Of a stretch of 64,000 nt of DNA, positions 1 to 64,000 are shown in pieces. The position numbers were made by a program, and so were the translations under genes. The DNA is from Hoeflea sp. (GTDB lineage Bacteria > Pseudomonadota > Alphaproteobacteria > Rhizobiales > Rhizobiaceae), in the NCBI RefSeq assembly GCF_030682515.1, contig NZ_JAUXOD010000032.1, forward strand, positions 1 through 64,000, written 5' to 3'. The notes under the pieces were generated by a model. That model had not been told where the DNA came from and made no database searches. It was given only the letters and a program-made list of their open reading frames with translations. The first letter of the stretch is position 1, and each line of letters begins with the position of its first letter.

Positions 1-1493
1 TGCAGATGGATCCGCAGACCGCCAACATGCCGCTCGAGCCGGGCTCCGGCGCGCCCGACATCAATCGTATCCTGCAGAAGGTGCGCGAGGCCCAGGCCGC
101 CGAACGCCAGCGCGGCGGCAGGCCGGCCGAGGACGGATCCGAAAAGGCAGAGTTCCTGGCCTCCGCGCGCCGCGCCGCCATGGCCGCAGCGGCCGAAGTG
201 GAAACCATCGGCAAGGGCCGCAAGAGCGGCGGCAGCGGCTTCCTCGAGGTTCTCAAGTCGCGCAGACGGCCGATCCTGATGGCGGCGGGCGCGGTCCTGC
301 TGGCGATCATGACGTTCCCGCTGGTGTCGGGACTGCTCTCGGGCGGCAATGAGGAAATGAGCGCGGTTGAGCCGGCAATCATCGAGCCCGTGGACGTGGC
401 TGAGCCATCTGCTCTCTCCGCCGGGGACGAGGTCATCGTGGCCGAGGTTCAGGATCAGCAGGCCGCGAACGAACCGCGCCTGCCGGAGGTCCGGGTGATC
501 CAGCCGGGCGCCGATGCGCCCGTGACGGACGCGCAGTCCTCTATCGCAGCCGACGGCCCCCCCGCGGCGGCCACCACGTCGACTGAACAGACAGCCGCCC
601 TCCCTGCCCCGGTTGCCGACGCCACGCTGGCAGGCGCGCTCGACGCGCTTCCCGAGGGGGCTGCACCCAGCGCCCTCAAGGTTGCCGCGGCATCGGGCAA
701 TCCGCTTGCCTTCTACGAGATCGGCGCCCGCTTCACCGATGGCCGCGGCGTTCCGGTCGACCTTGCTGCCGCGGCAGGCTGGTACCAGCGCGCCGCCGAT
801 CTCGGGCATGCGCCGTCGCAATACCGGATCGCCAATTTCTACGAGAAGGGCAGCGGCGTCGAGCGAGACCTCGATGCCGCCAAGAAATGGTATCAGATGG
901 CGGCCGAGCAGGGCAACGCCAGTGCCATGCACAACCTCGCCGTCCTCTACGCCACCGCCGGACCCGCGCCCGATTTCGACAATGCGGCCGAATGGTTCAT
1001 CCGTGCCGCCGAAGTCGGCGTGCGCGACAGCCAGGTCAATCTCGCCATTCTCTACGCCCGCGGCGACGGCGTGGCCCGGGATCTCGAGCAGTCCTACAAG
1101 TGGTTCGCGATTGCGGCCAATGACGGCGACAAGGATGCCGCGGTCAAGCGCGACGAGGTGTTCAACGCGCTCAGGCCCGAACAGGTCGAATCAGCCCGCG
1201 CCGCCGTCGCCAACTGGACCGCCAAGGATGTCAGCCCCGAGGCGAATGCGGTGGAAGTGCCGGCCGAATGGGGCGGGGAGACCAACGAAACCGCGTCCGT
1301 CGACATGAAGAAGGCCATCCGCAACATCCAGGCCATTCTCAACAACAACGGCTTTGACGCGGGCGTGCCGGATGGCGTCATGGGCGCCAGGACCACGGCG
1401 GCGATCAAGGCGTTCCAGGCCTCCATCGGCATGGACGCCACCGGAGAAATCGACGACCGGCTGGTCAAGGAACTGCTGGAACGCAACACCTGA
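1..1493 (+). CDS. podJ: PodJ-like polar organising protein, C-terminal part (Sel1 repeats, peptidoglycan-binding domain)
   Basis: The reading frame is open to the left edge, so the start probably lies outside the window and the ATG at 6 is likely internal. About 495 residues are visible: a basic Ala/Arg-rich cytoplasmic stretch, one membrane segment near residues 89-112, an acidic Ala/Pro-rich linker, four Sel1-type repeats at about 230-385 (for example WYQRAADLGHAPSQ), and a C-terminal peptidoglycan-binding-1 fold at about 430-492 with DGVMGARTTAAIKAFQ. This order matches the C-terminal half of rhizobial PodJ, a single-pass protein that marks the old pole and affects polar growth and division; full-length PodJ has a long N-terminal coiled coil that would lie upstream. 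The PodJ assignment rests on architecture. A generic Sel1 repeat protein is the alternative. Confidence 0.7.
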   Translation, partial: QMDPQTANMPLEPGSGAPDINRILQKVREAQAAERQRGGRPAEDGSEKAEFLASARRAAMAAAAEVETIGKGRKSGGSGFLEVLKSRRRPILMAAGAVLLAIMTFPLVSGLLSGGNEEMSAVEPAIIEPVDVAEPSALSAGDEVIVAEVQDQQAANEPRLPEVRVIQPGADAPVTDAQSSIAADGPPAAATTSTEQTAALPAPVADATLAGALDALPEGAAPSALKVAAASGNPLAFYEIGARFTDGRGVPVDLAAAAGWYQRAADLGHAPSQYRIANFYEKGSGVERDLDAAKKWYQMAAEQGNASAMHNLAVLYATAGPAPDFDNAAEWFIRAAEVGVRDSQVNLAILYARGDGVARDLEQSYKWFAIAANDGDKDAAVKRDEVFNALRPEQVESARAAVANWTAKDVSPEANAVEVPAEWGGETNETASVDMKKAIRNIQAILNNNGFDAGVPDGVMGARTTAAIKAFQASIGMDATGEIDDRLVKELLERNT

Positions 1494-1707
1494 GGCATCG
1501 ACTTGCCGGTGCGGGGAAGGGATCCTTCTGCGCTCGCCTGCTTCCGTTTGGCGGCGCCGGCGGCGAAAAGTGTGGCCCTCAAACGGCTTCTGTTTCAAGG
1601 CGATACCAACAGGTTTGACTTGAGCGCCCGAAACGCGCAATACGGAATTGTCAGGTACTGCTTGGCTTAACCCCTTTGTCCCAGCCGTTGACGCCCGGGA
1701 GCGCAAG

Positions 1708-2634
1708 GTGACAATTTACCTGCCGATCGCAGAACTTTCGGTCAATATCTTCGTCATCCTCGGGATGGGCGCGGCCGTGGGTTTCTTGTCCGGCATGTTC
1801 GGCGTTGGCGGCGGGTTCCTGATCACGCCGCTGCTGATCTTCTACAACATTCCCCCCGCGGTCGCGGTTGCCACCGGCGCCAATCAGGTGGTGGCCTCGT
1901 CCGTCTCGGGCGCACTCGCCCATTTCCGCCGCGGCACGCTCGACATCAAGCTCGGGCTTGTCCTGCTGGCCGGCGGTCTGGTCGGCGCGACGCTCGGAAT
2001 CCAGATTTTCACCATGCTGCGCCGGCTTGGCCAGCTCGATCTGATCATCTCGCTGCTCTACGTGTTGTTCCTGGGATCGGTCGGCAGCCTGATGCTGTGG
2101 GAAAGCGTCAAGGCGCTGCGCCGCGCCGCCAGGAACCAGTCGGTGTCGATGCGCAAGCCGGGACAGCACAATTGGGTGCATCGGCTGCCGTTCAAGATGC
2201 GGTTCAAACGCTCCAAGCTCTATCTCAGCGTGATTCCTGTCATCCTGCTCGGCTTTGCCATCGGGATCCTGACATCGGTCATGGGCGTCGGCGGCGGCTT
2301 CATCATGGTGCCCGCCATGATCTACCTGCTGCGCATCCCGACCAATGTCGTCATCGGCACGTCGCTGTTCCAGATCATTTTCGTCACCGCCTACACCACC
2401 ATCGTGCAGGCGGCGACCAACTATTCGGTCGATATCGTGCTGGCCTGGCTCTTGATGATCGCCGGCGTCATCGGCGCCCAGTACGGCGTCCGGGTCGGCC
2501 AGAAAATGCGCGGCGAGCAGTTGCGGGCGGGCCTTGCGCTTCTGGTCCTGGCTGTCGCCATCCGCCTGGGCTTCGGCCTGGTGCTGCCGCCCGACGAGGT
2601 CTATTCCGTTGTCAGCGGGAGCTTCGGGTTCTGA
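1708..2634 (+). CDS. TauE/SafE family sulfite/anion exporter permease
   Basis: Predicted inner-membrane permease of 308 residues with about eight hydrophobic segments. The two halves carry the same signature, GMFGVGGGFLITPLL near residue 30 and VMGVGGGFIMVPAM near 195, which is the internal duplication typical of TauE/SafE transporters of sulfite, sulfoacetate or related anions. I start at the GTG at 1708 (VTIYLPIAELSV), where rhizobial relatives begin and where GGGAG lies just upstream; a TTG at 1648 would add 20 residues of non-membrane sequence. Its stop overlaps the next start (TGATG), so it is translationally coupled to the TIGR02186 gene. That pairing recurs in alphaproteobacteria and suggests a joint function. 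The substrate cannot be read from the sequence. Confidence 0.88.
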   Translation: MTIYLPIAELSVNIFVILGMGAAVGFLSGMFGVGGGFLITPLLIFYNIPPAVAVATGANQVVASSVSGALAHFRRGTLDIKLGLVLLAGGLVGATLGIQIFTMLRRLGQLDLIISLLYVLFLGSVGSLMLWESVKALRRAARNQSVSMRKPGQHNWVHRLPFKMRFKRSKLYLSVIPVILLGFAIGILTSVMGVGGGFIMVPAMIYLLRIPTNVVIGTSLFQIIFVTAYTTIVQAATNYSVDIVLAWLLMIAGVIGAQYGVRVGQKMRGEQLRAGLALLVLAVAIRLGFGLVLPPDEVYSVVSGSFGF

Positions 2635-3446
2635 TGCGCGCGGCAGTTCTCTCCCTTGCGGCTGTCCTCACTCTGGGCCTCATCCTTCCGGCAACAGCCC
2701 AGCTTGCCGATCCGACGATTACCATCAACGACAAGTTTTCCGAGCGGATCGACATCGGCATTTCCACCAACGAGATCGCCATCGCCTCCGATTTCTCCGG
2801 CGCCGACATCACCGTGTTCGGCGCCATCGACGGCGTCGACGAACTGCTGCTGGCGACCTTCGCCTATGACATCGTCGTGTCGCTGGAAGGGCCGCGCCAG
2901 ACCACCACCGTGCGCCGCAAGGAGCGGGTGGCCGGCATCTGGATCAACCGTCACTCGATCCGCTTCGAGCCGATCCCGGCCTCCTATTCGATGTCGAGCA
3001 CACGGCCGCTCGACGGCATTTCCACCTCGATGGAGCTCGCGTCCCGCGATATCGGCATCAACAACATCCGCCTGGTTCCCACCGGCGGGATCGGCGACGG
3101 GTCGAGGGTGACGGAATTCCGGGAGGCGCTCCGCCGCATCAAGCAGGCCGACGGGCTGTATCAGCGCGACCCGACCGGGGTTCGCTTCATCTCCAAATCC
3201 CTGTTCCGTGCCTCGGTGCGGCTTCCGGCCAATATCCCGGTCGGCCAGCACAAGGTCCGCGCGGTCCTTTACAAGAACGGCGAGTTCGTCATGGAACGGC
3301 AGATCCCCCTCAGGGTGGTCAAGACCGGTCTCGAACAGTTCATCTTCAATTTCGCCCATCTCCATGGGCTGGCCTACGGTGTTTTCGCGGTTTTCCTCGC
3401 AGCTCTGACGGGATGGCTGTCGAGCCTGATGTTCCGCAAGGACTGA
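2634..3446 (+). CDS. TIGR02186 family periplasmic/membrane-anchored protein
   Basis: 270-residue protein beginning MRAAVLSLAAVLTLGL, a Sec signal peptide ending near PATAQ (residue 22). A long predicted periplasmic domain follows, then one membrane segment near residues 243-265 (LAYGVFAVFLAALTGWL) and a short basic tail. It is conserved across Rhizobiales next to TauE/SafE permeases, is usually annotated TIGR02186, and has no known biochemical role. The ATG at 2634 overlaps the permease stop by one base, which fixes the start; frame open upstream of it lies inside the permease gene and is not used. An accessory or substrate-handling role for the exporter is inferred from the coupling only. 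Confidence 0.85.
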   Translation: MRAAVLSLAAVLTLGLILPATAQLADPTITINDKFSERIDIGISTNEIAIASDFSGADITVFGAIDGVDELLLATFAYDIVVSLEGPRQTTTVRRKERVAGIWINRHSIRFEPIPASYSMSSTRPLDGISTSMELASRDIGINNIRLVPTGGIGDGSRVTEFREALRRIKQADGLYQRDPTGVRFISKSLFRASVRLPANIPVGQHKVRAVLYKNGEFVMERQIPLRVVKTGLEQFIFNFAHLHGLAYGVFAVFLAALTGWLSSLMFRKD

Positions 3447-3474
3447 TCATCAGAATAACGGAGCAGGGACCGGC

Positions 3475-3930
3475 ATGAGCGCAGCCCGGAATATATCCAA
3501 CATGACTGCCACCGCCTGGTTCCTGGCGGGACTGGGGGCACTGCCGTTTCTCGCAATGGCCGCAGCTTCCACCGTATCGCCTGCATTCTCCGCCGCGCAT
3601 CTGGGCGGTGACACGGCCTTTCTGGGTTACGGCGCCGTCATCCTGTCCTTCATGGGCGGAGTTCGCTGGGGCCGCGCCTTGACAATCGCCGAACCGGCCC
3701 GTGCCGCCGAGCAGATGATCCTGAGTGTTGCACCCTCGCTTGCTGCCTGGCTGGCCCTGCTGATCGATCGGCCCTGGTCGTTGCTCCTGTTGGCAGCCGG
3801 GTTCGCGCTGCAGGCGGCATGGGATTGGAAAAGCGCCGGTAGCGGTCTGCTGCCGGCTTGGTTCGGCCGGCTTCGCCTGACCATCAGCGCCATTGTGATT
3901 GTCTCGATAGCCCTCGTCATGCTTGCATGA
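3475..3930 (+). CDS. DUF3429 family integral membrane protein
   Basis: 151-residue membrane protein with four or five hydrophobic segments and the conserved turn SFMGGVRWGRAL between the second and third, typical of DUF3429 proteins. Function unknown. GCAGGG precedes the ATG at 3475. It starts 28 bp after the TIGR02186 stop and may be co-transcribed with it. The gene downstream converges on it after 18 bp. Family membership is judged from the FMGGVRWG motif and the length. Confidence 0.8.
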   Translation: MSAARNISNMTATAWFLAGLGALPFLAMAAASTVSPAFSAAHLGGDTAFLGYGAVILSFMGGVRWGRALTIAEPARAAEQMILSVAPSLAAWLALLIDRPWSLLLLAAGFALQAAWDWKSAGSGLLPAWFGRLRLTISAIVIVSIALVMLA

Positions 3931-3948
3931 ACTCCGGCTCCCGCAGGC

Positions 3949-4692
3949 TCAGCCGTTCATGCGGTTGAAGCTGATGGAATAGATCCGGTCGCGGCCAAGC
4001 AGGTGAGCAATGAGTTCGCTCCGGTCGAACAAGCCGCGCAGGGCGGGATGGCGCAGCTCGAGCCCGCCCGTGGTCGAGCCGAAGGCCGGCATCAACAGCC
4101 GCCTGCCGTCGCTCGCAAAACACGGCCGGCGCACGGCCTTGCCGCGCCGCACCACGCGCGCCGCCGGATGCAGGTGCCCGGATATCTCGCCGTCGGCCGC
4201 GCCCGGGCGCGGCTCATGCCGCAACACCAGCGTTTCGAGATGGAGTTCGCTGCACCAGGCGCCCTCGAGCCCGACCGGCTTGTCCGGATCATGATTGCCC
4301 TCGATCCAGGCCCAGTCGCGCCCCCGCTGCAGGGCGCGCAGCGCCTCCCGGTAAAGCCCGGGCAGATGCTGCGACCCGACGCTGTCGTGAAAACTGTCGC
4401 CCAGGCTCACGACCAGGCGCGGATTGAACCGCGTGATCGCCTCGCCGAGCCGGGCGAGCGTGGCCGCGGTGTCATAGGGCGGCAGCAGTATGCCGCGCCT
4501 TGCGTGGGCGGCGCCCTTTTCGAGATGCAGGTCGGAGACCACCAGCGCGCCGCTTTCAGGCAGCCACAGCACGCCGCCGCGATCGCAGACCACGCGCGTG
4601 CCGTTGACCTCGATCTCGACGGCGGATGGTCCGGCCGCTGCGTGTTCGGCTCCAATGGCCGCGGTCAGTGCATGCATGGCTGTTCCGTTCAC
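3949..4692 (-). CDS. pdeM: Ligase-associated DNA repair endonuclease PdeM (MPE), calcineurin-like
   Basis: 247-residue metallophosphoesterase with the full set of binuclear metal motifs: SDLHLEKG (D54, H56), LGDSFHD (D99), GNHD (N133, H134), RHE (H159) and GHLHP (H173, H175). The family (TIGR04123) is encoded with an Lhr-type helicase, an MBL exonuclease and an ATP-dependent ligase; the Pseudomonas putida member, called MPE, is a manganese-dependent single-strand DNA endonuclease. The GTG start at 4692 overlaps the helicase stop by 4 bp, so the two genes are coupled. An internal ATG at 4677 (MHALTAA) would cost only five residues. Cytoplasmic nuclease role inferred from the family. Confidence 0.92.
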   Translation of the reverse strand: MNGTAMHALTAAIGAEHAAAGPSAVEIEVNGTRVVCDRGGVLWLPESGALVVSDLHLEKGAAHARRGILLPPYDTAATLARLGEAITRFNPRLVVSLGDSFHDSVGSQHLPGLYREALRALQRGRDWAWIEGNHDPDKPVGLEGAWCSELHLETLVLRHEPRPGAADGEISGHLHPAARVVRRGKAVRRPCFASDGRRLLMPAFGSTTGGLELRHPALRGLFDRSELIAHLLGRDRIYSISFNRMNG

Positions 4693-7232
4693 CTCAGGGT
4701 CCGCGCCTCGGCCAGCAGATCGTCCGCAGCCTCGGCCAGAATGCTTTCATGGGCCTCGCCGGCAACCGGCTCGCGTCCGATCTCCAGCATGATGGGGACC
4801 GCCAGCGGAGAGATCCGGTCGAGCGCCCGGTGCTTGATATGCCCCTTGATTCGCTTCAGCATAGCGCCGAGCCGCTGAATATCCAGAAGTCCCTGCGCCG
4901 CATCCGCCCGCGTCGCGCGCAGCAGGATATGGTCGGGCTCGTGGCTTCTGAGCACGTCATAGATCAGATCGGCGGAGACGGTGACCTGGCGTCCGGTCTT
5001 CTCCTTGCCGGGATGGCGCCGCTCGATCAGGCCCGAGATCACCGCGCAGGCCCGAAAGGTTCGCTTGAGCAGCCAGGATTCATTGAGCCAGGCGTCGAGA
5101 TCGTCGCCGAGCATGTCCTCGTCGAACAGCTGGCCGAGATCGAGCCGCCCGTCCTTGATCATTTCGCCCATGTCCTCGAGCGCCCACACGCCGAGCGAAT
5201 AATCTGTGGCCACGAAGCCGAGCGGCTGGGCCCGCAGCCGCTCGAGCCGCCGCGTGATCAGCATGCCGAGCGTCTGGTGCGCCACCCGACCCTCGAAGGG
5301 ATAGAACACCATGTAGAACCGCTCGGCGCGCGGAAACGTCTCGATCAAGAGGCTGTCGCGCGCCGGCAGTTCCGAGACGTCGCGCTGCAGCCTGAGCCAG
5401 TCGGTCACCTGGTCGGGCAGCGCGCCCCATTTGCCGGGATCGGCGATCATGGCGCGCACGCCCTCGGCCAGATAGGTCGACAGCGGAAACTTGCCGCCGG
5501 CATAGGCGGGCACCTTGGGGTCCTGGTCCCAGGCATTGGACACCAGGCATTCGTTCTCGCGGATCCCTTCAAATCTGAGAATTTTTCCCGAAAAGAGGAA
5601 TGTGTCCCCCTGCGACAGGGTCTCGAGGAAATACTCCTCGACCTTGCCCAGCGGCGGCCCGCCGCGCCCGGAGAGGATGCCGTTCTTGCGGCTGGTCATC
5701 CGCACATTGAGCATCGGCGCCTCGATGATGGTGCCGATGTTGAGCCGGTACTGCTGCGCCACCTGCGGGTTGGAGATCCGCCAAAGCCCGTCGGCGCGCT
5801 TTCGGATCCGGGCGTAGCGGTCGTAGCTTTTCAGCGCATAGCCGCCGGTGGCGACGAAATCGATCACCTTGTCGAAGGTGTCGCGATCAAGCCGGGCATA
5901 GGGCGCGGCACTCGTTACCTCAAGAAACAGATCATCCGCGTCGAAGGGAGCGGCGGCGGCCATCCCCAGCACGTGCTGGGCCAGCACGTCGAGCCCGCCG
6001 TCGCCGCCCGGCGGCGTGTCCTGCGCGCCGGCGTAGTTGGCGTCGATCGCCGCCTGGCATTCGAGCACCTCGAACCGGTTGGCGGGCGCGAGAATCGCCC
6101 GGCTGGGCTCGTCCATGCGGTGGTTGGCGCGGCCTATGCGCTGCGCGAGCCGGCTCGCACCCTTGGGCGCGCCGACATGGACGACGAGGTCGACATCGCC
6201 CCAGTCGATGCCGAGATCCAGCGTCGAGGTGGCGACCACGGCCCTGAGTTCGTTGCGCCCCATCGCCGCCTCCACCCGCCGCCGCTGCGCCGCATCGAGC
6301 GAACCGTGATGCAGCGCGATCGGCAGATTGTCCTCGTTGACCCGCCACAACTCCTGGAACAGCATTTCCGCCTGGCTGCGGGTGTTGACGAAGATCAGCG
6401 TGGTGCGGTGATCCTTGATGGTCTCATAGACATCCGGGATGGCGTAGCGGGCCGAATGCCCCGACCAGGGAATGCGCTCGGCGGTCTCGAGAATGGTGAT
6501 GATCGGGCTCGCCCCGCCTGTCACCGTGATCCGCCCCGCAAGCGCATCGGTCCCGGGCGACTGCGGCACGAGCCAGCGCTGCAGCTCTTCCGGATCGGCC
6601 ACTGTGGCCGACAGGCCGATGGTCCGGAGCCCCGGCGCGAGCTGACGCAGCCTTGCGAGCGCCAGCGACAGCAGGTGCCCGCGCTTGGACGCGATCAGCG
6701 AGTGCAGCTCGTCGAAGATCACGTAGCGCAAGCCCGAGAACAGCCGCTCGGCATGGGCATTGGCGATCAGCAGCGACACCTGCTCGGGCGTGGTCAGCAG
6801 GATGTCGGGCGGATCGGTGCGCTGCCGCGCGCGCTTGGATTGCGGCGTGTCGCCGGTCCTGGTCTCGATCCGGACCGGCAGGCCCATCTCCTCGACCGGC
6901 CGCGCCAGGTTGCGCTCGATGTCCACCGCCAGCGCTTTCAGGGGCGAGACATAGAGCGTGTGCAGCGAGCGGGCGCCGGCGGTGCCGGGTTTGCGCTTGC
7001 CGCGTGCGGTCAGGTCCGTGAGGCTCGGCAGGAAGCCCGCCAGCGTCTTGCCGGCGCCCGTCGGCGCGATCAGCAGCATCGAACGCCCGGCCCGGGTCTC
7101 GGCCAGGAGCTCGAGCTGATGCGCGCGCGGACGCCAGCCGCGGCTGGCGAACCAGCCGGAAAACGGCTCGGGCAGATCGGGGCCAGGATGGGCGCCGGGC
7201 ATGTCGGGGGCGGGGGGAGATTCGGTGGTCAC
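4689..7232 (-). CDS. Ligase-associated DEXH-box helicase (Lhr-core type)
   Basis: Superfamily 2 helicase of about 847 residues. Walker A is APTGAGKT, the DEXH motif is FDELHSL, and motif III is LSATVADP; a second RecA domain carries QRIGRANHRMDEPSR (motif VI). The C-terminal half has the winged-helix and Lhr-core extension expected of the TIGR04121 family. Lhr-core enzymes are 3'-5' ssDNA-dependent ATPases/translocases thought to act in DNA repair. The start is uncertain: the frame opens at a TTG at 7268, but GTG 7232 or ATG 7202 fit the usual short N-terminus better; I use 7232. It follows the methyltransferase by about 64 bp and overlaps pdeM, giving a methyltransferase-lhr-pdeM transcription unit. 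Confidence 0.92.
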   Translation of the reverse strand: MTTESPPAPDMPGAHPGPDLPEPFSGWFASRGWRPRAHQLELLAETRAGRSMLLIAPTGAGKTLAGFLPSLTDLTARGKRKPGTAGARSLHTLYVSPLKALAVDIERNLARPVEEMGLPVRIETRTGDTPQSKRARQRTDPPDILLTTPEQVSLLIANAHAERLFSGLRYVIFDELHSLIASKRGHLLSLALARLRQLAPGLRTIGLSATVADPEELQRWLVPQSPGTDALAGRITVTGGASPIITILETAERIPWSGHSARYAIPDVYETIKDHRTTLIFVNTRSQAEMLFQELWRVNEDNLPIALHHGSLDAAQRRRVEAAMGRNELRAVVATSTLDLGIDWGDVDLVVHVGAPKGASRLAQRIGRANHRMDEPSRAILAPANRFEVLECQAAIDANYAGAQDTPPGGDGGLDVLAQHVLGMAAAAPFDADDLFLEVTSAAPYARLDRDTFDKVIDFVATGGYALKSYDRYARIRKRADGLWRISNPQVAQQYRLNIGTIIEAPMLNVRMTSRKNGILSGRGGPPLGKVEEYFLETLSQGDTFLFSGKILRFEGIRENECLVSNAWDQDPKVPAYAGGKFPLSTYLAEGVRAMIADPGKWGALPDQVTDWLRLQRDVSELPARDSLLIETFPRAERFYMVFYPFEGRVAHQTLGMLITRRLERLRAQPLGFVATDYSLGVWALEDMGEMIKDGRLDLGQLFDEDMLGDDLDAWLNESWLLKRTFRACAVISGLIERRHPGKEKTGRQVTVSADLIYDVLRSHEPDHILLRATRADAAQGLLDIQRLGAMLKRIKGHIKHRALDRISPLAVPIMLEIGREPVAGEAHESILAEAADDLLAEARTLR

Positions 7233-7296
7233 GCCGGTCAATCTAGAGCAGCTCTGCCGCCGCTCCAAGCTGAACCGTGCTGATCGGCGCCGAGGC

Positions 7297-8334
7297 TCAC
7301 ATCAGCCGGGCGGGACCGGAGCCTTTGGCGTCATCGGTGAGATCGGCCGGGTCCGGGGATCCGGTGAGCCTGTCCGGCGCGACAGCGGCAGACACGCTGT
7401 CTCCGGCCTGCCTGCGGCCGATCACCAGAAAGCCCTCGATCGTGTCGGCGCCGTCGCGGCGGATGGGTTCGCGTGCGAGCCGCTCGACGATCAGCCCGTG
7501 CCGCGCCATCAGGGCGGTGAGATAGGCTGCGCCATGGCTGTAGCGCAGCGAGGCCTGCAGCAGCCAGTCCGCGCCCTCCGGCCCCGCCTCGCAGGAAAAG
7601 GCGAGCAGTCCGCCGGGACGAAGCAGGTTTGCGGCCATGCCGATCACACCGTCGAGATCGCCGAAATAGGCAAACACGTCGGATGCCGCCACCAGGTCCG
7701 CCTTGATGGCGCCGGACGCCTCGCCGGGATCGAAGCCCATCCCGATGTCGGCCTGGCCGAGATGATCGTAGACGCCCTTGTCCGCGGCCTTGGCCAGCAT
7801 GCCCCGCGACAGGTCGTAGCCGTCGAGCCACGAGGTCCGGAGCCTGATCCGCTCGCCGAACAGCCCGGTGCCGCAGCCGAGGTCGATCACCTTGGCGAAT
7901 TGGGCTTCGGTGCCGGCGACTGCATCGATGAGCGCCGTCAGCCGTTCGGGCACGCAGTAGCCGAGGTCTTCGACAAGCGCCGTGTCGAACCGGTCCGAAT
8001 AGCCGTCAAACAGCGCCTCGACATATTCGGACGGCGGCGCCGGCGGAGTTTCCGCCTGTCCGGTCAGCGACAGTTTCAGGCCGGCGCCGAAGATGTCGGT
8101 CTGCGTCAGCGCCAGCACCCTGCGCCAGGCGTCAGAAGCGCTTGCCAGATCGCCGGCCTTCTCGTGATAGATCCCGAGCTGGTGCCAGCCCGCAGCCCAG
8201 TCCGGCGCGAGCTCCAGCGCCTGCATCTGCAGCTCGATCGCCGCGCCGAGATCTCCGCCCTCGGCGTACTGGAGGGCATACTGCGCGCGGCGATCGGCAA
8301 GGAGATCGCCCGAGGAGAGCTGATGGGATGTCAT
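7297..8334 (-). CDS. TPR-containing class I SAM-dependent methyltransferase
   Basis: 345 residues. The N-terminal 90 or so form two to three tetratricopeptide-like helices (AIELQMQALELAPDWAAG, then WHQLGIYHEKAGDLASA). A Rossmann methyltransferase domain follows, with SAM-binding motif I as VIDLGCGTGLFGE and an acidic second strand DGYDLSRGM. The C-terminal sheet contains LLAFSCEAGPEG. Substrate unknown; the TPR segment suggests a protein partner or substrate. It is the first gene of the leftward repair arm (then lhr and pdeM) and is divergent from the exonuclease-ligase arm, so it may belong to the repair system, though a chance neighbour is possible. Confidence 0.85.
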   Translation of the reverse strand: MTSHQLSSGDLLADRRAQYALQYAEGGDLGAAIELQMQALELAPDWAAGWHQLGIYHEKAGDLASASDAWRRVLALTQTDIFGAGLKLSLTGQAETPPAPPSEYVEALFDGYSDRFDTALVEDLGYCVPERLTALIDAVAGTEAQFAKVIDLGCGTGLFGERIRLRTSWLDGYDLSRGMLAKAADKGVYDHLGQADIGMGFDPGEASGAIKADLVAASDVFAYFGDLDGVIGMAANLLRPGGLLAFSCEAGPEGADWLLQASLRYSHGAAYLTALMARHGLIVERLAREPIRRDGADTIEGFLVIGRRQAGDSVSAAVAPDRLTGSPDPADLTDDAKGSGPARLM

Positions 8335-8457
8335 GTGCGGACCGGATCTGGAGAGATGCGCAGCCTATGCTGCGGCGCGCCGGAAAACGCAAGTCCTTTC
8401 GCCTGGCCCTACCGCTGGGCTCTTTCGCTTGGTCCTCGGCCGCCCTACCTTGGAGGA

Positions 8458-9474
8458 ATGACACCGAGACCCGAAGATCTGCTCGTCCCCCGCCGCGAGG
8501 GGCTTTATTGCCCGCCGGGCGATTTCTTCATCGATCCGGTGCGCGGAGTCGACCGGGCGCTGATCACCCATGGCCATGCCGACCATGCCCGCGCCGGCCA
8601 CGGTCATGTGCTGGCCACGGCCCAGACACTCGACATCATGGCGATCCGCTATGGCGTCGATCATGCAGGCGCCACCCAGGCGGCGGCTCTCGGCGAGGAG
8701 ATCCGCATCAGGGATGTGACCGTCACGTTCCATCCCGCCGGCCACGTGCTCGGTTCCGCCCAGATCGCCGTCGAGCGGAACGGCCTGCGGATCGTCGCCT
8801 CCGGAGACTACAAGCCGCGACCGGACCCCACCTGCGCCACCTTCGCGCCAGTCACGTGTGATGTCTTCATCACCGAGGCGACCTTCGCCCTGCCGGTGTT
8901 CCGCCATCCCGACGCGGCCGGAGAAATCCGGCGCCTGTTGCGCTCCGTGAGCCGCAATCCCGACCGGGCGCATCTGATCGGCGTCTATTCGCTCGGCAAG
9001 GCGCAGCGGGTGATCCGCCTGATCCGCGACGCCGGATATGACAGGCCGCTCTACATCCACGGCGCGCTGCAGAAGCTCTGCGACTATTACGAAAGCCAGG
9101 GCATCGCCCTGGGAGATCTGCGCCCGGCAACAGTCGAGGCGAGCGCCAAGGGCGATTTCGCCGGCGCCATCGTGCTCGGTCCCCCCTCGGCCTTCGGCGA
9201 CAAGTGGGCGCGCCGGTTTCCCGATCCGCTGATCAGCTTCGCCTCGGGCTGGATGCAGGTCAGGGCGCGCGCCCGCCAGCGCGGCGTCGAGCTGCCGCTG
9301 GTGATCTCCGATCACGCCGACTGGGATGAACTGGCCGAGACGATTCACGCGGTGGCGCCCGGCGAGGTCTGGGTTACCCATGGCCGCGAAGAGGCGCTGG
9401 TGCGCTGGTGCGAGATGCAGGGCATTTCAGCCAGGCCGCTCAACCTGGTCGGCTATGAAGACGAGGGCGATTGA
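8458..9474 (+). CDS. Ligase-associated DNA repair exonuclease (metallo-beta-lactamase/beta-CASP fold)
   Basis: 338-residue metallo-beta-lactamase-fold nuclease. Metal motifs are ITHGHADHAR near residue 38, FHPAGHVLGSAQ near 92 and SGDYKPR near 118; the beta-CASP-type region includes VYSLGKAQRV and the C-terminal HADWDEL. This is the TIGR04122 family, the exonuclease partner of the Lhr/PdeM/ligase set and related to the mRNA 3'-end processing (CPSF73-like) nucleases. The ATG at 8458 is preceded immediately by GGAGG, an unusually short spacing. The ligase gene follows after 3 bp, so the two are co-translated. Cytoplasmic role in DNA end processing inferred from the family. Confidence 0.92.
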   Translation: MTPRPEDLLVPRREGLYCPPGDFFIDPVRGVDRALITHGHADHARAGHGHVLATAQTLDIMAIRYGVDHAGATQAAALGEEIRIRDVTVTFHPAGHVLGSAQIAVERNGLRIVASGDYKPRPDPTCATFAPVTCDVFITEATFALPVFRHPDAAGEIRRLLRSVSRNPDRAHLIGVYSLGKAQRVIRLIRDAGYDRPLYIHGALQKLCDYYESQGIALGDLRPATVEASAKGDFAGAIVLGPPSAFGDKWARRFPDPLISFASGWMQVRARARQRGVELPLVISDHADWDELAETIHAVAPGEVWVTHGREEALVRWCEMQGISARPLNLVGYEDEGD

Positions 9475-9477
9475 GCC

Positions 9478-11091
9478 GTGAACCGCTTCGCTGACCTTCT
9501 CGACATGCTGGCGTTCACGCCCTCGCGCAATGCCAAGCTCTCGCTGCTGCAGGAGTATTTCCGCGCCGTGCCCGATCCCGAGCGCGGCTATGCGCTGGCG
9601 GCGATCGCCCGCGATCTCGACATCCCCGCGGTCAAGCCGGCGCAACTGCGCGAGCTGATCTCCACGCGCCTCGATGCCGAACTGTTCGGCTATTCCTATG
9701 ATTATGTCGGCGACCTGGCCGAGACCATCGCGCTGGCCTGGCCGGAGCAGGGGACAGGGCACGCGGGCCGCAACGATGCGCCGGGCCTGGCCGAAGTGGT
9801 CGAGACGCTCAGGGCCTCCTCGCGCCGGGACGGGCCGAAGCTGGTCGAGGACTGGCTTGACCGGCTTGATGCGCCGGGCCGCTACGCGCTCTTGAAACTC
9901 GTCACCGGCGGCTTCCGCATGGGCCTGTCGGGCCGGCTGATCAAGCAGGCGCTCGCCGCCTTCGGCAAGGTCGAGGTCAACGAGATCGAGGAGCTCTGGC
10001 ACGGGCTCACGCCTCCCTATCTGGAGCTGTTCGCCTGGCTGGAAGGCGGAGGCGAGAAGCCCGTCAACGCGGCCGCTGCACCTTTCCGCCCGGTGATGCT
10101 GTCGCATGCGATCGACAAGGGCGATTTCGACAAGCTCGATCCGCAGGATTTCACGGCGGAATGGAAATGGGACGGCATCCGCGTCCAGGCGACGTCGGAA
10201 CGCGGTGTCAACCGGCTTTACACCCGCACCGGCGACGACATTTCCGCGGCGTTCCCGGATCTGGTCGACGCCATCGCCTTTGACGGCGCGCTCGACGGCG
10301 AGCTGCTGGTCGCCCGCCCGGGCGGCGGCGGGATCGAGACCGGCAGCTTCTCGGACCTGCAGCAGCGGCTCAACCGCAAGACAGTGACGGCGAAGCAGTT
10401 GCGCGACCATCCGGCCTTCTTCCGCGCCTATGACATCCTGCAGGACGGCGCCGAGGATCTGCGCGCTCGGCCCTTCCACGAGCGGCGTCCGCGGCTCGAG
10501 GCCTTTGTCGCGGGCCTCGACCCCGCCCGCTTCGACTGTTCTCAAATGCTGGGCTTCGACACCTGGGACGAGCTTGCAGCCCTCCGCGCCGATCCGCCCT
10601 TCGCGGTGATCGAGGGCGTGATGATCAAGCGCGAGGCCTCGCCCTATGTGCCCGGACGGCCCAAGGGCGAATGGTACAAGTGGAAGCGCGATCCGTTCCT
10701 CATCGACGCGGTGCTGATGTATGCCCAGCGCGGCCACGGCAAGCGCTCGGGCTATTACTCGGACTACACCTTCGGCGTCTGGCGCGACCCGGGCGAACTG
10801 GTGCCCGTCGGCAAGGCCTATTTCGGCTTCACCGACGAGGAACTGCTGCAGATCGACAAATATGTGCGCGAAAACACCATCGAGCGCTTCGGCCCAGTGC
10901 GGTCGGTGCGCGCCGGGCTTGAGAAAGGACTGGTGTTCGAGGTGGCCTTCGAAGGCATCAACCGCTCGACCCGCCATAAATCCGGCGTCGCCATGCGCTT
11001 TCCCCGCATCAGCCGCCTGCGCTGGGACAAGCCGCCTGCCGAGGCCGACCGGCTCGAAACCCTCGAACGCATGATCGACGGCGTCGAATGA
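9478..11091 (+). CDS. ATP-dependent DNA ligase of the Lhr-associated repair cluster
   Basis: 537-residue ATP-dependent DNA ligase (TIGR04120 type). The N-terminal helical DNA-binding domain covers about 1-200. The nucleotidyltransferase core has the adenylated lysine in EWKWDGIR (K230), motif III-like DGELLV, motif IV EGVMIKR and motif V KWKRDPFLIDAVL, and an OB-fold domain closes the protein. These ligases accompany the MBL exonuclease, helicase and PdeM in proteobacterial genomes and seal nicks with ATP, unlike the NAD-dependent LigA used in replication. The start is a GTG at 9478, 3 bp after the exonuclease stop. Complete length, no lesion seen. Confidence 0.94.
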   Translation: MNRFADLLDMLAFTPSRNAKLSLLQEYFRAVPDPERGYALAAIARDLDIPAVKPAQLRELISTRLDAELFGYSYDYVGDLAETIALAWPEQGTGHAGRNDAPGLAEVVETLRASSRRDGPKLVEDWLDRLDAPGRYALLKLVTGGFRMGLSGRLIKQALAAFGKVEVNEIEELWHGLTPPYLELFAWLEGGGEKPVNAAAAPFRPVMLSHAIDKGDFDKLDPQDFTAEWKWDGIRVQATSERGVNRLYTRTGDDISAAFPDLVDAIAFDGALDGELLVARPGGGGIETGSFSDLQQRLNRKTVTAKQLRDHPAFFRAYDILQDGAEDLRARPFHERRPRLEAFVAGLDPARFDCSQMLGFDTWDELAALRADPPFAVIEGVMIKREASPYVPGRPKGEWYKWKRDPFLIDAVLMYAQRGHGKRSGYYSDYTFGVWRDPGELVPVGKAYFGFTDEELLQIDKYVRENTIERFGPVRSVRAGLEKGLVFEVAFEGINRSTRHKSGVAMRFPRISRLRWDKPPAEADRLETLERMIDGVE

Positions 11092-11155
11092 CGGGCTTGC
11101 CCGCTGCTGCCGCCGTGACTATGTGAGAGCGGAGACGAAACTGGGAATCGCCCGC

Positions 11156-11422
11156 ATGAGCAATGGTCTGACACGCTTCCTGGGCGACACGCCCGGCCGC
11201 ACCGCGCTCAAGCTGCTTGTGGCGTCCTTCGTCGTCGGCGTGGTCATGGCCGCGTTCAACTGGTATCCGGCCGACATCCTCTACATGGCACGGGATTTCC
11301 TCGTCAATCTGTGGGAAACCGGCTTTGCCGCGCTCGGCCGCTTCGGAACCTATCTCCTGCTCGGTGCGGGCGTCGTGATCCCCGTCTTCCTCATCATCCG
11401 CCTGTTCAGCCTGCGCCGATAG
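11156..11422 (+). CDS. Small membrane protein, DUF6460-like
   Basis: 88-residue protein with two hydrophobic segments (LKLLVASFVVGVVMAAF near residues 17-33 and LLLGAGVVIPVFLIIRLF near 66-84) and a basic C-terminus (SLRR). It resembles short alphaproteobacterial inner-membrane proteins annotated DUF6460, of unknown function. I start at ATG 11156 (MSNGLTRFLGDTPGR); a GTG at 11123 would add 11 residues. It lies 64 bp after the ligase gene and could be read through from it, but nothing links it to repair. Confidence 0.72.
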   Translation: MSNGLTRFLGDTPGRTALKLLVASFVVGVVMAAFNWYPADILYMARDFLVNLWETGFAALGRFGTYLLLGAGVVIPVFLIIRLFSLRR

Positions 11423-11431
11423 GCTTAAGCC

Positions 11432-12337
11432 TCAGACAAAGTCCAGCGCCGCCTCGAAGGTGATGAGGTGGCGCCGAGCCACCGCGTCGATGTCGTGGCT
11501 GTAGCCGCCGCCAAGAACGCTGGCGACCGGAATGCCGCGCGCGCGGAAGAACGAGAACACCCGGCGATCCCGGTCCTTGAGACCCTCGTCGCTCAGCGAC
11601 AATCGCCCCAGCCGGTCGTTCTCGTGCGGGTCGACGCCAGCATTGTAGAACACCAGATCCGGCGAGAACCCCTCGAGCGTCCGCGGCAGCAGCCAGTCGA
11701 GCGTCTCCAGATAGGCCTCGTCGCGCACGCCGTCGGGCAGGGCGACATCGATCGAGGAGACCTGCTTGCGCGCCGGATAGTTCTTGTCGCTGTGCACCGA
11801 CACGGTGCGGATCGCACTTGTCCCCGAGCAGATCTCCGCCGTGCCGTCGCCCTGGTGCACATCGAGATCGATGACCAACACGCGTCCGACGTCCCCGTCG
11901 GCGAGCAGCAGGTGGGCCGCCACCGCCACGTCGTTGAAGGTGCAGAAGCCCGCACCTTGCGCGCGGCGCGCATGGTGGCTGCCGCCGGCGGTGTTGCAGG
12001 CAATCCCCTCGCTCAAGGCCAGCCGTGCGGCCATCACCGTGCCTGCGGTCGCAAGCCGCGCCCGAAGGCTCACCCGCGCATCGACAGGAAAGCCGATCTC
12101 GCGCTCGATGGGCGCCGGCACGGTGCAGTCGAGCACCTGGTCGACATAGGTCCGGTCATGCGCGAGCGAAAGCCATTCGGCCGGGGCCGGCGCGGGTCTG
12201 TGCATGTCCGCCCGCGCGCCGAGGCCGGTTTCCCCAATCAGCTCCATCAGGCGGGTGTATTTTCCCATGGGAAACCTGTGCCCCGGAGCAAATCCGGCGT
12301 CATAGGCAGGGGCATGGACAATGGGCAGCAGGGGCAT
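11432..12337 (-). CDS. Histone deacetylase-like (arginase-deacetylase fold) hydrolase
   Basis: 301-residue member of the bacterial histone-deacetylase/acetoin-utilisation (AcuC/HdaH) superfamily. Active-site features visible are the paired histidines in GGSHHARR, the zinc ligands D and H in DLDVHQGDGT, the third ligand in NAGVDPHEND, and the glycine-rich LGGGYS near the C-terminus. These zinc enzymes remove acyl groups from acetylated amines or lysines; the natural substrate here is unknown. I start at 12337 (MPLLPIVHAPAYD), which matches family N-termini; more in-frame sequence upstream overlaps the divergent MATE gene and is discarded. The 120 bp between the two divergent starts must hold both promoters. 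Confidence 0.88.
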   Translation of the reverse strand: MPLLPIVHAPAYDAGFAPGHRFPMGKYTRLMELIGETGLGARADMHRPAPAPAEWLSLAHDRTYVDQVLDCTVPAPIEREIGFPVDARVSLRARLATAGTVMAARLALSEGIACNTAGGSHHARRAQGAGFCTFNDVAVAAHLLLADGDVGRVLVIDLDVHQGDGTAEICSGTSAIRTVSVHSDKNYPARKQVSSIDVALPDGVRDEAYLETLDWLLPRTLEGFSPDLVFYNAGVDPHENDRLGRLSLSDEGLKDRDRRVFSFFRARGIPVASVLGGGYSHDIDAVARRHLITFEAALDFV

Positions 12338-12457
12338 CGTCGCAGATGTGGCGCAGCAACACGGGTTCGTCCATATCTGCCAATGGGCTTTCTTATCAGC
12401 CCGGTCTATTTTCGCGTCGATTTGGCAGCGAATCATTTTCAGAGACGGATATTTTTC

Positions 12458-13810
12458 ATGCAGCGTGACGACGCGCCCGCCGAGGCGAAGACCGGGGCCT
12501 TCGAGGTCAACAACCGCATGGTGCTGGCCATTGCCGTGCCGATGACGCTGGCCTTTCTCACCACGCCGCTCCTGGGCCTGGTCGATACCGCGGTTGTCGG
12601 CAGGCTGGGCAGTGCGGCGCTGATCGGCGGATTGGCGATCGCCGCGATCCTGTTCGACCTGGTTTTCACCACCTTCAATTTTCTGCGCTCGGCCACCACC
12701 GGCCTCGTCGCCCAGGCCATGGGTCGCGGCGATCCGACCGAGGAACAGGCGGTGTTCTGGCGCTCGCTGATGATTTCCGTCGCCGCGGGCATCGCCGTCA
12801 TTGCCGCCATTCCCCTGCTGCTGGCAGTCGGCCTGCCGCTGATGGGGGCCGAGGGCGAAGTCGCGGCCGCCGCCTCGACCTATCTCGTCATCCGCGCCAT
12901 GTCGGCGCCCGCCGCGCTCGCCAATTACGCCATCCTCGGCTATGTGCTCGGCCGCGGCATGGGCGGAACCGGGCTGTTCCTGCAGACGATCATCAACGGC
13001 ACCAACATCGTGCTGTCGATCTGGTTCGGGCTGGGGCTCGATTTCGGCCTCAAGGGCGTGGCCGTCGCCACGGTGATTGCCGAGATCACCGGCTGCATCG
13101 CGGGCTTCGTCATCATCCACCGCCGGTTCGACCGCCGCGACCGCCCGTCCTGGAAGCAGGTCATCCACCGGCCCTCGGTCATGAAGCTGATGGCGCTCAA
13201 TGGCGACATCATGATCCGCTCCTTTGCGCTCGTGGCGGCATTCGCCTGGTTCACCCGCATGGGCGCCGGCTTCGGCGAGACCACGCTTGCCGCCAACGCC
13301 ATCCTGATGAACTTCTTCATGGTCGCGGGCTACTATCTCGACGGTTTCGCCACCGCCGCCGAGCAGATCGCCGGACGCGCCATCGGCGCCCGCAACCGGA
13401 CCGCCTTCGGCAAGGCGGTGAAGCTGACCTTCTTCTGGGGCCTCGGCCTTGCAGGCTTCACCACCGTGTTCTTCCTGATCTTCGGCACGACCGTCATCGG
13501 CTGGATGACGACGCTCGAGGTCGTGCGGATCGAGGCGGGCTCCTATCTGTTCTGGGCGGCGCTGACGGCCCTTGCCGGCGTGCTCGCCTTCGAGATGGAC
13601 GGCGTCTATATCGGCGCCACCTGGTCGCGCGACATGCGCAACATGATGCTGCTCTCGCTCGCCTTGTTCATCGCCCTGTCGATCGGTCTGACCGAAATCC
13701 TGGGCAATCAGGGGCTGTGGATCTCGCTCAACGTGTTCCTCGCCGCGCGCGGCTTCACCCTGCTCGCAATCCTGCCGCGGCGCATGGACCGGGCCTTCGG
13801 CCCGGCCTGA
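12458..13810 (+). CDS. MATE family multidrug/toxin efflux transporter (DinF-like)
   Basis: 450-residue polytopic protein with about 12 hydrophobic segments in two related halves, as in MATE transporters. Diagnostic stretches include MTLAFLTTPLLGLVDTAVVG in the first helix, the extruded-helix sequence LGRGMGGTGLFLQTIINGT, and AAEQIAGRAIGARNR at the start of the second half, which is characteristic of the DinF subgroup. Members export cationic drugs or metabolites in exchange for protons or sodium. ATG 12458 is used; the longer open frame upstream runs antisense through the deacetylase gene. Its stop lies 1 bp from the convergent pyrD stop. Confidence 0.9.
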   Translation: MQRDDAPAEAKTGAFEVNNRMVLAIAVPMTLAFLTTPLLGLVDTAVVGRLGSAALIGGLAIAAILFDLVFTTFNFLRSATTGLVAQAMGRGDPTEEQAVFWRSLMISVAAGIAVIAAIPLLLAVGLPLMGAEGEVAAAASTYLVIRAMSAPAALANYAILGYVLGRGMGGTGLFLQTIINGTNIVLSIWFGLGLDFGLKGVAVATVIAEITGCIAGFVIIHRRFDRRDRPSWKQVIHRPSVMKLMALNGDIMIRSFALVAAFAWFTRMGAGFGETTLAANAILMNFFMVAGYYLDGFATAAEQIAGRAIGARNRTAFGKAVKLTFFWGLGLAGFTTVFFLIFGTTVIGWMTTLEVVRIEAGSYLFWAALTALAGVLAFEMDGVYIGATWSRDMRNMMLLSLALFIALSIGLTEILGNQGLWISLNVFLAARGFTLLAILPRRMDRAFGPA

Positions 13811-13811
13811 G

Positions 13812-14894
13812 CTAGGCGGGAATGGCGCGGGCGGCGTACTCCGCCGTTTTGGAATCGCGCAGATCCGACAATCGGGTCAGGCTTTCGCGGTCGCAGATCT
13901 GTGACAGGCCGCGCAGGATCCGCCCCGGCAGCAACGGACCGCCATAAATGAACCCGGTGTAGAGCTGAACCAGATCCGCGCCCGCGCGCATCTTCTCCGC
14001 CGCCGTCTCGGCGCTGTCGATGCCGCCCACGCCGATCAGCGGCATGTCGGGACCGAGCCGCTGCCGCATCTTGGCGAGCACGATGGTCGAGCGCAAAAAC
14101 ACCGGCCGCCCCGACAGTCCGCCCGCTTCGCCCGCCCTGGGATCGGCCGACAGACCGGTGCGCGACAGCGTCGTGTTGGAGACGATGACGCCGTCGAGCC
14201 TCTGCACCAGGCATTCTTCCGCGATGTCGTCCAAGTCGGGCTCGGTCAGGTCCGGGGCGATCTTGAGAAACACCGGAATGCGCTTTGGCTTGCCGTCGCG
14301 CTCGGCCAGCACCCGGCTCATGAGCTCAGCCAACGCCGCGCGGGTCTGCAGGTTTCTGAGGCCCGGCGTGTTGGGCGAGGAGATGTTGACGGTGAAATAG
14401 TCCGCCACATCGGCAAAGCAGGCAATTCCCGCGACATAATCGGCCGCCCGGTCGTCGGTGTCCTTGTTGGCGCCGATATTGACGCCGAGAAGGCCCGCGC
14501 GCCGCTGGCCGGAAATCCGCGCATGGGCCGCGGCGTGGCCCTCATTGTTGAAACCCAGCCGGTTGATCACCGCCTGGTCGTTGACGAGACGGAAGATCCG
14601 CGGCCTCGCATTGCCCGCCTGCGCCCTGGGCGTCAGCGTGCCGACCTCGACAAAGCCGAAGCCGAGACGCGACAGTTCGGAAGCCACTTCCGCATTCTTG
14701 TCATATCCCGCGGCCATGCCGAGTGGATTGGGAAACGCGAGCCCGGCAATGGTGACGGACAGGCGCGGATCGCGGACGGCCCGGCAGCCCGGCACCAGGC
14801 CGCTCCTGAGCGCCTTGATCGAAAGCCCGTGGGCTGCTTCGGGATCAAGCGTGAACAGCGCCCGCCGGGCGATCCCCTCGACCAGGCTGCTCAT
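13812..14894 (-). CDS. pyrD: Dihydroorotate dehydrogenase (quinone), class 2
   Basis: 360-residue class 2 enzyme oxidising dihydroorotate to orotate with FMN and membrane quinone, the fourth step of pyrimidine synthesis. Seen in the sequence: an N-terminal amphipathic helix region typical of the membrane-associated class, AAGYDKNAE and INRLGFNNEG near the FMN site, the catalytic-serine loop NISSPNTPGLRNLQ, the phosphate-binding IGVGGIDS, and LYTGFIYGGP. The start at 14894 overlaps the stop of the DUF952 gene by 4 bp, so the two are coupled; an upstream in-frame ATG at 14954 lies inside DUF952 and is not used. Confidence 0.95.
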   Translation of the reverse strand: MSSLVEGIARRALFTLDPEAAHGLSIKALRSGLVPGCRAVRDPRLSVTIAGLAFPNPLGMAAGYDKNAEVASELSRLGFGFVEVGTLTPRAQAGNARPRIFRLVNDQAVINRLGFNNEGHAAAHARISGQRRAGLLGVNIGANKDTDDRAADYVAGIACFADVADYFTVNISSPNTPGLRNLQTRAALAELMSRVLAERDGKPKRIPVFLKIAPDLTEPDLDDIAEECLVQRLDGVIVSNTTLSRTGLSADPRAGEAGGLSGRPVFLRSTIVLAKMRQRLGPDMPLIGVGGIDSAETAAEKMRAGADLVQLYTGFIYGGPLLPGRILRGLSQICDRESLTRLSDLRDSKTAEYAARAIPA

Positions 14895-15238
14895 GGCTCC
14901 ATGTCCGGAAACGCGTGCCGGCCGTCCGCGCCGATCGGCAGCGGCTTGACCCATTTGACCGCCGACAGCGGCAGCTCCCCATAGAGATGCGGAAACAGCG
15001 CGCCGCCCCGCGAGGGCTCGAAGATCAGCTTCTCGCCAAGTGCGCTCGCGTCGACGGCGACCAGCAGCAGTCCGTCCTGTCCGCTGAAATGGCGGTCAGC
15101 GGTTTCGACCGCCTGGTCACGGGTCGAGAAATGGATGAACCCGTCAGTGAGATCCACCGGCGCCCCGGTGAAGCGGCCTTCGATTTCCGCGACGCGCCAC
15201 AGCGCTTCGGGTGCGATCTTGTAGAGTGTTGCATGCAT
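14891..15238 (-). CDS. DUF952 domain-containing protein
   Basis: 115-residue cytoplasmic protein with the DUF952 pattern: an initial YKIAPEALW, DGFIHFSTRDQ, LLLVAVDASALG and FPHLYGELPLSAV. Function unknown. I start at ATG 15238 (MHATLYKIAPE), where family members begin; in-frame codons up to 15334 would add an atypical basic leader. It is coupled to pyrD by a 4-bp overlap, an arrangement common in rhizobia, but no link to pyrimidine synthesis is known to me. A perfect 10-bp palindrome (TGTCATGACA, 15329-15338) lies in the divergent promoter region shared with the next gene. Confidence 0.85.
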   Translation of the reverse strand: MHATLYKIAPEALWRVAEIEGRFTGAPVDLTDGFIHFSTRDQAVETADRHFSGQDGLLLVAVDASALGEKLIFEPSRGGALFPHLYGELPLSAVKWVKPLPIGADGRHAFPDMEP

Positions 15239-15361
15239 GCCTGTGTCTCGCTCGTCTGCAGGGTTCGCCCCAAGGGACGCCTTTCGACGCCCGCTTCGGG
15301 ATCCGTTCTCGATTCTGTCGTTATTGCGTGTCATGACAGAAAGAAACAGGAGTGTACCGTC

Positions 15362-15805
15362 ATGACCCGTTTTGCAATGCTGTCCGTCCCCGCGCTGGTG
15401 CTGCTGATGTCCGCTCCGGCTCTTTCGCAGGAGCCGATACCAAACCGCTTCACCATGGAGAAGACCGAAAACGGCTTCGTCCGCCTCGATACACTGACCG
15501 GCGAGTTGTCGATCTGCTCGGAAAAGTCCGGACAGATGGTGTGCCGGATGTCCGCCGACGAGCGGCGCGCCTTCGAGGAGACCCTGTCGGATCTCTCTGC
15601 CCGCGTCGCGGCCCTGGAACAGCGGCTCGATGCGCTTGCCCCGCCTTCGGGTCTGCAGGATATCCCCGACGAGGCGGAACTCGACCGCGCGCTCGGCGCC
15701 ATGGAGAAGATGATGCGCCGCTTCTTCGGCATGGTCGAGGAGTTGCAGAGGGATTTTGACACCTCGCCCAAGACCCCGCCCGAGCCGATCCCGGACCGGA
15801 CCTGA
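15362..15805 (+). CDS. Uncharacterised secreted protein with coiled coil
   Basis: 147 residues: a Sec signal peptide (ALVLLMSAPALSQ, cleavage near 22), a short domain with two cysteines in ELSICSEKSGQMVCRMS that could form a disulphide, a predicted coiled coil near residues 70-90 (LSDLSARVAALEQRLDAL), and a Pro-rich C-terminus. I do not recognise a named family; similar short periplasmic proteins occur in rhizobia. CAGGAG lies 9 bp before ATG 15362, which decides the start. It is monocistronic as far as can be seen and divergent from the DUF952-pyrD pair. Confidence 0.7.
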   Translation: MTRFAMLSVPALVLLMSAPALSQEPIPNRFTMEKTENGFVRLDTLTGELSICSEKSGQMVCRMSADERRAFEETLSDLSARVAALEQRLDALAPPSGLQDIPDEAELDRALGAMEKMMRRFFGMVEELQRDFDTSPKTPPEPIPDRT

Positions 15806-15936
15806 GGCCGGCTGCCCAAAGCAGGCCTGACCGGATGCGGCTCTTTACCGGCGAGCGCTTCATCCGCTCCGCCCGGGACTGCGTATGATCGTGGGGTGGG
15901 GTTTGGATCGGCCAGCCATACCATGGAAGGATTGTC

Positions 15937-16245
15937 ATGAAAGTTCTGCAAGCCGTGATTGCCGCGGCGGCCCTCGGGTTCGCGGCCCTGATCATCATCG
16001 CCGTGGCCGACGGGTCGTTTTCCGAGGCCGGAAGATGGCTGATCTCCGAACCCTGGGGGCTGGTGACCCTGGCCGATCTCTATCTGGGCTTCCTGCTCTC
16101 GGCCGTGATCATCTGGTTTTTTGAGGCCCGGACGCTTCACGCCCTGCTCTGGATCCTGCCGATTCCGGTTCTTGGCAATGTCTGGACCGCCGTCTGGTTC
16201 GTCATGCGTCTGCCACACTTGCGCGAACGCATGGCGCGCCGCTAG
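15937..16245 (+). CDS. Small integral membrane protein, DUF1475-like
   Basis: 102 residues with three or four hydrophobic segments. The stretch WGLVTLADLYLGFLLSAV followed by IWFFEAR and IPVLGNVWTAVWF resembles the DUF1475 family of plant and bacterial membrane proteins, of unknown function. The ATG at 15937 follows a strong GGAAGGA. It ends 68 bp before the response regulator; read-through is possible, but no functional link is evident. The family call is moderate. Confidence 0.7.
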   Translation: MKVLQAVIAAAALGFAALIIIAVADGSFSEAGRWLISEPWGLVTLADLYLGFLLSAVIIWFFEARTLHALLWILPIPVLGNVWTAVWFVMRLPHLRERMARR

Positions 16246-16313
16246 AGTGATGGGTGGCATCCGCGTCCTGGACCGGGCTTGCCGCGGCAGCGCGATCAGG
16301 AGGGGGAGAGTGC

Positions 16314-16970
16314 ATGGCGCCATTGACATTCATCATAGCGGACGATCATCCGTTGTTTAGGGGCGCGCTGCGTCAGGCCTTGGAGGGGATCGGCGACAGC
16401 ATCGAGATTGTGGAGGCAGGAGATCTCGAGAGCGCCCGCAAGAAAGCCGCCGAGCACCCGGAAGCCGATCTGATCCTTCTGGACCTGACCATGCCTGGAG
16501 GCTCCGGCCTGTCCGGGCTGATTGCGTTCCGCGCGGAGTTTTCGAGCCTGCCCGTCGTCGTCGTGTCGGCGTCCGACGATCCGCCGACCATGCGCCGGGC
16601 GCTCGAACTCGGCGCGTCGGGGTTCATATCCAAGTCCGCCAGCATCGACGAGATCCGCCAGGGTGTGCGCACGGTGCTGGACGGCGGCATATGGACCCCG
16701 CCCGATGTCGATCTCGGATCCGAGCACGATCCGGACATCGCCAACCTCATTGCCCGAATCCAGACCCTGACGCCGCAGCAGGGCCGGGTCCTCGGGATGC
16801 TGGCCGAGGGCCTGCTCAACAAGCAGATCGCCTATGAGCTCGGTGTCTCCGAAGCCACCATCAAGGCGCATGTGTCGGCGGTGTTGCAGAAGCTCGGCGT
16901 CGACAGCCGCACCCAGGCGGTCATCCAGCTCTCCAAGATCGGGGCGGAAGTCCTCCACCAGAGCGAGTGA
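16314..16970 (+). CDS. NarL/FixJ-type response regulator with LuxR HTH
   Basis: 218-residue regulator. The receiver domain has the acidic pocket FIIADDHP, phospho-acceptor D57 in LILLDLTMPGG, the switch VVSASDD and the K-containing FISKSAS. A linker leads to a C-terminal LuxR HTH at about 150-210 (LTPQQGRVLGMLAEGLLNKQ, then IAYELGVSEATIKAHVSAVL). It binds DNA when phosphorylated. The start at 16314 follows AGGAGGGGGA; an in-frame ATG at 16254 is weaker. It converges on the hybrid kinase at 16974-20474 with a 3-bp gap, which suggests, without proving, that this kinase is its partner. Confidence 0.9.
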   Translation: MAPLTFIIADDHPLFRGALRQALEGIGDSIEIVEAGDLESARKKAAEHPEADLILLDLTMPGGSGLSGLIAFRAEFSSLPVVVVSASDDPPTMRRALELGASGFISKSASIDEIRQGVRTVLDGGIWTPPDVDLGSEHDPDIANLIARIQTLTPQQGRVLGMLAEGLLNKQIAYELGVSEATIKAHVSAVLQKLGVDSRTQAVIQLSKIGAEVLHQSE

Positions 16971-16973
16971 GCC

Positions 16974-19900
16974 CTATTCTGCCGCGGTGCGCCGGGTGAC
17001 CGTCACCTGGTTGAGGAAGGCGCGAAGCGCGGCGGGCTTGATCGGCTTGTTCTGGACGGTGATGCGTTCGGACTCGGCCGCGGCGCGGACCTCCGGCGTC
17101 CGGTCGGCGGTGACCAGCAGCGCCGGGATGTCCATCTTCCACAGGCTGCGCAGCGCGACGATGGTCTCGAGCCCCGTGCCGTCATCCAGGTGATAGTCGG
17201 CGAAGATGACGTCGGGCGCATCCTCGGTCTCGGCGATCCTGAGGCTGTCGATGAGCGAGCCCGCCGCCAGCACCGTGCATCCCCAGCCGCTCAGCAGGAG
17301 CGTCATGCCCTCCAGGATCTTGGGCTCATTGTCGACGCACAGGACCCGCAATCCCTTCAGATTGGCGATGGCCTGGCTGGCCGCGGTGCGCCTGGGTTGG
17401 GCCTGGATGCGCTTGACATTGGTCTCGAGCGGCAGCTCCACCCTGAACTCGGTGCCTTTTCCCGCCTGCGAGGAGATGTCGACGGAATGCTTGAGCACCC
17501 TGGCGATGCGGTCGACGATCGACAGGCCGAGCCCCAGTCCCGAGGCCGTGCGCGCGCCCTCCTCGAGCCGGGCGAATTCGCGGAAGACGGTGCGGAACTT
17601 GGTCGAGGGAATCCCGATCCCGGTGTCGATGACCTGGATGAGGACCTTGTCGCCGCGCCGCCGCACGCCCACCAGCACCCGTCCCTCGCGGGTGTACTTG
17701 ATGGCGTTGGACACCAGGTTCTGCACCAACCGCCTGAGCAGATTGGGGTCGGAGCGCACATGAACGCTGGTCGGCATCACCGTGAAACGGAGATTTTTCT
17801 CCCGCGCCACCGGCGCGAAATCGGTGACCACCCGCTGCAGCAGATCGTTGAGCGGAAAGCTCGACAGCTGCGGTTTCATTGCCCCGGTGTCGAGCCGCGA
17901 GATGTCGAGGACGGCGCCGAGGATGGCCTCCACCGATTCCAGCGAGGAATCGATGTTCTGCACCAGTTTCTGGTTGGGTGAATTGCCAAGCCGCTCCACC
18001 AGCGTGGAGGAATAGAGCCGCGCCGCATTGAGCGGCTGCAGGATGTCATGCCCGGCCGCGGCCAGGAACCGGGTCTTGCCGATATTGGCCTCTTCCGCCG
18101 TCAGCTGCGCCTTCTCGAGCTCCCGGTTCACCCGCATGAGTTCGGCGGTCCGCTGGCTGACCCTCTGCTCAAGCGTCTCGTTGGCCTGCTTGAGCGCCAT
18201 GTCGGCGGCGACCCGCTCGGTGATGTCGGCATAGGTCGTCACGATGCCGCTGTCGGGCATCGGGTTCGAGCGGATCTCGATAATCCGTTTCTCCGGCCCG
18301 ATGGTGAGCGAGAAAGCCGTGTCCATGACCAGGAACCGGTCGACCACGTCCTGTTCCTCGCCGGCCTTGATGTCGCCGCGCTCGGCCAGCATCGAAATGA
18401 TGCTCTCCAGCGGAAAGCCGACCTGGCCCACCTGTTCGGGCAGTTCCAAGAGCGAGCGGAACCGCTTGTTCCACACCGTGAGCCTGTTGGTGCTGTCGAA
18501 CACGGTGATGCCCTGGTTCATCTGCCCGAGCGCCGTCTGCAGGAGATCGCGGTTGTACTGCAGCGCCTCCGAGGCCTCGTCGAGCAGCCGCGCGGTGTTG
18601 CCGGGCATGTCGTCGGCGCGTTCGAACAGCAAGGACAGGACCAGCCGCGCCGAGGCAGAACCGATGGCGCTGCCCAGCAGCTGCTCGGCAAACCGCAAGA
18701 GCCCGATGTCGGCGGGGTCGTCGGCGTTGATCCAGCGGCCGATGGCCAGCTCATGGGAGTGAAACGAGCGCTCCGTCCGTTCATGGCCGAGATAGCGGCT
18801 GATGGTCTGCTTGAGATCGGCCACCGTCACCTTGGTCTTCCAGCTCCGGCTTGACGTGGTCAGCCTCCTGCTCTCCGGGATGAACATGGCGGCCTGAATT
18901 CGTTCGATGGATTTGGGACGGCGCGACATCGATCCGATCACATAGAGCAGGCAGTTGGCGATCAGGCTGAGCACGACCGCGTTGAACAGCGGATCGGAGC
19001 CCGGTCCGGAAAAGCCATCCGTGCCGGGAATGACGAAATCGAGGATCGCCGCCGCGATATGGCTGTTGTCCGGTCCGCCGAGACTGGGAACCATCAGCAT
19101 GTAGGCCCAGATGGCGATCCCGCCCGACAGGCCAGCGACCGCGCCGCGGGCATTGGCCTGGCGCCAGAACAACCCGCCGAAAAAGGCCGGCGCCAGCTGC
19201 GCGATCGCGGCAAATGACAGGAGCCCGATCGAGGCAAGGCCGGCATTGATGTCGGCGTGGCGGTAATAGGCAAAGCCCAGGAGCAGGATGCCGACGATCG
19301 CCGTCCGCCTTATTGTCAGGATCAGGCCGGAGAAATCGCCGCTCAGTCCGCGCCGGTTGCGCCGCCGGAGCACCACCGGCACGACGATGTCGTTGGACAC
19401 CATGATCGCCACGGCCACGGAGGCCACAATGACCATGGCGGTCGCCGCCGAAAAGCCGCCGATGAAGGTGATCAGCGCAATGATCGGCATGGCGTTGGCC
19501 ATCGGCAGCGACAGCACGAAAAGGTCGCTGGCGCCGCCGGCGCCGAACTGCAGCACGCCGGCAATCGCCACGGGCAGCACGAAGAGGTTGATGGCGATGA
19601 GGTAGAGCGGCAGCAGCCACCCCGCCAGCCGCAATTCTCCCGGCGTCCGGTTTTCGACCACCGTGACGTGGAACTGGCGCGGCAGCAGGATGATGGCGAA
19701 GGCCGACAGCACGATCAGCAGGACCCAGCGCTGCGGCGGCGTCTCGTAGGTCAGCGCCTTCATCACATCGGCATTGGCGACCGCCGCATTGACCAGATCC
19801 CAGGGGCCGTCATACATCACGAAGACCACCGACAGCCCGACCAGGGTGAAGGCCAGCAGCTTGACCAGGGATTCCATGGCGACTGCCAGGATCAGGCCGT

Positions 19901-20474
19901 CCTGGTGTTCCGTCGCATCGGTGTGACGGGTGCCGAAAATCGCCGCGAAGGCCGCCAGCAGCAGGGTCACGAAAAACGAGATGTCGGACAGGAAGAAGGT
20001 CTCGGTGACCCGGTTGAGTTGCTCGACATCAACCAGCACCGCCACCGAGGACGAGACCGCCTTGAGCTGCAGGGCGATGTAGGGGATGATCCCGGTCACC
20101 GCGATCAGCGCGACAAGCGCTGCCACCAATGGGCTCTTGCCGTAGCGCGCGGCCATGAAATCGGCGATGGATGTCAGCTTCTCGGCCTTGGCCAGGTTGA
20201 CGATGCGCCTCAGGATCGGCATGCCGAGGGTGAACATCAGGATCGGGCCGATATAGATCGCGGTGAATTCGAGCCCGCGCGAGGCAGCGAGCCCGACCCC
20301 GCCGAAATAGGTCCAGGACGTGCAGTAGATTGCCAGGCTGAGCGAATAGATGATGGGACGGCCCGCCAGCCGCCGGCGCCGCTGGCGCACCGAACGGTCG
20401 CCATAGGTGGCGATCGCGAACAGCAGCATCATATAGAAAAGGGCTGATCCAAACACCAGCCAGCCGGGCATCAT
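16974..20474 (-). CDS. CbrA-like hybrid histidine kinase fused to a sodium:solute symporter domain
   Basis: 1166 residues. Residues 1 to about 500 form a sodium:solute symporter (SLC5-like) module with 12-13 hydrophobic segments (IYCTSWTYFGGVG, LMVPSLGGPD). A PAS-like region covers about 640-760 (GITVFDSTNRLTVWNKRFRS). A coiled linker is followed by the kinase core, with H809 in AAAGHDILQP, an N-box in NAIKYTREGR, DTGIGIP and GLGLGLSIV. The C-terminal receiver has D1093 in VIFADYHLDDG. The architecture is that of CbrA-type sensors, which couple transport or nutrient state to a response regulator. GGGGAG precedes ATG 20474. Ligand unknown; the neighbouring NarL-type regulator is the obvious output candidate. 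Confidence 0.92.
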   Translation of the reverse strand: MMPGWLVFGSALFYMMLLFAIATYGDRSVRQRRRRLAGRPIIYSLSLAIYCTSWTYFGGVGLAASRGLEFTAIYIGPILMFTLGMPILRRIVNLAKAEKLTSIADFMAARYGKSPLVAALVALIAVTGIIPYIALQLKAVSSSVAVLVDVEQLNRVTETFFLSDISFFVTLLLAAFAAIFGTRHTDATEHQDGLILAVAMESLVKLLAFTLVGLSVVFVMYDGPWDLVNAAVANADVMKALTYETPPQRWVLLIVLSAFAIILLPRQFHVTVVENRTPGELRLAGWLLPLYLIAINLFVLPVAIAGVLQFGAGGASDLFVLSLPMANAMPIIALITFIGGFSAATAMVIVASVAVAIMVSNDIVVPVVLRRRNRRGLSGDFSGLILTIRRTAIVGILLLGFAYYRHADINAGLASIGLLSFAAIAQLAPAFFGGLFWRQANARGAVAGLSGGIAIWAYMLMVPSLGGPDNSHIAAAILDFVIPGTDGFSGPGSDPLFNAVVLSLIANCLLYVIGSMSRRPKSIERIQAAMFIPESRRLTTSSRSWKTKVTVADLKQTISRYLGHERTERSFHSHELAIGRWINADDPADIGLLRFAEQLLGSAIGSASARLVLSLLFERADDMPGNTARLLDEASEALQYNRDLLQTALGQMNQGITVFDSTNRLTVWNKRFRSLLELPEQVGQVGFPLESIISMLAERGDIKAGEEQDVVDRFLVMDTAFSLTIGPEKRIIEIRSNPMPDSGIVTTYADITERVAADMALKQANETLEQRVSQRTAELMRVNRELEKAQLTAEEANIGKTRFLAAAGHDILQPLNAARLYSSTLVERLGNSPNQKLVQNIDSSLESVEAILGAVLDISRLDTGAMKPQLSSFPLNDLLQRVVTDFAPVAREKNLRFTVMPTSVHVRSDPNLLRRLVQNLVSNAIKYTREGRVLVGVRRRGDKVLIQVIDTGIGIPSTKFRTVFREFARLEEGARTASGLGLGLSIVDRIARVLKHSVDISSQAGKGTEFRVELPLETNVKRIQAQPRRTAASQAIANLKGLRVLCVDNEPKILEGMTLLLSGWGCTVLAAGSLIDSLRIAETEDAPDVIFADYHLDDGTGLETIVALRSLWKMDIPALLVTADRTPEVRAAAESERITVQNKPIKPAALRAFLNQVTVTRRTAAE

Positions 20475-20707
20475 TGGTTTGCGCTCCCCACCAATCCTCC
20501 AGCCCGCAGCATAGACCGATCCACCAGCCAAACAAAGCAGCCTTTGGTCCAGCAAAGCCGAGCCTCTGCAACCGCGTGGGAGCTGGAAAAAAGCCGGTTT
20601 CCTGAAGGGACAATTATGTTAGAAAAATCGCATGCAAGCGGGGGCGAGGCGCGTGCCCGGGCAGCGTTGCAAAGAGGGACATGACGCGCCGAATGGAGTG
20701 ACTGAAC

Positions 20708-21121
20708 ATGCTGAATGAGTTCAAGGCGTTCATCGCCAAGGGCAATGTCATGGACCTGGCCGTGGGCGTCATCATTGGCGGCGCTTTCGGCCTGATCGTA
20801 TCGTCGCTGGTCAACGACATGATCATGCCGATTGCCGGAGCCATCTTTGGCGGCATCGACTTTTCCAACTACTTCATCCCGCTCGCTGGCGGTGTGACTG
20901 CGACCACCCTGGAGGCCGCCAGGGAGCAGGGCGCCGTGCTCGCCTATGGCAACTTCCTCACGGTGCTGATCAATTTCCTGATCCTCGCCTGGATCATTTT
21001 CCTGATGGTCAAGGCGGTCAACTCGATTCGCATCAAGGAACAGGCCTCGCCGGCTGAGCCGGCTGCACCCCCGGCCGACATCGCCCTGCTCACCGAGATC
21101 CGCGATCTGCTGAAAAAGTGA
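20708..21121 (+). CDS. mscL: Large-conductance mechanosensitive channel
   Basis: 137-residue MscL. TM1 contains [16 protein letters not shown], the conserved pore-lining start with the small-residue packing, followed by [12 protein letters not shown]2 is [16 protein letters not shown], and the cytoplasmic helix ends AEIRDLLKK-like as in other MscL. The channel opens under membrane tension to release solutes on hypo-osmotic shock. GGAG lies 9 bp before ATG 20708. A perfect 11-bp inverted repeat shortly downstream (21164-21193) probably ends the transcript. Confidence 0.96.
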
Positions 21122-21163
21122 GATCGTGATCCGGTGCCTGTCGTCTCAGGCAGGTCCATCCAG

Positions 21164-21193
21164 CGAAGCCCCGGAGGCCAGACCGGGGCTTCG
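21164..21193 (+). terminator. Hairpin terminator candidate after mscL
   Basis: Perfect 11-bp inverted repeat (CGAAGCCCCGG and CCGGGGCTTCG) with an 8-nt loop, 42 bp after the mscL stop. No T-run follows, so it may terminate inefficiently or act as a 3'-end stabiliser. Confidence 0.6.
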
Positions 21194-21298
21194 TGCATTC
21201 TGGCGCCCCGCTCGCATCACAAAATTCCATCGATCCATGAAGTCGGGGCTGATGCGATCTCCCGCGGGAGCAGCTAAGAGAGGCAAACGGAGTTTGCC

Positions 21299-22465
21299 AT
21301 GAACCAGTTCGACAGTCTGAGCCGCCGCGCCATCCACTCCCCCGAAAGCGGCATCGTCGCCGTGGCCAACCACGGCCGGTTGAAGCCGGGCCTGATCCCG
21401 CTGTGGGCCGGCGAGGGCGACGAGCCGACACCGGGGTTCATCAGCCAGGCCGCCGCCGCTGCCATGATGGCGGGCGAGACCTTCTACACCTGGCAGCGCG
21501 GCATTCCGGAACTCAGGCAGGCGCTCGCCGATTACCATGCCCGGCATTTCGGCCGCCGGCTTCCGCTCGATGCGTTCTGCGTCACCGGCTCGGGCATGCA
21601 GGCCATCAAGATCGCCATCGAGGCGGTCACCGATCCGGGCGACGAAGTCATCCAGATCACCCCGGCCTGGCCGAACTTCGCCGCGGCGCTCGAGATGTCG
21701 GGCGGAGTGCCCGTGGCCACGACGCTCGACTATGCCGATGGTCGCTGGAGCATCGATCCGGACCGGATCGCCGCCGCCGTCACGCCCAAGACTCGGGCTT
21801 TGTTCATCAACTCCCCGTCCAACCCGACCGGCTGGACCGCGACGCGCGAGGATCTGGTGGCAATCCTCGACCTGGCGCGCAAGCACGGATTCTGGATCAT
21901 CGCCGACGAGATCTACGCCCGCTTCGTCTATGCCGGCGGACGCGCGCCGTCGTTCCTCGACATCATGGACGACACGGACCGGATCATCTTCGTCAACACG
22001 TTTTCCAAGAACTGGTCGATGACCGGCTGGCGGGTCGGCTGGATCGTCGCGCCGCCATCGATCATCCAGGTGCTGGAAAACAGCGTCCAGTACCAGACCT
22101 CCGGCGTCGCCCAGTTCATGCAGAAGGGCGCACTGGCGGCGCTCGAACAGGGCGAGGGCCATGTCGAGGCCCAGATCGCCAAGGCGACGGCGGCGCGGGA
22201 CCTGTTCTGCGATGCGCTGACCAGCACCAACCGGGTGGTGACGCAGAAACCGGACGGGGCGTTCTATGCGTTCTTCCGCATCGACGGCGTCACCGACACG
22301 CGTGCCGCGGCGATCGACATCGTCGACCGCGCGAATGTCGGCCTCGCCCCGGGCACGGCCTTCGGGGCGGGCGGATCGAGCTTCCTTCGCGCCTGCTTCC
22401 TGCGCCGCCTCGACCATGTCGAGGAAGCCGCCGGCCGGTTGGCGGGCTACATTTCCTCGCTTTAG
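21299..22465 (+). CDS. PLP-dependent class I/II aminotransferase
   Basis: 388-residue fold-type I aminotransferase close to the aspartate aminotransferase branch. Visible are GSGMQAIKIAIEAV for cofactor phosphate, NSPSNPTGWT with the Asn that touches PLP, DEIYARFVY with the Asp, the Schiff-base lysine in TFSKNWSMTGWRVGW, and the C-terminal Arg in FLRACF. Substrate cannot be deduced reliably; an amino acid/2-oxoglutarate exchange is expected. CGGAG precedes ATG 21299. It is complete and reads towards galE, with a 115-bp gap. Confidence 0.9.
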   Translation: MNQFDSLSRRAIHSPESGIVAVANHGRLKPGLIPLWAGEGDEPTPGFISQAAAAAMMAGETFYTWQRGIPELRQALADYHARHFGRRLPLDAFCVTGSGMQAIKIAIEAVTDPGDEVIQITPAWPNFAAALEMSGGVPVATTLDYADGRWSIDPDRIAAAVTPKTRALFINSPSNPTGWTATREDLVAILDLARKHGFWIIADEIYARFVYAGGRAPSFLDIMDDTDRIIFVNTFSKNWSMTGWRVGWIVAPPSIIQVLENSVQYQTSGVAQFMQKGALAALEQGEGHVEAQIAKATAARDLFCDALTSTNRVVTQKPDGAFYAFFRIDGVTDTRAAAIDIVDRANVGLAPGTAFGAGGSSFLRACFLRRLDHVEEAAGRLAGYISSL

Positions 22466-22580
22466 AGGCGATCGTCCGCACGCCCGGGCCGGGCGCTGCG
22501 GGGCTCGGGAATATCCCGTTCATGGTTTCTTGAATTTTGCCGTGCATGGTTTGGCGGTGAATTTCCAGCGAGGAAGCGCC

Positions 22581-23576
22581 ATGACGGTTCTGGTGACCGG
22601 CGGAGCAGGATATATCGGCAGCCACATGGTCTGGGCGCTGCTTGACGCCGGGGAAGAGGTGGTGGTCATCGACCGGCTGTCGACCGGCTACGAATGGGCC
22701 GTGGCCCCGGAAGCAAGGCTGATCCGTGCCGATATCGCCGACACGAAGACGGTGGCCGACATCATCGCGGCGCACGGCGTGAGGGCGGTCATTCATTTCG
22801 CCGGCTCCATCTCGGTGCCCGAATCCCTGGTCGATCCGCTCGGCTATTATCACAACAACACGGCCAATTCGCTCGCCCTGATCCGCACCGCGATCGAAAA
22901 CGGGGTCGACAAGTTCGTCTTCTCCTCCACCGCGGCCGTCTATGGCAGTCCCGAGGGCTCGGGCCGCGTCGCCGAATCCACCCCCACCCTGCCGCAGTCG
23001 CCCTATGGCGTCTCCAAGCTGATGACCGAGCGGATGCTGGCCGACGCCGCCGCAGCCCATGATTTCCGCTATGCGGCACTGCGCTATTTCAATGTTTCGG
23101 GCGCCGATCCCCTGGGCCGCACCGGGCAATCCACCCGCGGCGCCGCCAACCTGATCAAGGTCGCCACGGAAGCGGCGATGGGCAAGCGCGACGGCATCGA
23201 GGTCTTCGGCTCAGATTATCCGACCCGGGACGGCACCTGCGTGCGCGATTTCATCCATGTCACCGATCTGGTTGCCGCCCATCTCGACGCGCTCACCTAT
23301 CTGCGCGCCGGGGGGGAGAGCCTGATCGCCAATTGCGGCTATGGCCGGGGCTACACCGTGCGCGAAGTGCTGGATTCGGTCCGGCGCGTCAGCGGGCGGG
23401 ATTTCGAGATCCGCGTGGGCGGGCGGCGCGAGGGCGATATCGTCTCCTCGGTGGCCGATTCAACCCGGGCGCGGACCGTGCTCGACTGGACGCCGCGGCT
23501 CGATGACATCGACCAGATCGTCGGCAGCGCGCTCGCCTGGGAGGCGCATCTGCTGCGCAGCAACCACAAGGTCTGA
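22581..23576 (+). CDS. galE: UDP-glucose 4-epimerase (GalE/ExoB)
   Basis: 331-residue short-chain dehydrogenase-type epimerase interconverting UDP-glucose and UDP-galactose. The NAD-binding motif is VTGGAGYIGSH at residues 4-14, the catalytic serine region is FSSTAAVYG, and the YxxxK pair is in SPYGVSKLMTE; the substrate region has ALRYFNVSGADP. Length and start (MTVLVTGGAG, after GAGGAAG) agree with rhizobial ExoB, which supplies UDP-galactose for exopolysaccharide and lipopolysaccharide. No exo genes are near, so the general symbol is used. Converges on the crotonase gene. Confidence 0.93.
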   Translation: MTVLVTGGAGYIGSHMVWALLDAGEEVVVIDRLSTGYEWAVAPEARLIRADIADTKTVADIIAAHGVRAVIHFAGSISVPESLVDPLGYYHNNTANSLALIRTAIENGVDKFVFSSTAAVYGSPEGSGRVAESTPTLPQSPYGVSKLMTERMLADAAAAHDFRYAALRYFNVSGADPLGRTGQSTRGAANLIKVATEAAMGKRDGIEVFGSDYPTRDGTCVRDFIHVTDLVAAHLDALTYLRAGGESLIANCGYGRGYTVREVLDSVRRVSGRDFEIRVGGRREGDIVSSVADSTRARTVLDWTPRLDDIDQIVGSALAWEAHLLRSNHKV

Positions 23577-23606
23577 GTCCCGGCGCGATCGACCGACGGC
23601 CAGGCC

Positions 23607-24437
23607 TCAATCACCGATCGGCTTGAGATCATCAAACATGGGTTGCCGCTTCTCGCCCTGGGCTATGAACGCTTCCCTGATATCCTCGGGGCGCAGCATC
23701 GCCGCATTCCACACCGAGACATAGTCGAGCGCGTCGGCGGTCGAATGGTCGCGGGCGTAATTGGCCATCGCTTTGCAGCCCGAAACCGCCAGCGGCGAAT
23801 GCCGGGCGATCTGCCGCGCGATCGCCATCACGCCCTCGAGCAGCGCCTCGTGGCTCTCGAACACCTCGTTGACCAGGCCGATCTCCTTGGCTTTCCCGGC
23901 CGGCAGCCGCTCGGCCGTATAGGCCATCTGCCGCGCCCAGCCCTCGGGGATCAGCCGCACCAGCCGCGGAAACGTGCCGACATCGGCGGTCATGCCGATG
24001 GCGGTCTCCTGCACCGCAAAGAACGCGTCGGCGGAGGCGTAGCGGCAGTCGCAGGCGGTGGCGAGATCGACGCCCGCGCCGATGGCGCCGCCCTGGATGG
24101 CCGCGAGCACCGGCTGGCGGGCGCGTTCGAGCGCCGAGAACGTGTCCTGCAGCATCCTGATCCTGTGGCGGAACGCCTCTGCCGACACGTGGATGTTGGC
24201 CGGGTCGCCCTCAAGGCCGCCGCTCATGAACACCGAGATATCCATGCCTGAGGTGAAGTGCTTGCCTTCCGACGAGATGACGATGACCCGGGCTTCCGCA
24301 CCGCGCGAAATCCTGTCGACCACGGCAGGCAGTTCCCTCCAGAACTCGAGCGTCATGGAATTGGCCTTGTCCGGGCGGTTGAAGCGGATATGGGCGATGT
24401 GGTCGGTGATCTCGAGGGTGAAGCAGGCATAGGTCAT
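23607..24437 (-). CDS. Crotonase-family enoyl-CoA isomerase (dienoyl-CoA isomerase-like)
   Basis: 276-residue enoyl-CoA hydratase/isomerase-family protein. The oxyanion-hole segments are FTSGMDIS and QGGAIGAGVD. The three acidic positions used by delta3,5-delta2,4-dienoyl-CoA isomerase seem to be present: D in GAGVDLATACD, E in FAVQETAIG and D in ADVGTFPRL. That favours a dienoyl-CoA isomerase acting in beta-oxidation of unsaturated fatty acids over a plain hydratase. AAGGAG precedes the start at 24437. It is divergent from the class V aminotransferase, and the shared 170 bp contains an 8-bp inverted repeat at 24545-24572. Confidence 0.87.
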   Translation of the reverse strand: MTYACFTLEITDHIAHIRFNRPDKANSMTLEFWRELPAVVDRISRGAEARVIVISSEGKHFTSGMDISVFMSGGLEGDPANIHVSAEAFRHRIRMLQDTFSALERARQPVLAAIQGGAIGAGVDLATACDCRYASADAFFAVQETAIGMTADVGTFPRLVRLIPEGWARQMAYTAERLPAGKAKEIGLVNEVFESHEALLEGVMAIARQIARHSPLAVSGCKAMANYARDHSTADALDYVSVWNAAMLRPEDIREAFIAQGEKRQPMFDDLKPIGD

Positions 24438-24544
24438 GGTCGTCTCCTTGGGGCGTCAGGTGCATCCGGGCTGCGGCAGCGGTGGCCTGAAGCGCCCGGA
24501 TTGGGCCATGCGGACCACGAACTGCGCCTTCAATCTTTCCGAAA

Positions 24545-24572
24545 ACAGGCCTATAGCATGGCTCAGGCCTGT
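24545..24572. promoter_or_regulatory. Inverted repeat in a divergent promoter region, operator candidate
   Basis: Perfect 8-bp arms ACAGGCCT and AGGCCTGT separated by 12 bp, in the 170-bp gap between the divergent crotonase (start 24437) and aminotransferase (start 24608). Spacing is typical of a dimeric regulator site; no regulator gene is adjacent, so its partner is unknown. Confidence 0.4.
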
Positions 24573-24607
24573 GCAAAGCTGGGCAGGTCGCAAGAGGAGA
24601 CGACCCC

Positions 24608-25741
24608 ATGACCATGATCGCATCGCCCGTGGACCCCGATGGTCTCATGGAATTCTCTGTGGTCTTCACCGACCGCTCGCTCAACCACATGTCGAAGACG
24701 TTCCAGCGCGTCATGACCGATCTTAACGCCATGCTGTGCGAGGTCTATCGGGCCGAGGCGGCGGTGATCGTGCCTGGCGGCGGGACCTTCGGCATGGAAG
24801 CGGTCGCCCGCCAGTTCGCCACCGACGCCCATGTCATGGTCATCCGCAATGGCTGGTTCTCCTATCGCTGGACCCAGATCCTCGAGATGGGCGGCATTGC
24901 CGCCCAGGCCACCGTGCTCAAGGCAGGCCAGACCGGCAACGAGAGCATCTCGGCCTTCGCGCCGCAATCCATCGAGGCGATCACCGCCAGGATCCGCGAG
25001 GAACGGCCGGGCGTAGTGTTCGCGCCCCATGTCGAGACATCCGCGGGCGTCATCCTTCCCGACGAATATCTCAAGGAGATTTCCGCGGCGGCCCGCGATG
25101 TCGGCGCCCTGTTCGTGCTCGACTGCATCGCCTCGGGCTGCGTCTGGGTCGACATGAAGGCCACCGGCGTCGACGTGCTGATCTCGGCGCCGCAGAAGGG
25201 CTGGAGCGCCTCGCCCTGCGCCGGGCTGGTGATGCTCGGCGACCGCGCCCTTGCAAGGCTCGGCGAGACCAAGAGCTCGAGCTTTGCGGTGGATCTCAAG
25301 AAATGGCACGACATCATGCAGGCCTATGTCGGCGGCGGCCATGCCTATCATTCCACCATGCCGACGGACGCGCTCAAGGTGTTTCGCGACAGGATGATCG
25401 AGACCCGCGATTTCGGCTTCGAGCTGGCCCGCGAGCGGCAGTGGGAGCTTGGCCGCAAGGTCCGGGCGCTGCTGTCCCGTCGCGGCTTCAAGTCTGTCGC
25501 GGCCGAAGGGTTCGAGGCGCCGGGCGTCGTGGTGAGCTACACCAGGGACCCCGACTTCCAGAACGGCAAGAAATTTGTGGCCGAAGGCATGCAGATCGCG
25601 GCCGGCGTACCGCTGATGTGCGACGAGCCCGCCGATTTCAGGACGTTCCGGATCGGCCTGTTCGGGCTCGACAAGCTGGGCGACGTCGATGCCGCGACCG
25701 CGCGCCTGGAAACCGTCCTGGACAAGCTCGCCGACGGCTGA
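24608..25741 (+). CDS. PLP-dependent class V aminotransferase (serine-pyruvate/alanine-glyoxylate type)
   Basis: 377-residue class V aminotransferase. PGGGTFGMEAVARQF near residue 57 matches the cofactor phosphate loop, FVLDCIASG carries the Asp that contacts the pyridine nitrogen, and the Schiff-base lysine is in ISAPQKGWSASP. The family includes serine-glyoxylate, alanine-glyoxylate and phosphonoacetaldehyde-type aminotransferases; I cannot choose among them. AGGAG precedes ATG 24608. Leader sequence GGAGACGACC occurs both here and before the divergent crotonase, so the two may be co-regulated. Confidence 0.88.
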   Translation: MTMIASPVDPDGLMEFSVVFTDRSLNHMSKTFQRVMTDLNAMLCEVYRAEAAVIVPGGGTFGMEAVARQFATDAHVMVIRNGWFSYRWTQILEMGGIAAQATVLKAGQTGNESISAFAPQSIEAITARIREERPGVVFAPHVETSAGVILPDEYLKEISAAARDVGALFVLDCIASGCVWVDMKATGVDVLISAPQKGWSASPCAGLVMLGDRALARLGETKSSSFAVDLKKWHDIMQAYVGGGHAYHSTMPTDALKVFRDRMIETRDFGFELARERQWELGRKVRALLSRRGFKSVAAEGFEAPGVVVSYTRDPDFQNGKKFVAEGMQIAAGVPLMCDEPADFRTFRIGLFGLDKLGDVDAATARLETVLDKLADG

Positions 25742-25767
25742 AATCAGCGGGTTCGGACCGGAGCCAC

Positions 25768-27939
25768 TCAGACGCCCTGCAGCAGGTCGCGGAGCATGTC
25801 GCGGATCAGGTCGATGCGGCCGAGCGCCTCGCGCAGATGCGCGCCGTCCTGGTGATTGAGCCGGTTGACCTCCACCCGGTTCGAGGGCTTCACCCCCGCC
25901 TGGATGTCGGCGATCTGCTGGGTCAGGATCAGCCGGATCAGGAAGCCGTGAATGTCGGAGAGCAGGGCCGCATCGGTTTGGGCCCGCTCGGCGGCCTTGG
26001 CCGCTCCCGTCAACCGGCCCGGCGTGTCGAGCGCCGCCACACCGTGCCGCAGGGCGATGGCGCGGGCGCCGGCGACGATCGGCAGCAGCGCGCCCGCCTT
26101 GAGGTCGACCCTGCCCGATTCGTCCTTGCGGATGCGGCCGAACAGGCCCAGCGGCGCCGAATGCCCGCCGGCCGTCTCGCCCATGGCCCTGAGCATGCCC
26201 GGCGCGCTCCGCGCGGCGCTGCCGGCATGGGTCCTGAGCCGGTCGGCGATCTTCGCGCCTTCCGCGCCCGACGCATGCGCCGGCGTGAAATCATAGAAGA
26301 TATCCACATTGAGCAGCGACTGCGGCGTCGGGCGCCGGGTCCAGTCGTCGACGGCGGCGGTCCATTCCGCCAGCCTGCGCCGCCAGATGCGGTTCTTCGC
26401 CATCACCCCGCCGGTGCAGTAGGGGATCCCGGCCCGGTCGAGGATCTCGTTGATCCGCGTGGCGAAACGCGTGAACCAGTCGCTGGCAGCGTCGAGGTCG
26501 CCGTCATAGTCATCGGCGATCACCAGAGCGTTGTCCTGGTCGGGTGCGAGCAGGCTTTCGCCGCGGCCGCCCGAACCCAGCACCAGCAGCGCGTAATCGG
26601 CCGGCGCCGGACCCGCGCCGCCAGCCAGCATCTCCGCCTCGGCGATCTCCGCGGCGCGCGCGGTCATGGCCCGGCCCTCGGCCGAGATCACGGACGCCGC
26701 CTCGCGCGCGTCAAGGCCATCGGCAAGCAGGGAGGCCGCGAGCGAGGGCAGGGCGGCCTGGACCTTGGCGAGTTCCCGCGGCCGCGAGGCGGCGGCGATC
26801 TCGTCGCCCAGCGTCAGCGTGGCGAGGGCGCGCTCGCGCAACAGCGTGCGCAGGGTGAACACCCCCGCCAGGTCGCCCTTGGCGTCAGTGACGCCGATAT
26901 AGCGCAGGTTCCGCCGCGCCATCAGCCCCAATGTCCGGTAGAGCAGCATGTCGGCGGGCGCGGAGATGACCGGCGCGGTCATCCGCGCGCCGACCGTCAC
27001 GGAGGCGGCGCCCGGTCCGGCCTCGGCCAGTGCCGAGAGAACATCCCGTTCGGTCAGGATCCCGAACTGCCCGTCCGCCCCGGGCTCCACCATCAGGCAG
27101 CCGATGCCGCGATCGGTCATCAGCCGCGCCGCCTCGTAGAGGCTCACCTCGGGGGAAACGGTGATCGGCGGGCTGCTCATCACTTCGCCCAGCCTGTTGC
27201 GATAGAGAAAGCTGTCGATCGCCTTCTGCGCGCCCGATCTCAACGCCCTCGGGGTGAAGTCGGGCCGGCCGCCGGGCCGCTCGAACCATCCCGCATTGTC
27301 CTGCCGGGCGATCAGGTCGGACGGCTTTCTGCACAGCGCGTCGATCTCGCCCAGGCTGCGCACGCCCGCCGCCAGCAGTTGCGGCAACAGCGCCACATAG
27401 ATCTCCGCCGTCGCCATGGCGTCGCCGAGCGCACTGTGGCGGCCCGAGATCGTGATCCCGAGGCCGGTGGCGAGCGAATCGAGCGAGGTGTCGACCAGGC
27501 CCGGCTGCAGGCCGGCCGCAATCAGCCCGACATCGACCGCGTGCGGCTCTTTCCAGGTCAGTCCGTGGCGCTGCGCCTCGTGCCGGAACACCGCCATGTC
27601 GAAATGGATCGAATGGCCGATGACCACCGCGTCGCCGATGAAGGCCGCCAGATCCGGAGCGATCGCGGAAAATGCCGGCTTTCCCGCCACATCGGCGGTG
27701 CTGATGCCGTGAATGCGGCTGGCAATCTCGGGGATCGGCACGCCGGGGTCGAGCAGCACGTCGAACACGTCGTGCGCCAGGATGTCGGCGCCGTGAAGCC
27801 GGACGGCTGCGATCTGCACAAGCCTGTCCTGGCGCACGTCCAGCCCGGTGGTTTCCGTGTCGAGAACGACGGTGTCGAGTGCGATCAGCGGCGTGGCCGG
27901 TCCATGCTGGTTCCGGGGAGGGCCGCCGCGCTTGCTCAT
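25768..27939 (-). CDS. Fusion of DnaQ-like 3'-5' exonuclease, CBS pair and DUF294 nucleotidyltransferase
   Basis: 723 residues in three parts. Residues about 20-190 are a DEDDh exonuclease (VLDTETTG, GHSIHFDMAV, HSALGDAMAT). About 245-375 are two CBS domains (TVSPEVSLYEAARLMTDRG; APADMLLYRTLGLMARRNLR). About 400-720 are a DUF294/GlnD-like nucleotidyltransferase with GSGGRGESLLAPDQDNALV and the DUF294 C-terminal helical domain. In many proteobacteria separate exonuclease and CBS-DUF294 genes sit beside VC_2705-type symporters; here they are one polypeptide, divergent from such a symporter. CBS pairs usually bind adenine nucleotides. A role in controlling the transporter is inference. The next gene upstream overlaps it by 4 bp. 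Confidence 0.9.
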   Translation of the reverse strand: MSKRGGPPRNQHGPATPLIALDTVVLDTETTGLDVRQDRLVQIAAVRLHGADILAHDVFDVLLDPGVPIPEIASRIHGISTADVAGKPAFSAIAPDLAAFIGDAVVIGHSIHFDMAVFRHEAQRHGLTWKEPHAVDVGLIAAGLQPGLVDTSLDSLATGLGITISGRHSALGDAMATAEIYVALLPQLLAAGVRSLGEIDALCRKPSDLIARQDNAGWFERPGGRPDFTPRALRSGAQKAIDSFLYRNRLGEVMSSPPITVSPEVSLYEAARLMTDRGIGCLMVEPGADGQFGILTERDVLSALAEAGPGAASVTVGARMTAPVISAPADMLLYRTLGLMARRNLRYIGVTDAKGDLAGVFTLRTLLRERALATLTLGDEIAAASRPRELAKVQAALPSLAASLLADGLDAREAASVISAEGRAMTARAAEIAEAEMLAGGAGPAPADYALLVLGSGGRGESLLAPDQDNALVIADDYDGDLDAASDWFTRFATRINEILDRAGIPYCTGGVMAKNRIWRRRLAEWTAAVDDWTRRPTPQSLLNVDIFYDFTPAHASGAEGAKIADRLRTHAGSAARSAPGMLRAMGETAGGHSAPLGLFGRIRKDESGRVDLKAGALLPIVAGARAIALRHGVAALDTPGRLTGAAKAAERAQTDAALLSDIHGFLIRLILTQQIADIQAGVKPSNRVEVNRLNHQDGAHLREALGRIDLIRDMLRDLLQGV

Positions 27940-28562
27940 GCGTTGGCCATCCTCATGGCGAGTTTTAAGGTGATGGCGTCGATGTCGAGTTCGCCGCGCA
28001 GCTTGGCTTGCTGGTCGATGAAGCGGAAGGCGACATTGTTGACCACCATCATCTCGTCCGCCGCCCGCACGCTGGCCTCGATCGGCGCATGGTCGAGAAT
28101 GCGCTGGGCGGTGGCGATCGAGATCAGGTCCGGCTTCATCGGCGGCCGGGCCAGCGCGGATGCGAGGCGGAGGTCGAAATCGGCGATCATGTCGTCCCAG
28201 CCGGTGGCTTTCCGGTGCTCGGGCAGCTGGTCGCGGAAAAGGGCGTCGCGGTAGAGCGCCGCGAACACCCTTTTGCGGTCATCGATATCCTGCGGAAGCT
28301 CCGCCCGGATCTCGGCTTCCAGGATCAGGATCATATCCTGGCAGGCCACCCCGAACGCTTCCCATTTGCAGATGTCCAGGGCGCCGCCAAAGCCTTCGTC
28401 GGCGAACAGCCGGGGTCCCGCCATCAGGCTCCGGGCGCGCAGGTAAGAATAGCTGGCGCCCTGGGCCAGATAAGCCGCAGCCGCCCGCACTGCCTCGGCC
28501 AACTCGTCGAGGTCGGTGATGGTTTTCCGCTTCCTGCGAAGCGCGCCGATGAGATCACGCAT
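27936..28562 (-). CDS. Uncharacterised cytoplasmic protein coupled to the exonuclease/DUF294 fusion
   Basis: 208 residues, largely helical, without membrane segments or a motif I recognise. Notable features are the basic N-terminus (ALRRKRKT), a Tyr-rich stretch YLAQGASYSYLRARS, and a conserved-looking C-terminus with NNVAFRFIDQQAKLRGELDI. Its stop overlaps the start of the fusion gene by 4 bp, so the two are made together, and it is the first gene of that unit, divergent from the DUF4212-symporter operon. No function is assigned. CTCCTTTCG read on the minus strand gives a weak GAAAGGAG before the ATG at 28562. Confidence 0.75.
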   Translation of the reverse strand: MRDLIGALRRKRKTITDLDELAEAVRAAAAYLAQGASYSYLRARSLMAGPRLFADEGFGGALDICKWEAFGVACQDMILILEAEIRAELPQDIDDRKRVFAALYRDALFRDQLPEHRKATGWDDMIADFDLRLASALARPPMKPDLISIATAQRILDHAPIEASVRAADEMMVVNNVAFRFIDQQAKLRGELDIDAITLKLAMRMANA

Positions 28563-28584
28563 GGAACCCCTCCTTTCGTCTGAG

Positions 28585-28614
28585 TTGACTCAATTTTTCG
28601 AATCCCACTATACC
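28585..28614 (+). promoter_or_regulatory. Candidate sigma-70 promoter for the DUF4212-symporter operon
   Basis: TTGACT at 28585-28590 and TATACC at 28609-28614 with an 18-bp spacer. The -35 overlaps the imperfect palindrome TGAGTTGACTCA (28581-28592). Transcription from here would give a leader of about 165 nt containing a run of nine G (28662-28670). Confidence 0.4.
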
Positions 28615-28786
28615 GGTACTCCCTTAACCACGACATTGATGTGTTGGGAATAGGGACTTTAGGGGGGGGGCATGGGAAAAACAAAAAACACGAGGCTCCT
28701 CTCTAAGTGACGTAAACATGGGAGGTATTCCGCAGACGTGCAGGCGCGTCTGTACTCTCCCGTATTCGCAACATAGGGAGAAGGAC

Positions 28787-29053
28787 ATGTCCGACAATAT
28801 TTCCCGAGAGGTTGCAGAAGCACACTGGTCCAAGACCAAGAACCTCATGCTCATCACATTGGCGGTATGGGCGTTCTTCAGCTTCTTCATCCATTTCTTC
28901 GTAAGTACTCTGAACAACATCGTCATCCTCGGATTCCCGCTCGGCTTCTATATGGCCGCGCAGGGGTCGCTCATTGTGTTCGTCGTCCTGATCTTCTGGT
29001 TTGCCTCGCGGCAAAACGCGATCGACGAGGAATTCGGCGTCGCGGAAGATTGA
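28787..29053 (+). CDS. DUF4212 protein, small subunit of a sodium/substrate symporter
   Basis: 88-residue inner-membrane protein with two hydrophobic segments (NLMLITLAVWAFFSFFIHFF and FYMAAQGSLIVFVVLIFWF) after a short hydrophilic N-terminus containing HWSKTKN. This matches the DUF4212/TIGR03647 small subunit, analogous to DUF485 beside ActP, always paired with a VC_2705-type symporter. AGGGAGAAGG precedes ATG 28787; in-frame codons upstream to 28718 are not used. The large subunit starts 13 bp after the stop. Confidence 0.88.
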   Translation: MSDNISREVAEAHWSKTKNLMLITLAVWAFFSFFIHFFVSTLNNIVILGFPLGFYMAAQGSLIVFVVLIFWFASRQNAIDEEFGVAED

Positions 29054-29066
29054 GGGGAACACACCA

Positions 29067-30923
29067 ATGGCACTTTCAATGAAAGGCGATTTCACCGACA
29101 ACCTCGGCAAGATCTACGGGATCTATGTCGGCGGTTTCTTCGGCTTCGTCGTCCTTATGGCCATCCTTTCGATGGTCGGCGTTCCGGACCGCGTCATCCT
29201 CTGGTCCTATATGGCCATGACGATCGGCATCTATGCCTTCATCGGCATCATGTCGCGGACCTCGGTGGTTACCGAATACTACGTTGCCGGGCGCTCGGTT
29301 CCGGCAATCTACAACGGCATGGCGACGGGCGCCGACTGGATGTCGGGCGCAAGCTTCGTCGGCATGGCGGGCACGCTGTTCGTGCTCGGCTATGACGGTC
29401 TGGCCTTCGTGCTGGGCTGGACCGGGGGTTACGTTCTGGTTGCGGTGCTTCTGGCTCCCTATCTGCGCAAGTTTGGCGCCTATACGGTTCCGGACTTTTT
29501 GGGCACCCGCTACAACGGCAATGCCGCGCGTCTCGTCGGCATCATCGTGCTGTTTGCCTGCTCGTTCACCTATATCACCGCGCAGGTCTATGCATCCGGC
29601 ATCATCGCCTCCCAGTTCCTCGGCATCGACTTCGAGCTCGCCGTGTTTGCTGGTCTCTTGGGCATTCTCGTCTGCTCGATGCTCGGCGGCATGAAGGCGG
29701 TGACCTGGACACAGGTCGCCCAGTACATCGTTCTGATCGTCGCCTACCTGCTTCCGGCAGTCTGGATGTCGACAGTCCAGTTCGGCATTCCGATCCCGCA
29801 GCTCACCTATGGCGGTGCGCTGAGCAAGATTGCCGAATACGAACAGATCCTTGGCGTGGCCAAGGCGCACGTGGCGCCGTTCACCACCTATTCGCCCAAG
29901 GATTACTTCTTCCTGATCTTCTGCCTGATGGTCGGCACCGCATCGCTGCCGCACATCCTGATGCGCTTCTTCACCACCCCCACGGTGCGTGAGGCGCGCA
30001 AGTCGGTCGGCTGGTCGCTGTTCTTCATCTTCCTGCTGTACTTCACGGCGCCGGCATACGCCGCCTTCTCGAAGTTCAACCTGATGGGGCTGTTTGCCAA
30101 TGCCGAAGGTCTGCAGCTTGCCTTCACGGCCATTCCGGAGTGGATGCTGCAGTGGGGTTCGATCGCCGGTCACCAGCTGGTGACGATCTGCGGCGTCAAG
30201 GCCGAAACGGTCATGGCGATCCAGGCGGCTTGCGAAGCCAAGGGCTTTGTCGGCGGCTTCCCCTATGCGGAACTGAAGCTCAACAACGACATGATCGTGT
30301 TGTCGACTCCGTCGATCGCCGGCATGCCGATCTGGGTTGTCGGACTCGTCGGCGCCGGTGGTTTCGCTGCCGCTCTGTCGACCGCAGACGGCCTGCTGCT
30401 GGCCATCGCCAATGCCTTGTCGCACGACGTCTACTACAAGATGATCGACCCCAAGGCCGACACCAAGCGTCGTCTGATGATCTCCAAGATCCTGCTCGTC
30501 GTCGTTGCTCTCGCGGCAGCGTTCCTGGCGCGCACCAAGCCATCCGACATTCTGTCGATGGTGTCTTGGGCCTTCTCGATCGCCGCGGCCGGCCTGTTCG
30601 CGCCGCTGGTTCTCGGGGTCTGGTGGAAGCGTACCACCAGCATGGGCGCCATCCTGGGCATGATCGCGGGCTTCAGCGTCACGATGTACTACCTGATCGG
30701 CAACGTCTACGGCTTTGACCTGGTCAAGGGCACGGGCGACGAGATCTCGTGGTTCGGCGTGGCGTCGATCTCCTCGGGCGTCTTCGGGGTTCCCGTGGCC
30801 TTCATCGTCACCTATGTGGTGTCGCTGATCACGCCTCCGCCCAGTCAGGAAATGCAGGAGTTCGTCGACCGTCTGCGTCTGCCCGGTGGCGGACAGATGA
30901 TGGTGCAAGGCGTCAACGACTGA
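29067..30923 (+). CDS. Sodium:solute symporter, VC_2705 family (acetate permease-like)
   Basis: 618-residue transporter of the sodium:solute symporter family with about 13 membrane segments. Recognisable stretches are YYVAGRSVPAIYNGMATGAD near the second helix, YITAQVYASGIIAS, the long loop and LPHILMRFFTTPTVREARKS, and the late-helix ALSTADGLLLAIANALSHDV. It belongs with the ActP-like VC_2705 subfamily (TIGR03648) that needs the DUF4212 subunit encoded just upstream. Substrate is probably a small organic acid, but acetate is not proven. I start at ATG 29067. A strong terminator follows the stop. Codon use looks less extreme in GC than neighbouring genes, as expected for a highly expressed gene. 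Confidence 0.92.
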   Translation: MALSMKGDFTDNLGKIYGIYVGGFFGFVVLMAILSMVGVPDRVILWSYMAMTIGIYAFIGIMSRTSVVTEYYVAGRSVPAIYNGMATGADWMSGASFVGMAGTLFVLGYDGLAFVLGWTGGYVLVAVLLAPYLRKFGAYTVPDFLGTRYNGNAARLVGIIVLFACSFTYITAQVYASGIIASQFLGIDFELAVFAGLLGILVCSMLGGMKAVTWTQVAQYIVLIVAYLLPAVWMSTVQFGIPIPQLTYGGALSKIAEYEQILGVAKAHVAPFTTYSPKDYFFLIFCLMVGTASLPHILMRFFTTPTVREARKSVGWSLFFIFLLYFTAPAYAAFSKFNLMGLFANAEGLQLAFTAIPEWMLQWGSIAGHQLVTICGVKAETVMAIQAACEAKGFVGGFPYAELKLNNDMIVLSTPSIAGMPIWVVGLVGAGGFAAALSTADGLLLAIANALSHDVYYKMIDPKADTKRRLMISKILLVVVALAAAFLARTKPSDILSMVSWAFSIAAAGLFAPLVLGVWWKRTTSMGAILGMIAGFSVTMYYLIGNVYGFDLVKGTGDEISWFGVASISSGVFGVPVAFIVTYVVSLITPPPSQEMQEFVDRLRLPGGGQMMVQGVND

Positions 30924-30947
30924 GGTTTTTCCTCTCGCGTCACTCTG

Positions 30948-30976
30948 CGCAGGGCCTTCGGGCCCTGCGTTTTTTT
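30948..30976 (+). terminator. Rho-independent terminator of the symporter operon
   Basis: Perfect 9-bp stem CGCAGGGCC / GGCCCTGCG closed by a TTCG tetraloop and followed by seven T. It lies 24 bp after the symporter stop. Confidence 0.93.
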
Positions 30977-31169
30977 GAGCCCTTCTCCCGGGTGCGCAGC
31001 CCGCTTCGGAGGCTCGGAAGCGTCCAGGCCATGAGATGTCCCTGGCCACGGGCGATTTTGGTTGTCAGCCATGCCGTCATCAGGCATGTCGAACAGGCCG
31101 GAACGGATATGGACCGGTTCTGGCCCAGCGTCGCCCCGGCGCCGGGTCGATGCCGCAATGGAGGAGCGA

Positions 31170-31574
31170 ATGAGCAAACTGGCCTTACGCGGACTGATCA
31201 TCATCGCGCTGACCTATCTGGCGGCGGTGGCGACCTTTCTGATCGGCGGCGCGCCCGGAATAGTCGCGGTGTTTCTTGGCGGGACCTATGCGCTCACGGC
31301 GCTGGCCGCACTTCTGTTTTCCCGCGGCCTGCTCGAATTCGTCGTCGGCGTTGATCGCGAGATCGCCTTCTTCGTGGTGCTCAAGCGGGTGACCGATCCC
31401 TTGCTCGCGCTATTCGACCCGATCACGCCCGGGTTCCTGCTGCCGTTCGCGGCCTCGCTCTACACCGCGTTCCTGTTCTTCTTCTTCAAGCTTTTCCTGT
31501 TTGGCGATGCCTTTCTCGGCCTGCCGCCGCTGTTCATCGTGCTGGTTGCCGCGGTGATGACCGTGTTCTCCTGA
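31170..31574 (+). CDS. Uncharacterised integral membrane protein
   Basis: 134 residues with three or four hydrophobic stretches (LIIIALTYLAAVATFLIGG, then IVAVFLGGTYALTALAALLF; SLYTAFLFFFFKLFLFG; LFIVLVAAVMTVF) and a conserved-looking loop VLKRVTDPLLALFDPITPGF, which resembles the YggT-like motif for small-volume membrane proteins but is not a clear match. ATG 31170 follows GGAGGA and is preferred over ATG 31158 and 31062. Family not assigned. Confidence 0.72.
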   Translation: MSKLALRGLIIIALTYLAAVATFLIGGAPGIVAVFLGGTYALTALAALLFSRGLLEFVVGVDREIAFFVVLKRVTDPLLALFDPITPGFLLPFAASLYTAFLFFFFKLFLFGDAFLGLPPLFIVLVAAVMTVFS

Positions 31575-31613
31575 GCGCAATCTTGACTTCGCCCGGGTCA
31601 GGCGTACTTCTAA

Positions 31614-31659
31614 TGAATGTGGTGCCTGAATGGATCCGTCCGGGCACCACCGGCATTCA
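31614..31659 (+). other. Nested inverted repeat, possible structured leader
   Basis: Outer arms TGAATG/CATTCA (6 bp) and inner arms TGGTGCC/GGCACCA (7 bp) around a 16-nt centre, with a 4-nt interruption on the right side. A weak promoter-like TTGACT (31583-31588) and TACTTC lie just upstream, so this could be a 5' leader structure for the gene at 31742. Confidence 0.35.
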
Positions 31660-31741
31660 TTTCAGGGGTCTGCGGTGCCCCTTGCATCTTCGCCCGGATG
31701 CGCTGCGCCATAGGCCCTGACCGGCAAACCGGACGACAGGC

Positions 31742-32113
31742 ATGGACAAGATCAGCAGACTTGCGCGGCTCAGCGTCCTCAGGGCGGGGGGCTTCGGGTG
31801 CCTGGCGATCCTGATGGTCATGATGGGCACCGCGCACAATCCGGCGCTCAGCATAAAATGCGGCGCCGGCGGAATGCTGCTGATTTCCGCCATCATGCTG
31901 CTCGTCGGCCAGAACTATCACAAGCGCAAGCGGATCCAGGACACCGAGGTCTGGATCATGCTCACCGAGGCCGAGCGCCCGCCTGCCCCGGTCGCCCGGC
32001 GCCTGATCGTCACCGCCATGCGCGGCGAGCTGCTGGAAAAATCCGCCTGGTCCGCCCTGACGGCGATCGCCATGCTGGCCATCTCCGTCGCCTTGCCGAT
32101 CTTCCTGCCCTGA
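31742..32113 (+). CDS. Uncharacterised small membrane protein
   Basis: 123 residues with three hydrophobic segments (LRAGGFGCLAILMVMMG, GGMLLISAIMLLVGQNY, ALTAIAMLAISVALPIFL). A cytoplasmic middle region carries KRKRIQDTEVWIML and Arg-rich PVARRLIVTAMRGEL. No family recognised, although similar proteins are found in rhizobia. The start has no strong ribosome-binding site (GGACGACAGGC), so the call rests on coding character, length and sensible topology. Confidence 0.68.
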   Translation: MDKISRLARLSVLRAGGFGCLAILMVMMGTAHNPALSIKCGAGGMLLISAIMLLVGQNYHKRKRIQDTEVWIMLTEAERPPAPVARRLIVTAMRGELLEKSAWSALTAIAMLAISVALPIFLP

Positions 32114-32201
32114 GGCCGTGGCTCAGCCCGCTCGGGCGTCAGCACGCGCTCCCGGGCGAACCCGGTGCTGAGGCAGGAACTGGTGGATATGTCAAAAAAA
32201 C

Positions 32202-32276
<75 letters not shown>

Positions 32277-32591
32277 CCTTGCTTCACCGCCGACCGGACC
32301 AGCGTCATCGGAGAAGGTCTCCGTCAGCCGCTGTCGGCGCCGCGCGTTCCTCATCCCCTCAAGGCTGTAAACGACTGAAGCGGCCCGCTATTGCCACAGC
32401 TTGGACATGAGTGCAAGCACAAACGGGCGATTGCCGCGGCAAGCATGAAAATGCCTGTGCGACGTCGCTGCGGCCATGGGAGGAACGCCGGTTTTCAAGG
32501 AAAACGAGGCTCTTGCGCTGCCAAGGACTGATCCTGGTGAACCGGGTCTGATCTTCACCTTGAGCCATTTGTGCGCTATCCAGGCTCTGTC
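32277..32591. other. Intergenic region without a convincing gene
   Basis: 315 bp between the 5' end of tRNA-Thr and the small basic protein gene. The part next to the tRNA should hold its promoter (leftward), but I find no clear -35/-10 pair. Short frames here lack ribosome-binding sites and family resemblance. Confidence 0.5.
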
Positions 32592-32828
32592 ATGAGCGAA
32601 AAAACACCCCCTGAAATCAAAAACCGGGACTACAGAAGCGAGGCAGAGCGCCAGGCCGCCAGACGCGCCGAACGCAGCGCGGAACAGTTGCGCGCCAATC
32701 TTCAGCGCCGCAAGGCGCAGACGCGGGCGCGGCGCGAGGGTCTTGCGGACGAGGCCGAAGGTCTGCCGGCCGCGGGCAGGGGCGGCGACACCGCATCCCG
32801 CGACGGCGGCGACAAGCCAGGCGGCTGA
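32592..32828 (+). CDS. Small basic uncharacterised protein
   Basis: 78 residues, very rich in Arg, Ala, Glu and Lys, for example ERQAARRAERSAEQLRA and LQRRKAQTRARREG, with a Gly/Asp-rich disordered tail. Likely a charged helix followed by an unstructured C-terminus. It lies 114 bp before murA on the same strand, where rhizobial genomes often have a short basic hypothetical gene. No domain recognised and the ribosome-binding site is weak, so it could be non-coding. Confidence 0.5.
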   Translation: MSEKTPPEIKNRDYRSEAERQAARRAERSAEQLRANLQRRKAQTRARREGLADEAEGLPAAGRGGDTASRDGGDKPGG

Positions 32829-32942
32829 TCCCCACGCGTCCTCATGTTGCCGCATTCGCCATGATGGTCTAAACACCGCGGCAGATTTCCTTCAAGGCCG
32901 CCGGCCAGGGGCAGGCGCAGGTCAACGTTTCAAGAGGACAGC

Positions 32943-34232
32943 ATGGATCGCATCAGGATCGTTGGCGGAAATCCGCTCAATGGCGTCATTCCGATATCGG
33001 GCGCGAAAAACGCGGCGCTGCCGCTGATGATCGCCTCGCTGCTCACCGACGGCACGCTGACGCTGGAAAACCTGCCGCATCTGGCCGATGTCGAGCAGTT
33101 GCAGCGGATCCTGGGCAATCACGGCGCCGACATTTCCGTGGAGGGCCGCCGCGAGCGCCAGGACGGGCCCTATGCGCGCACCGTGCATTTCACCGCCCGC
33201 ACCATCGTCGACACCACCGCGCCCTATGAGCTGGTCTCCAAGATGCGCGCCAGCTTCTGGGTCATCGGCCCGCTGCTCGCGCGCATGGGCGAGGCCAAGG
33301 TCTCGCTGCCCGGCGGCTGCGCCATCGGCACAAGGCCGGTCGACCTGTTCATCGACGGTCTCGAGCATCTGGGCGCCGAGATCACCATCGACAACGGCTA
33401 TGTCAACGCCCGCGCCCCCAAGGGCCTGATCGGCGGACGCTATGTGTTCCCGAAGGTCTCCGTCGGCGCCACCCACGTCCTGCTGATGGCGGCAACGCTC
33501 GCCAGGGGCCAGACCGTGATCGAGAACGCCGCGCGCGAGCCGGAAGTGGCCGATCTCGCCAAGTGCCTGATCGCCATGGGCGCAAAGATCTCCGGCGCAG
33601 GCACCTCCACCATCATCATCGACGGCGTCGCCTCGCTGTCGGGCGCGCGCCACCGGGTGCTGCCCGATCGCATCGAGACCGGCACCTATGCCATGGCGGT
33701 GGCCATGACCGGCGGCGACGTGCTGCTCGAAAACACCTCCGAAGACCTGCTTAAGAACGCCCTGCTCGCCATTCGCCGCACCGGCGCCGAGGTGACCGCC
33801 GAGGCAGGCGGCATTCGCGTGCGGCGCAATGGCGGCGACATCCTGCCGGTCGACGTGACGACGGATCCGTTCCCGGGCTTCCCGACCGATCTTCAGGCGC
33901 AGTTCATGGCGCTGATGACGCGGGCCGACGGGGTCTCCCACATCACCGAGACGATTTTCGAGAACCGCTTCATGCACGTGCAGGAACTGGCCCGGCTGGG
34001 CGCCAGGATTTCGCTGTCGGGCCAGACCGCGACGATCACCGGCGTCAAGGTGCTCAGGGGCGCGCCGGTGATGGCCACCGATCTGCGCGCCTCGGTGTCG
34101 CTGGTCATCGCGGGTCTCGCCGCCGAGGGCGAAACCGTCGTCAACCGGGTCTATCACCTTGATCGGGGCTTTGAGCGGCTCGAAGAGAAGCTCACCAATT
34201 GCGGTGCCGTGGTCGAACGCATCAGCGACTGA
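32943..34232 (+). CDS. murA: UDP-N-acetylglucosamine 1-carboxyvinyltransferase MurA
   Basis: 429 residues, full length. MurA transfers enolpyruvate from PEP to UDP-GlcNAc, the first committed step of peptidoglycan synthesis. The N-terminal [12 protein letters not shown] binds substrate, the active-site cysteine that fosfomycin alkylates is C126 in [13 protein letters not shown], and the C-terminal domain has [14 protein letters not shown] and [12 protein letters not shown]. Starts at ATG 32943 after AAGAGGA. First gene of a conserved rhizobial run with DUF2948, hisD, UPF0262, phosphatase, infA, maf and yacG. Confidence 0.97.
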
Positions 34233-34245
34233 GGCTGCGGGGGGG

Positions 34246-34272
34246 CAGGCGGTACAGGCGGTACAGGCGGTA
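34246..34272 (+). repeat. Three tandem copies of CAGGCGGTA
   Basis: Exact 9-bp unit repeated three times, 13 bp after the murA stop and before the DUF2948 gene. A run of seven G immediately precedes it. Likely a small slippage-prone tract in the intergenic leader. Confidence 0.85.
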
Positions 34273-34377
34273 CCCGCCACCTTCGGCGCATTGCGCTTTG
34301 GCCTTGCCGCACCTACCTTGCAGTGCAGCACCGAGCTTGCGGCCGACCGCGCCCTGACAGAAGAATCGAGGAATGCC

Positions 34378-34815
34378 ATGGACAGTCTGAAACTGATCGC
34401 GCTTGACGAAACGGATCTGGCTGTTATCTCCGCCTGTCTGCAGGACGCCGTTTTCAAGACCGGCGATACAGCCTTCCTGGGCAGGGACAAGACCTTCACG
34501 CTTGAAGGCAATCGCTTTGTCTGGGAAGAGGGGAGTGACAGGAAGACCTTCGAACGTCGTCGGGCGGTGCTCGCGGTCAAGCAGGTCCAGACTGTCAAGT
34601 CCCGCGGAATCGATCTCAGGGACACGTCCGCTGTCCATGCGCTGCTGGCCGTAACCTTTGTCGCAGGCGACGAGGCGCCCGCCGGCGCCATCGAACTGAT
34701 CCTGTCCGGGGATGCGGCGATCCGGCTTGAGGTCGACTGCATCGAAATCCAGTTCGCCGATGTCGGCGGCGGCTGGGAGACGAAATTCAAGCCGCACCAT
34801 CCGGTCGCGGGCTGA
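34378..34815 (+). CDS. DUF2948 family protein
   Basis: 145-residue cytoplasmic protein of a family confined mainly to alphaproteobacteria and located between murA and hisD. Conserved stretches are LKLIALDETDLAVISACLQD at the start, RRAVLAVKQVQTVKSRGID in the middle and GAIELILSGDAAIRLEVDCI near the end. Function unknown. I start at ATG 34378; the frame is open upstream as far as murA, but that region contains the CAGGCGGTA repeat and lacks conservation. A GAGGAATGCC leader supports the start. Confidence 0.88.
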   Translation: MDSLKLIALDETDLAVISACLQDAVFKTGDTAFLGRDKTFTLEGNRFVWEEGSDRKTFERRRAVLAVKQVQTVKSRGIDLRDTSAVHALLAVTFVAGDEAPAGAIELILSGDAAIRLEVDCIEIQFADVGGGWETKFKPHHPVAG

Positions 34816-34848
34816 ACCAGAGACGACAATGATGATGGGGGCAGGGCA

Positions 34849-36177
34849 GTGGTACTGAGGCTTGACTACCGGCAGCCGGATTTCGAGAGCCGGTTTGCCG
34901 CCTTCCTGACCACCAAGCGCGAGGTCTCCGAGGACGTCGAAAACGATGTGCGCGCGATCATCCGCGAGATCAGGGAGCGCGGCGACGCGGCCCTGCACGC
35001 GTTCAGCCAGCGCTTCGACGGGATCGACACGCGCGCGCTGGGCCTGGCCGTCAGTGCGGACGACATCGAGGTCGCCTACCGGGCAACGGACCCCGAGATC
35101 CTCGCAGCCCTTCAGCTCGCCCATGACCGCATCGTCAGCCACCACCAGCGGCAGATGCCGAGCGACGACCATTATGTCGATGTGCTCGGCGTCGAGCTCG
35201 GCTCGCGCTGGACCGCGATCGAGGCGGTGGGTCTCTATGTCCCGGGCGGCACCGCGAGCTATCCGAGTTCGGTGCTGATGAACGCCGTGCCGGCGAAGGT
35301 GGCGGGCGTCGAGCGGATCGTGATGGTGGTGCCGGCGCGGGACGGGGCCCTCAACCCGGTCGTGCTGGCCGCAGCCCGGGTCGCCGGTGTCACCGAGATC
35401 TACCGCATCGGCGGCGCCCAGGCGATTGCGGCACTCGCCTACGGGACGGAAACGATCAGGCCCGTGGCCAAGATCATGGGCCCCGGCAATGCCTGGGTGG
35501 CGGCCGCCAAGCGGCAGGTGTTCGGCACCGTTGGCATTGACATGATCGCCGGCCCCTCGGAAGTGCTGGTGATCGCCGATCCCGACAACAATCCCGACTG
35601 GATCGCCGCCGACCTCTTGGCTCAGGCCGAGCATGACGCGGGTGCGCAGTCGATCCTGATCACCCGCGACGCGGCCTTCGGCGAGGCGGTGATTGCCGCT
35701 GTCGACCGCCAGCTTGCAACCCTTGGCCGCGCCGAGACGGCGCGCAGCAGCTGGGCCGATTACGGCGCGGTCATCCTTGTGCCCGACTGGGACGCCGCGG
35801 TGCCGCTCGCCAACCGCATCGCCGCCGAGCATCTGGAAATCGCCACCGACGACGCCGAGGCGCTGGCCGCCAGGATCCGCAATGCGGGCGCCATCTTCCT
35901 CGGCTGCCACACGCCGGAAGTGATCGGCGACTATGGCGGCGGCTCCAACCACGGTCTGCCCACGGCGCGCTCGGCCCGGTTCTCCTCGGGCCTGTCGGTG
36001 CTCGACTATGTCAAGCGCACGTCGATCCTAAGGCTAGGGCCGGAGCAGTTGCAGTCGCTCGGCCCTGCTGCCATAACCTTGGCGAGAGCGGAGGGGCTCG
36101 ATGCTCATGCGCGCTCTGTATCAATCCGGATGAACCTCCGGGAACCGGGCCCGGAGGAGGGACGTGAGCGGGAATGA
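34849..36177 (+). CDS. hisD: Histidinol dehydrogenase
   Basis: 442-residue zinc enzyme performing the last two steps of histidine synthesis, oxidising L-histidinol to histidine with two NAD. Motifs: [20 protein letters not shown] near residue 125, [25 protein letters not shown], the zinc/catalytic region [12 protein letters not shown], the Glu/His pair in AAEHLEI, and [13 protein letters not shown]. The start is a GTG at 34849 after GGGGGCAGGG. The C-terminal extension [14 protein letters not shown] is rhizobial. Overlaps the UPF0262 start by 4 bp. Confidence 0.96.
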
Positions 36178-36653
36178 CGGCGGCGGAGGACACCCAGAGG
36201 CTTTCGGATGTCGTTCTCGATGAAACCATCGGACGCGCCACGCCCGATGTGGAGCACGAGCGCGCCGTGGCGATTTTCGACCTGATCGAGGAAAACAGCT
36301 TCGAGCCGGTCGGCCATGACAAGGGCCCCTACAAGCTCAACCTGTCCCTGATCGATTCCAAGCTGGTGTTCTCGATCTCCACGCAGGCCGACCAGCCGGT
36401 GGCCACCCACATTCTCTCGCTCACGCCGTTTCGGCGCATCGTGAAGGACTATTTCATGATCTGCGAGAGCTATTACGAGGCCATCCGCTCCTCCACGCCG
36501 AGCCAGATCGAGGCCATCGACATGGGCCGGCGCGGCATTCACAACGAAGGCTCGCAGACGTTGATGGACAGGCTCGAGGGCAAGATCAGGATGGATTTTG
36601 ACACCGCCCGGCGGCTGTTCACGCTCGTCTGCGTGCTCCACTGGCGCGGATAG
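36174..36653 (+). CDS. UPF0262 family protein
   Basis: 159-residue protein of the UPF0262 family, found in alphaproteobacteria directly after hisD. The conserved core includes [54 protein letters not shown] and [19 protein letters not shown]. Function unknown; no membrane segment or signal peptide. Its ATG overlaps the hisD stop (ATGA), so it is translationally coupled to histidine synthesis, though it need not act in that pathway. Confidence 0.92.
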
Positions 36654-36661
36654 GACCCGCC

Positions 36662-37132
36662 ATGGCCGACACCAGCCCGGCCCCTGACAGGACCACGCCC
36701 GGCGCGCTGCTGTTTGTCTGCGGCATGAACGCGATCCGCTCGCCGATGGCCGAGATCATCGCCCGCTCGATCCTGCCGGCCGGCACCTACATCGCGTCCG
36801 CCGGCGTGCGCCCCGGCGAGCGCGATCCCTTCGTCGACACGGTTCTGGCCGAGATCGGCCTTGATCTGGGAAGCCGGCAGCCGCAGACGCTCGATGAGCT
36901 CGAGGATGATTTCTTCGATGTGATCGTCACGCTGGCGCCGGAAGCCCATCACCGGGCGCTGGAACTGACCCGCAGCAATGCGGTCGAGGTGATCTACTGG
37001 CCGACGCCGGACCCGACGGTGGCGACGGGGACCCGCGAGCGGATTCTCGATGCCTATCGCGAGGTCCGCGACATGCTCGAGCGGCGGATCCGTTCGGGCA
37101 AGGGCTGGTCGCGCACGCCGTCGGGCGGTTGA
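36662..37132 (+). CDS. Low-molecular-weight protein tyrosine phosphatase family protein
   Basis: 156 residues. The phosphate-binding loop is FVCGMNAIRSPMAE, a CX5R signature with Cys and Arg both present; the acid/base Asp is probably in YWPTPDPTVA near residue 120. The family removes phosphate from tyrosine or acts as an arsenate-reductase-like enzyme. Its place between UPF0262 (8-bp gap) and infA is conserved in rhizobia. The loop differs from the classic CLGNICRS form, so activity on phosphotyrosine is not certain. Confidence 0.87.
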   Translation: MADTSPAPDRTTPGALLFVCGMNAIRSPMAEIIARSILPAGTYIASAGVRPGERDPFVDTVLAEIGLDLGSRQPQTLDELEDDFFDVIVTLAPEAHHRALELTRSNAVEVIYWPTPDPTVATGTRERILDAYREVRDMLERRIRSGKGWSRTPSGG

Positions 37133-37142
37133 ATCAATTTGG

Positions 37143-37171
37143 TTCACAAATCGCTTCTCATTGTGTAGGTT
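37143..37171 (+). promoter_or_regulatory. Candidate promoter for infA
   Basis: TTCACA (37143-37148) and TAGGTT (37166-37171) with a 17-bp spacer, in the only sizeable gap (102 bp) of the hisD-to-yacG run. Weak match; called because infA usually has its own promoter. Confidence 0.3.
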
Positions 37172-37234
37172 CCGGCCAAAATTCGGGCCAGCGCATTTTG
37201 CGCCGCCCTTTTCAACCAGAAAGACAGACACTGA

Positions 37235-37453
37235 ATGGCGAAAGAAGAAGTCCTCGAATTCCCGGGCGTGGTCACCGAACTGCTGCCGAACGCAACCTTC
37301 CGGGTGAAGCTCGAAAACGAGCATGAGATCATTGCTCACACTGCGGGCCGCATGCGCAAGAACCGCATCCGCGTCCTTGCAGGCGACAAGGTGCTGGTCG
37401 AGATGACGCCTTACGATCTGACCAAGGGTCGCATCACCTATCGCTTCAAGTGA
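37235..37453 (+). CDS. infA: Translation initiation factor IF-1
   Basis: 72 residues, the exact family length, forming a single S1/OB fold. The sequence [39 protein letters not shown] and [20 protein letters not shown] is near-invariant. IF-1 occupies the A site of the 30S subunit during initiation. Located between the phosphatase and maf as in other Rhizobiales. Confidence 0.98.
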
Positions 37454-37473
37454 GCGAGGGGTGAGGCCATCCC

Positions 37474-38094
37474 ATGGCGCGTTCGCAAAAACTGATCCTC
37501 GCATCCGGGTCTCCGCGCAGGCTTGAACTGCTCGCCCAGGGCGGCATCGCGCCCGACCGGCTGATGCCGATGGATCTCGACGAGACGCCCCAGCGCGCCG
37601 AACATCCGCGCTCGCTGGCGCGGCGGCTGTCGCGCGAGAAGGCGGAAGCGGCGCTCAGGGAAACCCGGCTCGATCCGGCCTGGAAGGATGCCTACATCTT
37701 GTCGGCCGACACCGTGGTCGCCGTCGGCCGGCGCATCCTGCCCAAGGCCGAGCAGATCGACGAGGCGTCGAACGCGCTCTATCTCCTGTCGGGCCGCAGC
37801 CACCGTGTCTTCACCGGCATCTGCCTGGTCACTCCCGGCCACACCATCCGCCAGAAGATCGTCGAGACCAGGGTGCGCTTCAAGCGTCTCTCGACGGTCG
37901 AGATCGAAAGCTACCTGGCGTCGGGGCAGTGGCGCGGCAAGGCCGGCGGCTACGCCATCCAGGGCCTGGCCGGTACCTTCGTCGTCAAGCTTGTGGGCTC
38001 CTACACCAATGTCGTCGGCCTGCCGCTCTACGAGACGGTTGGTCTTCTCACCGGCGAAGGCTATGATGTCCACTTCAAGTGGCTTGAGGGCTGA
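37474..38094 (+). CDS. maf: Maf-like nucleoside triphosphate pyrophosphatase
   Basis: 206-residue Maf protein. Conserved parts: [19 protein letters not shown] at the start with the SxSPRR phosphate-binding motif, [14 protein letters not shown] with the catalytic Asp, [12 protein letters not shown], and [13 protein letters not shown]. Maf enzymes hydrolyse dTTP/UTP or modified nucleotides to monophosphates and limit mutagenic incorporation. It starts 20 bp after infA and precedes yacG by 4 bp, so the three are probably one transcript. Confidence 0.94.
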
Positions 38095-38098
38095 GCAC

Positions 38099-38299
38099 AT
38101 GACGGACAGCAAGGTCACGCCGCTGCGCAAGGCGCAGCCCTGTCCGGAATGCGGACGGCCGTCCACCCGCGACAGCTATCCGTTCTGCTCCGAGCGTTGC
38201 CGCGCCGTCGATCTCAACCGCTGGCTGGTGGGCGGCTACGCCATCCCCGCGACCGAAGTCGAGGACAATCAGGACGAGGATTTCGACGACCGCGGCTGA
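38099..38299 (+). CDS. yacG: DNA gyrase inhibitor YacG (zinc protein)
   Basis: 66-residue zinc-finger protein with four cysteines in CPECGRPS and [11 protein letters not shown] (CX2C...CX3C), then the conserved WLVGGYAIP and an acidic tail. YacG binds GyrB and inhibits gyrase in E. coli. ATG 38099 lies 4 bp after the maf stop. The longer open frame upstream is inside maf and is not used. Confidence 0.93.
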
Positions 38300-38455
38300 G
38301 GCCGGGGTCTGGCCCGGACGGATGCCGGCGGACCGGGCGCCGGGGCTCCCTTCCGGCCGGCGGGATCGGCGGCGGATCCGCACGATGCAGACCCTGCCGC
38401 CCGCGCCACCTTTCGTTTTCTCCAGCACGTGATGAAAAAAGCCGCACAAGGGTGC

Positions 38456-38483
38456 TGGACAGGGCCTTTCAAGATGTTATAAC
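38456..38483 (+). promoter_or_regulatory. Promoter of tRNA-Phe
   Basis: TGGACA (38456-38461) and TATAAC (38478-38483) with a 16-bp spacer, about 75 bp upstream of the tRNA. A good sigma-70 match in an otherwise GC-rich gap. Confidence 0.6.
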
Positions 38484-38558
38484 CCGCTCGCTTTCGGCAG
38501 TGGAAAAACCTTTGCCGGCAAGTGTCCGGACCCTGGTTTTGCCGTGGTCCGGCGAGTT

Positions 38559-38634
38559 GCCCGGATAGCTCAGTTGGTAGAGCAGCGGATTGAAAATCCG
38601 CGTGTCGGTGGTTCAAATCCGCCTCCGGGCACCA
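38559..38634 (+). tRNA. tRNA-Phe (GAA)
   Basis: 76 nt with encoded CCA. Acceptor GCCCGGA/TCCGGGC, D-arm TAGCTCAGTTGGTAGAGC, anticodon stem GCGGA/TCCGC with loop TTGAAAA (anticodon GAA), T-arm with GGTTCAAATCC. A run of nine C (38637-38645) follows directly. Confidence 0.98.
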
Positions 38635-38769
38635 CTCCCCCCCCCTCTCCCCTCCCAAGGTTCATGTCAGCCCTATGACCGCCCGTGAAGCCACCGGCGG
38701 CTGCAAGCCGTGGGTCAACCACATGACCCGGACGAGCTCGTCGTCGTCCCCCGTCGGGAGCGCAGTCGG

Positions 38770-39390
38770 CTAGGGAAAAATCACCGGCCGATCGCCCTCC
38801 TGCCAGGGGGCGTATTTCCCCATGACCCGCTCGAAGCGCGCGGAGGCAAGAAAGGCCTCGAGCCAGTGCTGCAGGTCCGGCCAGGGACGGGCGTCGAACC
38901 AGGCCTTGTCGACGAGGGCGAACTGGCGGACAAAGGGAAGGATGGCGTAATCGGCAAGGGTCGGCCGGCCGAACATCCAGCCGTCGATCCGCCGGTCGAG
39001 ATCGGACAGGAAGGCGCTGGCCAGTTCCCGCTGCTCATCCGGATCGGTTCCGGGATAGCGGTCCGGGTATTTGGTCCGGTCGAGCGCCGCCTTGAACGGG
39101 CCGTCGGAGCGGGCAATCCAGCCAAAGCCCTCTTCGGGCATATCGAGCCAGTTCTCCGGGTCGTGCTGCCTCAGAGCCCACAGCATGACATCCAGGCTCT
39201 CGTCGATCACGCCGTCATCGGTGACAAGGCAGGGGACGGTGCCGCTGGGCGAGGCCTCAAGGAAAGCCTCCGGCTTGTGCCGCAACACGATCTCGCGCAG
39301 CTCTGTCGCAATGCCGGCCGATGCCAGCGCCAGCCGCGCACGGATGGCATAGGGGCAGCGGCGGAACGAGTAGAGCAGGGGTCGGGTCAC
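38770..39390 (-). CDS. Glutathione S-transferase family protein
   Basis: 206 residues. The N-terminal thioredoxin-like domain has the glutaredoxin-2-type active site FRRCPYAIRARLAL (Cys near residue 12) and the glutathione-binding cis-Pro/Ser region SGTVPCLV, then DESLDVMLW. The C-terminal helical domain includes FGRPTLADYAILPFVRQF. These enzymes act in thiol redox chemistry or detoxification; the Cys suggests thiol transfer over classical conjugation. Start at 39390 has only a weak ribosome-binding site. Downstream of the tRNA-Phe gene and convergent with it. Confidence 0.88.
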   Translation of the reverse strand: MTRPLLYSFRRCPYAIRARLALASAGIATELREIVLRHKPEAFLEASPSGTVPCLVTDDGVIDESLDVMLWALRQHDPENWLDMPEEGFGWIARSDGPFKAALDRTKYPDRYPGTDPDEQRELASAFLSDLDRRIDGWMFGRPTLADYAILPFVRQFALVDKAWFDARPWPDLQHWLEAFLASARFERVMGKYAPWQEGDRPVIFP

Positions 39391-39437
39391 TCCGTCAGTC
39401 TATGGCAAACCCAAGCCGTTTCAAGCGGGGTGAGCGG

Positions 39438-40193
39438 TCAGGCAAAGAGCCTCTCCCGCCCCGGTGCGCCGCAGGCGCTCAGCCACAGATCGTCAATGGC
39501 CGAAAGCGCCCGGGCATCAAACCGGTCGGTGTGATGCCAGTATTCGCCATCCTCGATCATGTAGCCGAGCCGCGCTTCCTCCGTGAGCGCCGCTTCGACG
39601 GCCTCGCTGTCGAGGCTGATCTGCGGAGGATGCCTTGCGATCTCGGCGAGCCCGGCTCTGGGAAACAGCAGGCGGCTCTGAGCCTCCGTCGACAGGTTGA
39701 CGCAGGCGCAGCCTTGCCGCGCGGCGAGCGCCATCAGCCGGATCGACTTGGCCTCGAGCGATTGCAGCGTGACATCCGGGCGCAGGGGATCGGCGGTACC
39801 CTGGCCGTAAAAATGTGTCACATTGCCGCTATAGGTCATGTCGCAGGCGTAATAGGCGAGAATGTCGGGCTTGAGCGCGGCCAGCGCCCAGTATCCGGCG
39901 GTAAACGCCATGGTTCCTCCCCCATAGACGAAGCCGCCATAGCTGTTCTGGGCCGGAACGTAGCTCTCATGGCTGTGGACGCTTTGGCCGGGCGCCACGA
40001 TGTCCGGCATCCTTGTCGACGGAAAATCGCCGGCATGAACCAGATGGTCCCAGTCCGGACGCACGCGCCAGGCGTTGTTGATGGCCACAAGTCTCGCATT
40101 GGCGGGCTTTTGCCAGCTGCGCAGCCGTGGCGCGCTCGGGCCGCTGCCCAGAATCACCACGATCGACAAAGGCGGCAGTTCAATGATCGACAT
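39438..40193 (-). CDS. Uncharacterised protein with a Rossmann-like N-terminus
   Basis: 251 residues, no signal peptide. It begins with a beta-strand and glycine turn, VVILGSGPSAPRL, and continues LVAINNAWRVRPDWDHLVHA, a pattern seen in DUF115-like and sialyltransferase-like nucleotide-sugar folds, where the early strand binds a nucleotide and a later loop has NNAW. The middle has YYACDMTYSG and THFYGQGTADPL. I cannot assign a family with confidence. The gene ends 47 bp from the GST gene start on the same strand and may be co-transcribed with it. Upstream lies the divergent iron operon with about 265 bp between the starts. Confidence 0.72.
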   Translation of the reverse strand: MSIIELPPLSIVVILGSGPSAPRLRSWQKPANARLVAINNAWRVRPDWDHLVHAGDFPSTRMPDIVAPGQSVHSHESYVPAQNSYGGFVYGGGTMAFTAGYWALAALKPDILAYYACDMTYSGNVTHFYGQGTADPLRPDVTLQSLEAKSIRLMALAARQGCACVNLSTEAQSRLLFPRAGLAEIARHPPQISLDSEAVEAALTEEARLGYMIEDGEYWHHTDRFDARALSAIDDLWLSACGAPGRERLFA

Positions 40194-40376
40194 GTGTTCT
40201 TAACCCCAGGTCCGGGAAAAAAGGCGTCCCGCGATGTCGGTAAGGTAGGCGCGTCGAGGCATTCGGCAATGCGTCGGCGGGAATGGTTTTCCCAGTCGTT
40301 CCCGGGATTTGCCCAGCCCGCTCATTTCGGCCCTGGCCCAGCGGCGATAGGCAGCCGTTTCGGAGGGGCGTTCTTT

Positions 40377-40407
40377 GGAGTCATTCTAAACTATACAGTT
40401 TGACTCC
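40377..40407. promoter_or_regulatory. Palindromic operator candidate at the iron operon promoter
   Basis: Arms GGAGTCA and TGACTCC (7 bp, perfect); the pairing extends inward to AAACT/AGTTT if a TTCT bulge on the left is allowed. The right arm overlaps a -35-like TTGACT (40400-40405) and AT-rich sequence follows. The left side contains TTCTAAA, which resembles half of the Irr box as I remember it. It lies 52 bp before the operon's first start. Confidence 0.5.
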
Positions 40408-40458
40408 ACTTTGCAATTACAATACCAAAATGATCAGGTTTAAACAGGTGGGGCCTGC

Positions 40459-40992
40459 ATGACGCGATCACTTCGAGATGAAGGCGGGGAGTGCCCGGCG
40501 GCGGCGTATCTTCGCCAGCAGCCGGAGAACCTTGTCGTCAACGGCTACCGCAATTGCGTGGCAGGCCTGGCTCACCAGGATCCGCGCTTCTGGGATGCCG
40601 CGATGTTCGCCCATGCCGAGGCGCTGGGCACGATCGACGGCCAGTACGCGCTGGACGTGATGGCATCGCTGATCGGTCGTCTCGGCGTGTGCGCAACCTG
40701 CCCGCTCAAGTTCTACAAGCCCGGCACCTGCCATCTGTGCCGCGACGAATGCCTGCTCCTCGGCATGGTCGCCGGCGCTCAGAATGGCGATGAGGCCGCC
40801 ATGATGCATTCCGCCAAGCTGTTGACCTGTTCGGATGCCTGTTTCGAGGTCGTTGACCGGGCGAGCGCCTATGCGGCGGTGCTGCTCGGCCATGGCCACC
40901 GGCTCACGCCGATTCCGCTCGGCGCCATTGCCGACATCGACTTCCGCGCATCCGCCTTTGCCGGCGGTCGCATCAGCTCCGCGCTGCACTGA
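40459..40992 (+). CDS. Uncharacterised nine-cysteine protein at the head of the iron operon
   Basis: 177-residue cytoplasmic protein with nine cysteines, most in a cluster: C78-X2-C81, C91-X2-C94-X3-C98 and C124-X3-C128 (GVCATCPLK, TCHLCRDEC, LTCSDACFE), plus C12 and C33. The spacing suggests an iron-sulfur or zinc centre. The rest looks helical (MFAHAEALGTIDGQYALDVM). I recognise no named family. It is followed after 31 bp by an imelysin gene, then Bfd and Bfr, so a part in iron handling or sensing is likely but inferred. The start at ATG 40459 sits behind GGTGGGG, downstream of a palindrome at the promoter. Confidence 0.78.
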   Translation: MTRSLRDEGGECPAAAYLRQQPENLVVNGYRNCVAGLAHQDPRFWDAAMFAHAEALGTIDGQYALDVMASLIGRLGVCATCPLKFYKPGTCHLCRDECLLLGMVAGAQNGDEAAMMHSAKLLTCSDACFEVVDRASAYAAVLLGHGHRLTPIPLGAIADIDFRASAFAGGRISSALH

Positions 40993-41023
40993 CACACTGA
41001 TGGACTCTGGAGCAAATCGGACC

Positions 41024-42298
41024 ATGAAGCATCTCGCGAAACTGATAGGGCTCGGCCTCCTGGCATCCGCGGCGTTGACCGCAGTGTCCCGTGCCGATGT
41101 CACGCCCGAAGCCGTGGTCGCCCATTACGCCGACATCGCGGAGGCGAAATACGCGGATTCGCTCACCACCGCGACGGCGCTCGACGCCGCCATTGACGCC
41201 TTGCTCGCCGCCCCCGGCGAGGAGACGCTGAAGGCCGCCAGGACCGCCTGGCTTGCCGCGCGCGTGCCCTACCAGCAGTCCGAGGTCTACCGGTTCGGCA
41301 ACGCCATCGTCGACGATTGGGAAGGCCGCGTGAATGCCTGGCCGCTCGACGAGGGATTGATCGACTACGTCGACCCGAGCTACGGCACCGAGAGCGACGA
41401 GAACGTCCTGTTCACCGCCAATGTCATCGCCAATCCGAAAATCGAGATCAATGGCGCGATGATCGACGCCGGCAAGATCACGCCGGAGCTGATTGCCGGG
41501 ACGCTGCAGGAAGCGGGCGGCATCGAGGCCAATGTCGCCTCGGGCTATCATGCCATCGAATTCCTGCTCTGGGGCCAGGACTTGAACGGCAACGGCCCGG
41601 GCGCCGGCGCCCGTCCTGCCACCGACTACAGCCTGGAAAATTGCACCGGCGGAAACTGCGACCGGCGCCGGGACTATCTTGCCGCAGCCAGCGACCTGCT
41701 GGTGGCCGATCTTCAGGAAATGGCCGCCAACTGGAAGGCCGGAGGCGCGGCCCGGGCGGCGCTTGAGGAAGCCGGCGCCGCCGGCGGGCTCAGGGCCATG
41801 CTGACCGGCATGGGGTCGCTGTCCTATGGCGAACTGGCCGGCGAGCGCATGAAGCTCGGCCTGCTGCTGGGCGACCCGGAAGAGGAGCATGATTGCTTCT
41901 CCGACAACACCCACAATTCCCATCGCTACAACGCCGTGGGCATCCGAACGGCCTTCAGCGGTTCCTACAGCCGCGCCGACGGCACCGAGTTGACCGGGCC
42001 GTCGCTGGCCGAGCTTGTGAGCCAGAAGGATCCCGCCATTGCCGGAGAGCTTTCGGCGGACCTCGACGCCACCATCACGGCCATGGAGGCCATGGTCGCC
42101 CGCGCCGAGACGGTGGAAGCCTATGACCAGATGATCGCCACCGGCAATGCCGAAGGCAATGCGACGGTCCAGGCGGCGATCGACGGGCTGATCAAGCAGA
42201 CGCGCTCGATCGAGCGCGCCATCGCCGCGCTGGATCTCGGCGCCATCGAGATCGAGGGCTCCGACAGTCTCGACAGCCCCGAAGCGGTCTTCCAGTAA
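41024..42298 (+). CDS. Imelysin-family periplasmic iron-regulated protein (IrpA-like)
   Basis: 424 residues with a Sec signal peptide (LIGLGLLASAALTAVSRA). It is a peptidase-M75/imelysin helical-bundle protein. The GxHxxE iron-binding motif is intact as G174-Y-H176-A-I-E179 in SGYHAIEFLLWG. Further typical features are WPLDEGLIDYVDPSYG and the late DCFSDNTHNSHRYNA. Members of this group are iron-regulated periplasmic proteins thought to bind or help import iron. It follows the nine-cysteine gene and starts at ATG 41024 (CTGGAG upstream). Confidence 0.93.
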   Translation: MKHLAKLIGLGLLASAALTAVSRADVTPEAVVAHYADIAEAKYADSLTTATALDAAIDALLAAPGEETLKAARTAWLAARVPYQQSEVYRFGNAIVDDWEGRVNAWPLDEGLIDYVDPSYGTESDENVLFTANVIANPKIEINGAMIDAGKITPELIAGTLQEAGGIEANVASGYHAIEFLLWGQDLNGNGPGAGARPATDYSLENCTGGNCDRRRDYLAAASDLLVADLQEMAANWKAGGAARAALEEAGAAGGLRAMLTGMGSLSYGELAGERMKLGLLLGDPEEEHDCFSDNTHNSHRYNAVGIRTAFSGSYSRADGTELTGPSLAELVSQKDPAIAGELSADLDATITAMEAMVARAETVEAYDQMIATGNAEGNATVQAAIDGLIKQTRSIERAIAALDLGAIEIEGSDSLDSPEAVFQ

Positions 42299-42309
42299 GA
42301 GAAAGCGCC

Positions 42310-42639
42310 ATGATCGTTTGCAGCTGCAACATAGTCACCAGCAAGGACATCGAGGACGTCATCCATGACTTCCTCGTGGCCGATGAGTGGCAATTGATCA
42401 CGCCGGGAAAGGTGTTCCAGGCCGTGGCCGCCCGCGGCAAGTGCTGCGGGTGTTTCCCCGGCGTCATCAACATCATCGTCGAGACGACGCGGCGCTATCA
42501 CGAACTGATGCAAAGCCCCGCGCCCAAGGTGGTGGAACTGCTCAACCGCATCGCCGATCAGCGGACGCGGATGGAAAAGGCGAAAAGAAACAATGTCGTG
42601 AAAAGACATTCGTCACCAGTGCCCGGATGCGCTAAGTGA
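42310..42639 (+). CDS. bfd: Bacterioferritin-associated ferredoxin (Bfd), 2Fe-2S
   Basis: 109 residues. The BFD-like 2Fe-2S site is C4-X-C6 at the start (MIVCSCN) and C45-X2-C48 in GKCCGCFPG. Bfd docks on bacterioferritin and delivers electrons that release stored iron. The C-terminal 40 residues (MEKAKRNNVVKRHSS) are longer and more basic than in the usual 60-70-residue Bfd. It sits 11 bp after the imelysin gene and 31 bp before bfr, so release and storage proteins are made together. Confidence 0.94.
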   Translation: MIVCSCNIVTSKDIEDVIHDFLVADEWQLITPGKVFQAVAARGKCCGCFPGVINIIVETTRRYHELMQSPAPKVVELLNRIADQRTRMEKAKRNNVVKRHSSPVPGCAK

Positions 42640-42670
42640 TGGAACCGTCACAAACGCGATAGGATAGACC

Positions 42671-43153
42671 ATGAAGAAGAGCAAGAAAGTCGTCGAGTGC
42701 CTGAATGAGGCGCTGTTTCTCGAGCTGGCTGCCGTCAACCAGTACTGGCTGCATTACCGGTTGCTGGAGGATTGGGGTTACACCAAGCTCGCAGCCAAGG
42801 AGCGGGCGGAAAGCATCGAGGAAATGCAGCACGCCGACAAGCTGGTCGAGCGCATCATCTTCCTCGACGGGTTCCCCAACCTGCAGACCGTGGCGCCGCT
42901 CAGGATCGGCCAGAACATCAAGGAAGTCCTTGAAGCCGATCTCGCCGGCGAACAGGACGCCTGGAAGGCCTACACCAAATCACGCGATATCTGTGAGAAG
43001 GAGGGCGACTATGTCAGCAAGAACCTCTTTGAATCGCTGATCGCCGATGAGGAAGGCCACATCGATTTCCTCGAAACGCAACTGCAGCTGCTCAAGGATC
43101 TGGGCGAGCAGAAATACGGTCAGCTGAATGCGTCGGCCGCCGACGCGGACTGA
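42671..43153 (+). CDS. bfr: Bacterioferritin
   Basis: 160-residue four-helix ferritin. Ferroxidase ligands are visible as E18 (FLELAAVNQ), E51 and H54 ([10 protein letters not shown]), and the haem-ligand methionine is M52, exactly as in E. coli Bfr. 24 subunits form a shell that oxidises and stores iron. AGGA precedes ATG 42671. Adjacent bfd supplies its reductant. Confidence 0.97.
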
Positions 43154-43169
43154 TGACAAAAGGAGTGCA

Positions 43170-44843
43170 ATGACCGCCTCGAAATCGTCGCCAGGGAGCA
43201 ATTGTGTAATCCTGGCGCAGTTTTTTCCCGCGTCGACGGACTTCATGTCCGTCCGGCGCGATATGACCGAAAAATTTTCAGTATCTCTTAAGGCGCGGCC
43301 GCGCCCGCATCACTTCATATCCGCTTTGACCGGCAGTCTTGCAGCCTGCCTCCTGCTTTTCTCGGGGTTCTCCGTGCCGGCGGGTGACCTCGCCGGTCTG
43401 CCCGTGACCCGCGACGATCTGAGCGAAAGGGACCGTCACCGCGTCGAGCAGGTGATCAAGCCGGCGGCCTCCTTCGAGGCCGCTGAACCCTTCGAGGCGA
43501 TGCAGGGCGGCGCCGGCACCTCGACCAAACATGTCAACCGCGACTCGCTCTCCCACTTCACCACCAATCTGACGTTCAAGGAAGAAGAGACCTTCAAGCT
43601 CGGCAACGCCCTGTTCCGCAAGCTCTGGGTGTCCTCGCCCTCCTCGACGCAGGCGTCCGACGGGCTGGGGCCACTGTTCAACGCGCGCGCCTGCCAGAGC
43701 TGCCACATCAAGGACGGCCGCGGCCATCCGCCGGAAGGCGCGGCCGACGCCACCTCGATGTTCCTGCGCCTCGCCCGGCCGGCCCGCACCGACGCGGAGC
43801 GCCAGGCGCTCGAGGAGTTCCGTGTCGCCTCGCTGCCCGATCCCGTCTATGGCGGGCAGCTGCAGGATCTGGCGGTGCCGGGCCTCAAGGCTGAAGGCAG
43901 GATGCTGATCGCCTATGCGGAGCAGAAGGTCGAGCTCGGCGACGGAACCGTCGTCTCCCTGCGCAAGCCCGCCTACAGCGTCGCCGATCTCGGCTACGGG
44001 CCGCTCGATCCCGAGACCACATTGTCGCCGCGCATGACGCCGCCGATGACCGGCCTGGGGCTGATCGAAGCCATCCATCCGGCCGACATAATTGCCCGCG
44101 CCGACCCCGACGACAAGGACGGCGACGGCATTTCGGGCCGTGTCGCCCTGTCCCGAGATGCGGCCACCGGTGCGATCGCCCTCGGCCGTTTCGGCTGGAA
44201 GGCCCAGAACGCCACCGTGCGCCAGCAGTCGGCCGGCGCCTTTGCCGGCGATATCGGCATTTCCACGCCGGACGTCCCCCTGAGCCATGGCGACTGCACT
44301 CCGGCCCAGACCGCATGCCTGGAGCTGCCGACTGGCGTCCAGCCCGGCCTGGGCGACGCCGAAGCGTCCGATCCGGTGCTTGAGCTGGTCACGTTCTACG
44401 CCGAGAACCTCGCCGTGCCGGCGCGCCGCGATGTCGACGACAAGACCGTGCTTGCCGGAAAACAGCTGTTCTACGATCTTGGCTGCGCCTCCTGCCACAC
44501 CCCCAAATATGTCACCTCGCGCCAGGCCGAAAACCCGGCGCACCGGTTCCAGCTGATCTGGCCCTATTCCGATTTCCTGCTGCACGACATGGGCGAAGGC
44601 CTGGCCGATGGCCAGGCCGTGGGGGCCGCCGACGGCCGGGAATGGCGCACGCCGCCGCTCTGGGGCATCGGTCTGACCGAAGTCGTCAACGGCCACACAT
44701 TCTTCCTGCATGACGGCCGCGCGCGCAACTTGAGCGAAGCCATCCTCTGGCATGGCGGCGAGGCCCAGGCCGCTCGCGACCGCTTTGCCGGACTGGACAA
44801 GGCCGGGCGCGACAGTCTCGTCAAATTCCTGGAAAGCCTGTGA
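43170..44843 (+). CDS. Di-haem oxidoreductase family protein (DUF1111)
   Basis: About 557 residues from ATG 43170. Two c-type haem sites are seen: CQSCH at 175-179 (numbering from 43170) and CASCH at 439-443. The first is followed by IKDGRGHPPEG and the last domain has HDMGEGLADG and TFFLHDGRARNL, typical of DUF1111 (di-haem, MauG/peroxidase-like). It is periplasmic, with a hydrophobic signal at SALTGSLAACLLLFSGF. The start is uncertain: AAAAGGAG supports 43170, but the signal peptide would be tidier from ATG 43263. It links electron transfer to the two imelysins encoded on either side. Confidence 0.9.
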   Translation: MTASKSSPGSNCVILAQFFPASTDFMSVRRDMTEKFSVSLKARPRPHHFISALTGSLAACLLLFSGFSVPAGDLAGLPVTRDDLSERDRHRVEQVIKPAASFEAAEPFEAMQGGAGTSTKHVNRDSLSHFTTNLTFKEEETFKLGNALFRKLWVSSPSSTQASDGLGPLFNARACQSCHIKDGRGHPPEGAADATSMFLRLARPARTDAERQALEEFRVASLPDPVYGGQLQDLAVPGLKAEGRMLIAYAEQKVELGDGTVVSLRKPAYSVADLGYGPLDPETTLSPRMTPPMTGLGLIEAIHPADIIARADPDDKDGDGISGRVALSRDAATGAIALGRFGWKAQNATVRQQSAGAFAGDIGISTPDVPLSHGDCTPAQTACLELPTGVQPGLGDAEASDPVLELVTFYAENLAVPARRDVDDKTVLAGKQLFYDLGCASCHTPKYVTSRQAENPAHRFQLIWPYSDFLLHDMGEGLADGQAVGAADGREWRTPPLWGIGLTEVVNGHTFFLHDGRARNLSEAILWHGGEAQAARDRFAGLDKAGRDSLVKFLESL

Positions 44844-45931
44844 TGCGGCCGCTGCTGGCCCTCATCCTGGGGCTGGTTCTTTGCGCGGGGGGCGCCAGGG
44901 CGGAGGAGGCCGGCACGGCGTCGGCGATCGGACCGGTGCTCAAGCGGATGGTGACCGACCATGTTCGCCCTGCCTACGCCGCTTTCGGCAACGCCGCCGC
45001 CGGGCTCGAGACCTCCTTCGAGGCGCTGTGCGCGGAGCCGTCGGACGATGCCCTCCAGGCCGCGCGCGCGGCCTTCCGCGATGCCGCGCTCGCGTGGTCC
45101 CGGATCGAATGGATCCGGCTCGGCGCGGTAATGTCGGAGAACCGGCTCGAGCGCATCCTGTTCTTCCCCGATCGCAAGGGCACCGGCCGGAAACAGGTCC
45201 AGGCGGCGCTTGCAACGCAGGACGAGGGCGTTACCGACGCGGCCGCGCTCGCCGGCCGAAGCGTCGCCATGCAGGGTCTCGGCGCGCTCGAACTCATCCT
45301 GTTCGGCACGGACAGCCAGGCCCTGGCTGAGGCCGGCGCCAGCCATCGCTGCCGGTTCGGCCGCGCCGCGTCCGCCAACATCGCCGCCCTGTCGGGCGAA
45401 CTCAGCGCCGGCTGGGACGAGGGCAGCACCTATCTCGCGATGTTCCTCAAGCCGGGACCGGACAATCCGCTGTTCCGGACCGACCTCGAGGCGCTCAGCG
45501 TCGTGCTGGGCCAGATGATCCACGGGCTCGAGGCAATCCACGACACCCGCCTCGGCGCCTTTCTCGACCGGGAAGACCCGGGTCGCGATCGCCCCAATTC
45601 CGCGCTCTACTGGCGCTCGGACATGACTTTGCCTTCGGTCAGCGCCGGGGTGTCCGGGCTCGAGGATCTCTTCACCCGCAGCGGCATCGAAGTGGCGGCC
45701 CAGGAGCTGGCGCCGCGTCTTGCCGACACGATCCGGTTTGAATTCACCCAGGCGATCCGGACCGCCGACAGCCTCGACGCGCCCGTCGATGTGCTGCTGG
45801 CCGATCCGCAGTCACGCGAAAAACTGGTCTATCTCGCCTATGCCATCAAGATCATCATCGGCCGTCTCGATCAGGAATTTGGCCAGGCCGGCGGACTCGC
45901 CGTCGGATTTTCCTTCGGAGATGGCGATTGA
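44843..45931 (+). CDS. Imelysin-family protein, second copy with a degenerate metal motif
   Basis: 362 residues with a signal peptide (LLALILGLVLCAGGARA). It is an imelysin/peptidase-M75 helical bundle but of a different branch: where the first copy has GYHAIE, this one reads GLGALELILFG, lacking the histidine, as in the DUF1111-linked imelysins. It starts at ATG 44843 on the stop of the DUF1111 gene (TGATG), so it is coupled to it. A periplasmic partner of the di-haem protein is a reasonable inference; direct iron binding is doubtful. Confidence 0.88.
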   Translation: MRPLLALILGLVLCAGGARAEEAGTASAIGPVLKRMVTDHVRPAYAAFGNAAAGLETSFEALCAEPSDDALQAARAAFRDAALAWSRIEWIRLGAVMSENRLERILFFPDRKGTGRKQVQAALATQDEGVTDAAALAGRSVAMQGLGALELILFGTDSQALAEAGASHRCRFGRAASANIAALSGELSAGWDEGSTYLAMFLKPGPDNPLFRTDLEALSVVLGQMIHGLEAIHDTRLGAFLDREDPGRDRPNSALYWRSDMTLPSVSAGVSGLEDLFTRSGIEVAAQELAPRLADTIRFEFTQAIRTADSLDAPVDVLLADPQSREKLVYLAYAIKIIIGRLDQEFGQAGGLAVGFSFGDGD

Positions 45932-47004
45932 CCTGGATCGTCCTTGAACGGCGCAGCTTCCTGGCGGGCGCCGGTCTGGCCTGGCTCCTGGGCCTCAGCC
46001 CCGCCGGTGCTGAGCGTCTGGCAGTATCGGACCTTCTGTTCGCCGCGGCTTACATGGATCCGCAGGGCGCCTATGGCGTGGCGATCCTCGACGGCGCGGG
46101 CGCCATCGTGGCGACCCATCTGCTGCCGGGCCGGGGCCATGGCTTTGCCACAAGCGCCAGGGCCGACTTTCTCGTGGCCTTCGCGCGCCGCCCCGGCAAT
46201 TTCGCCGTCGCCCTGCAAAAGCTGAGCGGCGCCGCGCCGGTGGCCTTTCACACGCCCGCCGACCGGCATTTTTACGGTCACGGGGTGTTCTCCGCAGACG
46301 GTCGGGTGCTGTTTGCCGCCGAGAACGCGTTCAAGACCGGCGAGGGCGTGATCGGGATCTACGACGCCACCTCGGGCTTCACCCGGATCGGGGAGTTCCT
46401 CACCCATGGCATCGGTCCGCACGAGATCGTGCTGATGCCCGACGGCAAGACATTGTGCGTCGCCAATGGCGGGATCCGCACCCATCCCGACCAAGGCCGG
46501 CACAAGCTCAATCTTCCCACCATGGCGCCGTCGATTGCCCTGATCGACACCGGCACCGGGTCGCTCCTGTCCTCCCATGCCCTGCCGCCCCGGCTGCACC
46601 GGTTGTCCCTACGCCACATGGCTGTCGATGCGCGTCACCAGGTCTGGATCGGCGGCCAGTATGAAGGCGACATGATGGATGACGTGCCGGTCCTGGCGAG
46701 ACTGAGCGATGCGGAAGGCCTCGTCGCCATCGACCTGCCCGAGGATGCAGCGCTCGCGCTCGGCAAATACGCCGGATCGGTCGCCATGGGCCAGGACGGG
46801 GTCACGCTCGCCATCGCCTCGCCCAAGGGCGGCGCGGTGGTCACGCTCGACACACGCTCCGGCCGACCGCTCCGGATCGATCCGGCGCCCCGCAGCTGTG
46901 GCGTCCAGGCCATGGGCGATGGTTTTGTGAGCTCGAGCGAAACCGGCCGGTTCGCAACCGCGAACCATGACTGCGCCTGGGACAACCACATCGCCCTTCT
47001 GTGA
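45928..47004 (+). CDS. DUF1513 domain-containing protein
   Basis: 358 residues. The N-terminus LERRSFLAGAGLAWLLGL is a twin-arginine-type signal, so the protein probably crosses the membrane folded. The body is a repetitive beta-propeller-like chain (HFYGHGVFSADGRVLFAAEN, HGIGPHEIVLMPDGKTL, LRHMAVDARHQVWIGGQYEG), characteristic of DUF1513. A TTG start at 45928 overlaps the imelysin stop by 4 bp, with GGAG 8 bp upstream. DUF1513 proteins recur after imelysin-DUF1111-imelysin in proteobacteria, apparently in one iron-related system. Confidence 0.9.
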   Translation: MTWIVLERRSFLAGAGLAWLLGLSPAGAERLAVSDLLFAAAYMDPQGAYGVAILDGAGAIVATHLLPGRGHGFATSARADFLVAFARRPGNFAVALQKLSGAAPVAFHTPADRHFYGHGVFSADGRVLFAAENAFKTGEGVIGIYDATSGFTRIGEFLTHGIGPHEIVLMPDGKTLCVANGGIRTHPDQGRHKLNLPTMAPSIALIDTGTGSLLSSHALPPRLHRLSLRHMAVDARHQVWIGGQYEGDMMDDVPVLARLSDAEGLVAIDLPEDAALALGKYAGSVAMGQDGVTLAIASPKGGAVVTLDTRSGRPLRIDPAPRSCGVQAMGDGFVSSSETGRFATANHDCAWDNHIALL

Positions 47005-47119
47005 GGCGCTGAGGGTCTGGGCCGTCCCGCCGGAACGGGCTGCGGCGCGCATCGATGCGAAGTCAGGCCATGTCCGCGGCGCAGGTGCCGCGGCTGGCGC
47101 AGGCTCCGGTTCGAGCGGT

Positions 47120-47230
47120 TCAGAAAATGGGGTTCTGCCGAACGCGCATCTCGTGCGAGCGCAGCAGCAGGGAGAAGCTTGCGAGTGTGGCGGTTGCGAT
47201 CGCGATCGCGCCAATACCTAGAACAATCAT
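47120..47230 (-). CDS. Possible 36-residue membrane peptide
   Basis: ATG 47230 begins a frame with one hydrophobic helix (IVLGIGAIAIATATLASFSLL) followed by a basic/polar tail (RSHEMRVRQNPIF). CAGGA lies about 9 bp upstream. In its favour are the uninterrupted helix in an otherwise non-coding gap and clean topology. Against it are the size and lack of a known family. It would insert with one membrane span. Confidence 0.35.
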   Translation of the reverse strand: MIVLGIGAIAIATATLASFSLLLRSHEMRVRQNPIF

Positions 47231-47426
47231 TGCTCGATTCCTGGTGACATCATTGTCATCGACGAGAAATCTACTGCCAGAGGCAACTTGCGCGAAGCTT
47301 GCGCGGCATTCTCCACTGCTTTTCCGGCCGATCCGGGTCCGACCAAAAGTAAATATTTCGCGAAAACCCGGACCGGCCACAGCACTTCCCGGGCCTCTGT
47401 CCCGATCGGGGCCCGTCAGACCGGAA

Positions 47427-47469
47427 TTAACCCCAAGATATGATTAACACTGGTGATGCGCCGTTAACC
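47427..47469. promoter_or_regulatory. TTAAC half-site cluster upstream of the chemotaxis operon
   Basis: TTAACC at 47427-47432, TTAAC at 47444-47448 and TTAACC at 47464-47469, in the most AT-rich part of the gap before icpA. The half-site is that of CtrA, but none of the pairs has the standard 7-bp spacing, so CtrA control is only a possibility. Confidence 0.35.
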
Positions 47470-47735
47470 TTCAGGCAAGGATTACCACGTAAAAATCGGC
47501 ACACTCGTCGAATTGCGAATGAAGCGGAACTCCGCTCCCGCAAAGGCATGAAGCCGCTTCGCCGTCCCGGACCAGACAGCCGGATTCACAACATTTCATG
47601 AGCCAGGCAGCGCCTAGGGCAAGTGTGTTCCTCACCACAGCGTGACGGACACGCACACCGCTTAGTCGTTCACTTCGGGGAAGAGCCAGGTTCAAACACA
47701 CTGCGCGGCTGAAAGCCGCCGAACGGGGTAAGCGC

Positions 47736-49313
47736 GTGGGGCAGGTTCAGGCAAGGGTGAGGGATGCGGCCGCGGCTGATGGCCTTCGCGCGCGCCTTGA
47801 TCTGACTGCCTTCGATGAGGCCGGCCGCGAAAGGCTGCGCACCCTGCGGCCGATGATCGAGACCGAAGCCCGCATTGCCCTGTCCGCCTTCTTCGAGCGG
47901 CTGCAGAACACGCCCGAGATCGCCTCCCTGTTCACCTCTGCCCGCCAGATCGACAGGCTGGAAGAGCTTGAAGTTGCGCACTGGTCCATCCTGACCGACG
48001 GCCGCTTCGACGGGCTTTATGTCGACCGCTCGGTCATTCTCGGCGAGGTGCGTCAGCGCATCGGCCTCGATGCAGGCTGGTCGATCGGCGGCCACGCGCT
48101 GGTGCTGGAGCGGGTCATCCGCCGCCTCGTGGAGGAAAGCCGCACCGGCCTGTTCCAGAAATTTTCGCGCCGGGATGGCCGCAACCTGCTGGCAGACCGG
48201 CTGGTCGATGTCGTCAAGGCGGCGCTGATCGATATCGACATGCAGGTGTCGCACCGGCTGAGCGAGCAGACGAAGCTGTTCAACCGCCAGCGCGAGGACG
48301 CCATTGCCGAGGGACGTGCCGCCGTCGAGGCCAGTTTCGGTGCGGCCCTGGCGCGACTGGCCGAAGGCGACCTGTCGGTGCGCGTCGAGCCTGAAAGCGT
48401 CGAACCCCACCGCCAGGCCGCTGACAATTTCAACCTTGCGGTCAGCCGCCTCGAAGAGCTTGTTTCGCGATCCGCAGCACGGCTGTCGGACGCGGAACAG
48501 CTGTCCCGGCGCTTGAACGACGACATTCAGGCGGTCCGCGACGACACGGAACGCCACGGCGCGGCAGTTGGCGGCGAGCAGGGTGCGCTTGCTGCGGTCG
48601 CCAGCCGCATCCGTCTCACCGCCGAAACCGCCCGCAAGGCCGAGGCACTGATCGCCGAGGCCCGCCAGAGCGCCGAGGCGGGCGACCGGGTGGTCGAAAA
48701 CGCCATCGATGCGATGGCTGGGGTGGAGAAATCCGCCGAACAGATCGGCAAGATCATCTCGGTGATCGACGAGATCGCGTTTCAGACCAATCTTCTGGCG
48801 CTCAATGCCGGCATCGAGGCCGCGCGTGCCGGTGACGCGGGCCGCGGTTTCGCGGTCGTGGCCACCGAGGTTCGAGCGCTTGCCCAGAGATCGGCAGGGG
48901 CGGCGAGCGAAATCAAGGATCTCGTTTCCGACGCCAAGTCCCATGTCGGGCGCGGCGTCGGCCTCGTCGGCCAGACAAGGTCGGCCATTTCGGGCCTGGT
49001 CGAGCAGGTCGGCAAAATCTCCCAGGCCGTGGCGGGCGTCGGCGCCGAGGCGGACAACCAGGCTCACGAGCTCACCAGTTCGGTGGCGTCTCTTGGCCAG
49101 GCCGTGGGCCTGATCGCCGCAGGCGGCGCGCGCGGGGCGGGCATGGCGGAAGCCGGCGCGGATCTGCAGCTGGTGATCACCGAGCTCGGCGAACAGATCA
49201 GGTTGCACCGGCAGGCCCATCATGCGGGCTTCCAGAGCGTGGAGCTGTCGGGCCGGTCTGCCCCGGCCCCGCTCACCCAGGATCGCACTCCGCAGCGGAG
49301 GTTGGCGCGATGA
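47736..49313 (+). CDS. icpA: Cytoplasmic methyl-accepting chemotaxis protein with globin-like sensor (IcpA/McpE type)
   Basis: 525 residues with no membrane segment, so a soluble chemoreceptor. Residues about 20-180 resemble the protoglobin sensor of globin-coupled receptors ([37 protein letters not shown]). A HAMP-like stretch at about 205-255 contains [11 protein letters not shown]. The signalling hairpin tip is [20 protein letters not shown] near 345-366. The position usually occupied by the haem-ligating histidine just before RIGL is R106, so haem binding is doubtful. It heads the chemotaxis operon as in Sinorhizobium, where it is called IcpA or McpE. Starts at GTG 47736 after ACGGGG. Confidence 0.9.
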
Positions 49314-49379
49314 TATGGCCTCGGGATCACAAGGCCGCGGCACACTGCACAAGTCCATTCACCCGTGAGGATACCTGAC

Positions 49380-49679
49380 ATGTCGTCCACCGACGCAGCC
49401 CCGAAAACACTTAAACTGCCCGAGGTCCTGGACCTCAATGCGGCCAGCAGGCTGCATGAGCAAGTGCTCGCGCACAAGGGCGAGGATATCGACATCGACG
49501 CAACCGACGTGAGCCGGGTTGGCGCCCAGTGCGTTCAGGTTCTGTTGGCCGCCGCGGTGAGCTGGCGCGCCGATGACCAGAGCCTCAAGGTCAAGCAGGC
49601 GTCAGACGCATTCATCAAGACATTGCAATTGCTGGGAATTTCGGATGAAGCCCTGCTTCCAAAGGAGATGCTGAAATGA
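49380..49679 (+). CDS. cheS: Chemotaxis protein CheS (STAS-like)
   Basis: 99-residue STAS-fold protein (KLPEVLDLNAASRLHEQVLA, DIDATDVSRVGAQCVQVLLA). In S. meliloti the same position holds CheS, which binds CheA and speeds loss of phosphate from the sink regulator CheY1. GAGGA precedes ATG 49380; the cheY1 start overlaps its stop by 4 bp. Confidence 0.9.
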   Translation: MSSTDAAPKTLKLPEVLDLNAASRLHEQVLAHKGEDIDIDATDVSRVGAQCVQVLLAAAVSWRADDQSLKVKQASDAFIKTLQLLGISDEALLPKEMLK

Positions 49680-50041
49680 AGAAGAAGGTTCTCACGGTCG
49701 ATGACTCGCGGACCATCCGCAACATGCTGCTGGTGACGCTCACCAACGCCGGCTTCGATACGGTTCAGGCGGAAGACGGCATCGAAGGCCTCGAGGTGCT
49801 CGAAGAGTCCAATCCGGACGTCATCGTCACCGACATCAACATGCCAAGGCTCGACGGCTTCGGCTTCATCGAGGGCGTCCGTCAGAACGACCGCTTCCGG
49901 GCGATCCCGATTCTGGTGCTGACCACGGAAAGCGACGCAGAAAAGAAGAACCGTGCCCGCGAAGCCGGTGCGACAGGCTGGATCGTCAAGCCTTTCGATC
50001 CCTCCAAGCTTATCGCAGCGATCGAGCGTGTAACCGCCTGA
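49676..50041 (+). CDS. cheY1: Single-domain response regulator CheY1
   Basis: 121-residue CheY. Acidic pair D9/D10 (LTVDDSRT), phospho-acceptor D53 in VIVTDINMPRLDG, T/S switch in VLTTESD, and lysine in WIVKPFDP. In rhizobia CheY1 acts mainly as a phosphate sink for CheA, while CheY2 controls the motor. Located between cheS (4-bp overlap) and cheA (13-bp gap). Confidence 0.95.
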   Translation: MKKKVLTVDDSRTIRNMLLVTLTNAGFDTVQAEDGIEGLEVLEESNPDVIVTDINMPRLDGFGFIEGVRQNDRFRAIPILVLTTESDAEKKNRAREAGATGWIVKPFDPSKLIAAIERVTA

Positions 50042-50054
50042 CAGGATCTGTCCC

Positions 50055-50306
50055 ATGGATATGAATGAAATCAAGGAGATCTTTTTCCAGGAATGCGAGG
50101 AACAGCTCGCAGAACTGGAATCCGGTCTGCTCAGAATCAATGACGGTGATTCCGATCCGGAAACGGTCAATGCCGTGTTCCGCGCAGTGCATTCGATCAA
50201 GGGCGGCGCAGGCGCCTTCGGTCTCGATGACCTCGTCTCCTTTGCGCACGTGTTCGAGACGACACTTGATTGCGTTCGATCCAACAAGCTCCAGACATCG
50301 TCTTAA
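50055..50306 (+). CDS. cheA: CheA N-terminal fragment: P1 helices A-C, ended by an in-frame stop
   Basis: 83 residues starting MDMNEIKEIFFQECEEQLAE, the normal start of rhizobial CheA. The P1 (HPt) phosphorylation site H46 is intact in AVHSIKGGAGAFG. The frame ends at TAA 50304-50306 after SNKLQTSS. The same frame then continues without interruption as LLKVMLKSADVLADLT, which in intact CheA is P1 helix D. So one nonsense codon, not a frameshift, divides the gene. This piece lacks helix D and is unlikely to fold as a full four-helix bundle alone. See the matching CheA C-terminal entry. Confidence 0.85.
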   Translation: MDMNEIKEIFFQECEEQLAELESGLLRINDGDSDPETVNAVFRAVHSIKGGAGAFGLDDLVSFAHVFETTLDCVRSNKLQTSS

Positions 50307-50318
50307 CTGCTCAAGGTC

Positions 50319-52349
50319 ATGCTCAAATCGGCCGATGTCCTGGCCGACCTTACGGCCGCCTCCCGCGATGGCGGCAGTGTCGACAAGTCCCGCACCTCGG
50401 ACCTGGTCAAGGAACTGGAAGCCTTTGCCAAGGGGACACCCTTGCCCGTGGCAGCTCCGGTTGCAGAACCGGTCCGGCAGGAGGCCCCGGTGGCCGTGGC
50501 TGCTCCCGCAGCCCCGGAGCCGACAGACGACGCTGGATTTCAGCCGGTTCCCTTCAGCTTCGATGATTTTGGCGATGAAGCCGACGAGGCGACCCCTGCG
50601 GAAGCCGAGGGCGGCGGGCGGTCCGTGTTCACGGTGCGCTTCAAGCCGAGGTCGGATCTTTACGCCAAGGGCAATGAAGCCGTCCTTCTGATGCGCGATC
50701 TCGCCAAGGTTGGCGATCTCCAGGTGATTTGCGAAATTGACGCGCTTCCGCCCATCGATCAGCTCGATCCGGAAGGCGCCTATTTCTCCTGGCTGATCCG
50801 CGTCGAGACCGACAAGGACGAGGACGCCATTCGCCACGTGTTCGAGTTCGCCGAATGGGATTGCCTGTTCGAGGTCAAGCCCGGCGCCGACGAGGCGCTG
50901 TTTTCGGTCCATACGGCTTCGGGCGAGGATCTGCCCATGGCGCCGGTGCCGTTCGACCTTTCCATGCTCGACGAAGAGCCGGCAGCGGCGGCTCCCGTCG
51001 CCGACGCGCCGGCCCCGGCTGTAGTCGCGGCCGTCTCGGTCGAGGAGGCGCCGCTCGCGCCGCCAAGCCTGCCGCGGGCTGAAAAGGCCATTGCCGCGGA
51101 AGCGGAGAAGAAGGAAGCCGCGGTGGCGGGCGTTCCCGCAGCCCCCCAGACCATCCGCGTCGACCTGGACCGGGTCGACCGGCTCATCAACCTGGTGGGC
51201 GAACTCGTCATCAACCAGGCAATGCTCGCGCAAAGCGTGGTCGAGAACGAGTCCGGCGGTTCGTCGGCGATCAATCTCGGCCTCGAGGAACTCCAGCAGC
51301 TGACCCGGGAGATCCAGGACAGCGTCATGGCCATCCGCGCCCAGCCGGTCAAGCCGGTGTTCCAGCGCATGGGCCGCATCGTCCGCGAAATCGCCGACAT
51401 GACCGGCAAGAATGTGCGCCTGGTCACCGAAGGCGAGAACACCGAGGTCGACAAGACGGTCATCGACAAGCTCGCCGAGCCGTTGACCCACATGATCCGC
51501 AACGCGGTCGATCACGGGCTCGAAACCCCCGAGAAGCGCCTTGCGCTCGGCAAGAATGCCGAAGGCGTCCTGCGCCTTACCGCAAAGCACCGCTCCGGCC
51601 GCATTGTCATCGAGATCGCCGACGATGGCGCAGGCATCAACCGCGAGCGCGTCCGCTCCAAGGCCATCGAGAACGGCCTCATCGCTCCGGATGCGAATCT
51701 GAGCGACGAGGACATCGACAACCTGATCTTCCATCCCGGCTTCTCCACCGCCGAAAAGCTGTCGGATATTTCCGGCCGCGGCGTCGGCATGGATGTGGTC
51801 AAGCGTTCCATCCAGCAGCTGGGCGGCCGCATTTCGATCACCTCCAAGCCGGGCAAGGGCTCGATCTTCACCATGAGCCTGCCGCTCACCCTCGCCGTCC
51901 TCGACGGCATGGTGGTCACGGTCGCAAACCAGACCCTGGTGGTGCCGCTCACCGCCATCGTCGAAACCTTGCAGCCCGAAAAGCAGGACATCCATGCCTT
52001 CGGACCGACCCAGCGGCTCATCGCCATCCGCGACACCTTCTGTCCGCTGGTCGATGTCGGGCATATCCTCAACTTCCGCTCCTACCTTGCCAATCCGATC
52101 GACGGCGTGGCGCTGCTGGTGGAATCGGAAGGCGGCGGCCAGCGGGCGCTCATGGTCGATGCGATCCAGGGCCAGCGCCAGGTCGTCATCAAGAGCCTCG
52201 AGGCCAACTACACCAATGTCCCGGGGATTGCCGCGGCAACCATCCTCGGCGACGGCCGGGTGGCCTTGATCCTTGACGTCGATGCGGTGGTCACGGCTTC
52301 GCGCGGCCATGCGCTGAGTTCCGAAATGACGCTTTCGGCGACCGGGTAA
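50319..52349 (+). CDS. cheA: CheA C-terminal part (helix D of P1, P2-P5), same frame after the in-frame stop
   Basis: 676 residues if started at ATG 50319, 12 bp after the TAA. It begins in P1 helix D (MLKSADVLADLTAAS). A CheY/CheB-binding P2-like segment follows (VFTVRFKPRSDLYAKGN), then the P3 dimerisation hairpin (VDRLINLVGELVINQAML), the P4 kinase with HMIRNAVDHGLE, IADDGAGINRERV and GRGVGMDVVKRS, and the CheW-like P5 from about residue 525. Kinase motifs are complete, but the phosphorylated His is on the upstream fragment. It corresponds to a CheA-short-like form. There is no good ribosome-binding site; re-initiation after the stop is possible. Confidence 0.88.
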   Translation: MLKSADVLADLTAASRDGGSVDKSRTSDLVKELEAFAKGTPLPVAAPVAEPVRQEAPVAVAAPAAPEPTDDAGFQPVPFSFDDFGDEADEATPAEAEGGGRSVFTVRFKPRSDLYAKGNEAVLLMRDLAKVGDLQVICEIDALPPIDQLDPEGAYFSWLIRVETDKDEDAIRHVFEFAEWDCLFEVKPGADEALFSVHTASGEDLPMAPVPFDLSMLDEEPAAAAPVADAPAPAVVAAVSVEEAPLAPPSLPRAEKAIAAEAEKKEAAVAGVPAAPQTIRVDLDRVDRLINLVGELVINQAMLAQSVVENESGGSSAINLGLEELQQLTREIQDSVMAIRAQPVKPVFQRMGRIVREIADMTGKNVRLVTEGENTEVDKTVIDKLAEPLTHMIRNAVDHGLETPEKRLALGKNAEGVLRLTAKHRSGRIVIEIADDGAGINRERVRSKAIENGLIAPDANLSDEDIDNLIFHPGFSTAEKLSDISGRGVGMDVVKRSIQQLGGRISITSKPGKGSIFTMSLPLTLAVLDGMVVTVANQTLVVPLTAIVETLQPEKQDIHAFGPTQRLIAIRDTFCPLVDVGHILNFRSYLANPIDGVALLVESEGGGQRALMVDAIQGQRQVVIKSLEANYTNVPGIAAATILGDGRVALILDVDAVVTASRGHALSSEMTLSATG

Positions 52350-52360
52350 GGATTGGTCTG

Positions 52361-52816
52361 ATGCGGGTTTCCGGCAATGACATGTGCGAATTGATTGCGT
52401 TCACGATTGGCGAGCAGGAGTTCTGCGTCGAGGTCATGGCGGTGCGCGAGATTCGCGGATGGACGCCCGCGACGCCCCTGCCGCATTCGCCCGGCTATGT
52501 CCGTGGCGTGATCAACCTGCGCGGGGTCGTTCTGCCGGTCATGGACATGTCGCTGAGACTGGGAATGGAACCGACCGATCCGTCCCAGCGCCATGTCATC
52601 ATCGTCATCCAGGTCGGCGGGCAGCTTGTCGGGCTGCTGGTCGACGCGGTCTCCGACATCCTCATGGTGCCTGCGGCCAGCATTCAGCCGCCACCGGACA
52701 TGAGCAAGGAAATGGACCGGGACTTCGTCCAGGGCATCATCCCGATCGAAGGCCGCATGGTTTGCCTCATCCAACTTAACGCCCTTTTCGGGACCATTGA
52801 AAGCGAGGCAGCATGA
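52361..52816 (+). CDS. cheW: Chemotaxis coupling protein CheW
   Basis: 151 residues forming two SH3-like barrels that link receptors to CheA P5. Family stretches are ELIAFTIGEQEFCVEVMAVR, RGVINLRGVVLPVMDMSLRL and GLLVDAVSDIL. AAGGA precedes ATG 52361, 11 bp after cheA. Its stop overlaps the cheR start by 4 bp. Confidence 0.96.
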   Translation: MRVSGNDMCELIAFTIGEQEFCVEVMAVREIRGWTPATPLPHSPGYVRGVINLRGVVLPVMDMSLRLGMEPTDPSQRHVIIVIQVGGQLVGLLVDAVSDILMVPAASIQPPPDMSKEMDRDFVQGIIPIEGRMVCLIQLNALFGTIESEAA

Positions 52817-53694
52817 GCGCCGCAGCCATACTCCAATCAGGCCGGCCGGACGATTGCCTGGTCAACGGGGAATATCCGCTGACCCGCAAGGACCTCTCCG
52901 AAATCGCAGCCATGATCTATTCCGATGCCGGCATTGCACTCAACGAGACCAAGGCGTCGCTCGTCTATTCGCGCCTGTCCAAGCGGCTGCGCCAGATCGG
53001 CATGGGAAGCTTCAGGGAATATTGCGCGCTGATCAGCTCGTCGGATGGCGTCGCCGAACGCCGCGAAATGCTGAGCTTCCTGACCACCAACTTCACCCGG
53101 TTCTTCCGGGAAAACCACCATTTCGATCATCTCCGCACCGAGGTGCTGCCGGGGCTTCTGACCCGCGCCAAGGCCGGTGGGCGGGTTCGGATCTGGTCGG
53201 CGGGATGCTCGGACGGGCAGGAGCCCTATTCGATCGCGCTGACCGTGCTCGGCTTGGCGCCCAATGCCGCGACCCTCGACATCCGCATCCTCGCCACCGA
53301 CATCGACCCGAAGATCATCGCCCAGGCGAAGGCGGGCATCTATGACGGCCAGTCGATCGAGACCGTCGATGCGGCCATGCGCAAGCAATGGTTCACCCAG
53401 ACGCCGGAGAAGCGCTGGCAGGTGGGCGATCAGGTCAAGCAGCTGATCACGTTCCGCGAACTCAACCTCATGGCCCAGTGGCCGTTCCGGGGGCCCTTCG
53501 ACGTGATCTTCTGCCGCAACGTGGTGATCTATTTCGACGAGCCCACCCAGGCCAAGATCTGGGTCCGCTATGCGGATCTGCTGCCGCCGGGCGGGCACCT
53601 CTATATCGGACACTCGGAGCGTCTTTCCGGCGAGGGCAAGGATCGTTTCGACAACACGGCCATCACAACCTATCGCCACAAGGGGAGGATCTGA
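52813..53694 (+). CDS. cheR: Chemotaxis protein methyltransferase CheR
   Basis: 293 residues. N-terminal helical domain with [18 protein letters not shown]-dependent methyltransferase domain with [34 protein letters not shown] and [11 protein letters not shown], which are diagnostic of CheR. It methylates glutamates of chemoreceptors for adaptation. Coupled to cheW by ATGA. Confidence 0.97.
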
Positions 53695-53699
53695 CCATC

Positions 53700-54767
53700 A
53701 TGACAGCAAAAGCGCGCGTACTTGTTGTCGACGATTCACCCACCATGCGGGGCCTGATCAAGGCCGTGCTGCGCAGTGACCCGGGCATCGAAGTCGTTGG
53801 CGAGGCCGGGGACGCCATGGAGGCCCGCAACGCCATCAAGCTGCTCAATCCGGACGTGATCACGCTCGATGTCGAGATGCCCAACATGAACGGCATCGAG
53901 TTCCTCGACAAGATCATGAAGCTCAGGCCGATGCCGGTGATCATGGTCTCGACGCTGACCAACCGGGGCGCCGAAGCGACCCTCGCGGCGCTGGAACTGG
54001 GCGCCTTTGATTGCGTCGGCAAGCCGCTGCCGGGCGATCCGGCGCCGTTCTCCCACCTCGCCGAAACGGTCAAGGCTGCGGCGCGCTCGCATCGCCACCG
54101 CCCCGACTCGGTCGTGCAGGAGAGCTCCGCATCGTCGGCCCCGGCCGACACGGCACCGAGCGATTACCAACCGTCGCGCAAGATCATCGCCATCGGCGCC
54201 TCCACCGGTGGTGTCGAGGCCCTGATTGCGGTTCTCAGCAAGTTTCCGGCCAACTGCCCCCCGACGGTCGTGACCCAGCACATGCCGGCGACCTTCACCA
54301 AGAGCTTCGCCGAACGCCTCAACCGGCTCTGCGCACCGCAGGTCAAGGAAGCCGAAGATGGCGACCGGTTGGAAATCGGCCGGATCTATCTGGCGCCGGG
54401 CGGCGGCCAGCATCTCGAAATCTCCAACGCGCTGGCGCCCCGCTGCATTCTCACCGACGGCGATCCCGTCAACGGGCACCGGCCATCGGTGGATGTCCTG
54501 TTCAATTCCGTCTCCGCTCTCGCCGGCGCCAAGGCCGTCGGCGTCATCCTGACCGGCATGGGGCGTGACGGGGCCGCCGGTCTTCTCAGGATGCGCCAGG
54601 CGGGCGCCACGACCATCGGTCAGAACGAGAAAACCTGCGTGGTCTACGGAATGCCGCGGGTGGCTCAGGAGATCGGCGCGGTCGGGATCCAGTTGCCGCT
54701 AAATCTGATTGGCGAGGAAATCCTCAAGTCAACAACAACAACCTCTCGCAAAGATAGGGTCGCGTGA
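53700..54767 (+). CDS. cheB: Protein-glutamate methylesterase/response regulator CheB
   Basis: 355 residues. The receiver has [10 protein letters not shown] and D57 in [13 protein letters not shown]. The C-terminal methylesterase has the serine in [11 protein letters not shown], histidine in [10 protein letters not shown] and aspartate in [10 protein letters not shown]. It removes methyl groups from receptors when phosphorylated by CheA. I start at ATG 53700, 5 bp after cheR; the earlier in-frame ATG is inside cheR. Confidence 0.96.
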
Positions 54768-55156
54768 TGTCCATTGCACAAAAAATCAAGGTTCTCATAG
54801 TTGATGACCAGGTGACCAGCCGTCTCCTGCTCGGCGATGCGCTTCAGCAGCTCGGCTTCACCCAGATCACCGTCGCCGGTGATGGGGAGCAAGGCGCCAA
54901 GATCATGAGCCAGCAGCCGCACCATCTGGTCATTTCGGATTTCAACATGCCGAAAATGGATGGCCTGGGCCTGTTGCAGGCTGTGCGCACCAATCCTGCG
55001 ACCAAGCGTGCGGCATTCATCATGCTGACCGCTCAGGGCGACAGGGCCCTGGTGCAGAAGGCCGCCGCCCTTGGCGCGAACAATGTTCTCGCCAAGCCCT
55101 TCACCATTGAAAAGATGAAAGCAGCCATCGAGGCGGTGTTTGGGGCGCTGAAGTGA
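54767..55156 (+). CDS. cheY2: Response regulator CheY2 (motor-binding)
   Basis: 129-residue CheY. D13/D14 (LIVDDQVTS), phospho-acceptor D58 in [12 protein letters not shown], threonine in MLTAQGD, lysine in VLAKPFTI. In S. meliloti the second CheY of this operon is the one that slows the motor by binding FliM. The ATG overlaps the cheB stop by one base; a GTG three bases earlier is the alternative start. cheD overlaps its stop. Confidence 0.95.
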
Positions 55157-55707
55157 CAGCAGACGTTCAGTTTCGCAGAATCCACGTCATTCAGGGTGAA
55201 TTCAAGGTCACCAATGACCCCGAAGTGGTGCTGTCAACGATCCTGGGCTCCTGTATCGCCGCCTGCATGCGCGATCCGGTGGCTGGTGTCGGCGGCATGA
55301 ATCACTTCCTGCTGCCCGGCCAGAGCAATGGGTCGGGCGGCGAGGCCACCAGATACGGCGTTCATCTGATGGAGCTCCTGATCAACGGACTGTTGAAGAA
55401 GGGCGCCCGTCGCGAGCGGCTGGAAGCCAAGATCATCGGCGGCGCCAAGACGATCTCCGGCTTCTCCAATGTCGGCGAGAAGAACGCCGAATTCGCGCAC
55501 CAGTTCCTGAGCGACGAAGGCATCCGCATCGTCGGCAGCAATACCGGCGGCGATGTCGGCCGCAAGCTCGAGTACTATCCCGTCAGCGGCCGCGCCCGCC
55601 AGTACCCGCTGTCCGGCGCTGAAACGCAAAAGACCGTGGCACTCGAAACCGCGCCGCCCAGAATTGTTGTACCGAAGCCGGCGGACACGTCGATCGAGTT
55701 TTTCTAA
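55153..55707 (+). CDS. cheD: Chemoreceptor glutamine deamidase CheD
   Basis: 184 residues. The deamidase site is C34 in [11 protein letters not shown] and H51 in [10 protein letters not shown], with the conserved [17 protein letters not shown]. CheD deamidates receptor glutamines and tunes their activity. GTG start at 55153 overlaps cheY2 by 4 bp, so expression is tied to it. Confidence 0.95.
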
Positions 55708-55718
55708 GGAGTTCGCCC

Positions 55719-56111
55719 ATGTCCACATCGTCTTTTGATCGCGGCGGCGACCTTCACGAACCTCTGAACGACGTGATGTCGAGGATCAGTTCGGAACTGG
55801 AAGACGTGGCCGAGCTGATAGAACGGCTCGAGCCGCTTCTGTCCAACGGCCGCTCCACCGAGTTCCTGGCATCGCCCGATCACATGCGGGTCATGCAGGG
55901 CATCGACCTGGCCGTTCAGAAAGCCCGCGGCCTGGCGGGATTCATCGACGGCATCGGCGAGCGGCTCGATTCCGATCAGCTTATCGACATCACCACGGCG
56001 CTGAGCCTGATCACCCTGGAAGACATGAAGCGGCGCCTGAAGGCCTCGATCCACGCCCCGCCATCGGCCGAGCTCTACCAGAAAGCCTCCGGCGATCTCG
56101 AGTTCTTCTGA
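55719..56111 (+). CDS. cheT: Chemotaxis protein CheT
   Basis: 130-residue, all-helical protein at the position of CheT in the S. meliloti operon. It contains D63-L-A-V-Q67, a DxxxQ motif like the CheZ/CheX phosphatase signature, in QGIDLAVQKARGL. S. meliloti CheT has been linked to signal termination and adaptation. AAGGAG precedes ATG 55719. Last gene before fliF. Confidence 0.87.
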   Translation: MSTSSFDRGGDLHEPLNDVMSRISSELEDVAELIERLEPLLSNGRSTEFLASPDHMRVMQGIDLAVQKARGLAGFIDGIGERLDSDQLIDITTALSLITLEDMKRRLKASIHAPPSAELYQKASGDLEFF

Positions 56112-56318
56112 CCGTCGCGCCGCACGCGCCGCCGTCGGAAACCCGGCGCGGCGGGGCTGCGGCCGCCGTCCGCGCCTTCAGCCTCGCGCCGCATCCGCCA
56201 CGCGGTCCATGAGGCGTGCGGCGGCGCCGGCTGCAGACCACTTTCGCGCAAGTTTCGCCGCCTAGGGTGACGTCATCGGTCATCCTGGCCGGCTTGACCC
56301 TTTGAGCGCGGATACAGA

Positions 56319-58010
56319 ATGAATCTGTTGAACCAGCTGTCCCTCATCTCCAAGAACCTGGCCGGCCTGGGTCAGGCGAAACTGTTGGCCCTGGGCGTGG
56401 TCGGTGCCATGGCCGTCATGCTGATCATCGGCTCGGCGATCTTCCTCAACAAGCCGACCCGCGAGACGCTCTACATCGGCCTCTCGGGCGACGACGTCAA
56501 TCAGATCAGCCAGGTGCTTGCCGAAGCCAATATCGATTTTGCCGCCGGCGCCGACGGCTCTTCCGTCACGGTGCCTGCCGGGCTTACCGGCCGGGCGCGG
56601 ATGCTGCTGGCCGAACGCGGACTGCCCTCGTCGAACACGGCCGGCTACGAATTGTTCGACAAGGTGGGATCGCTGGGCCTCACCAGCTTCATGCAGGAGA
56701 TCACCCGGGTCCGCGCGCTCGAGGGTGAAATCGGCCGGACCATCCAGGCCATCAACGGCATATCTGCGGCGCGCGTCCACATCGTCATGGCCGACCGCGG
56801 CAATTTCCGCCGCGGAGACCAGCGGCCATCCGCCTCCGTGATGGTGCGGACGGGCAACAACCTCGCGCCGCGGACCGCCGATTCGATCAGGCACCTGGTC
56901 GCGGCCTCCGTGCCGGGGTTGAATGTCGATGAAGTGACCGTGCTCGACGCCACCGGCAAACTGCTCGCCGCTGGCGACGACTTCTCCAATTCGAACCTCA
57001 ACCGCTCGCTCTCGGTCGTCCAGCTGGTCCAGAACGAAGTCGAGGCGAATATCGAGAAGGCCCTGGCGCCGTTCCTGGGAATCGAGAACTTCAGGGCCAG
57101 CGTCAACGCCCAGGTCAACACCGACACCCAGCAGATCCAGGAAACCGTCTTCGATCCCGAATCCCGGGTCGAGCGTTCGATCCGCGTGACGCGGGAAAAC
57201 CAGACCTCGAACCAGTCCTCGACCGACGCGCCCGCGACCGTTCAGCAGAACATCCCCGATCAGGATCCGGGCGCCGCAGGAGCCGCCGGACCGCAATCGA
57301 GCGAACTGGCGGAGCGCAAGGAAGAACAGACCAATTTCGAGATCAACACGAAAATCGTCTCGACGGTGCGCAACAGCTACGCCATCGAGGGCTTGTCGAT
57401 CGCCGTCGTGGTCAACAAGGAGCGGATCACCGCCATGCTTGGCGGGACGCCGACACCCGAGCAGATCGCCGCCTATATCACCGAACTCGAGCAGATCGTG
57501 GCCACGGCCGCGGGTGTGGACACCGAGCGGGGCGACCGCGCCTCGGTCACCACGATGGAGTTCCTGGCCAGCGAACTGCTTGCCGACACCGCGACGAAAC
57601 CCGGCTTCCTCGACACCCTGCAGACCCAGCTCGGCACCATCATCAATGCGCTCGCCTTCATCATCGTGACGGTCCTGCTGATCCTGTTCGGGTTCCGGCC
57701 CTTGCTTCGCAACACCAAGGTCCTGGCCGGCGGCGTGCGCGAGATCGAGGACGGGATGGAAGACGGCCTGGAACTGCCCGATTTCTCCCCCGCGGCCCTC
57801 GGCGGCTCCAATGCCATGCCGATGGAAGGCTTCGGCGCGGATTTCGGTTTCGGCGAGGAAAGCGATTCGGAACTCGACATGGAAGAGTCCGGCACCTTCA
57901 ACCGTCGCGTCAAGGAAGGTCCGGAGCGGAGGCTCGCTCGCATGGTCGAAATCAACGAAGAGCGTGCGGCCAAGATCCTCCGCAGCTGGGCCTCCAGCGA
58001 AGCGGCCTGA
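56319..58010 (+). CDS. fliF: Flagellar MS-ring protein FliF
   Basis: 563 residues: one N-terminal membrane helix at about 20-45 (LLALGVVGAMAVMLIIGSAI), the ring-building-motif region (ETLYIGLSGDDVNQISQVL, SFMQEITRVRALEGEIGRTI, HIVMADRGNFRR), a long periplasmic linker, a second helix near 440-465 (INALAFIIVTVLLILFGF) and a C-terminal FliG-binding tail. FliF is the first-assembled part of the basal body. The 207-bp gap after cheT is GC-rich and shows no obvious promoter. Confidence 0.96.
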   Translation: MNLLNQLSLISKNLAGLGQAKLLALGVVGAMAVMLIIGSAIFLNKPTRETLYIGLSGDDVNQISQVLAEANIDFAAGADGSSVTVPAGLTGRARMLLAERGLPSSNTAGYELFDKVGSLGLTSFMQEITRVRALEGEIGRTIQAINGISAARVHIVMADRGNFRRGDQRPSASVMVRTGNNLAPRTADSIRHLVAASVPGLNVDEVTVLDATGKLLAAGDDFSNSNLNRSLSVVQLVQNEVEANIEKALAPFLGIENFRASVNAQVNTDTQQIQETVFDPESRVERSIRVTRENQTSNQSSTDAPATVQQNIPDQDPGAAGAAGPQSSELAERKEEQTNFEINTKIVSTVRNSYAIEGLSIAVVVNKERITAMLGGTPTPEQIAAYITELEQIVATAAGVDTERGDRASVTTMEFLASELLADTATKPGFLDTLQTQLGTIINALAFIIVTVLLILFGFRPLLRNTKVLAGGVREIEDGMEDGLELPDFSPAALGGSNAMPMEGFGADFGFGEESDSELDMEESGTFNRRVKEGPERRLARMVEINEERAAKILRSWASSEAA

Positions 58011-58384
58011 CAGGCCAGGACTGGCGCGGGAGCCTCGTTCCCGCGCTGTTCTCCGCCAGGTCCGGCGGACTGACGCCACCGCGGAGCCGGATCGCCGCCG
58101 CAGGGTCCGGGAACGCCGCATGGAGCGAATCGCTTCAGCATTTTGGCTTTTCGTAAAGACCTAGATAATGGTTATATGTTTTTGGGGTCTCCTGGGTCAC
58201 ACTGTGCTCAGGGACGAACTGATTCGCTGATTCGCTGAATCGTCAGGGGACGCAAGTTCAGGGCAGCGATAGTCTTCCGGAGTGAAGTCAGAAGCGGCGT
58301 GTCGGTCCGGCTGGCGCGTTCCGGAAGAGGGTCCTTTCAAGGGCGCATTCGGGATCGCGCTCGACGACGACGAAAGGGGGCCGG
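58011..58384. other. Intergenic region upstream of visN
   Basis: 374 bp. It contains an AT-rich run near 58145-58185, the likely promoter of visNR, and three tandem octamers at 58219-58242. No ORF with a ribosome-binding site was seen. Confidence 0.6.
58219..58242 (+). repeat. Three tandem 8-bp repeats (CTGATTCG, CTGATTCG, CTGAATCG)
   Basis: The third copy differs at one base, and the last two together form the near-palindrome GATTCGCTGAATC. They lie about 145 bp before the visN start, in its presumed regulatory region, as a binding-site array would. Confidence 0.6.
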
Positions 58385-59056
58385 ATGATTGCGCGTGCTG
58401 CGTTTGTTCAGGATCTGGAAACCAAAGAGTTCTGCGGTCACATCACCAGCGGCATGGATCTTGTCACCGCCTATGCGGGCGCGCGCTGCTATCTCCTGGC
58501 GCGCACTGATCTCTTCCTCGACAGGCACCATGATTTCATCGTGACATCGAACTGGCCGTTCGATCTGGTGCGCACCTTCGGCGCAGCCCTTGTCGATGCC
58601 CAGGCGCGAACCAGCGAAATCCGGCGGTGCCTTCAGGCCTTCGAGCCCTGTTTTCAGGATATCGACAGGACCGTCGGCCTGCCCGAAGAATTTTCCCAGC
58701 GTGTGTGCTTGATTCCTTACAATGCCGGCCATGCCCGCATGGTTCTGGCCCTGCTTTTCAGCAAGGACGCCTTCCTGTCCCACGACCGCCTGCGCGACGT
58801 CGCACTGGCCGCCGCCTATTACACGTCGCGTTTCCCCGATGTTGTCTCCACCAACGACACGCTGTCTGATCTGACCGATCGCGAAGTGGAGTGCCTTTCC
58901 TGGATTGGAGAAGGCAAGACCAGCGATGAAATCGCTCTCATCATCGGCATATCGCGCAACACCGTGAACAATTACATTACCAGCATCATGAACAAGACCG
59001 GGGCGAAGACCCGGTCGGAAGCGGTTGCCTTCGCTGTTCGCCAGCGGATCATTTGA
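58385..59056 (+). CDS. visN: Motility master regulator VisN (LuxR family)
   Basis: 223 residues. The N-terminal sensor-like domain (TKEFCGHITSGMDLVTAYAG) matches VisN, and a C-terminal LuxR HTH spans about 155-218 (LTDREVECLSWIGEGKTSDE, ISRNTVNNYITSIMNKTGAK). In S. meliloti VisN and VisR form a heterodimer that activates rem and through it flagellar, motility and chemotaxis genes. ATG 58385 follows GGGGGCCGG. visR follows after 16 bp. Confidence 0.92.
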   Translation: MIARAAFVQDLETKEFCGHITSGMDLVTAYAGARCYLLARTDLFLDRHHDFIVTSNWPFDLVRTFGAALVDAQARTSEIRRCLQAFEPCFQDIDRTVGLPEEFSQRVCLIPYNAGHARMVLALLFSKDAFLSHDRLRDVALAAAYYTSRFPDVVSTNDTLSDLTDREVECLSWIGEGKTSDEIALIIGISRNTVNNYITSIMNKTGAKTRSEAVAFAVRQRII

Positions 59057-59072
59057 GAGTGGAGCCTACGTG

Positions 59073-59825
59073 ATGGCATATGCAACACACCATGGAACGC
59101 ACCCAGGTCTCCCGGCCACCCAGGAGCGGACGCAGCAATTGTCCCATGAAGGCAATGGCGGGCGGGCAGGGTCCACGGCGGATCTGTTTCCCAGGCTGGT
59201 CATCATGCAGCGGCTGTGCAACGCCGAGGCCTTTGCCGTCCTGACAGCCCAGGCGCAGACCCTGCTGACGCCCGGCAGGCTTGAGTGCCAGATGCAGAGT
59301 CCGGGAAGCGAAGCGATCGTGGAGCAGTTGATCGAGGATCAGTCGGCTTTCCTGCTGTCCCATCTCGGCGCGTCGCCGCGGCCCATAATTTTCACGCCGC
59401 ACAAGGGGCAGGTACAGGGATCGGCCCCCGGCCTGCCGGTGCACGTCGCCGGCAATCCCGGGACGGACCTTGCCTTTCCCGCCCAGCTCGGCGCCATGGG
59501 CAACGGCTATGTCGTCTTCTTCTCGGTTCATGCGGCGCTCGGCAATGACCTGCTGATTGATCTCCACCGCAAGTCCCTGACCGTGATCCGCGAAAAGCTG
59601 CGGTTGAGTTTCGGCGGCGCGTCGCAGATCGACAAGCTGAACGAACGCGAAATCGAGTGCCTGCAACTCGTCGGCAACGGCATGAAGAGCGAGGCGATCG
59701 GCGATCGGCTCGCCCTGTCGGTTCACACCGTCAATGCCTATCTGGGTTCGGCGACCACCAAGCTGAATGCCGTCAACCGGATTCAGGCAATTGCGAAGGC
59801 AATCCGTCTCGGCATCATCGCCTGA
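59073..59825 (+). CDS. visR: Motility master regulator VisR (LuxR family)
   Basis: 250 residues. N-terminal domain with FPRLVIMQRLCNAEAFAVLT and C-terminal LuxR HTH (LNEREIECLQLVGNGMKSEA, LSVHTVNAYLGSATTKLNAV). VisR is the partner of VisN in the motility-activating heterodimer. I start at ATG 59073 behind GGAG; a frame extending to 59025 overlaps visN. The gene converges on the DUF-type flagellar cluster gene at 59876. Confidence 0.92.
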   Translation: MAYATHHGTHPGLPATQERTQQLSHEGNGGRAGSTADLFPRLVIMQRLCNAEAFAVLTAQAQTLLTPGRLECQMQSPGSEAIVEQLIEDQSAFLLSHLGASPRPIIFTPHKGQVQGSAPGLPVHVAGNPGTDLAFPAQLGAMGNGYVVFFSVHAALGNDLLIDLHRKSLTVIREKLRLSFGGASQIDKLNEREIECLQLVGNGMKSEAIGDRLALSVHTVNAYLGSATTKLNAVNRIQAIAKAIRLGIIA

Positions 59826-59875
59826 GGCAGGGCGGCCACCGCCCCGGCGAGCCGAGGCGGCCGCGGCCGTGCATC

Positions 59876-60328
59876 TCAGGCGGCCGGACGGGCGATCTGG
59901 GTCGTGGGAGCGAACGGCCGGAACGCCGCGTTGCGGAGGCTTGTCGCCAGCATCAGCGTCATGTCATGCGGATTGTCATGGGGCTGGTCGAAGGCAATGT
60001 GATTGATCTCGACGCCGCCATGGTCCTGTTCCAGGGTCAGCCGCGCATAGATCGTGACCCCGCGCGGCCGGATCTCGAGGTCCAGCACCACCTGCGGCCT
60101 GCCGCCCCAGTCGAGGATATAGTCCCCGCCAATGCCGAGCTTGATCGTCCCGGGAAGGAAGAACATCTCCGCGGCCGAGGCCACCAGGTCGGCGAGATCG
60201 CCATGGCGCTCGAAGCGCAGCATCGCAATCAGGTCGGCCACGTCGATCAGCCGCAGTTCGGTGGCCACCGTGCAGATGGCGTCCGCGACAATTTTTTCCC
60301 ATTCGGCAGAGTAAGGAGACTGTTTCAT
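59876..60328 (-). CDS. Conserved uncharacterised protein of the rhizobial flagellar cluster
   Basis: 150 residues, no membrane segment. It has a helical N-terminal half ([39 protein letters not shown]) and a beta-rich C-terminal half ([20 protein letters not shown]). It overlaps flhB by 4 bp on the same strand and is the last gene of the fliM-fliN-fliG-flhB unit, a position held by an unknown gene in other rhizobia. A flagellar role is inferred from context only. Confidence 0.78.
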
Positions 60329-61410
60329 GAAAGCTTGCCCGCGGATTTGGATTTCGACTTGACGGCATAGATCCGGTGCACCAACTCGGCCACAGCCTTG
60401 TAGAACACCGCTGGAATGAAATTATCCACTGAGACTTGCGCAAACATGGAGCGCGCGAGCGGCGGATCCTCGAACACCGGAATTCCGTGCGCTTCGGCCA
60501 CTTCGCGGATTTTCAAGGCGATCAGGTCCTGGCCCTTGGCGATGACCACAGGCGCGCCGCCTTCCTCGCGGACATAGCGCAAGGCAACCGCATAATGGGT
60601 CGGATTGGCGATCACCAGGGTGGCGCGCGGCACTTCGGCGATCATCCGCCGGCGGGCGCGGTCGCGGGCGAGCGAGCGCTGGCGCGCCTTGAGGATGGGG
60701 TCACCATCCGATTGCTTGAGCTCGTCCTTGATATCCTGCTTGCTCATCCTGAGATCCGCATGCCAGCTGTAGCGGGTCCAGAGCACGTCCAGGATCGCCA
60801 GCGTGGCGGTGCACAGCAGCACCACGATGATGACCTTGGCGGCAAGGCGGGCGATGTCCGGCGCCACCAGGGTGGGATCCATGAACATGAAATCCAGCGA
60901 GCGGAAGAACTCCCCCTGCATCACCGTGGCCACGATCGCCGACACGACGACGATCTTGGTCAGCGACTTGGCGAATTCCACCATGCCCTTGGCGCCATAG
61001 ATCCGGCCAAAGCCCTTGGCGATCGAGATCCGCTCCAGCTTGGGCTGGATCCTGTCGAGAACCGGGCTCGGCATGTTCTGCATCACCGACGCCGCAATTC
61101 CAAAGCCCATCAGCAGCGCGAAGGCCGGCAGCAGCACGGCCCCGGCCTCGAAGAACAGCACCTGGAACAGCGCCACGGCGTCGCCGCCGGTATCGAGCCG
61201 CCATCCGTCGGCCTGTTCGAACAGGTCCCGCAACGCCTCGACGAAGCGTCCGGCGCTGTTGGGCAGGAAAAACACCAGGAAGATCAGCATTCCCACGACC
61301 GAGGCGAAGACCGGGACCTCGCGGCTGAAGGGAACATTGCCCTTGTCCACCGCGTCCCGGATCTTTTTCTCTGTGGGTTCTTCTGTTTTGCTGTCCTTGT
61401 CGTCAGCCAT
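60325..61410 (-). CDS. flhB: Flagellar export apparatus protein FlhB
   Basis: 361 residues: charged N-terminus ([20 protein letters not shown]), four hydrophobic segments, and a cytoplasmic domain with the autocleavage site N269-P-T-H in [14 protein letters not shown]. FlhB controls the switch from hook to filament substrates of the flagellar type III export gate. It follows fliG by 12 bp. Confidence 0.96.
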
Positions 61411-61422
61411 GTCAGCTCAGAC

Positions 61423-62484
61423 TCAAGCCGCTTGGGCTTCGTCTGAAGCCGGCGCCGGGGCGTTCGGATCGCGCAGCGTCAACTGGTCGAGGCCTGCAAG
61501 CCGTATCGCTTCCTGGGCGATGGTGCGGCGGGCGACGGCGATCTCGCGCGTGCTGACGCCTGCATCGCCGGATGCGAGATCGGATTCGATCATCCGGCGC
61601 TGGCGGGCGCCTATCGCCGACAGCAGGGCTTCGCGCAGCGTGTTGTCGGCGCCGCGCAGGGCTGTGGTGATAATGTCGCCCGAGATGTCGTTGAGCAGGG
61701 TCACGCGGCTGCGCTGCGGCATCAGGATGATGTCGTCGAACAGGAAGATCCGCGGCCGGACCTTGGCCACGGCCGACTTCGAGACCGTCTCGAGGGCGCC
61801 CAGCAGCGATTCGACATCCGGCTTGGACAGTTCATTCATGATTTCGGCGACCTTCACCGATCCGGTGTTGGCCTTTTCGGCCTCCATCTCGGCGACCAGT
61901 TCCCTGACCCGGACCTCGATGATCTCGGCGGCCCGCGGATTGACGTTCTTGAGCTCGACGGCGCGCCGGACGATGTCGACCCGGATCTGCTCGGGCAGTC
62001 GCATCAGCGTCCGTCCGGCGAACCCGGCCGGCAGCATCGAGACGATATAGGCGGCGGTTTGCGGGTGTTCGTTCTGCAGGAAGCGGCCAACCCGGTCGGG
62101 GTCGGAATCCTGCAGTCTGTCCCAGACGGAGGTTTCGTAGGCCTCGAACTGCGTGCGGCGGCCCAGAAGCCCGTCCACCTCGTCCGGCGTCAGCCCTTCC
62201 TCGAGAATGCCTTCCATCGCCTTGGCATTGTCCATCAGGCCGGTGCCCTCGCTGAACAGGTCCTCGAATTCGTTGACCAGCTCGACGAGTTCCTGCGGCT
62301 TGATGGTGCGCAGGTTCTGCGCCTTCTTGATGATCTCCTGCAATTCCTCGTATTCGAAGAATTTCAGCAGTTTCCCCGCCACGGGCTTCCCCATGGCCAG
62401 AAGCACGGCGGCTGCCTTCTCCGAAGGTGAAAGGGCGCCGCCGGCGTCGCTGCTTCCTGTGTCGAACTCGCCGTAGGGTGTCAT
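61423..62484 (-). CDS. fliG: Flagellar motor switch protein FliG
   Basis: 353 residues. Recognisable are an N-terminal FliF-binding region ([20 protein letters not shown]), the middle [20 protein letters not shown] motif, and the C-terminal torque domain with [20 protein letters not shown], which carries the charged residues that meet MotA. It couples stator and rotor. Its start overlaps fliN by 4 bp. Confidence 0.96.
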
Positions 62485-63131
62485 GAGCCGGTCTTCTTCC
62501 GCTCTTCGCCAATGACTTCGATGATGCGCACGGCAAACTTCGTCTCGTCGGACTCAAGCACCGTGATTTCGCCGCGACCGATCAGCTTGCCGTTGACCAT
62601 GATCTCGACGGGCTCGCCGATCTTCCGGTCGAGCGCGATGGTTGCGCCTTCCGACAGGTTCATCAGCGAGGACACCGCCATGCGGCTGGTTCCCAGGATG
62701 ATCTGCACATCGATGGGAATGCCCAGCACGAGATCGATGCGGCTCGTGGTGCCGCTGGCGCCGGTGGTTACGGTCTTGTGGGTCTCCGTCGCGCTGCCGA
62801 AATCCTGGCCCAGGCCCAGGCCCATGTCCGAACCGAAATCGCCGCCAAAGGATGTGGCCCCCAGGTCAGGCATGCCGAGATCCGACGGATCGCCGATGTT
62901 GAAGGGGTCGTTGTCTCCTGCCGCAGCATCGCCATCGGCGAAATCCGCGCCAAAATCAGAACCGAAGGCCGTTGCGCCACCCATGCCATCCACGCTTTCA
63001 TTACCGAGAACCGGCTCCTGGCCGGCGTTTTTCTTCAAGACCCCGCGAAGGTCGTCAATGGCCCCGTCAATCGCGCTGTCGTCCGGCGCCATTGGATCAG
63101 CTTCACCATCAAGTGCGTCTTCGCCCGCCAT
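62481..63131 (-). CDS. fliN: Flagellar motor switch protein FliN
   Basis: 216 residues. The SpoA (FliMN-C) domain is at about 130-205 ([40 protein letters not shown]). An Asp/Gly-rich, probably disordered N-terminal extension of about 120 residues ([20 protein letters not shown]) makes it much longer than the 137-residue E. coli protein, as in other rhizobia. Part of the C-ring with FliM. Lies 60 bp after fliM. Confidence 0.94.
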
Positions 63132-63191
63132 GAACCCTTATCCTGTTTCAAGCTTGCCCGGAGCCTGCCTCGCTGGCCCGGAGGCCCGTCT

Positions 63192-64000
63192 TCATGCGAA
63201 ATCCGTTTTCCAGTTCTCGTCAGGTCCGGCTTGTCGCTCGACCTTGACCATGTAGCGCGCCCCGGCGCGGCCGAGCGCGCAGGTATAGAGCGGCTTGCCA
63301 TTGGCGCTGAGCGTCACCGCGATGTCGCCGGTGTCGGCGAAGGCGAGCAGGTCGCCCGGCTGCAGGCGGCTGATGTCGCCCAACGGCAGCGGCGCCAGCG
63401 CCACCGCCGCCTGCAGACTGATTTGCGATTGTGACACCCGGTCGCTCAGCCGTTCCGTCCAGTCCTCGGCATTGGGGTTGGACTTCTTGCCTTGCGCCCG
63501 CGCCGAGATCTTCGTCTTGAGCAGCACCGCCTGCGGAACGATCAAGGTCAGCGGCGCGAAGATGGCGCCGAATTCGAGATCGAGCGTCACCGCCGCGGCG
63601 TGGAAGTCCGGGACCGGATCGTCGACCGCCTCCGGCAGTTCCAGTTGCGGCTTGGCCACGCTCGCCTTGGCCTTCGGATCCGCGGACACCAGGGTGCGCA
63701 GGCTGTCGTTGAGCTGCTCGAAGACCACCAGCGACATGTCGAGTTCGATCCCCGATAGCGGCCGCGCCGCGACGGAAAGCCGGTGGGGGTCGGAGCCGCC
63801 AAGCAGGCACTCGACGAGGCCGATGATCAGATTGGTTCCGCACAGGCTGCTGATGTCACCGGACCAGCCGGCGATGGTTGCATCGCAAAAGGCCGTGTCG
63901 GGGCTGAGCTCGGCAAGCAGCGCGCGGCGTCGTCCCTGGCGGATCGCGCCCGGCCGTGCATCGATCTCGACGCCGGTCGCCTTCCCAAACGCGGCTGCGA
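63192..64000 (-). CDS. fliM: Flagellar motor switch protein FliM (5' end outside the window)
   Basis: The frame is open to the right edge, so the N-terminus with the CheY-binding peptide is missing; about 269 residues are visible. They contain a FliM middle domain (GDISSLCGTNLIIGLVECLL, AARPLSGIELDMSLVVFEQL) and a C-terminal SpoA domain (AVALAPLPLGDISRLQPGDL, TCALGRAGARYMVKVE). The in-frame ATG at 63737 is internal. FliM receives phosphorylated CheY2. Confidence 0.92.
   Translation of the reverse strand, partial: AAAFGKATGVEIDARPGAIRQGRRRALLAELSPDTAFCDATIAGWSGDISSLCGTNLIIGLVECLLGGSDPHRLSVAARPLSGIELDMSLVVFEQLNDSLRTLVSADPKAKASVAKPQLELPEAVDDPVPDFHAAAVTLDLEFGAIFAPLTLIVPQAVLLKTKISARAQGKKSNPNAEDWTERLSDRVSQSQISLQAAVALAPLPLGDISRLQPGDLLAFADTGDIAVTLSANGKPLYTCALGRAGARYMVKVERQAGPDENWKTDFA

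Follow-up and report, generated by a model that had tools for sequence, protein, structure and literature searches.

The window analysed here, i.e., the whole stretch of 64,000 nucleotides, harbors a chemotaxis operon whose genes and neighbours are listed in Table 1. A further frame of 104 codons (49365-49679) did not return any match in the NCBIfam search.

Table 1. Features of the chemotaxis locus, in window coordinates.
Feature	Coordinates	Strand	Remarks
Methyl-accepting chemotaxis protein	47736..49313	+	MCPsignal match
CheY-type response regulator	49676..50041	+	NCBIfam match
cheA 5' piece	50055..50306	+	83 codons, most of P1 (Hpt) with the phospho-acceptor His46; ends with TAA
In-frame TAA in cheA	50304..50306	+	Asp or Glu codon in the relatives compared
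cheA remainder, same frame	50307..52349	+	end of P1, P2, P3 (H-kinase_dim), P4 (HATPase_c), P5 (CheW)
CheW	52361..52816	+	NCBIfam match
CheR	52813..53694	+	NCBIfam match
CheB	53700..54767	+	scores 440 bits, over the curated cut-off; start codon read
Second CheY-type receiver	54764..55156	+	NCBIfam match
CheD	55153..55707	+	above the curated cut-off
CheT-like protein	55719..56111	+	E 2.8e-36, below the curated cut-off
FliF, first of the flagellar genes	56319..58010	+	above the curated cut-off

The cheA frame starts with ATG 50055, encounters an in-frame TAA at 50304-50306, and then proceeds in the same frame up to the final TAA at 52347-52349. The division of cheA by an in-frame stop had been claimed in a sequence-only reading of this DNA, and its description turned out to be accurate when the coordinates were re-read. 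The same reading had considered the kinase part and the rest of the operon to be intact; the downstream 676-residue piece matches H-kinase_dim, HATPase_c, and CheW in Pfam, and the neighbouring genes are open frames. This piece is the product that would derive from ATG 50319, a possible in-frame restart located 12 nucleotides past the TAA. The 83-residue piece matches the Pfam Hpt profile with an E of 6.6e-17 over positions 1-65 of 84. In spite of the interruption, the gene can be recognised as a cheA orthologue by its protein match to relatives; a single chain embedding the Hpt histidine together with the dimerisation, ATPase, and CheW-like domains is not encoded, since the TAA at 50304-50306 interrupts it.

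The CheA of an intact relative aligns across the break to solved P1 chains (e.g., residues 3-107 of 1i5n), and the 83-residue fragment alone aligns to residues 3-83 of a P1 chain. Because the intact protein aligns through the break, the TAA is located within P1, as had been proposed, presumably between helices C and D. His46 is conserved in 90/90 aligned CheAs (the one under study included). In the Hpt search of this genome, cheA was the only match at E 0.001, and the 676-residue query found one other place, with a match of 40 residues (E 4.7e-4). No second chemotaxis kinase gene was thus found in the draft genome. On the opposite strand, a 766-codon open frame (window 50010-52310, minus strand) runs antisense to cheA; an antisense frame of 778 codons is present also in a congener, referred to as G014. 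Such a frame over cheA is probably a shadow frame that results from a codon use rich in GC.

The alignment of close relatives, which the sequence-only reading had suggested as a check, disclosed a sense codon at 50304 in all cases. An Asp or Glu codon occupies the position in 80/80 fetched loci (the best 80 of 424 relatives from the protein search), all of them open upstream, and in 15/15 congeners with a full-length CheA match. The genus sample comprised 17 other genomes, the two remaining ones being 75-77% complete and giving weak hits only. The two sets overlap, so that 96 sequences, own included, correspond to 90 distinct ones; the 89 other distinct aligned CheAs have 71 Asp and 18 Glu at the stop position. 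These 15 congeners share 74-93% identity with the 676-residue piece, and the closest named relative by CheA among the best 80 of 424 is Hoeflea sp. BAL378 (88% over 676 residues), which suggests a marine bacterium of the Hoeflea type within the Rhizobiaceae. The stretch around cheA also aligns with G014. In a family-wide draw, a CheA match at E 1e-150 was found in 125/247 genomes, own included; the matches of 112 of the 124 other genomes cover the stop position, with no stop reported there, and those of the remaining 12/124 cover later parts of cheA only. Three entries of this draw contain an internal stop, i.e., the genome under study and two TAG cases (G237 and G184). The latter two were rejected as further examples of interrupted CheAs, the TAG being located past the final domain, a short distance ahead of the position at which the protein of congener G118 ends. 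Hence, as far as the sampling goes, the TAA is private to this genome. The sequence-only reading had listed four possible explanations; a recent nonsense mutation and a sequencing error survive this comparison, whereas a functional split and a maintained readthrough are unsupported, because every relative compared has a sense codon at that position.

In order to describe the state of the gene on both sides of the stop, cheA was compared with that of G014, the nearest congener (93% over 676 residues). The dN/dS is 0.074 overall, with values of 0.023 for residues 1-83, 0.060 for residues 85-145, 0.151 for the linker/P2, and 0.022 for P3-P5. These low values are no sign of selection acting after the stop arose, since most of the divergence precedes it. 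Counting the codon changes private to this cheA where four near congeners agree gave 5 non-synonymous and 24 synonymous changes; the same count in the other four genomes gave 3:30, 5:38, 0:19, and 6:37 (non-synonymous:synonymous), so that the genome under study has the highest ratio among these five, although the counts are small. At alignment columns without gaps where the other 89 CheAs all agree, the number of private replacements is zero. Judging from these sequence comparisons, cheA shows little decay besides the TAA; therefore, the stop should be either recent or not real.

Of 81 reference genes of G014 searched in the window, 25 did not give any hit, and cheA was the only internally broken gene among the 56 compared. 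The survey raised four flags, i.e., cheA, two 5' extensions, and one gene truncated at the edge of the window. In a larger survey (103 of 258 G014 reference genes, stops being ignored when they fell within the N-terminal 35 or the C-terminal 15 residues), cheA was again the only internally broken gene of 103, and the two further flags were 5' extensions ahead of Pfam domains. A single private stop in a gene that is otherwise intact is what a recent nonsense allele looks like, and we would give an about even chance to the view that an ordinary cheA has recently acquired a nonsense mutation.

The possibility that a leaky TAA is read through, preserving some full-length CheA, might find some support in the low dN/dS on either side of the stop. 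Moreover, a published survey (PMC7918605) makes the case that in-frame stops with dN/dS <1 occur widely among bacteria and may undergo readthrough. In that survey, however, the stops used were common to two or more species in order to limit artefacts, and the stop in cheA is common to no relative compared; the likeness, i.e., an in-frame stop and a low dN/dS, is thus accompanied by the difference that the cheA stop is private, and a conservation of the stop in orthologues, as would be expected of a programmed readthrough, was not found. In addition, none of the 14 tRNAs parsed from 1.93 of the 4.67 Mb is a suppressor, and the RNA around the stop does not fold better than shuffled sequences (z 0.12). 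Readthrough appears very unlikely. A genome-wide reassignment or suppression of stop codons is not supported either, given the absence of a suppressor among the 14 parsed tRNAs and the few stray stops.

The TAA might also be a base-calling or consensus error of the draft assembly, the real cheA being intact. The assembly sequence agrees with such an error as well as with a real mutation, and errors always look "fresh". The assembly (4.67 Mb) is fragmented into 144 contigs, the window representing bases 1-64000 of contig 36, although the TAA lies away from the contig ends (50304 of 75583). A second private nonsense codon exists in nuoF, a conserved gene, where a TAG replaces the Tyr found in 16/16 congener copies inspected; both cheA and nuoF are otherwise open. 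A pair of such codons in one assembly is slightly easier to explain by errors than by two genuine mutations of recent date, and error stays a close rival because both stops are fresh and private. The nuoF TAG is located on contig C5 near 810 (coordinates of locus L131), in the only copy above the family cut-off.

On the other hand, 1.93 Mb of this genome (1.13 Mb and a further 0.79 Mb) was scanned, independently of any reference, for in-frame stops flanked by coding signal on either side. The scan listed 23 + 23 candidates, among which nuoF was the sole clear stray stop in an otherwise intact gene; it is about 78% sensitive at interior positions of test genes, misses the cheA site, and is blind to frameshifts. 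The peptides flanking the 46 candidates were inspected by eye and five places were looked at further; most of the 46 are apparently ordinary gene ends or non-genes, with C83 36373 among the less clear ones. Their density resembles that of the control (23 in 1.13 Mb vs. 6 in 0.315 Mb of G014); with stricter settings, a previous scan had yielded 8 candidates in 0.369 Mb of this genome and likewise 8 in 0.315 Mb of G014. Moreover, none of the ABC-domain matches listed for this genome (150 scored) contains an internal stop, the same being true for those listed for G014 (142 scored), and no frameshift within coding sequence was found in the 103 orthologues compared with G014. A widespread assembly error was thus rejected, the candidate stops being without a broad excess over the G014 control. 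A base-calling or consensus error in cheA has, in our opinion, a substantial probability that falls somewhat short of an even chance.

Another of the 46 candidates lies on contig C77, where, near 55359 (about 15280-15770 of locus L248), a fragment contains an in-frame TAG and frame changes. Judging from its motifs, we take it to be alpha/beta hydrolase-like; it is an ordinary decayed gene.

If the recent nonsense mutation is real, translation from ATG 50055 would halt after 83 residues, and the product would keep His46 and lack the end of P1. Any re-initiation at ATG 50319 would yield a kinase with P2-P5 but without His46, akin to the E. coli CheA-short. This restarted piece should have no proper substrate, since the genome search gave no other Hpt match. 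The cell is predicted to be flagellated and non-chemotactic, or else to have a severely reduced CheA output; swimming without chemotaxis is predicted because the genome contains flagellin (5 matches) and MCP (13 matches) genes, none of which has an internal stop. Overall, the cheA stop is an ordinary event, either an isolated nonsense mutation or an error in base calling; most likely it marks a null or CheA-short-like allele of recent origin, or else such an error. In the first case, the strain would be naturally cheA-null or deficient in P1 and, by prediction, non-chemotactic, which affects the use of its genome in chemotaxis studies; in the second, the cheA and nuoF stops are caveats on the assembly. 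Neither outcome changes what is known about CheA.

The last explanation to be considered is a functional two-piece CheA, in which the 83-residue P1 fragment would pair with the restarted 676-residue piece supplying the last part of P1. The in-frame ATG so close to the stop would be in agreement with this idea, and a precedent for a divided CheA exists in R. sphaeroides, i.e., CheA3/CheA4 (PMC3591291). Nevertheless, ATG 50319 corresponds to an ancestral Met codon kept in 89/90 CheAs, so that nothing has been gained, and the AAGG preceding it is just 2 nucleotides away and occurs within the coding sequence of most of the 80 relatives. The break falls within the P1 domain rather than between domains, and the split is common to no relative compared (the 80 loci, the 15 congeners, and the family draw). 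A two-piece CheA of this kind, with a split HPt within one domain, where the His-bearing 83-residue fragment would fold with the P1 remainder of the restarted kinase, is highly improbable. A conserved split CheA was rejected, the stop being present in no relative compared. Garzon and Parkinson reportedly worked on liberated P1 (1996). Among the matches listed in the open-licence literature, no title or abstract deals with this strain or with a split inside the P1 domain of CheA.

In R. sphaeroides (PMC3591291), one of CheA3/CheA4 is without P1 and the other without P3 and P4, while P5 anchors each of them to the cluster; the likeness to the locus described here consists in the phospho-acceptor and catalytic parts residing on separate chains. 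CheA3/CheA4 divides whole domains, while in the present gene the division is made by a single codon inside P1 and the small piece is without P5; a pair of proteins that share out complete domains between them, and that relatives have retained, is not what was found. The E. coli CheA-short arises from an internal start and is made alongside full-length CheA (PMC1447658). The likeness is that the restart product would be without the phospho-acceptor part of P1 and with P2-P5; however, E. coli has full-length CheA beside CheA-short, and here no full-length product is expected. Lastly, with respect to the CheA of Hoeflea and of the other Rhizobiaceae, the gene is the same kinase gene of the che operon, the difference being one private in-frame stop in P1.
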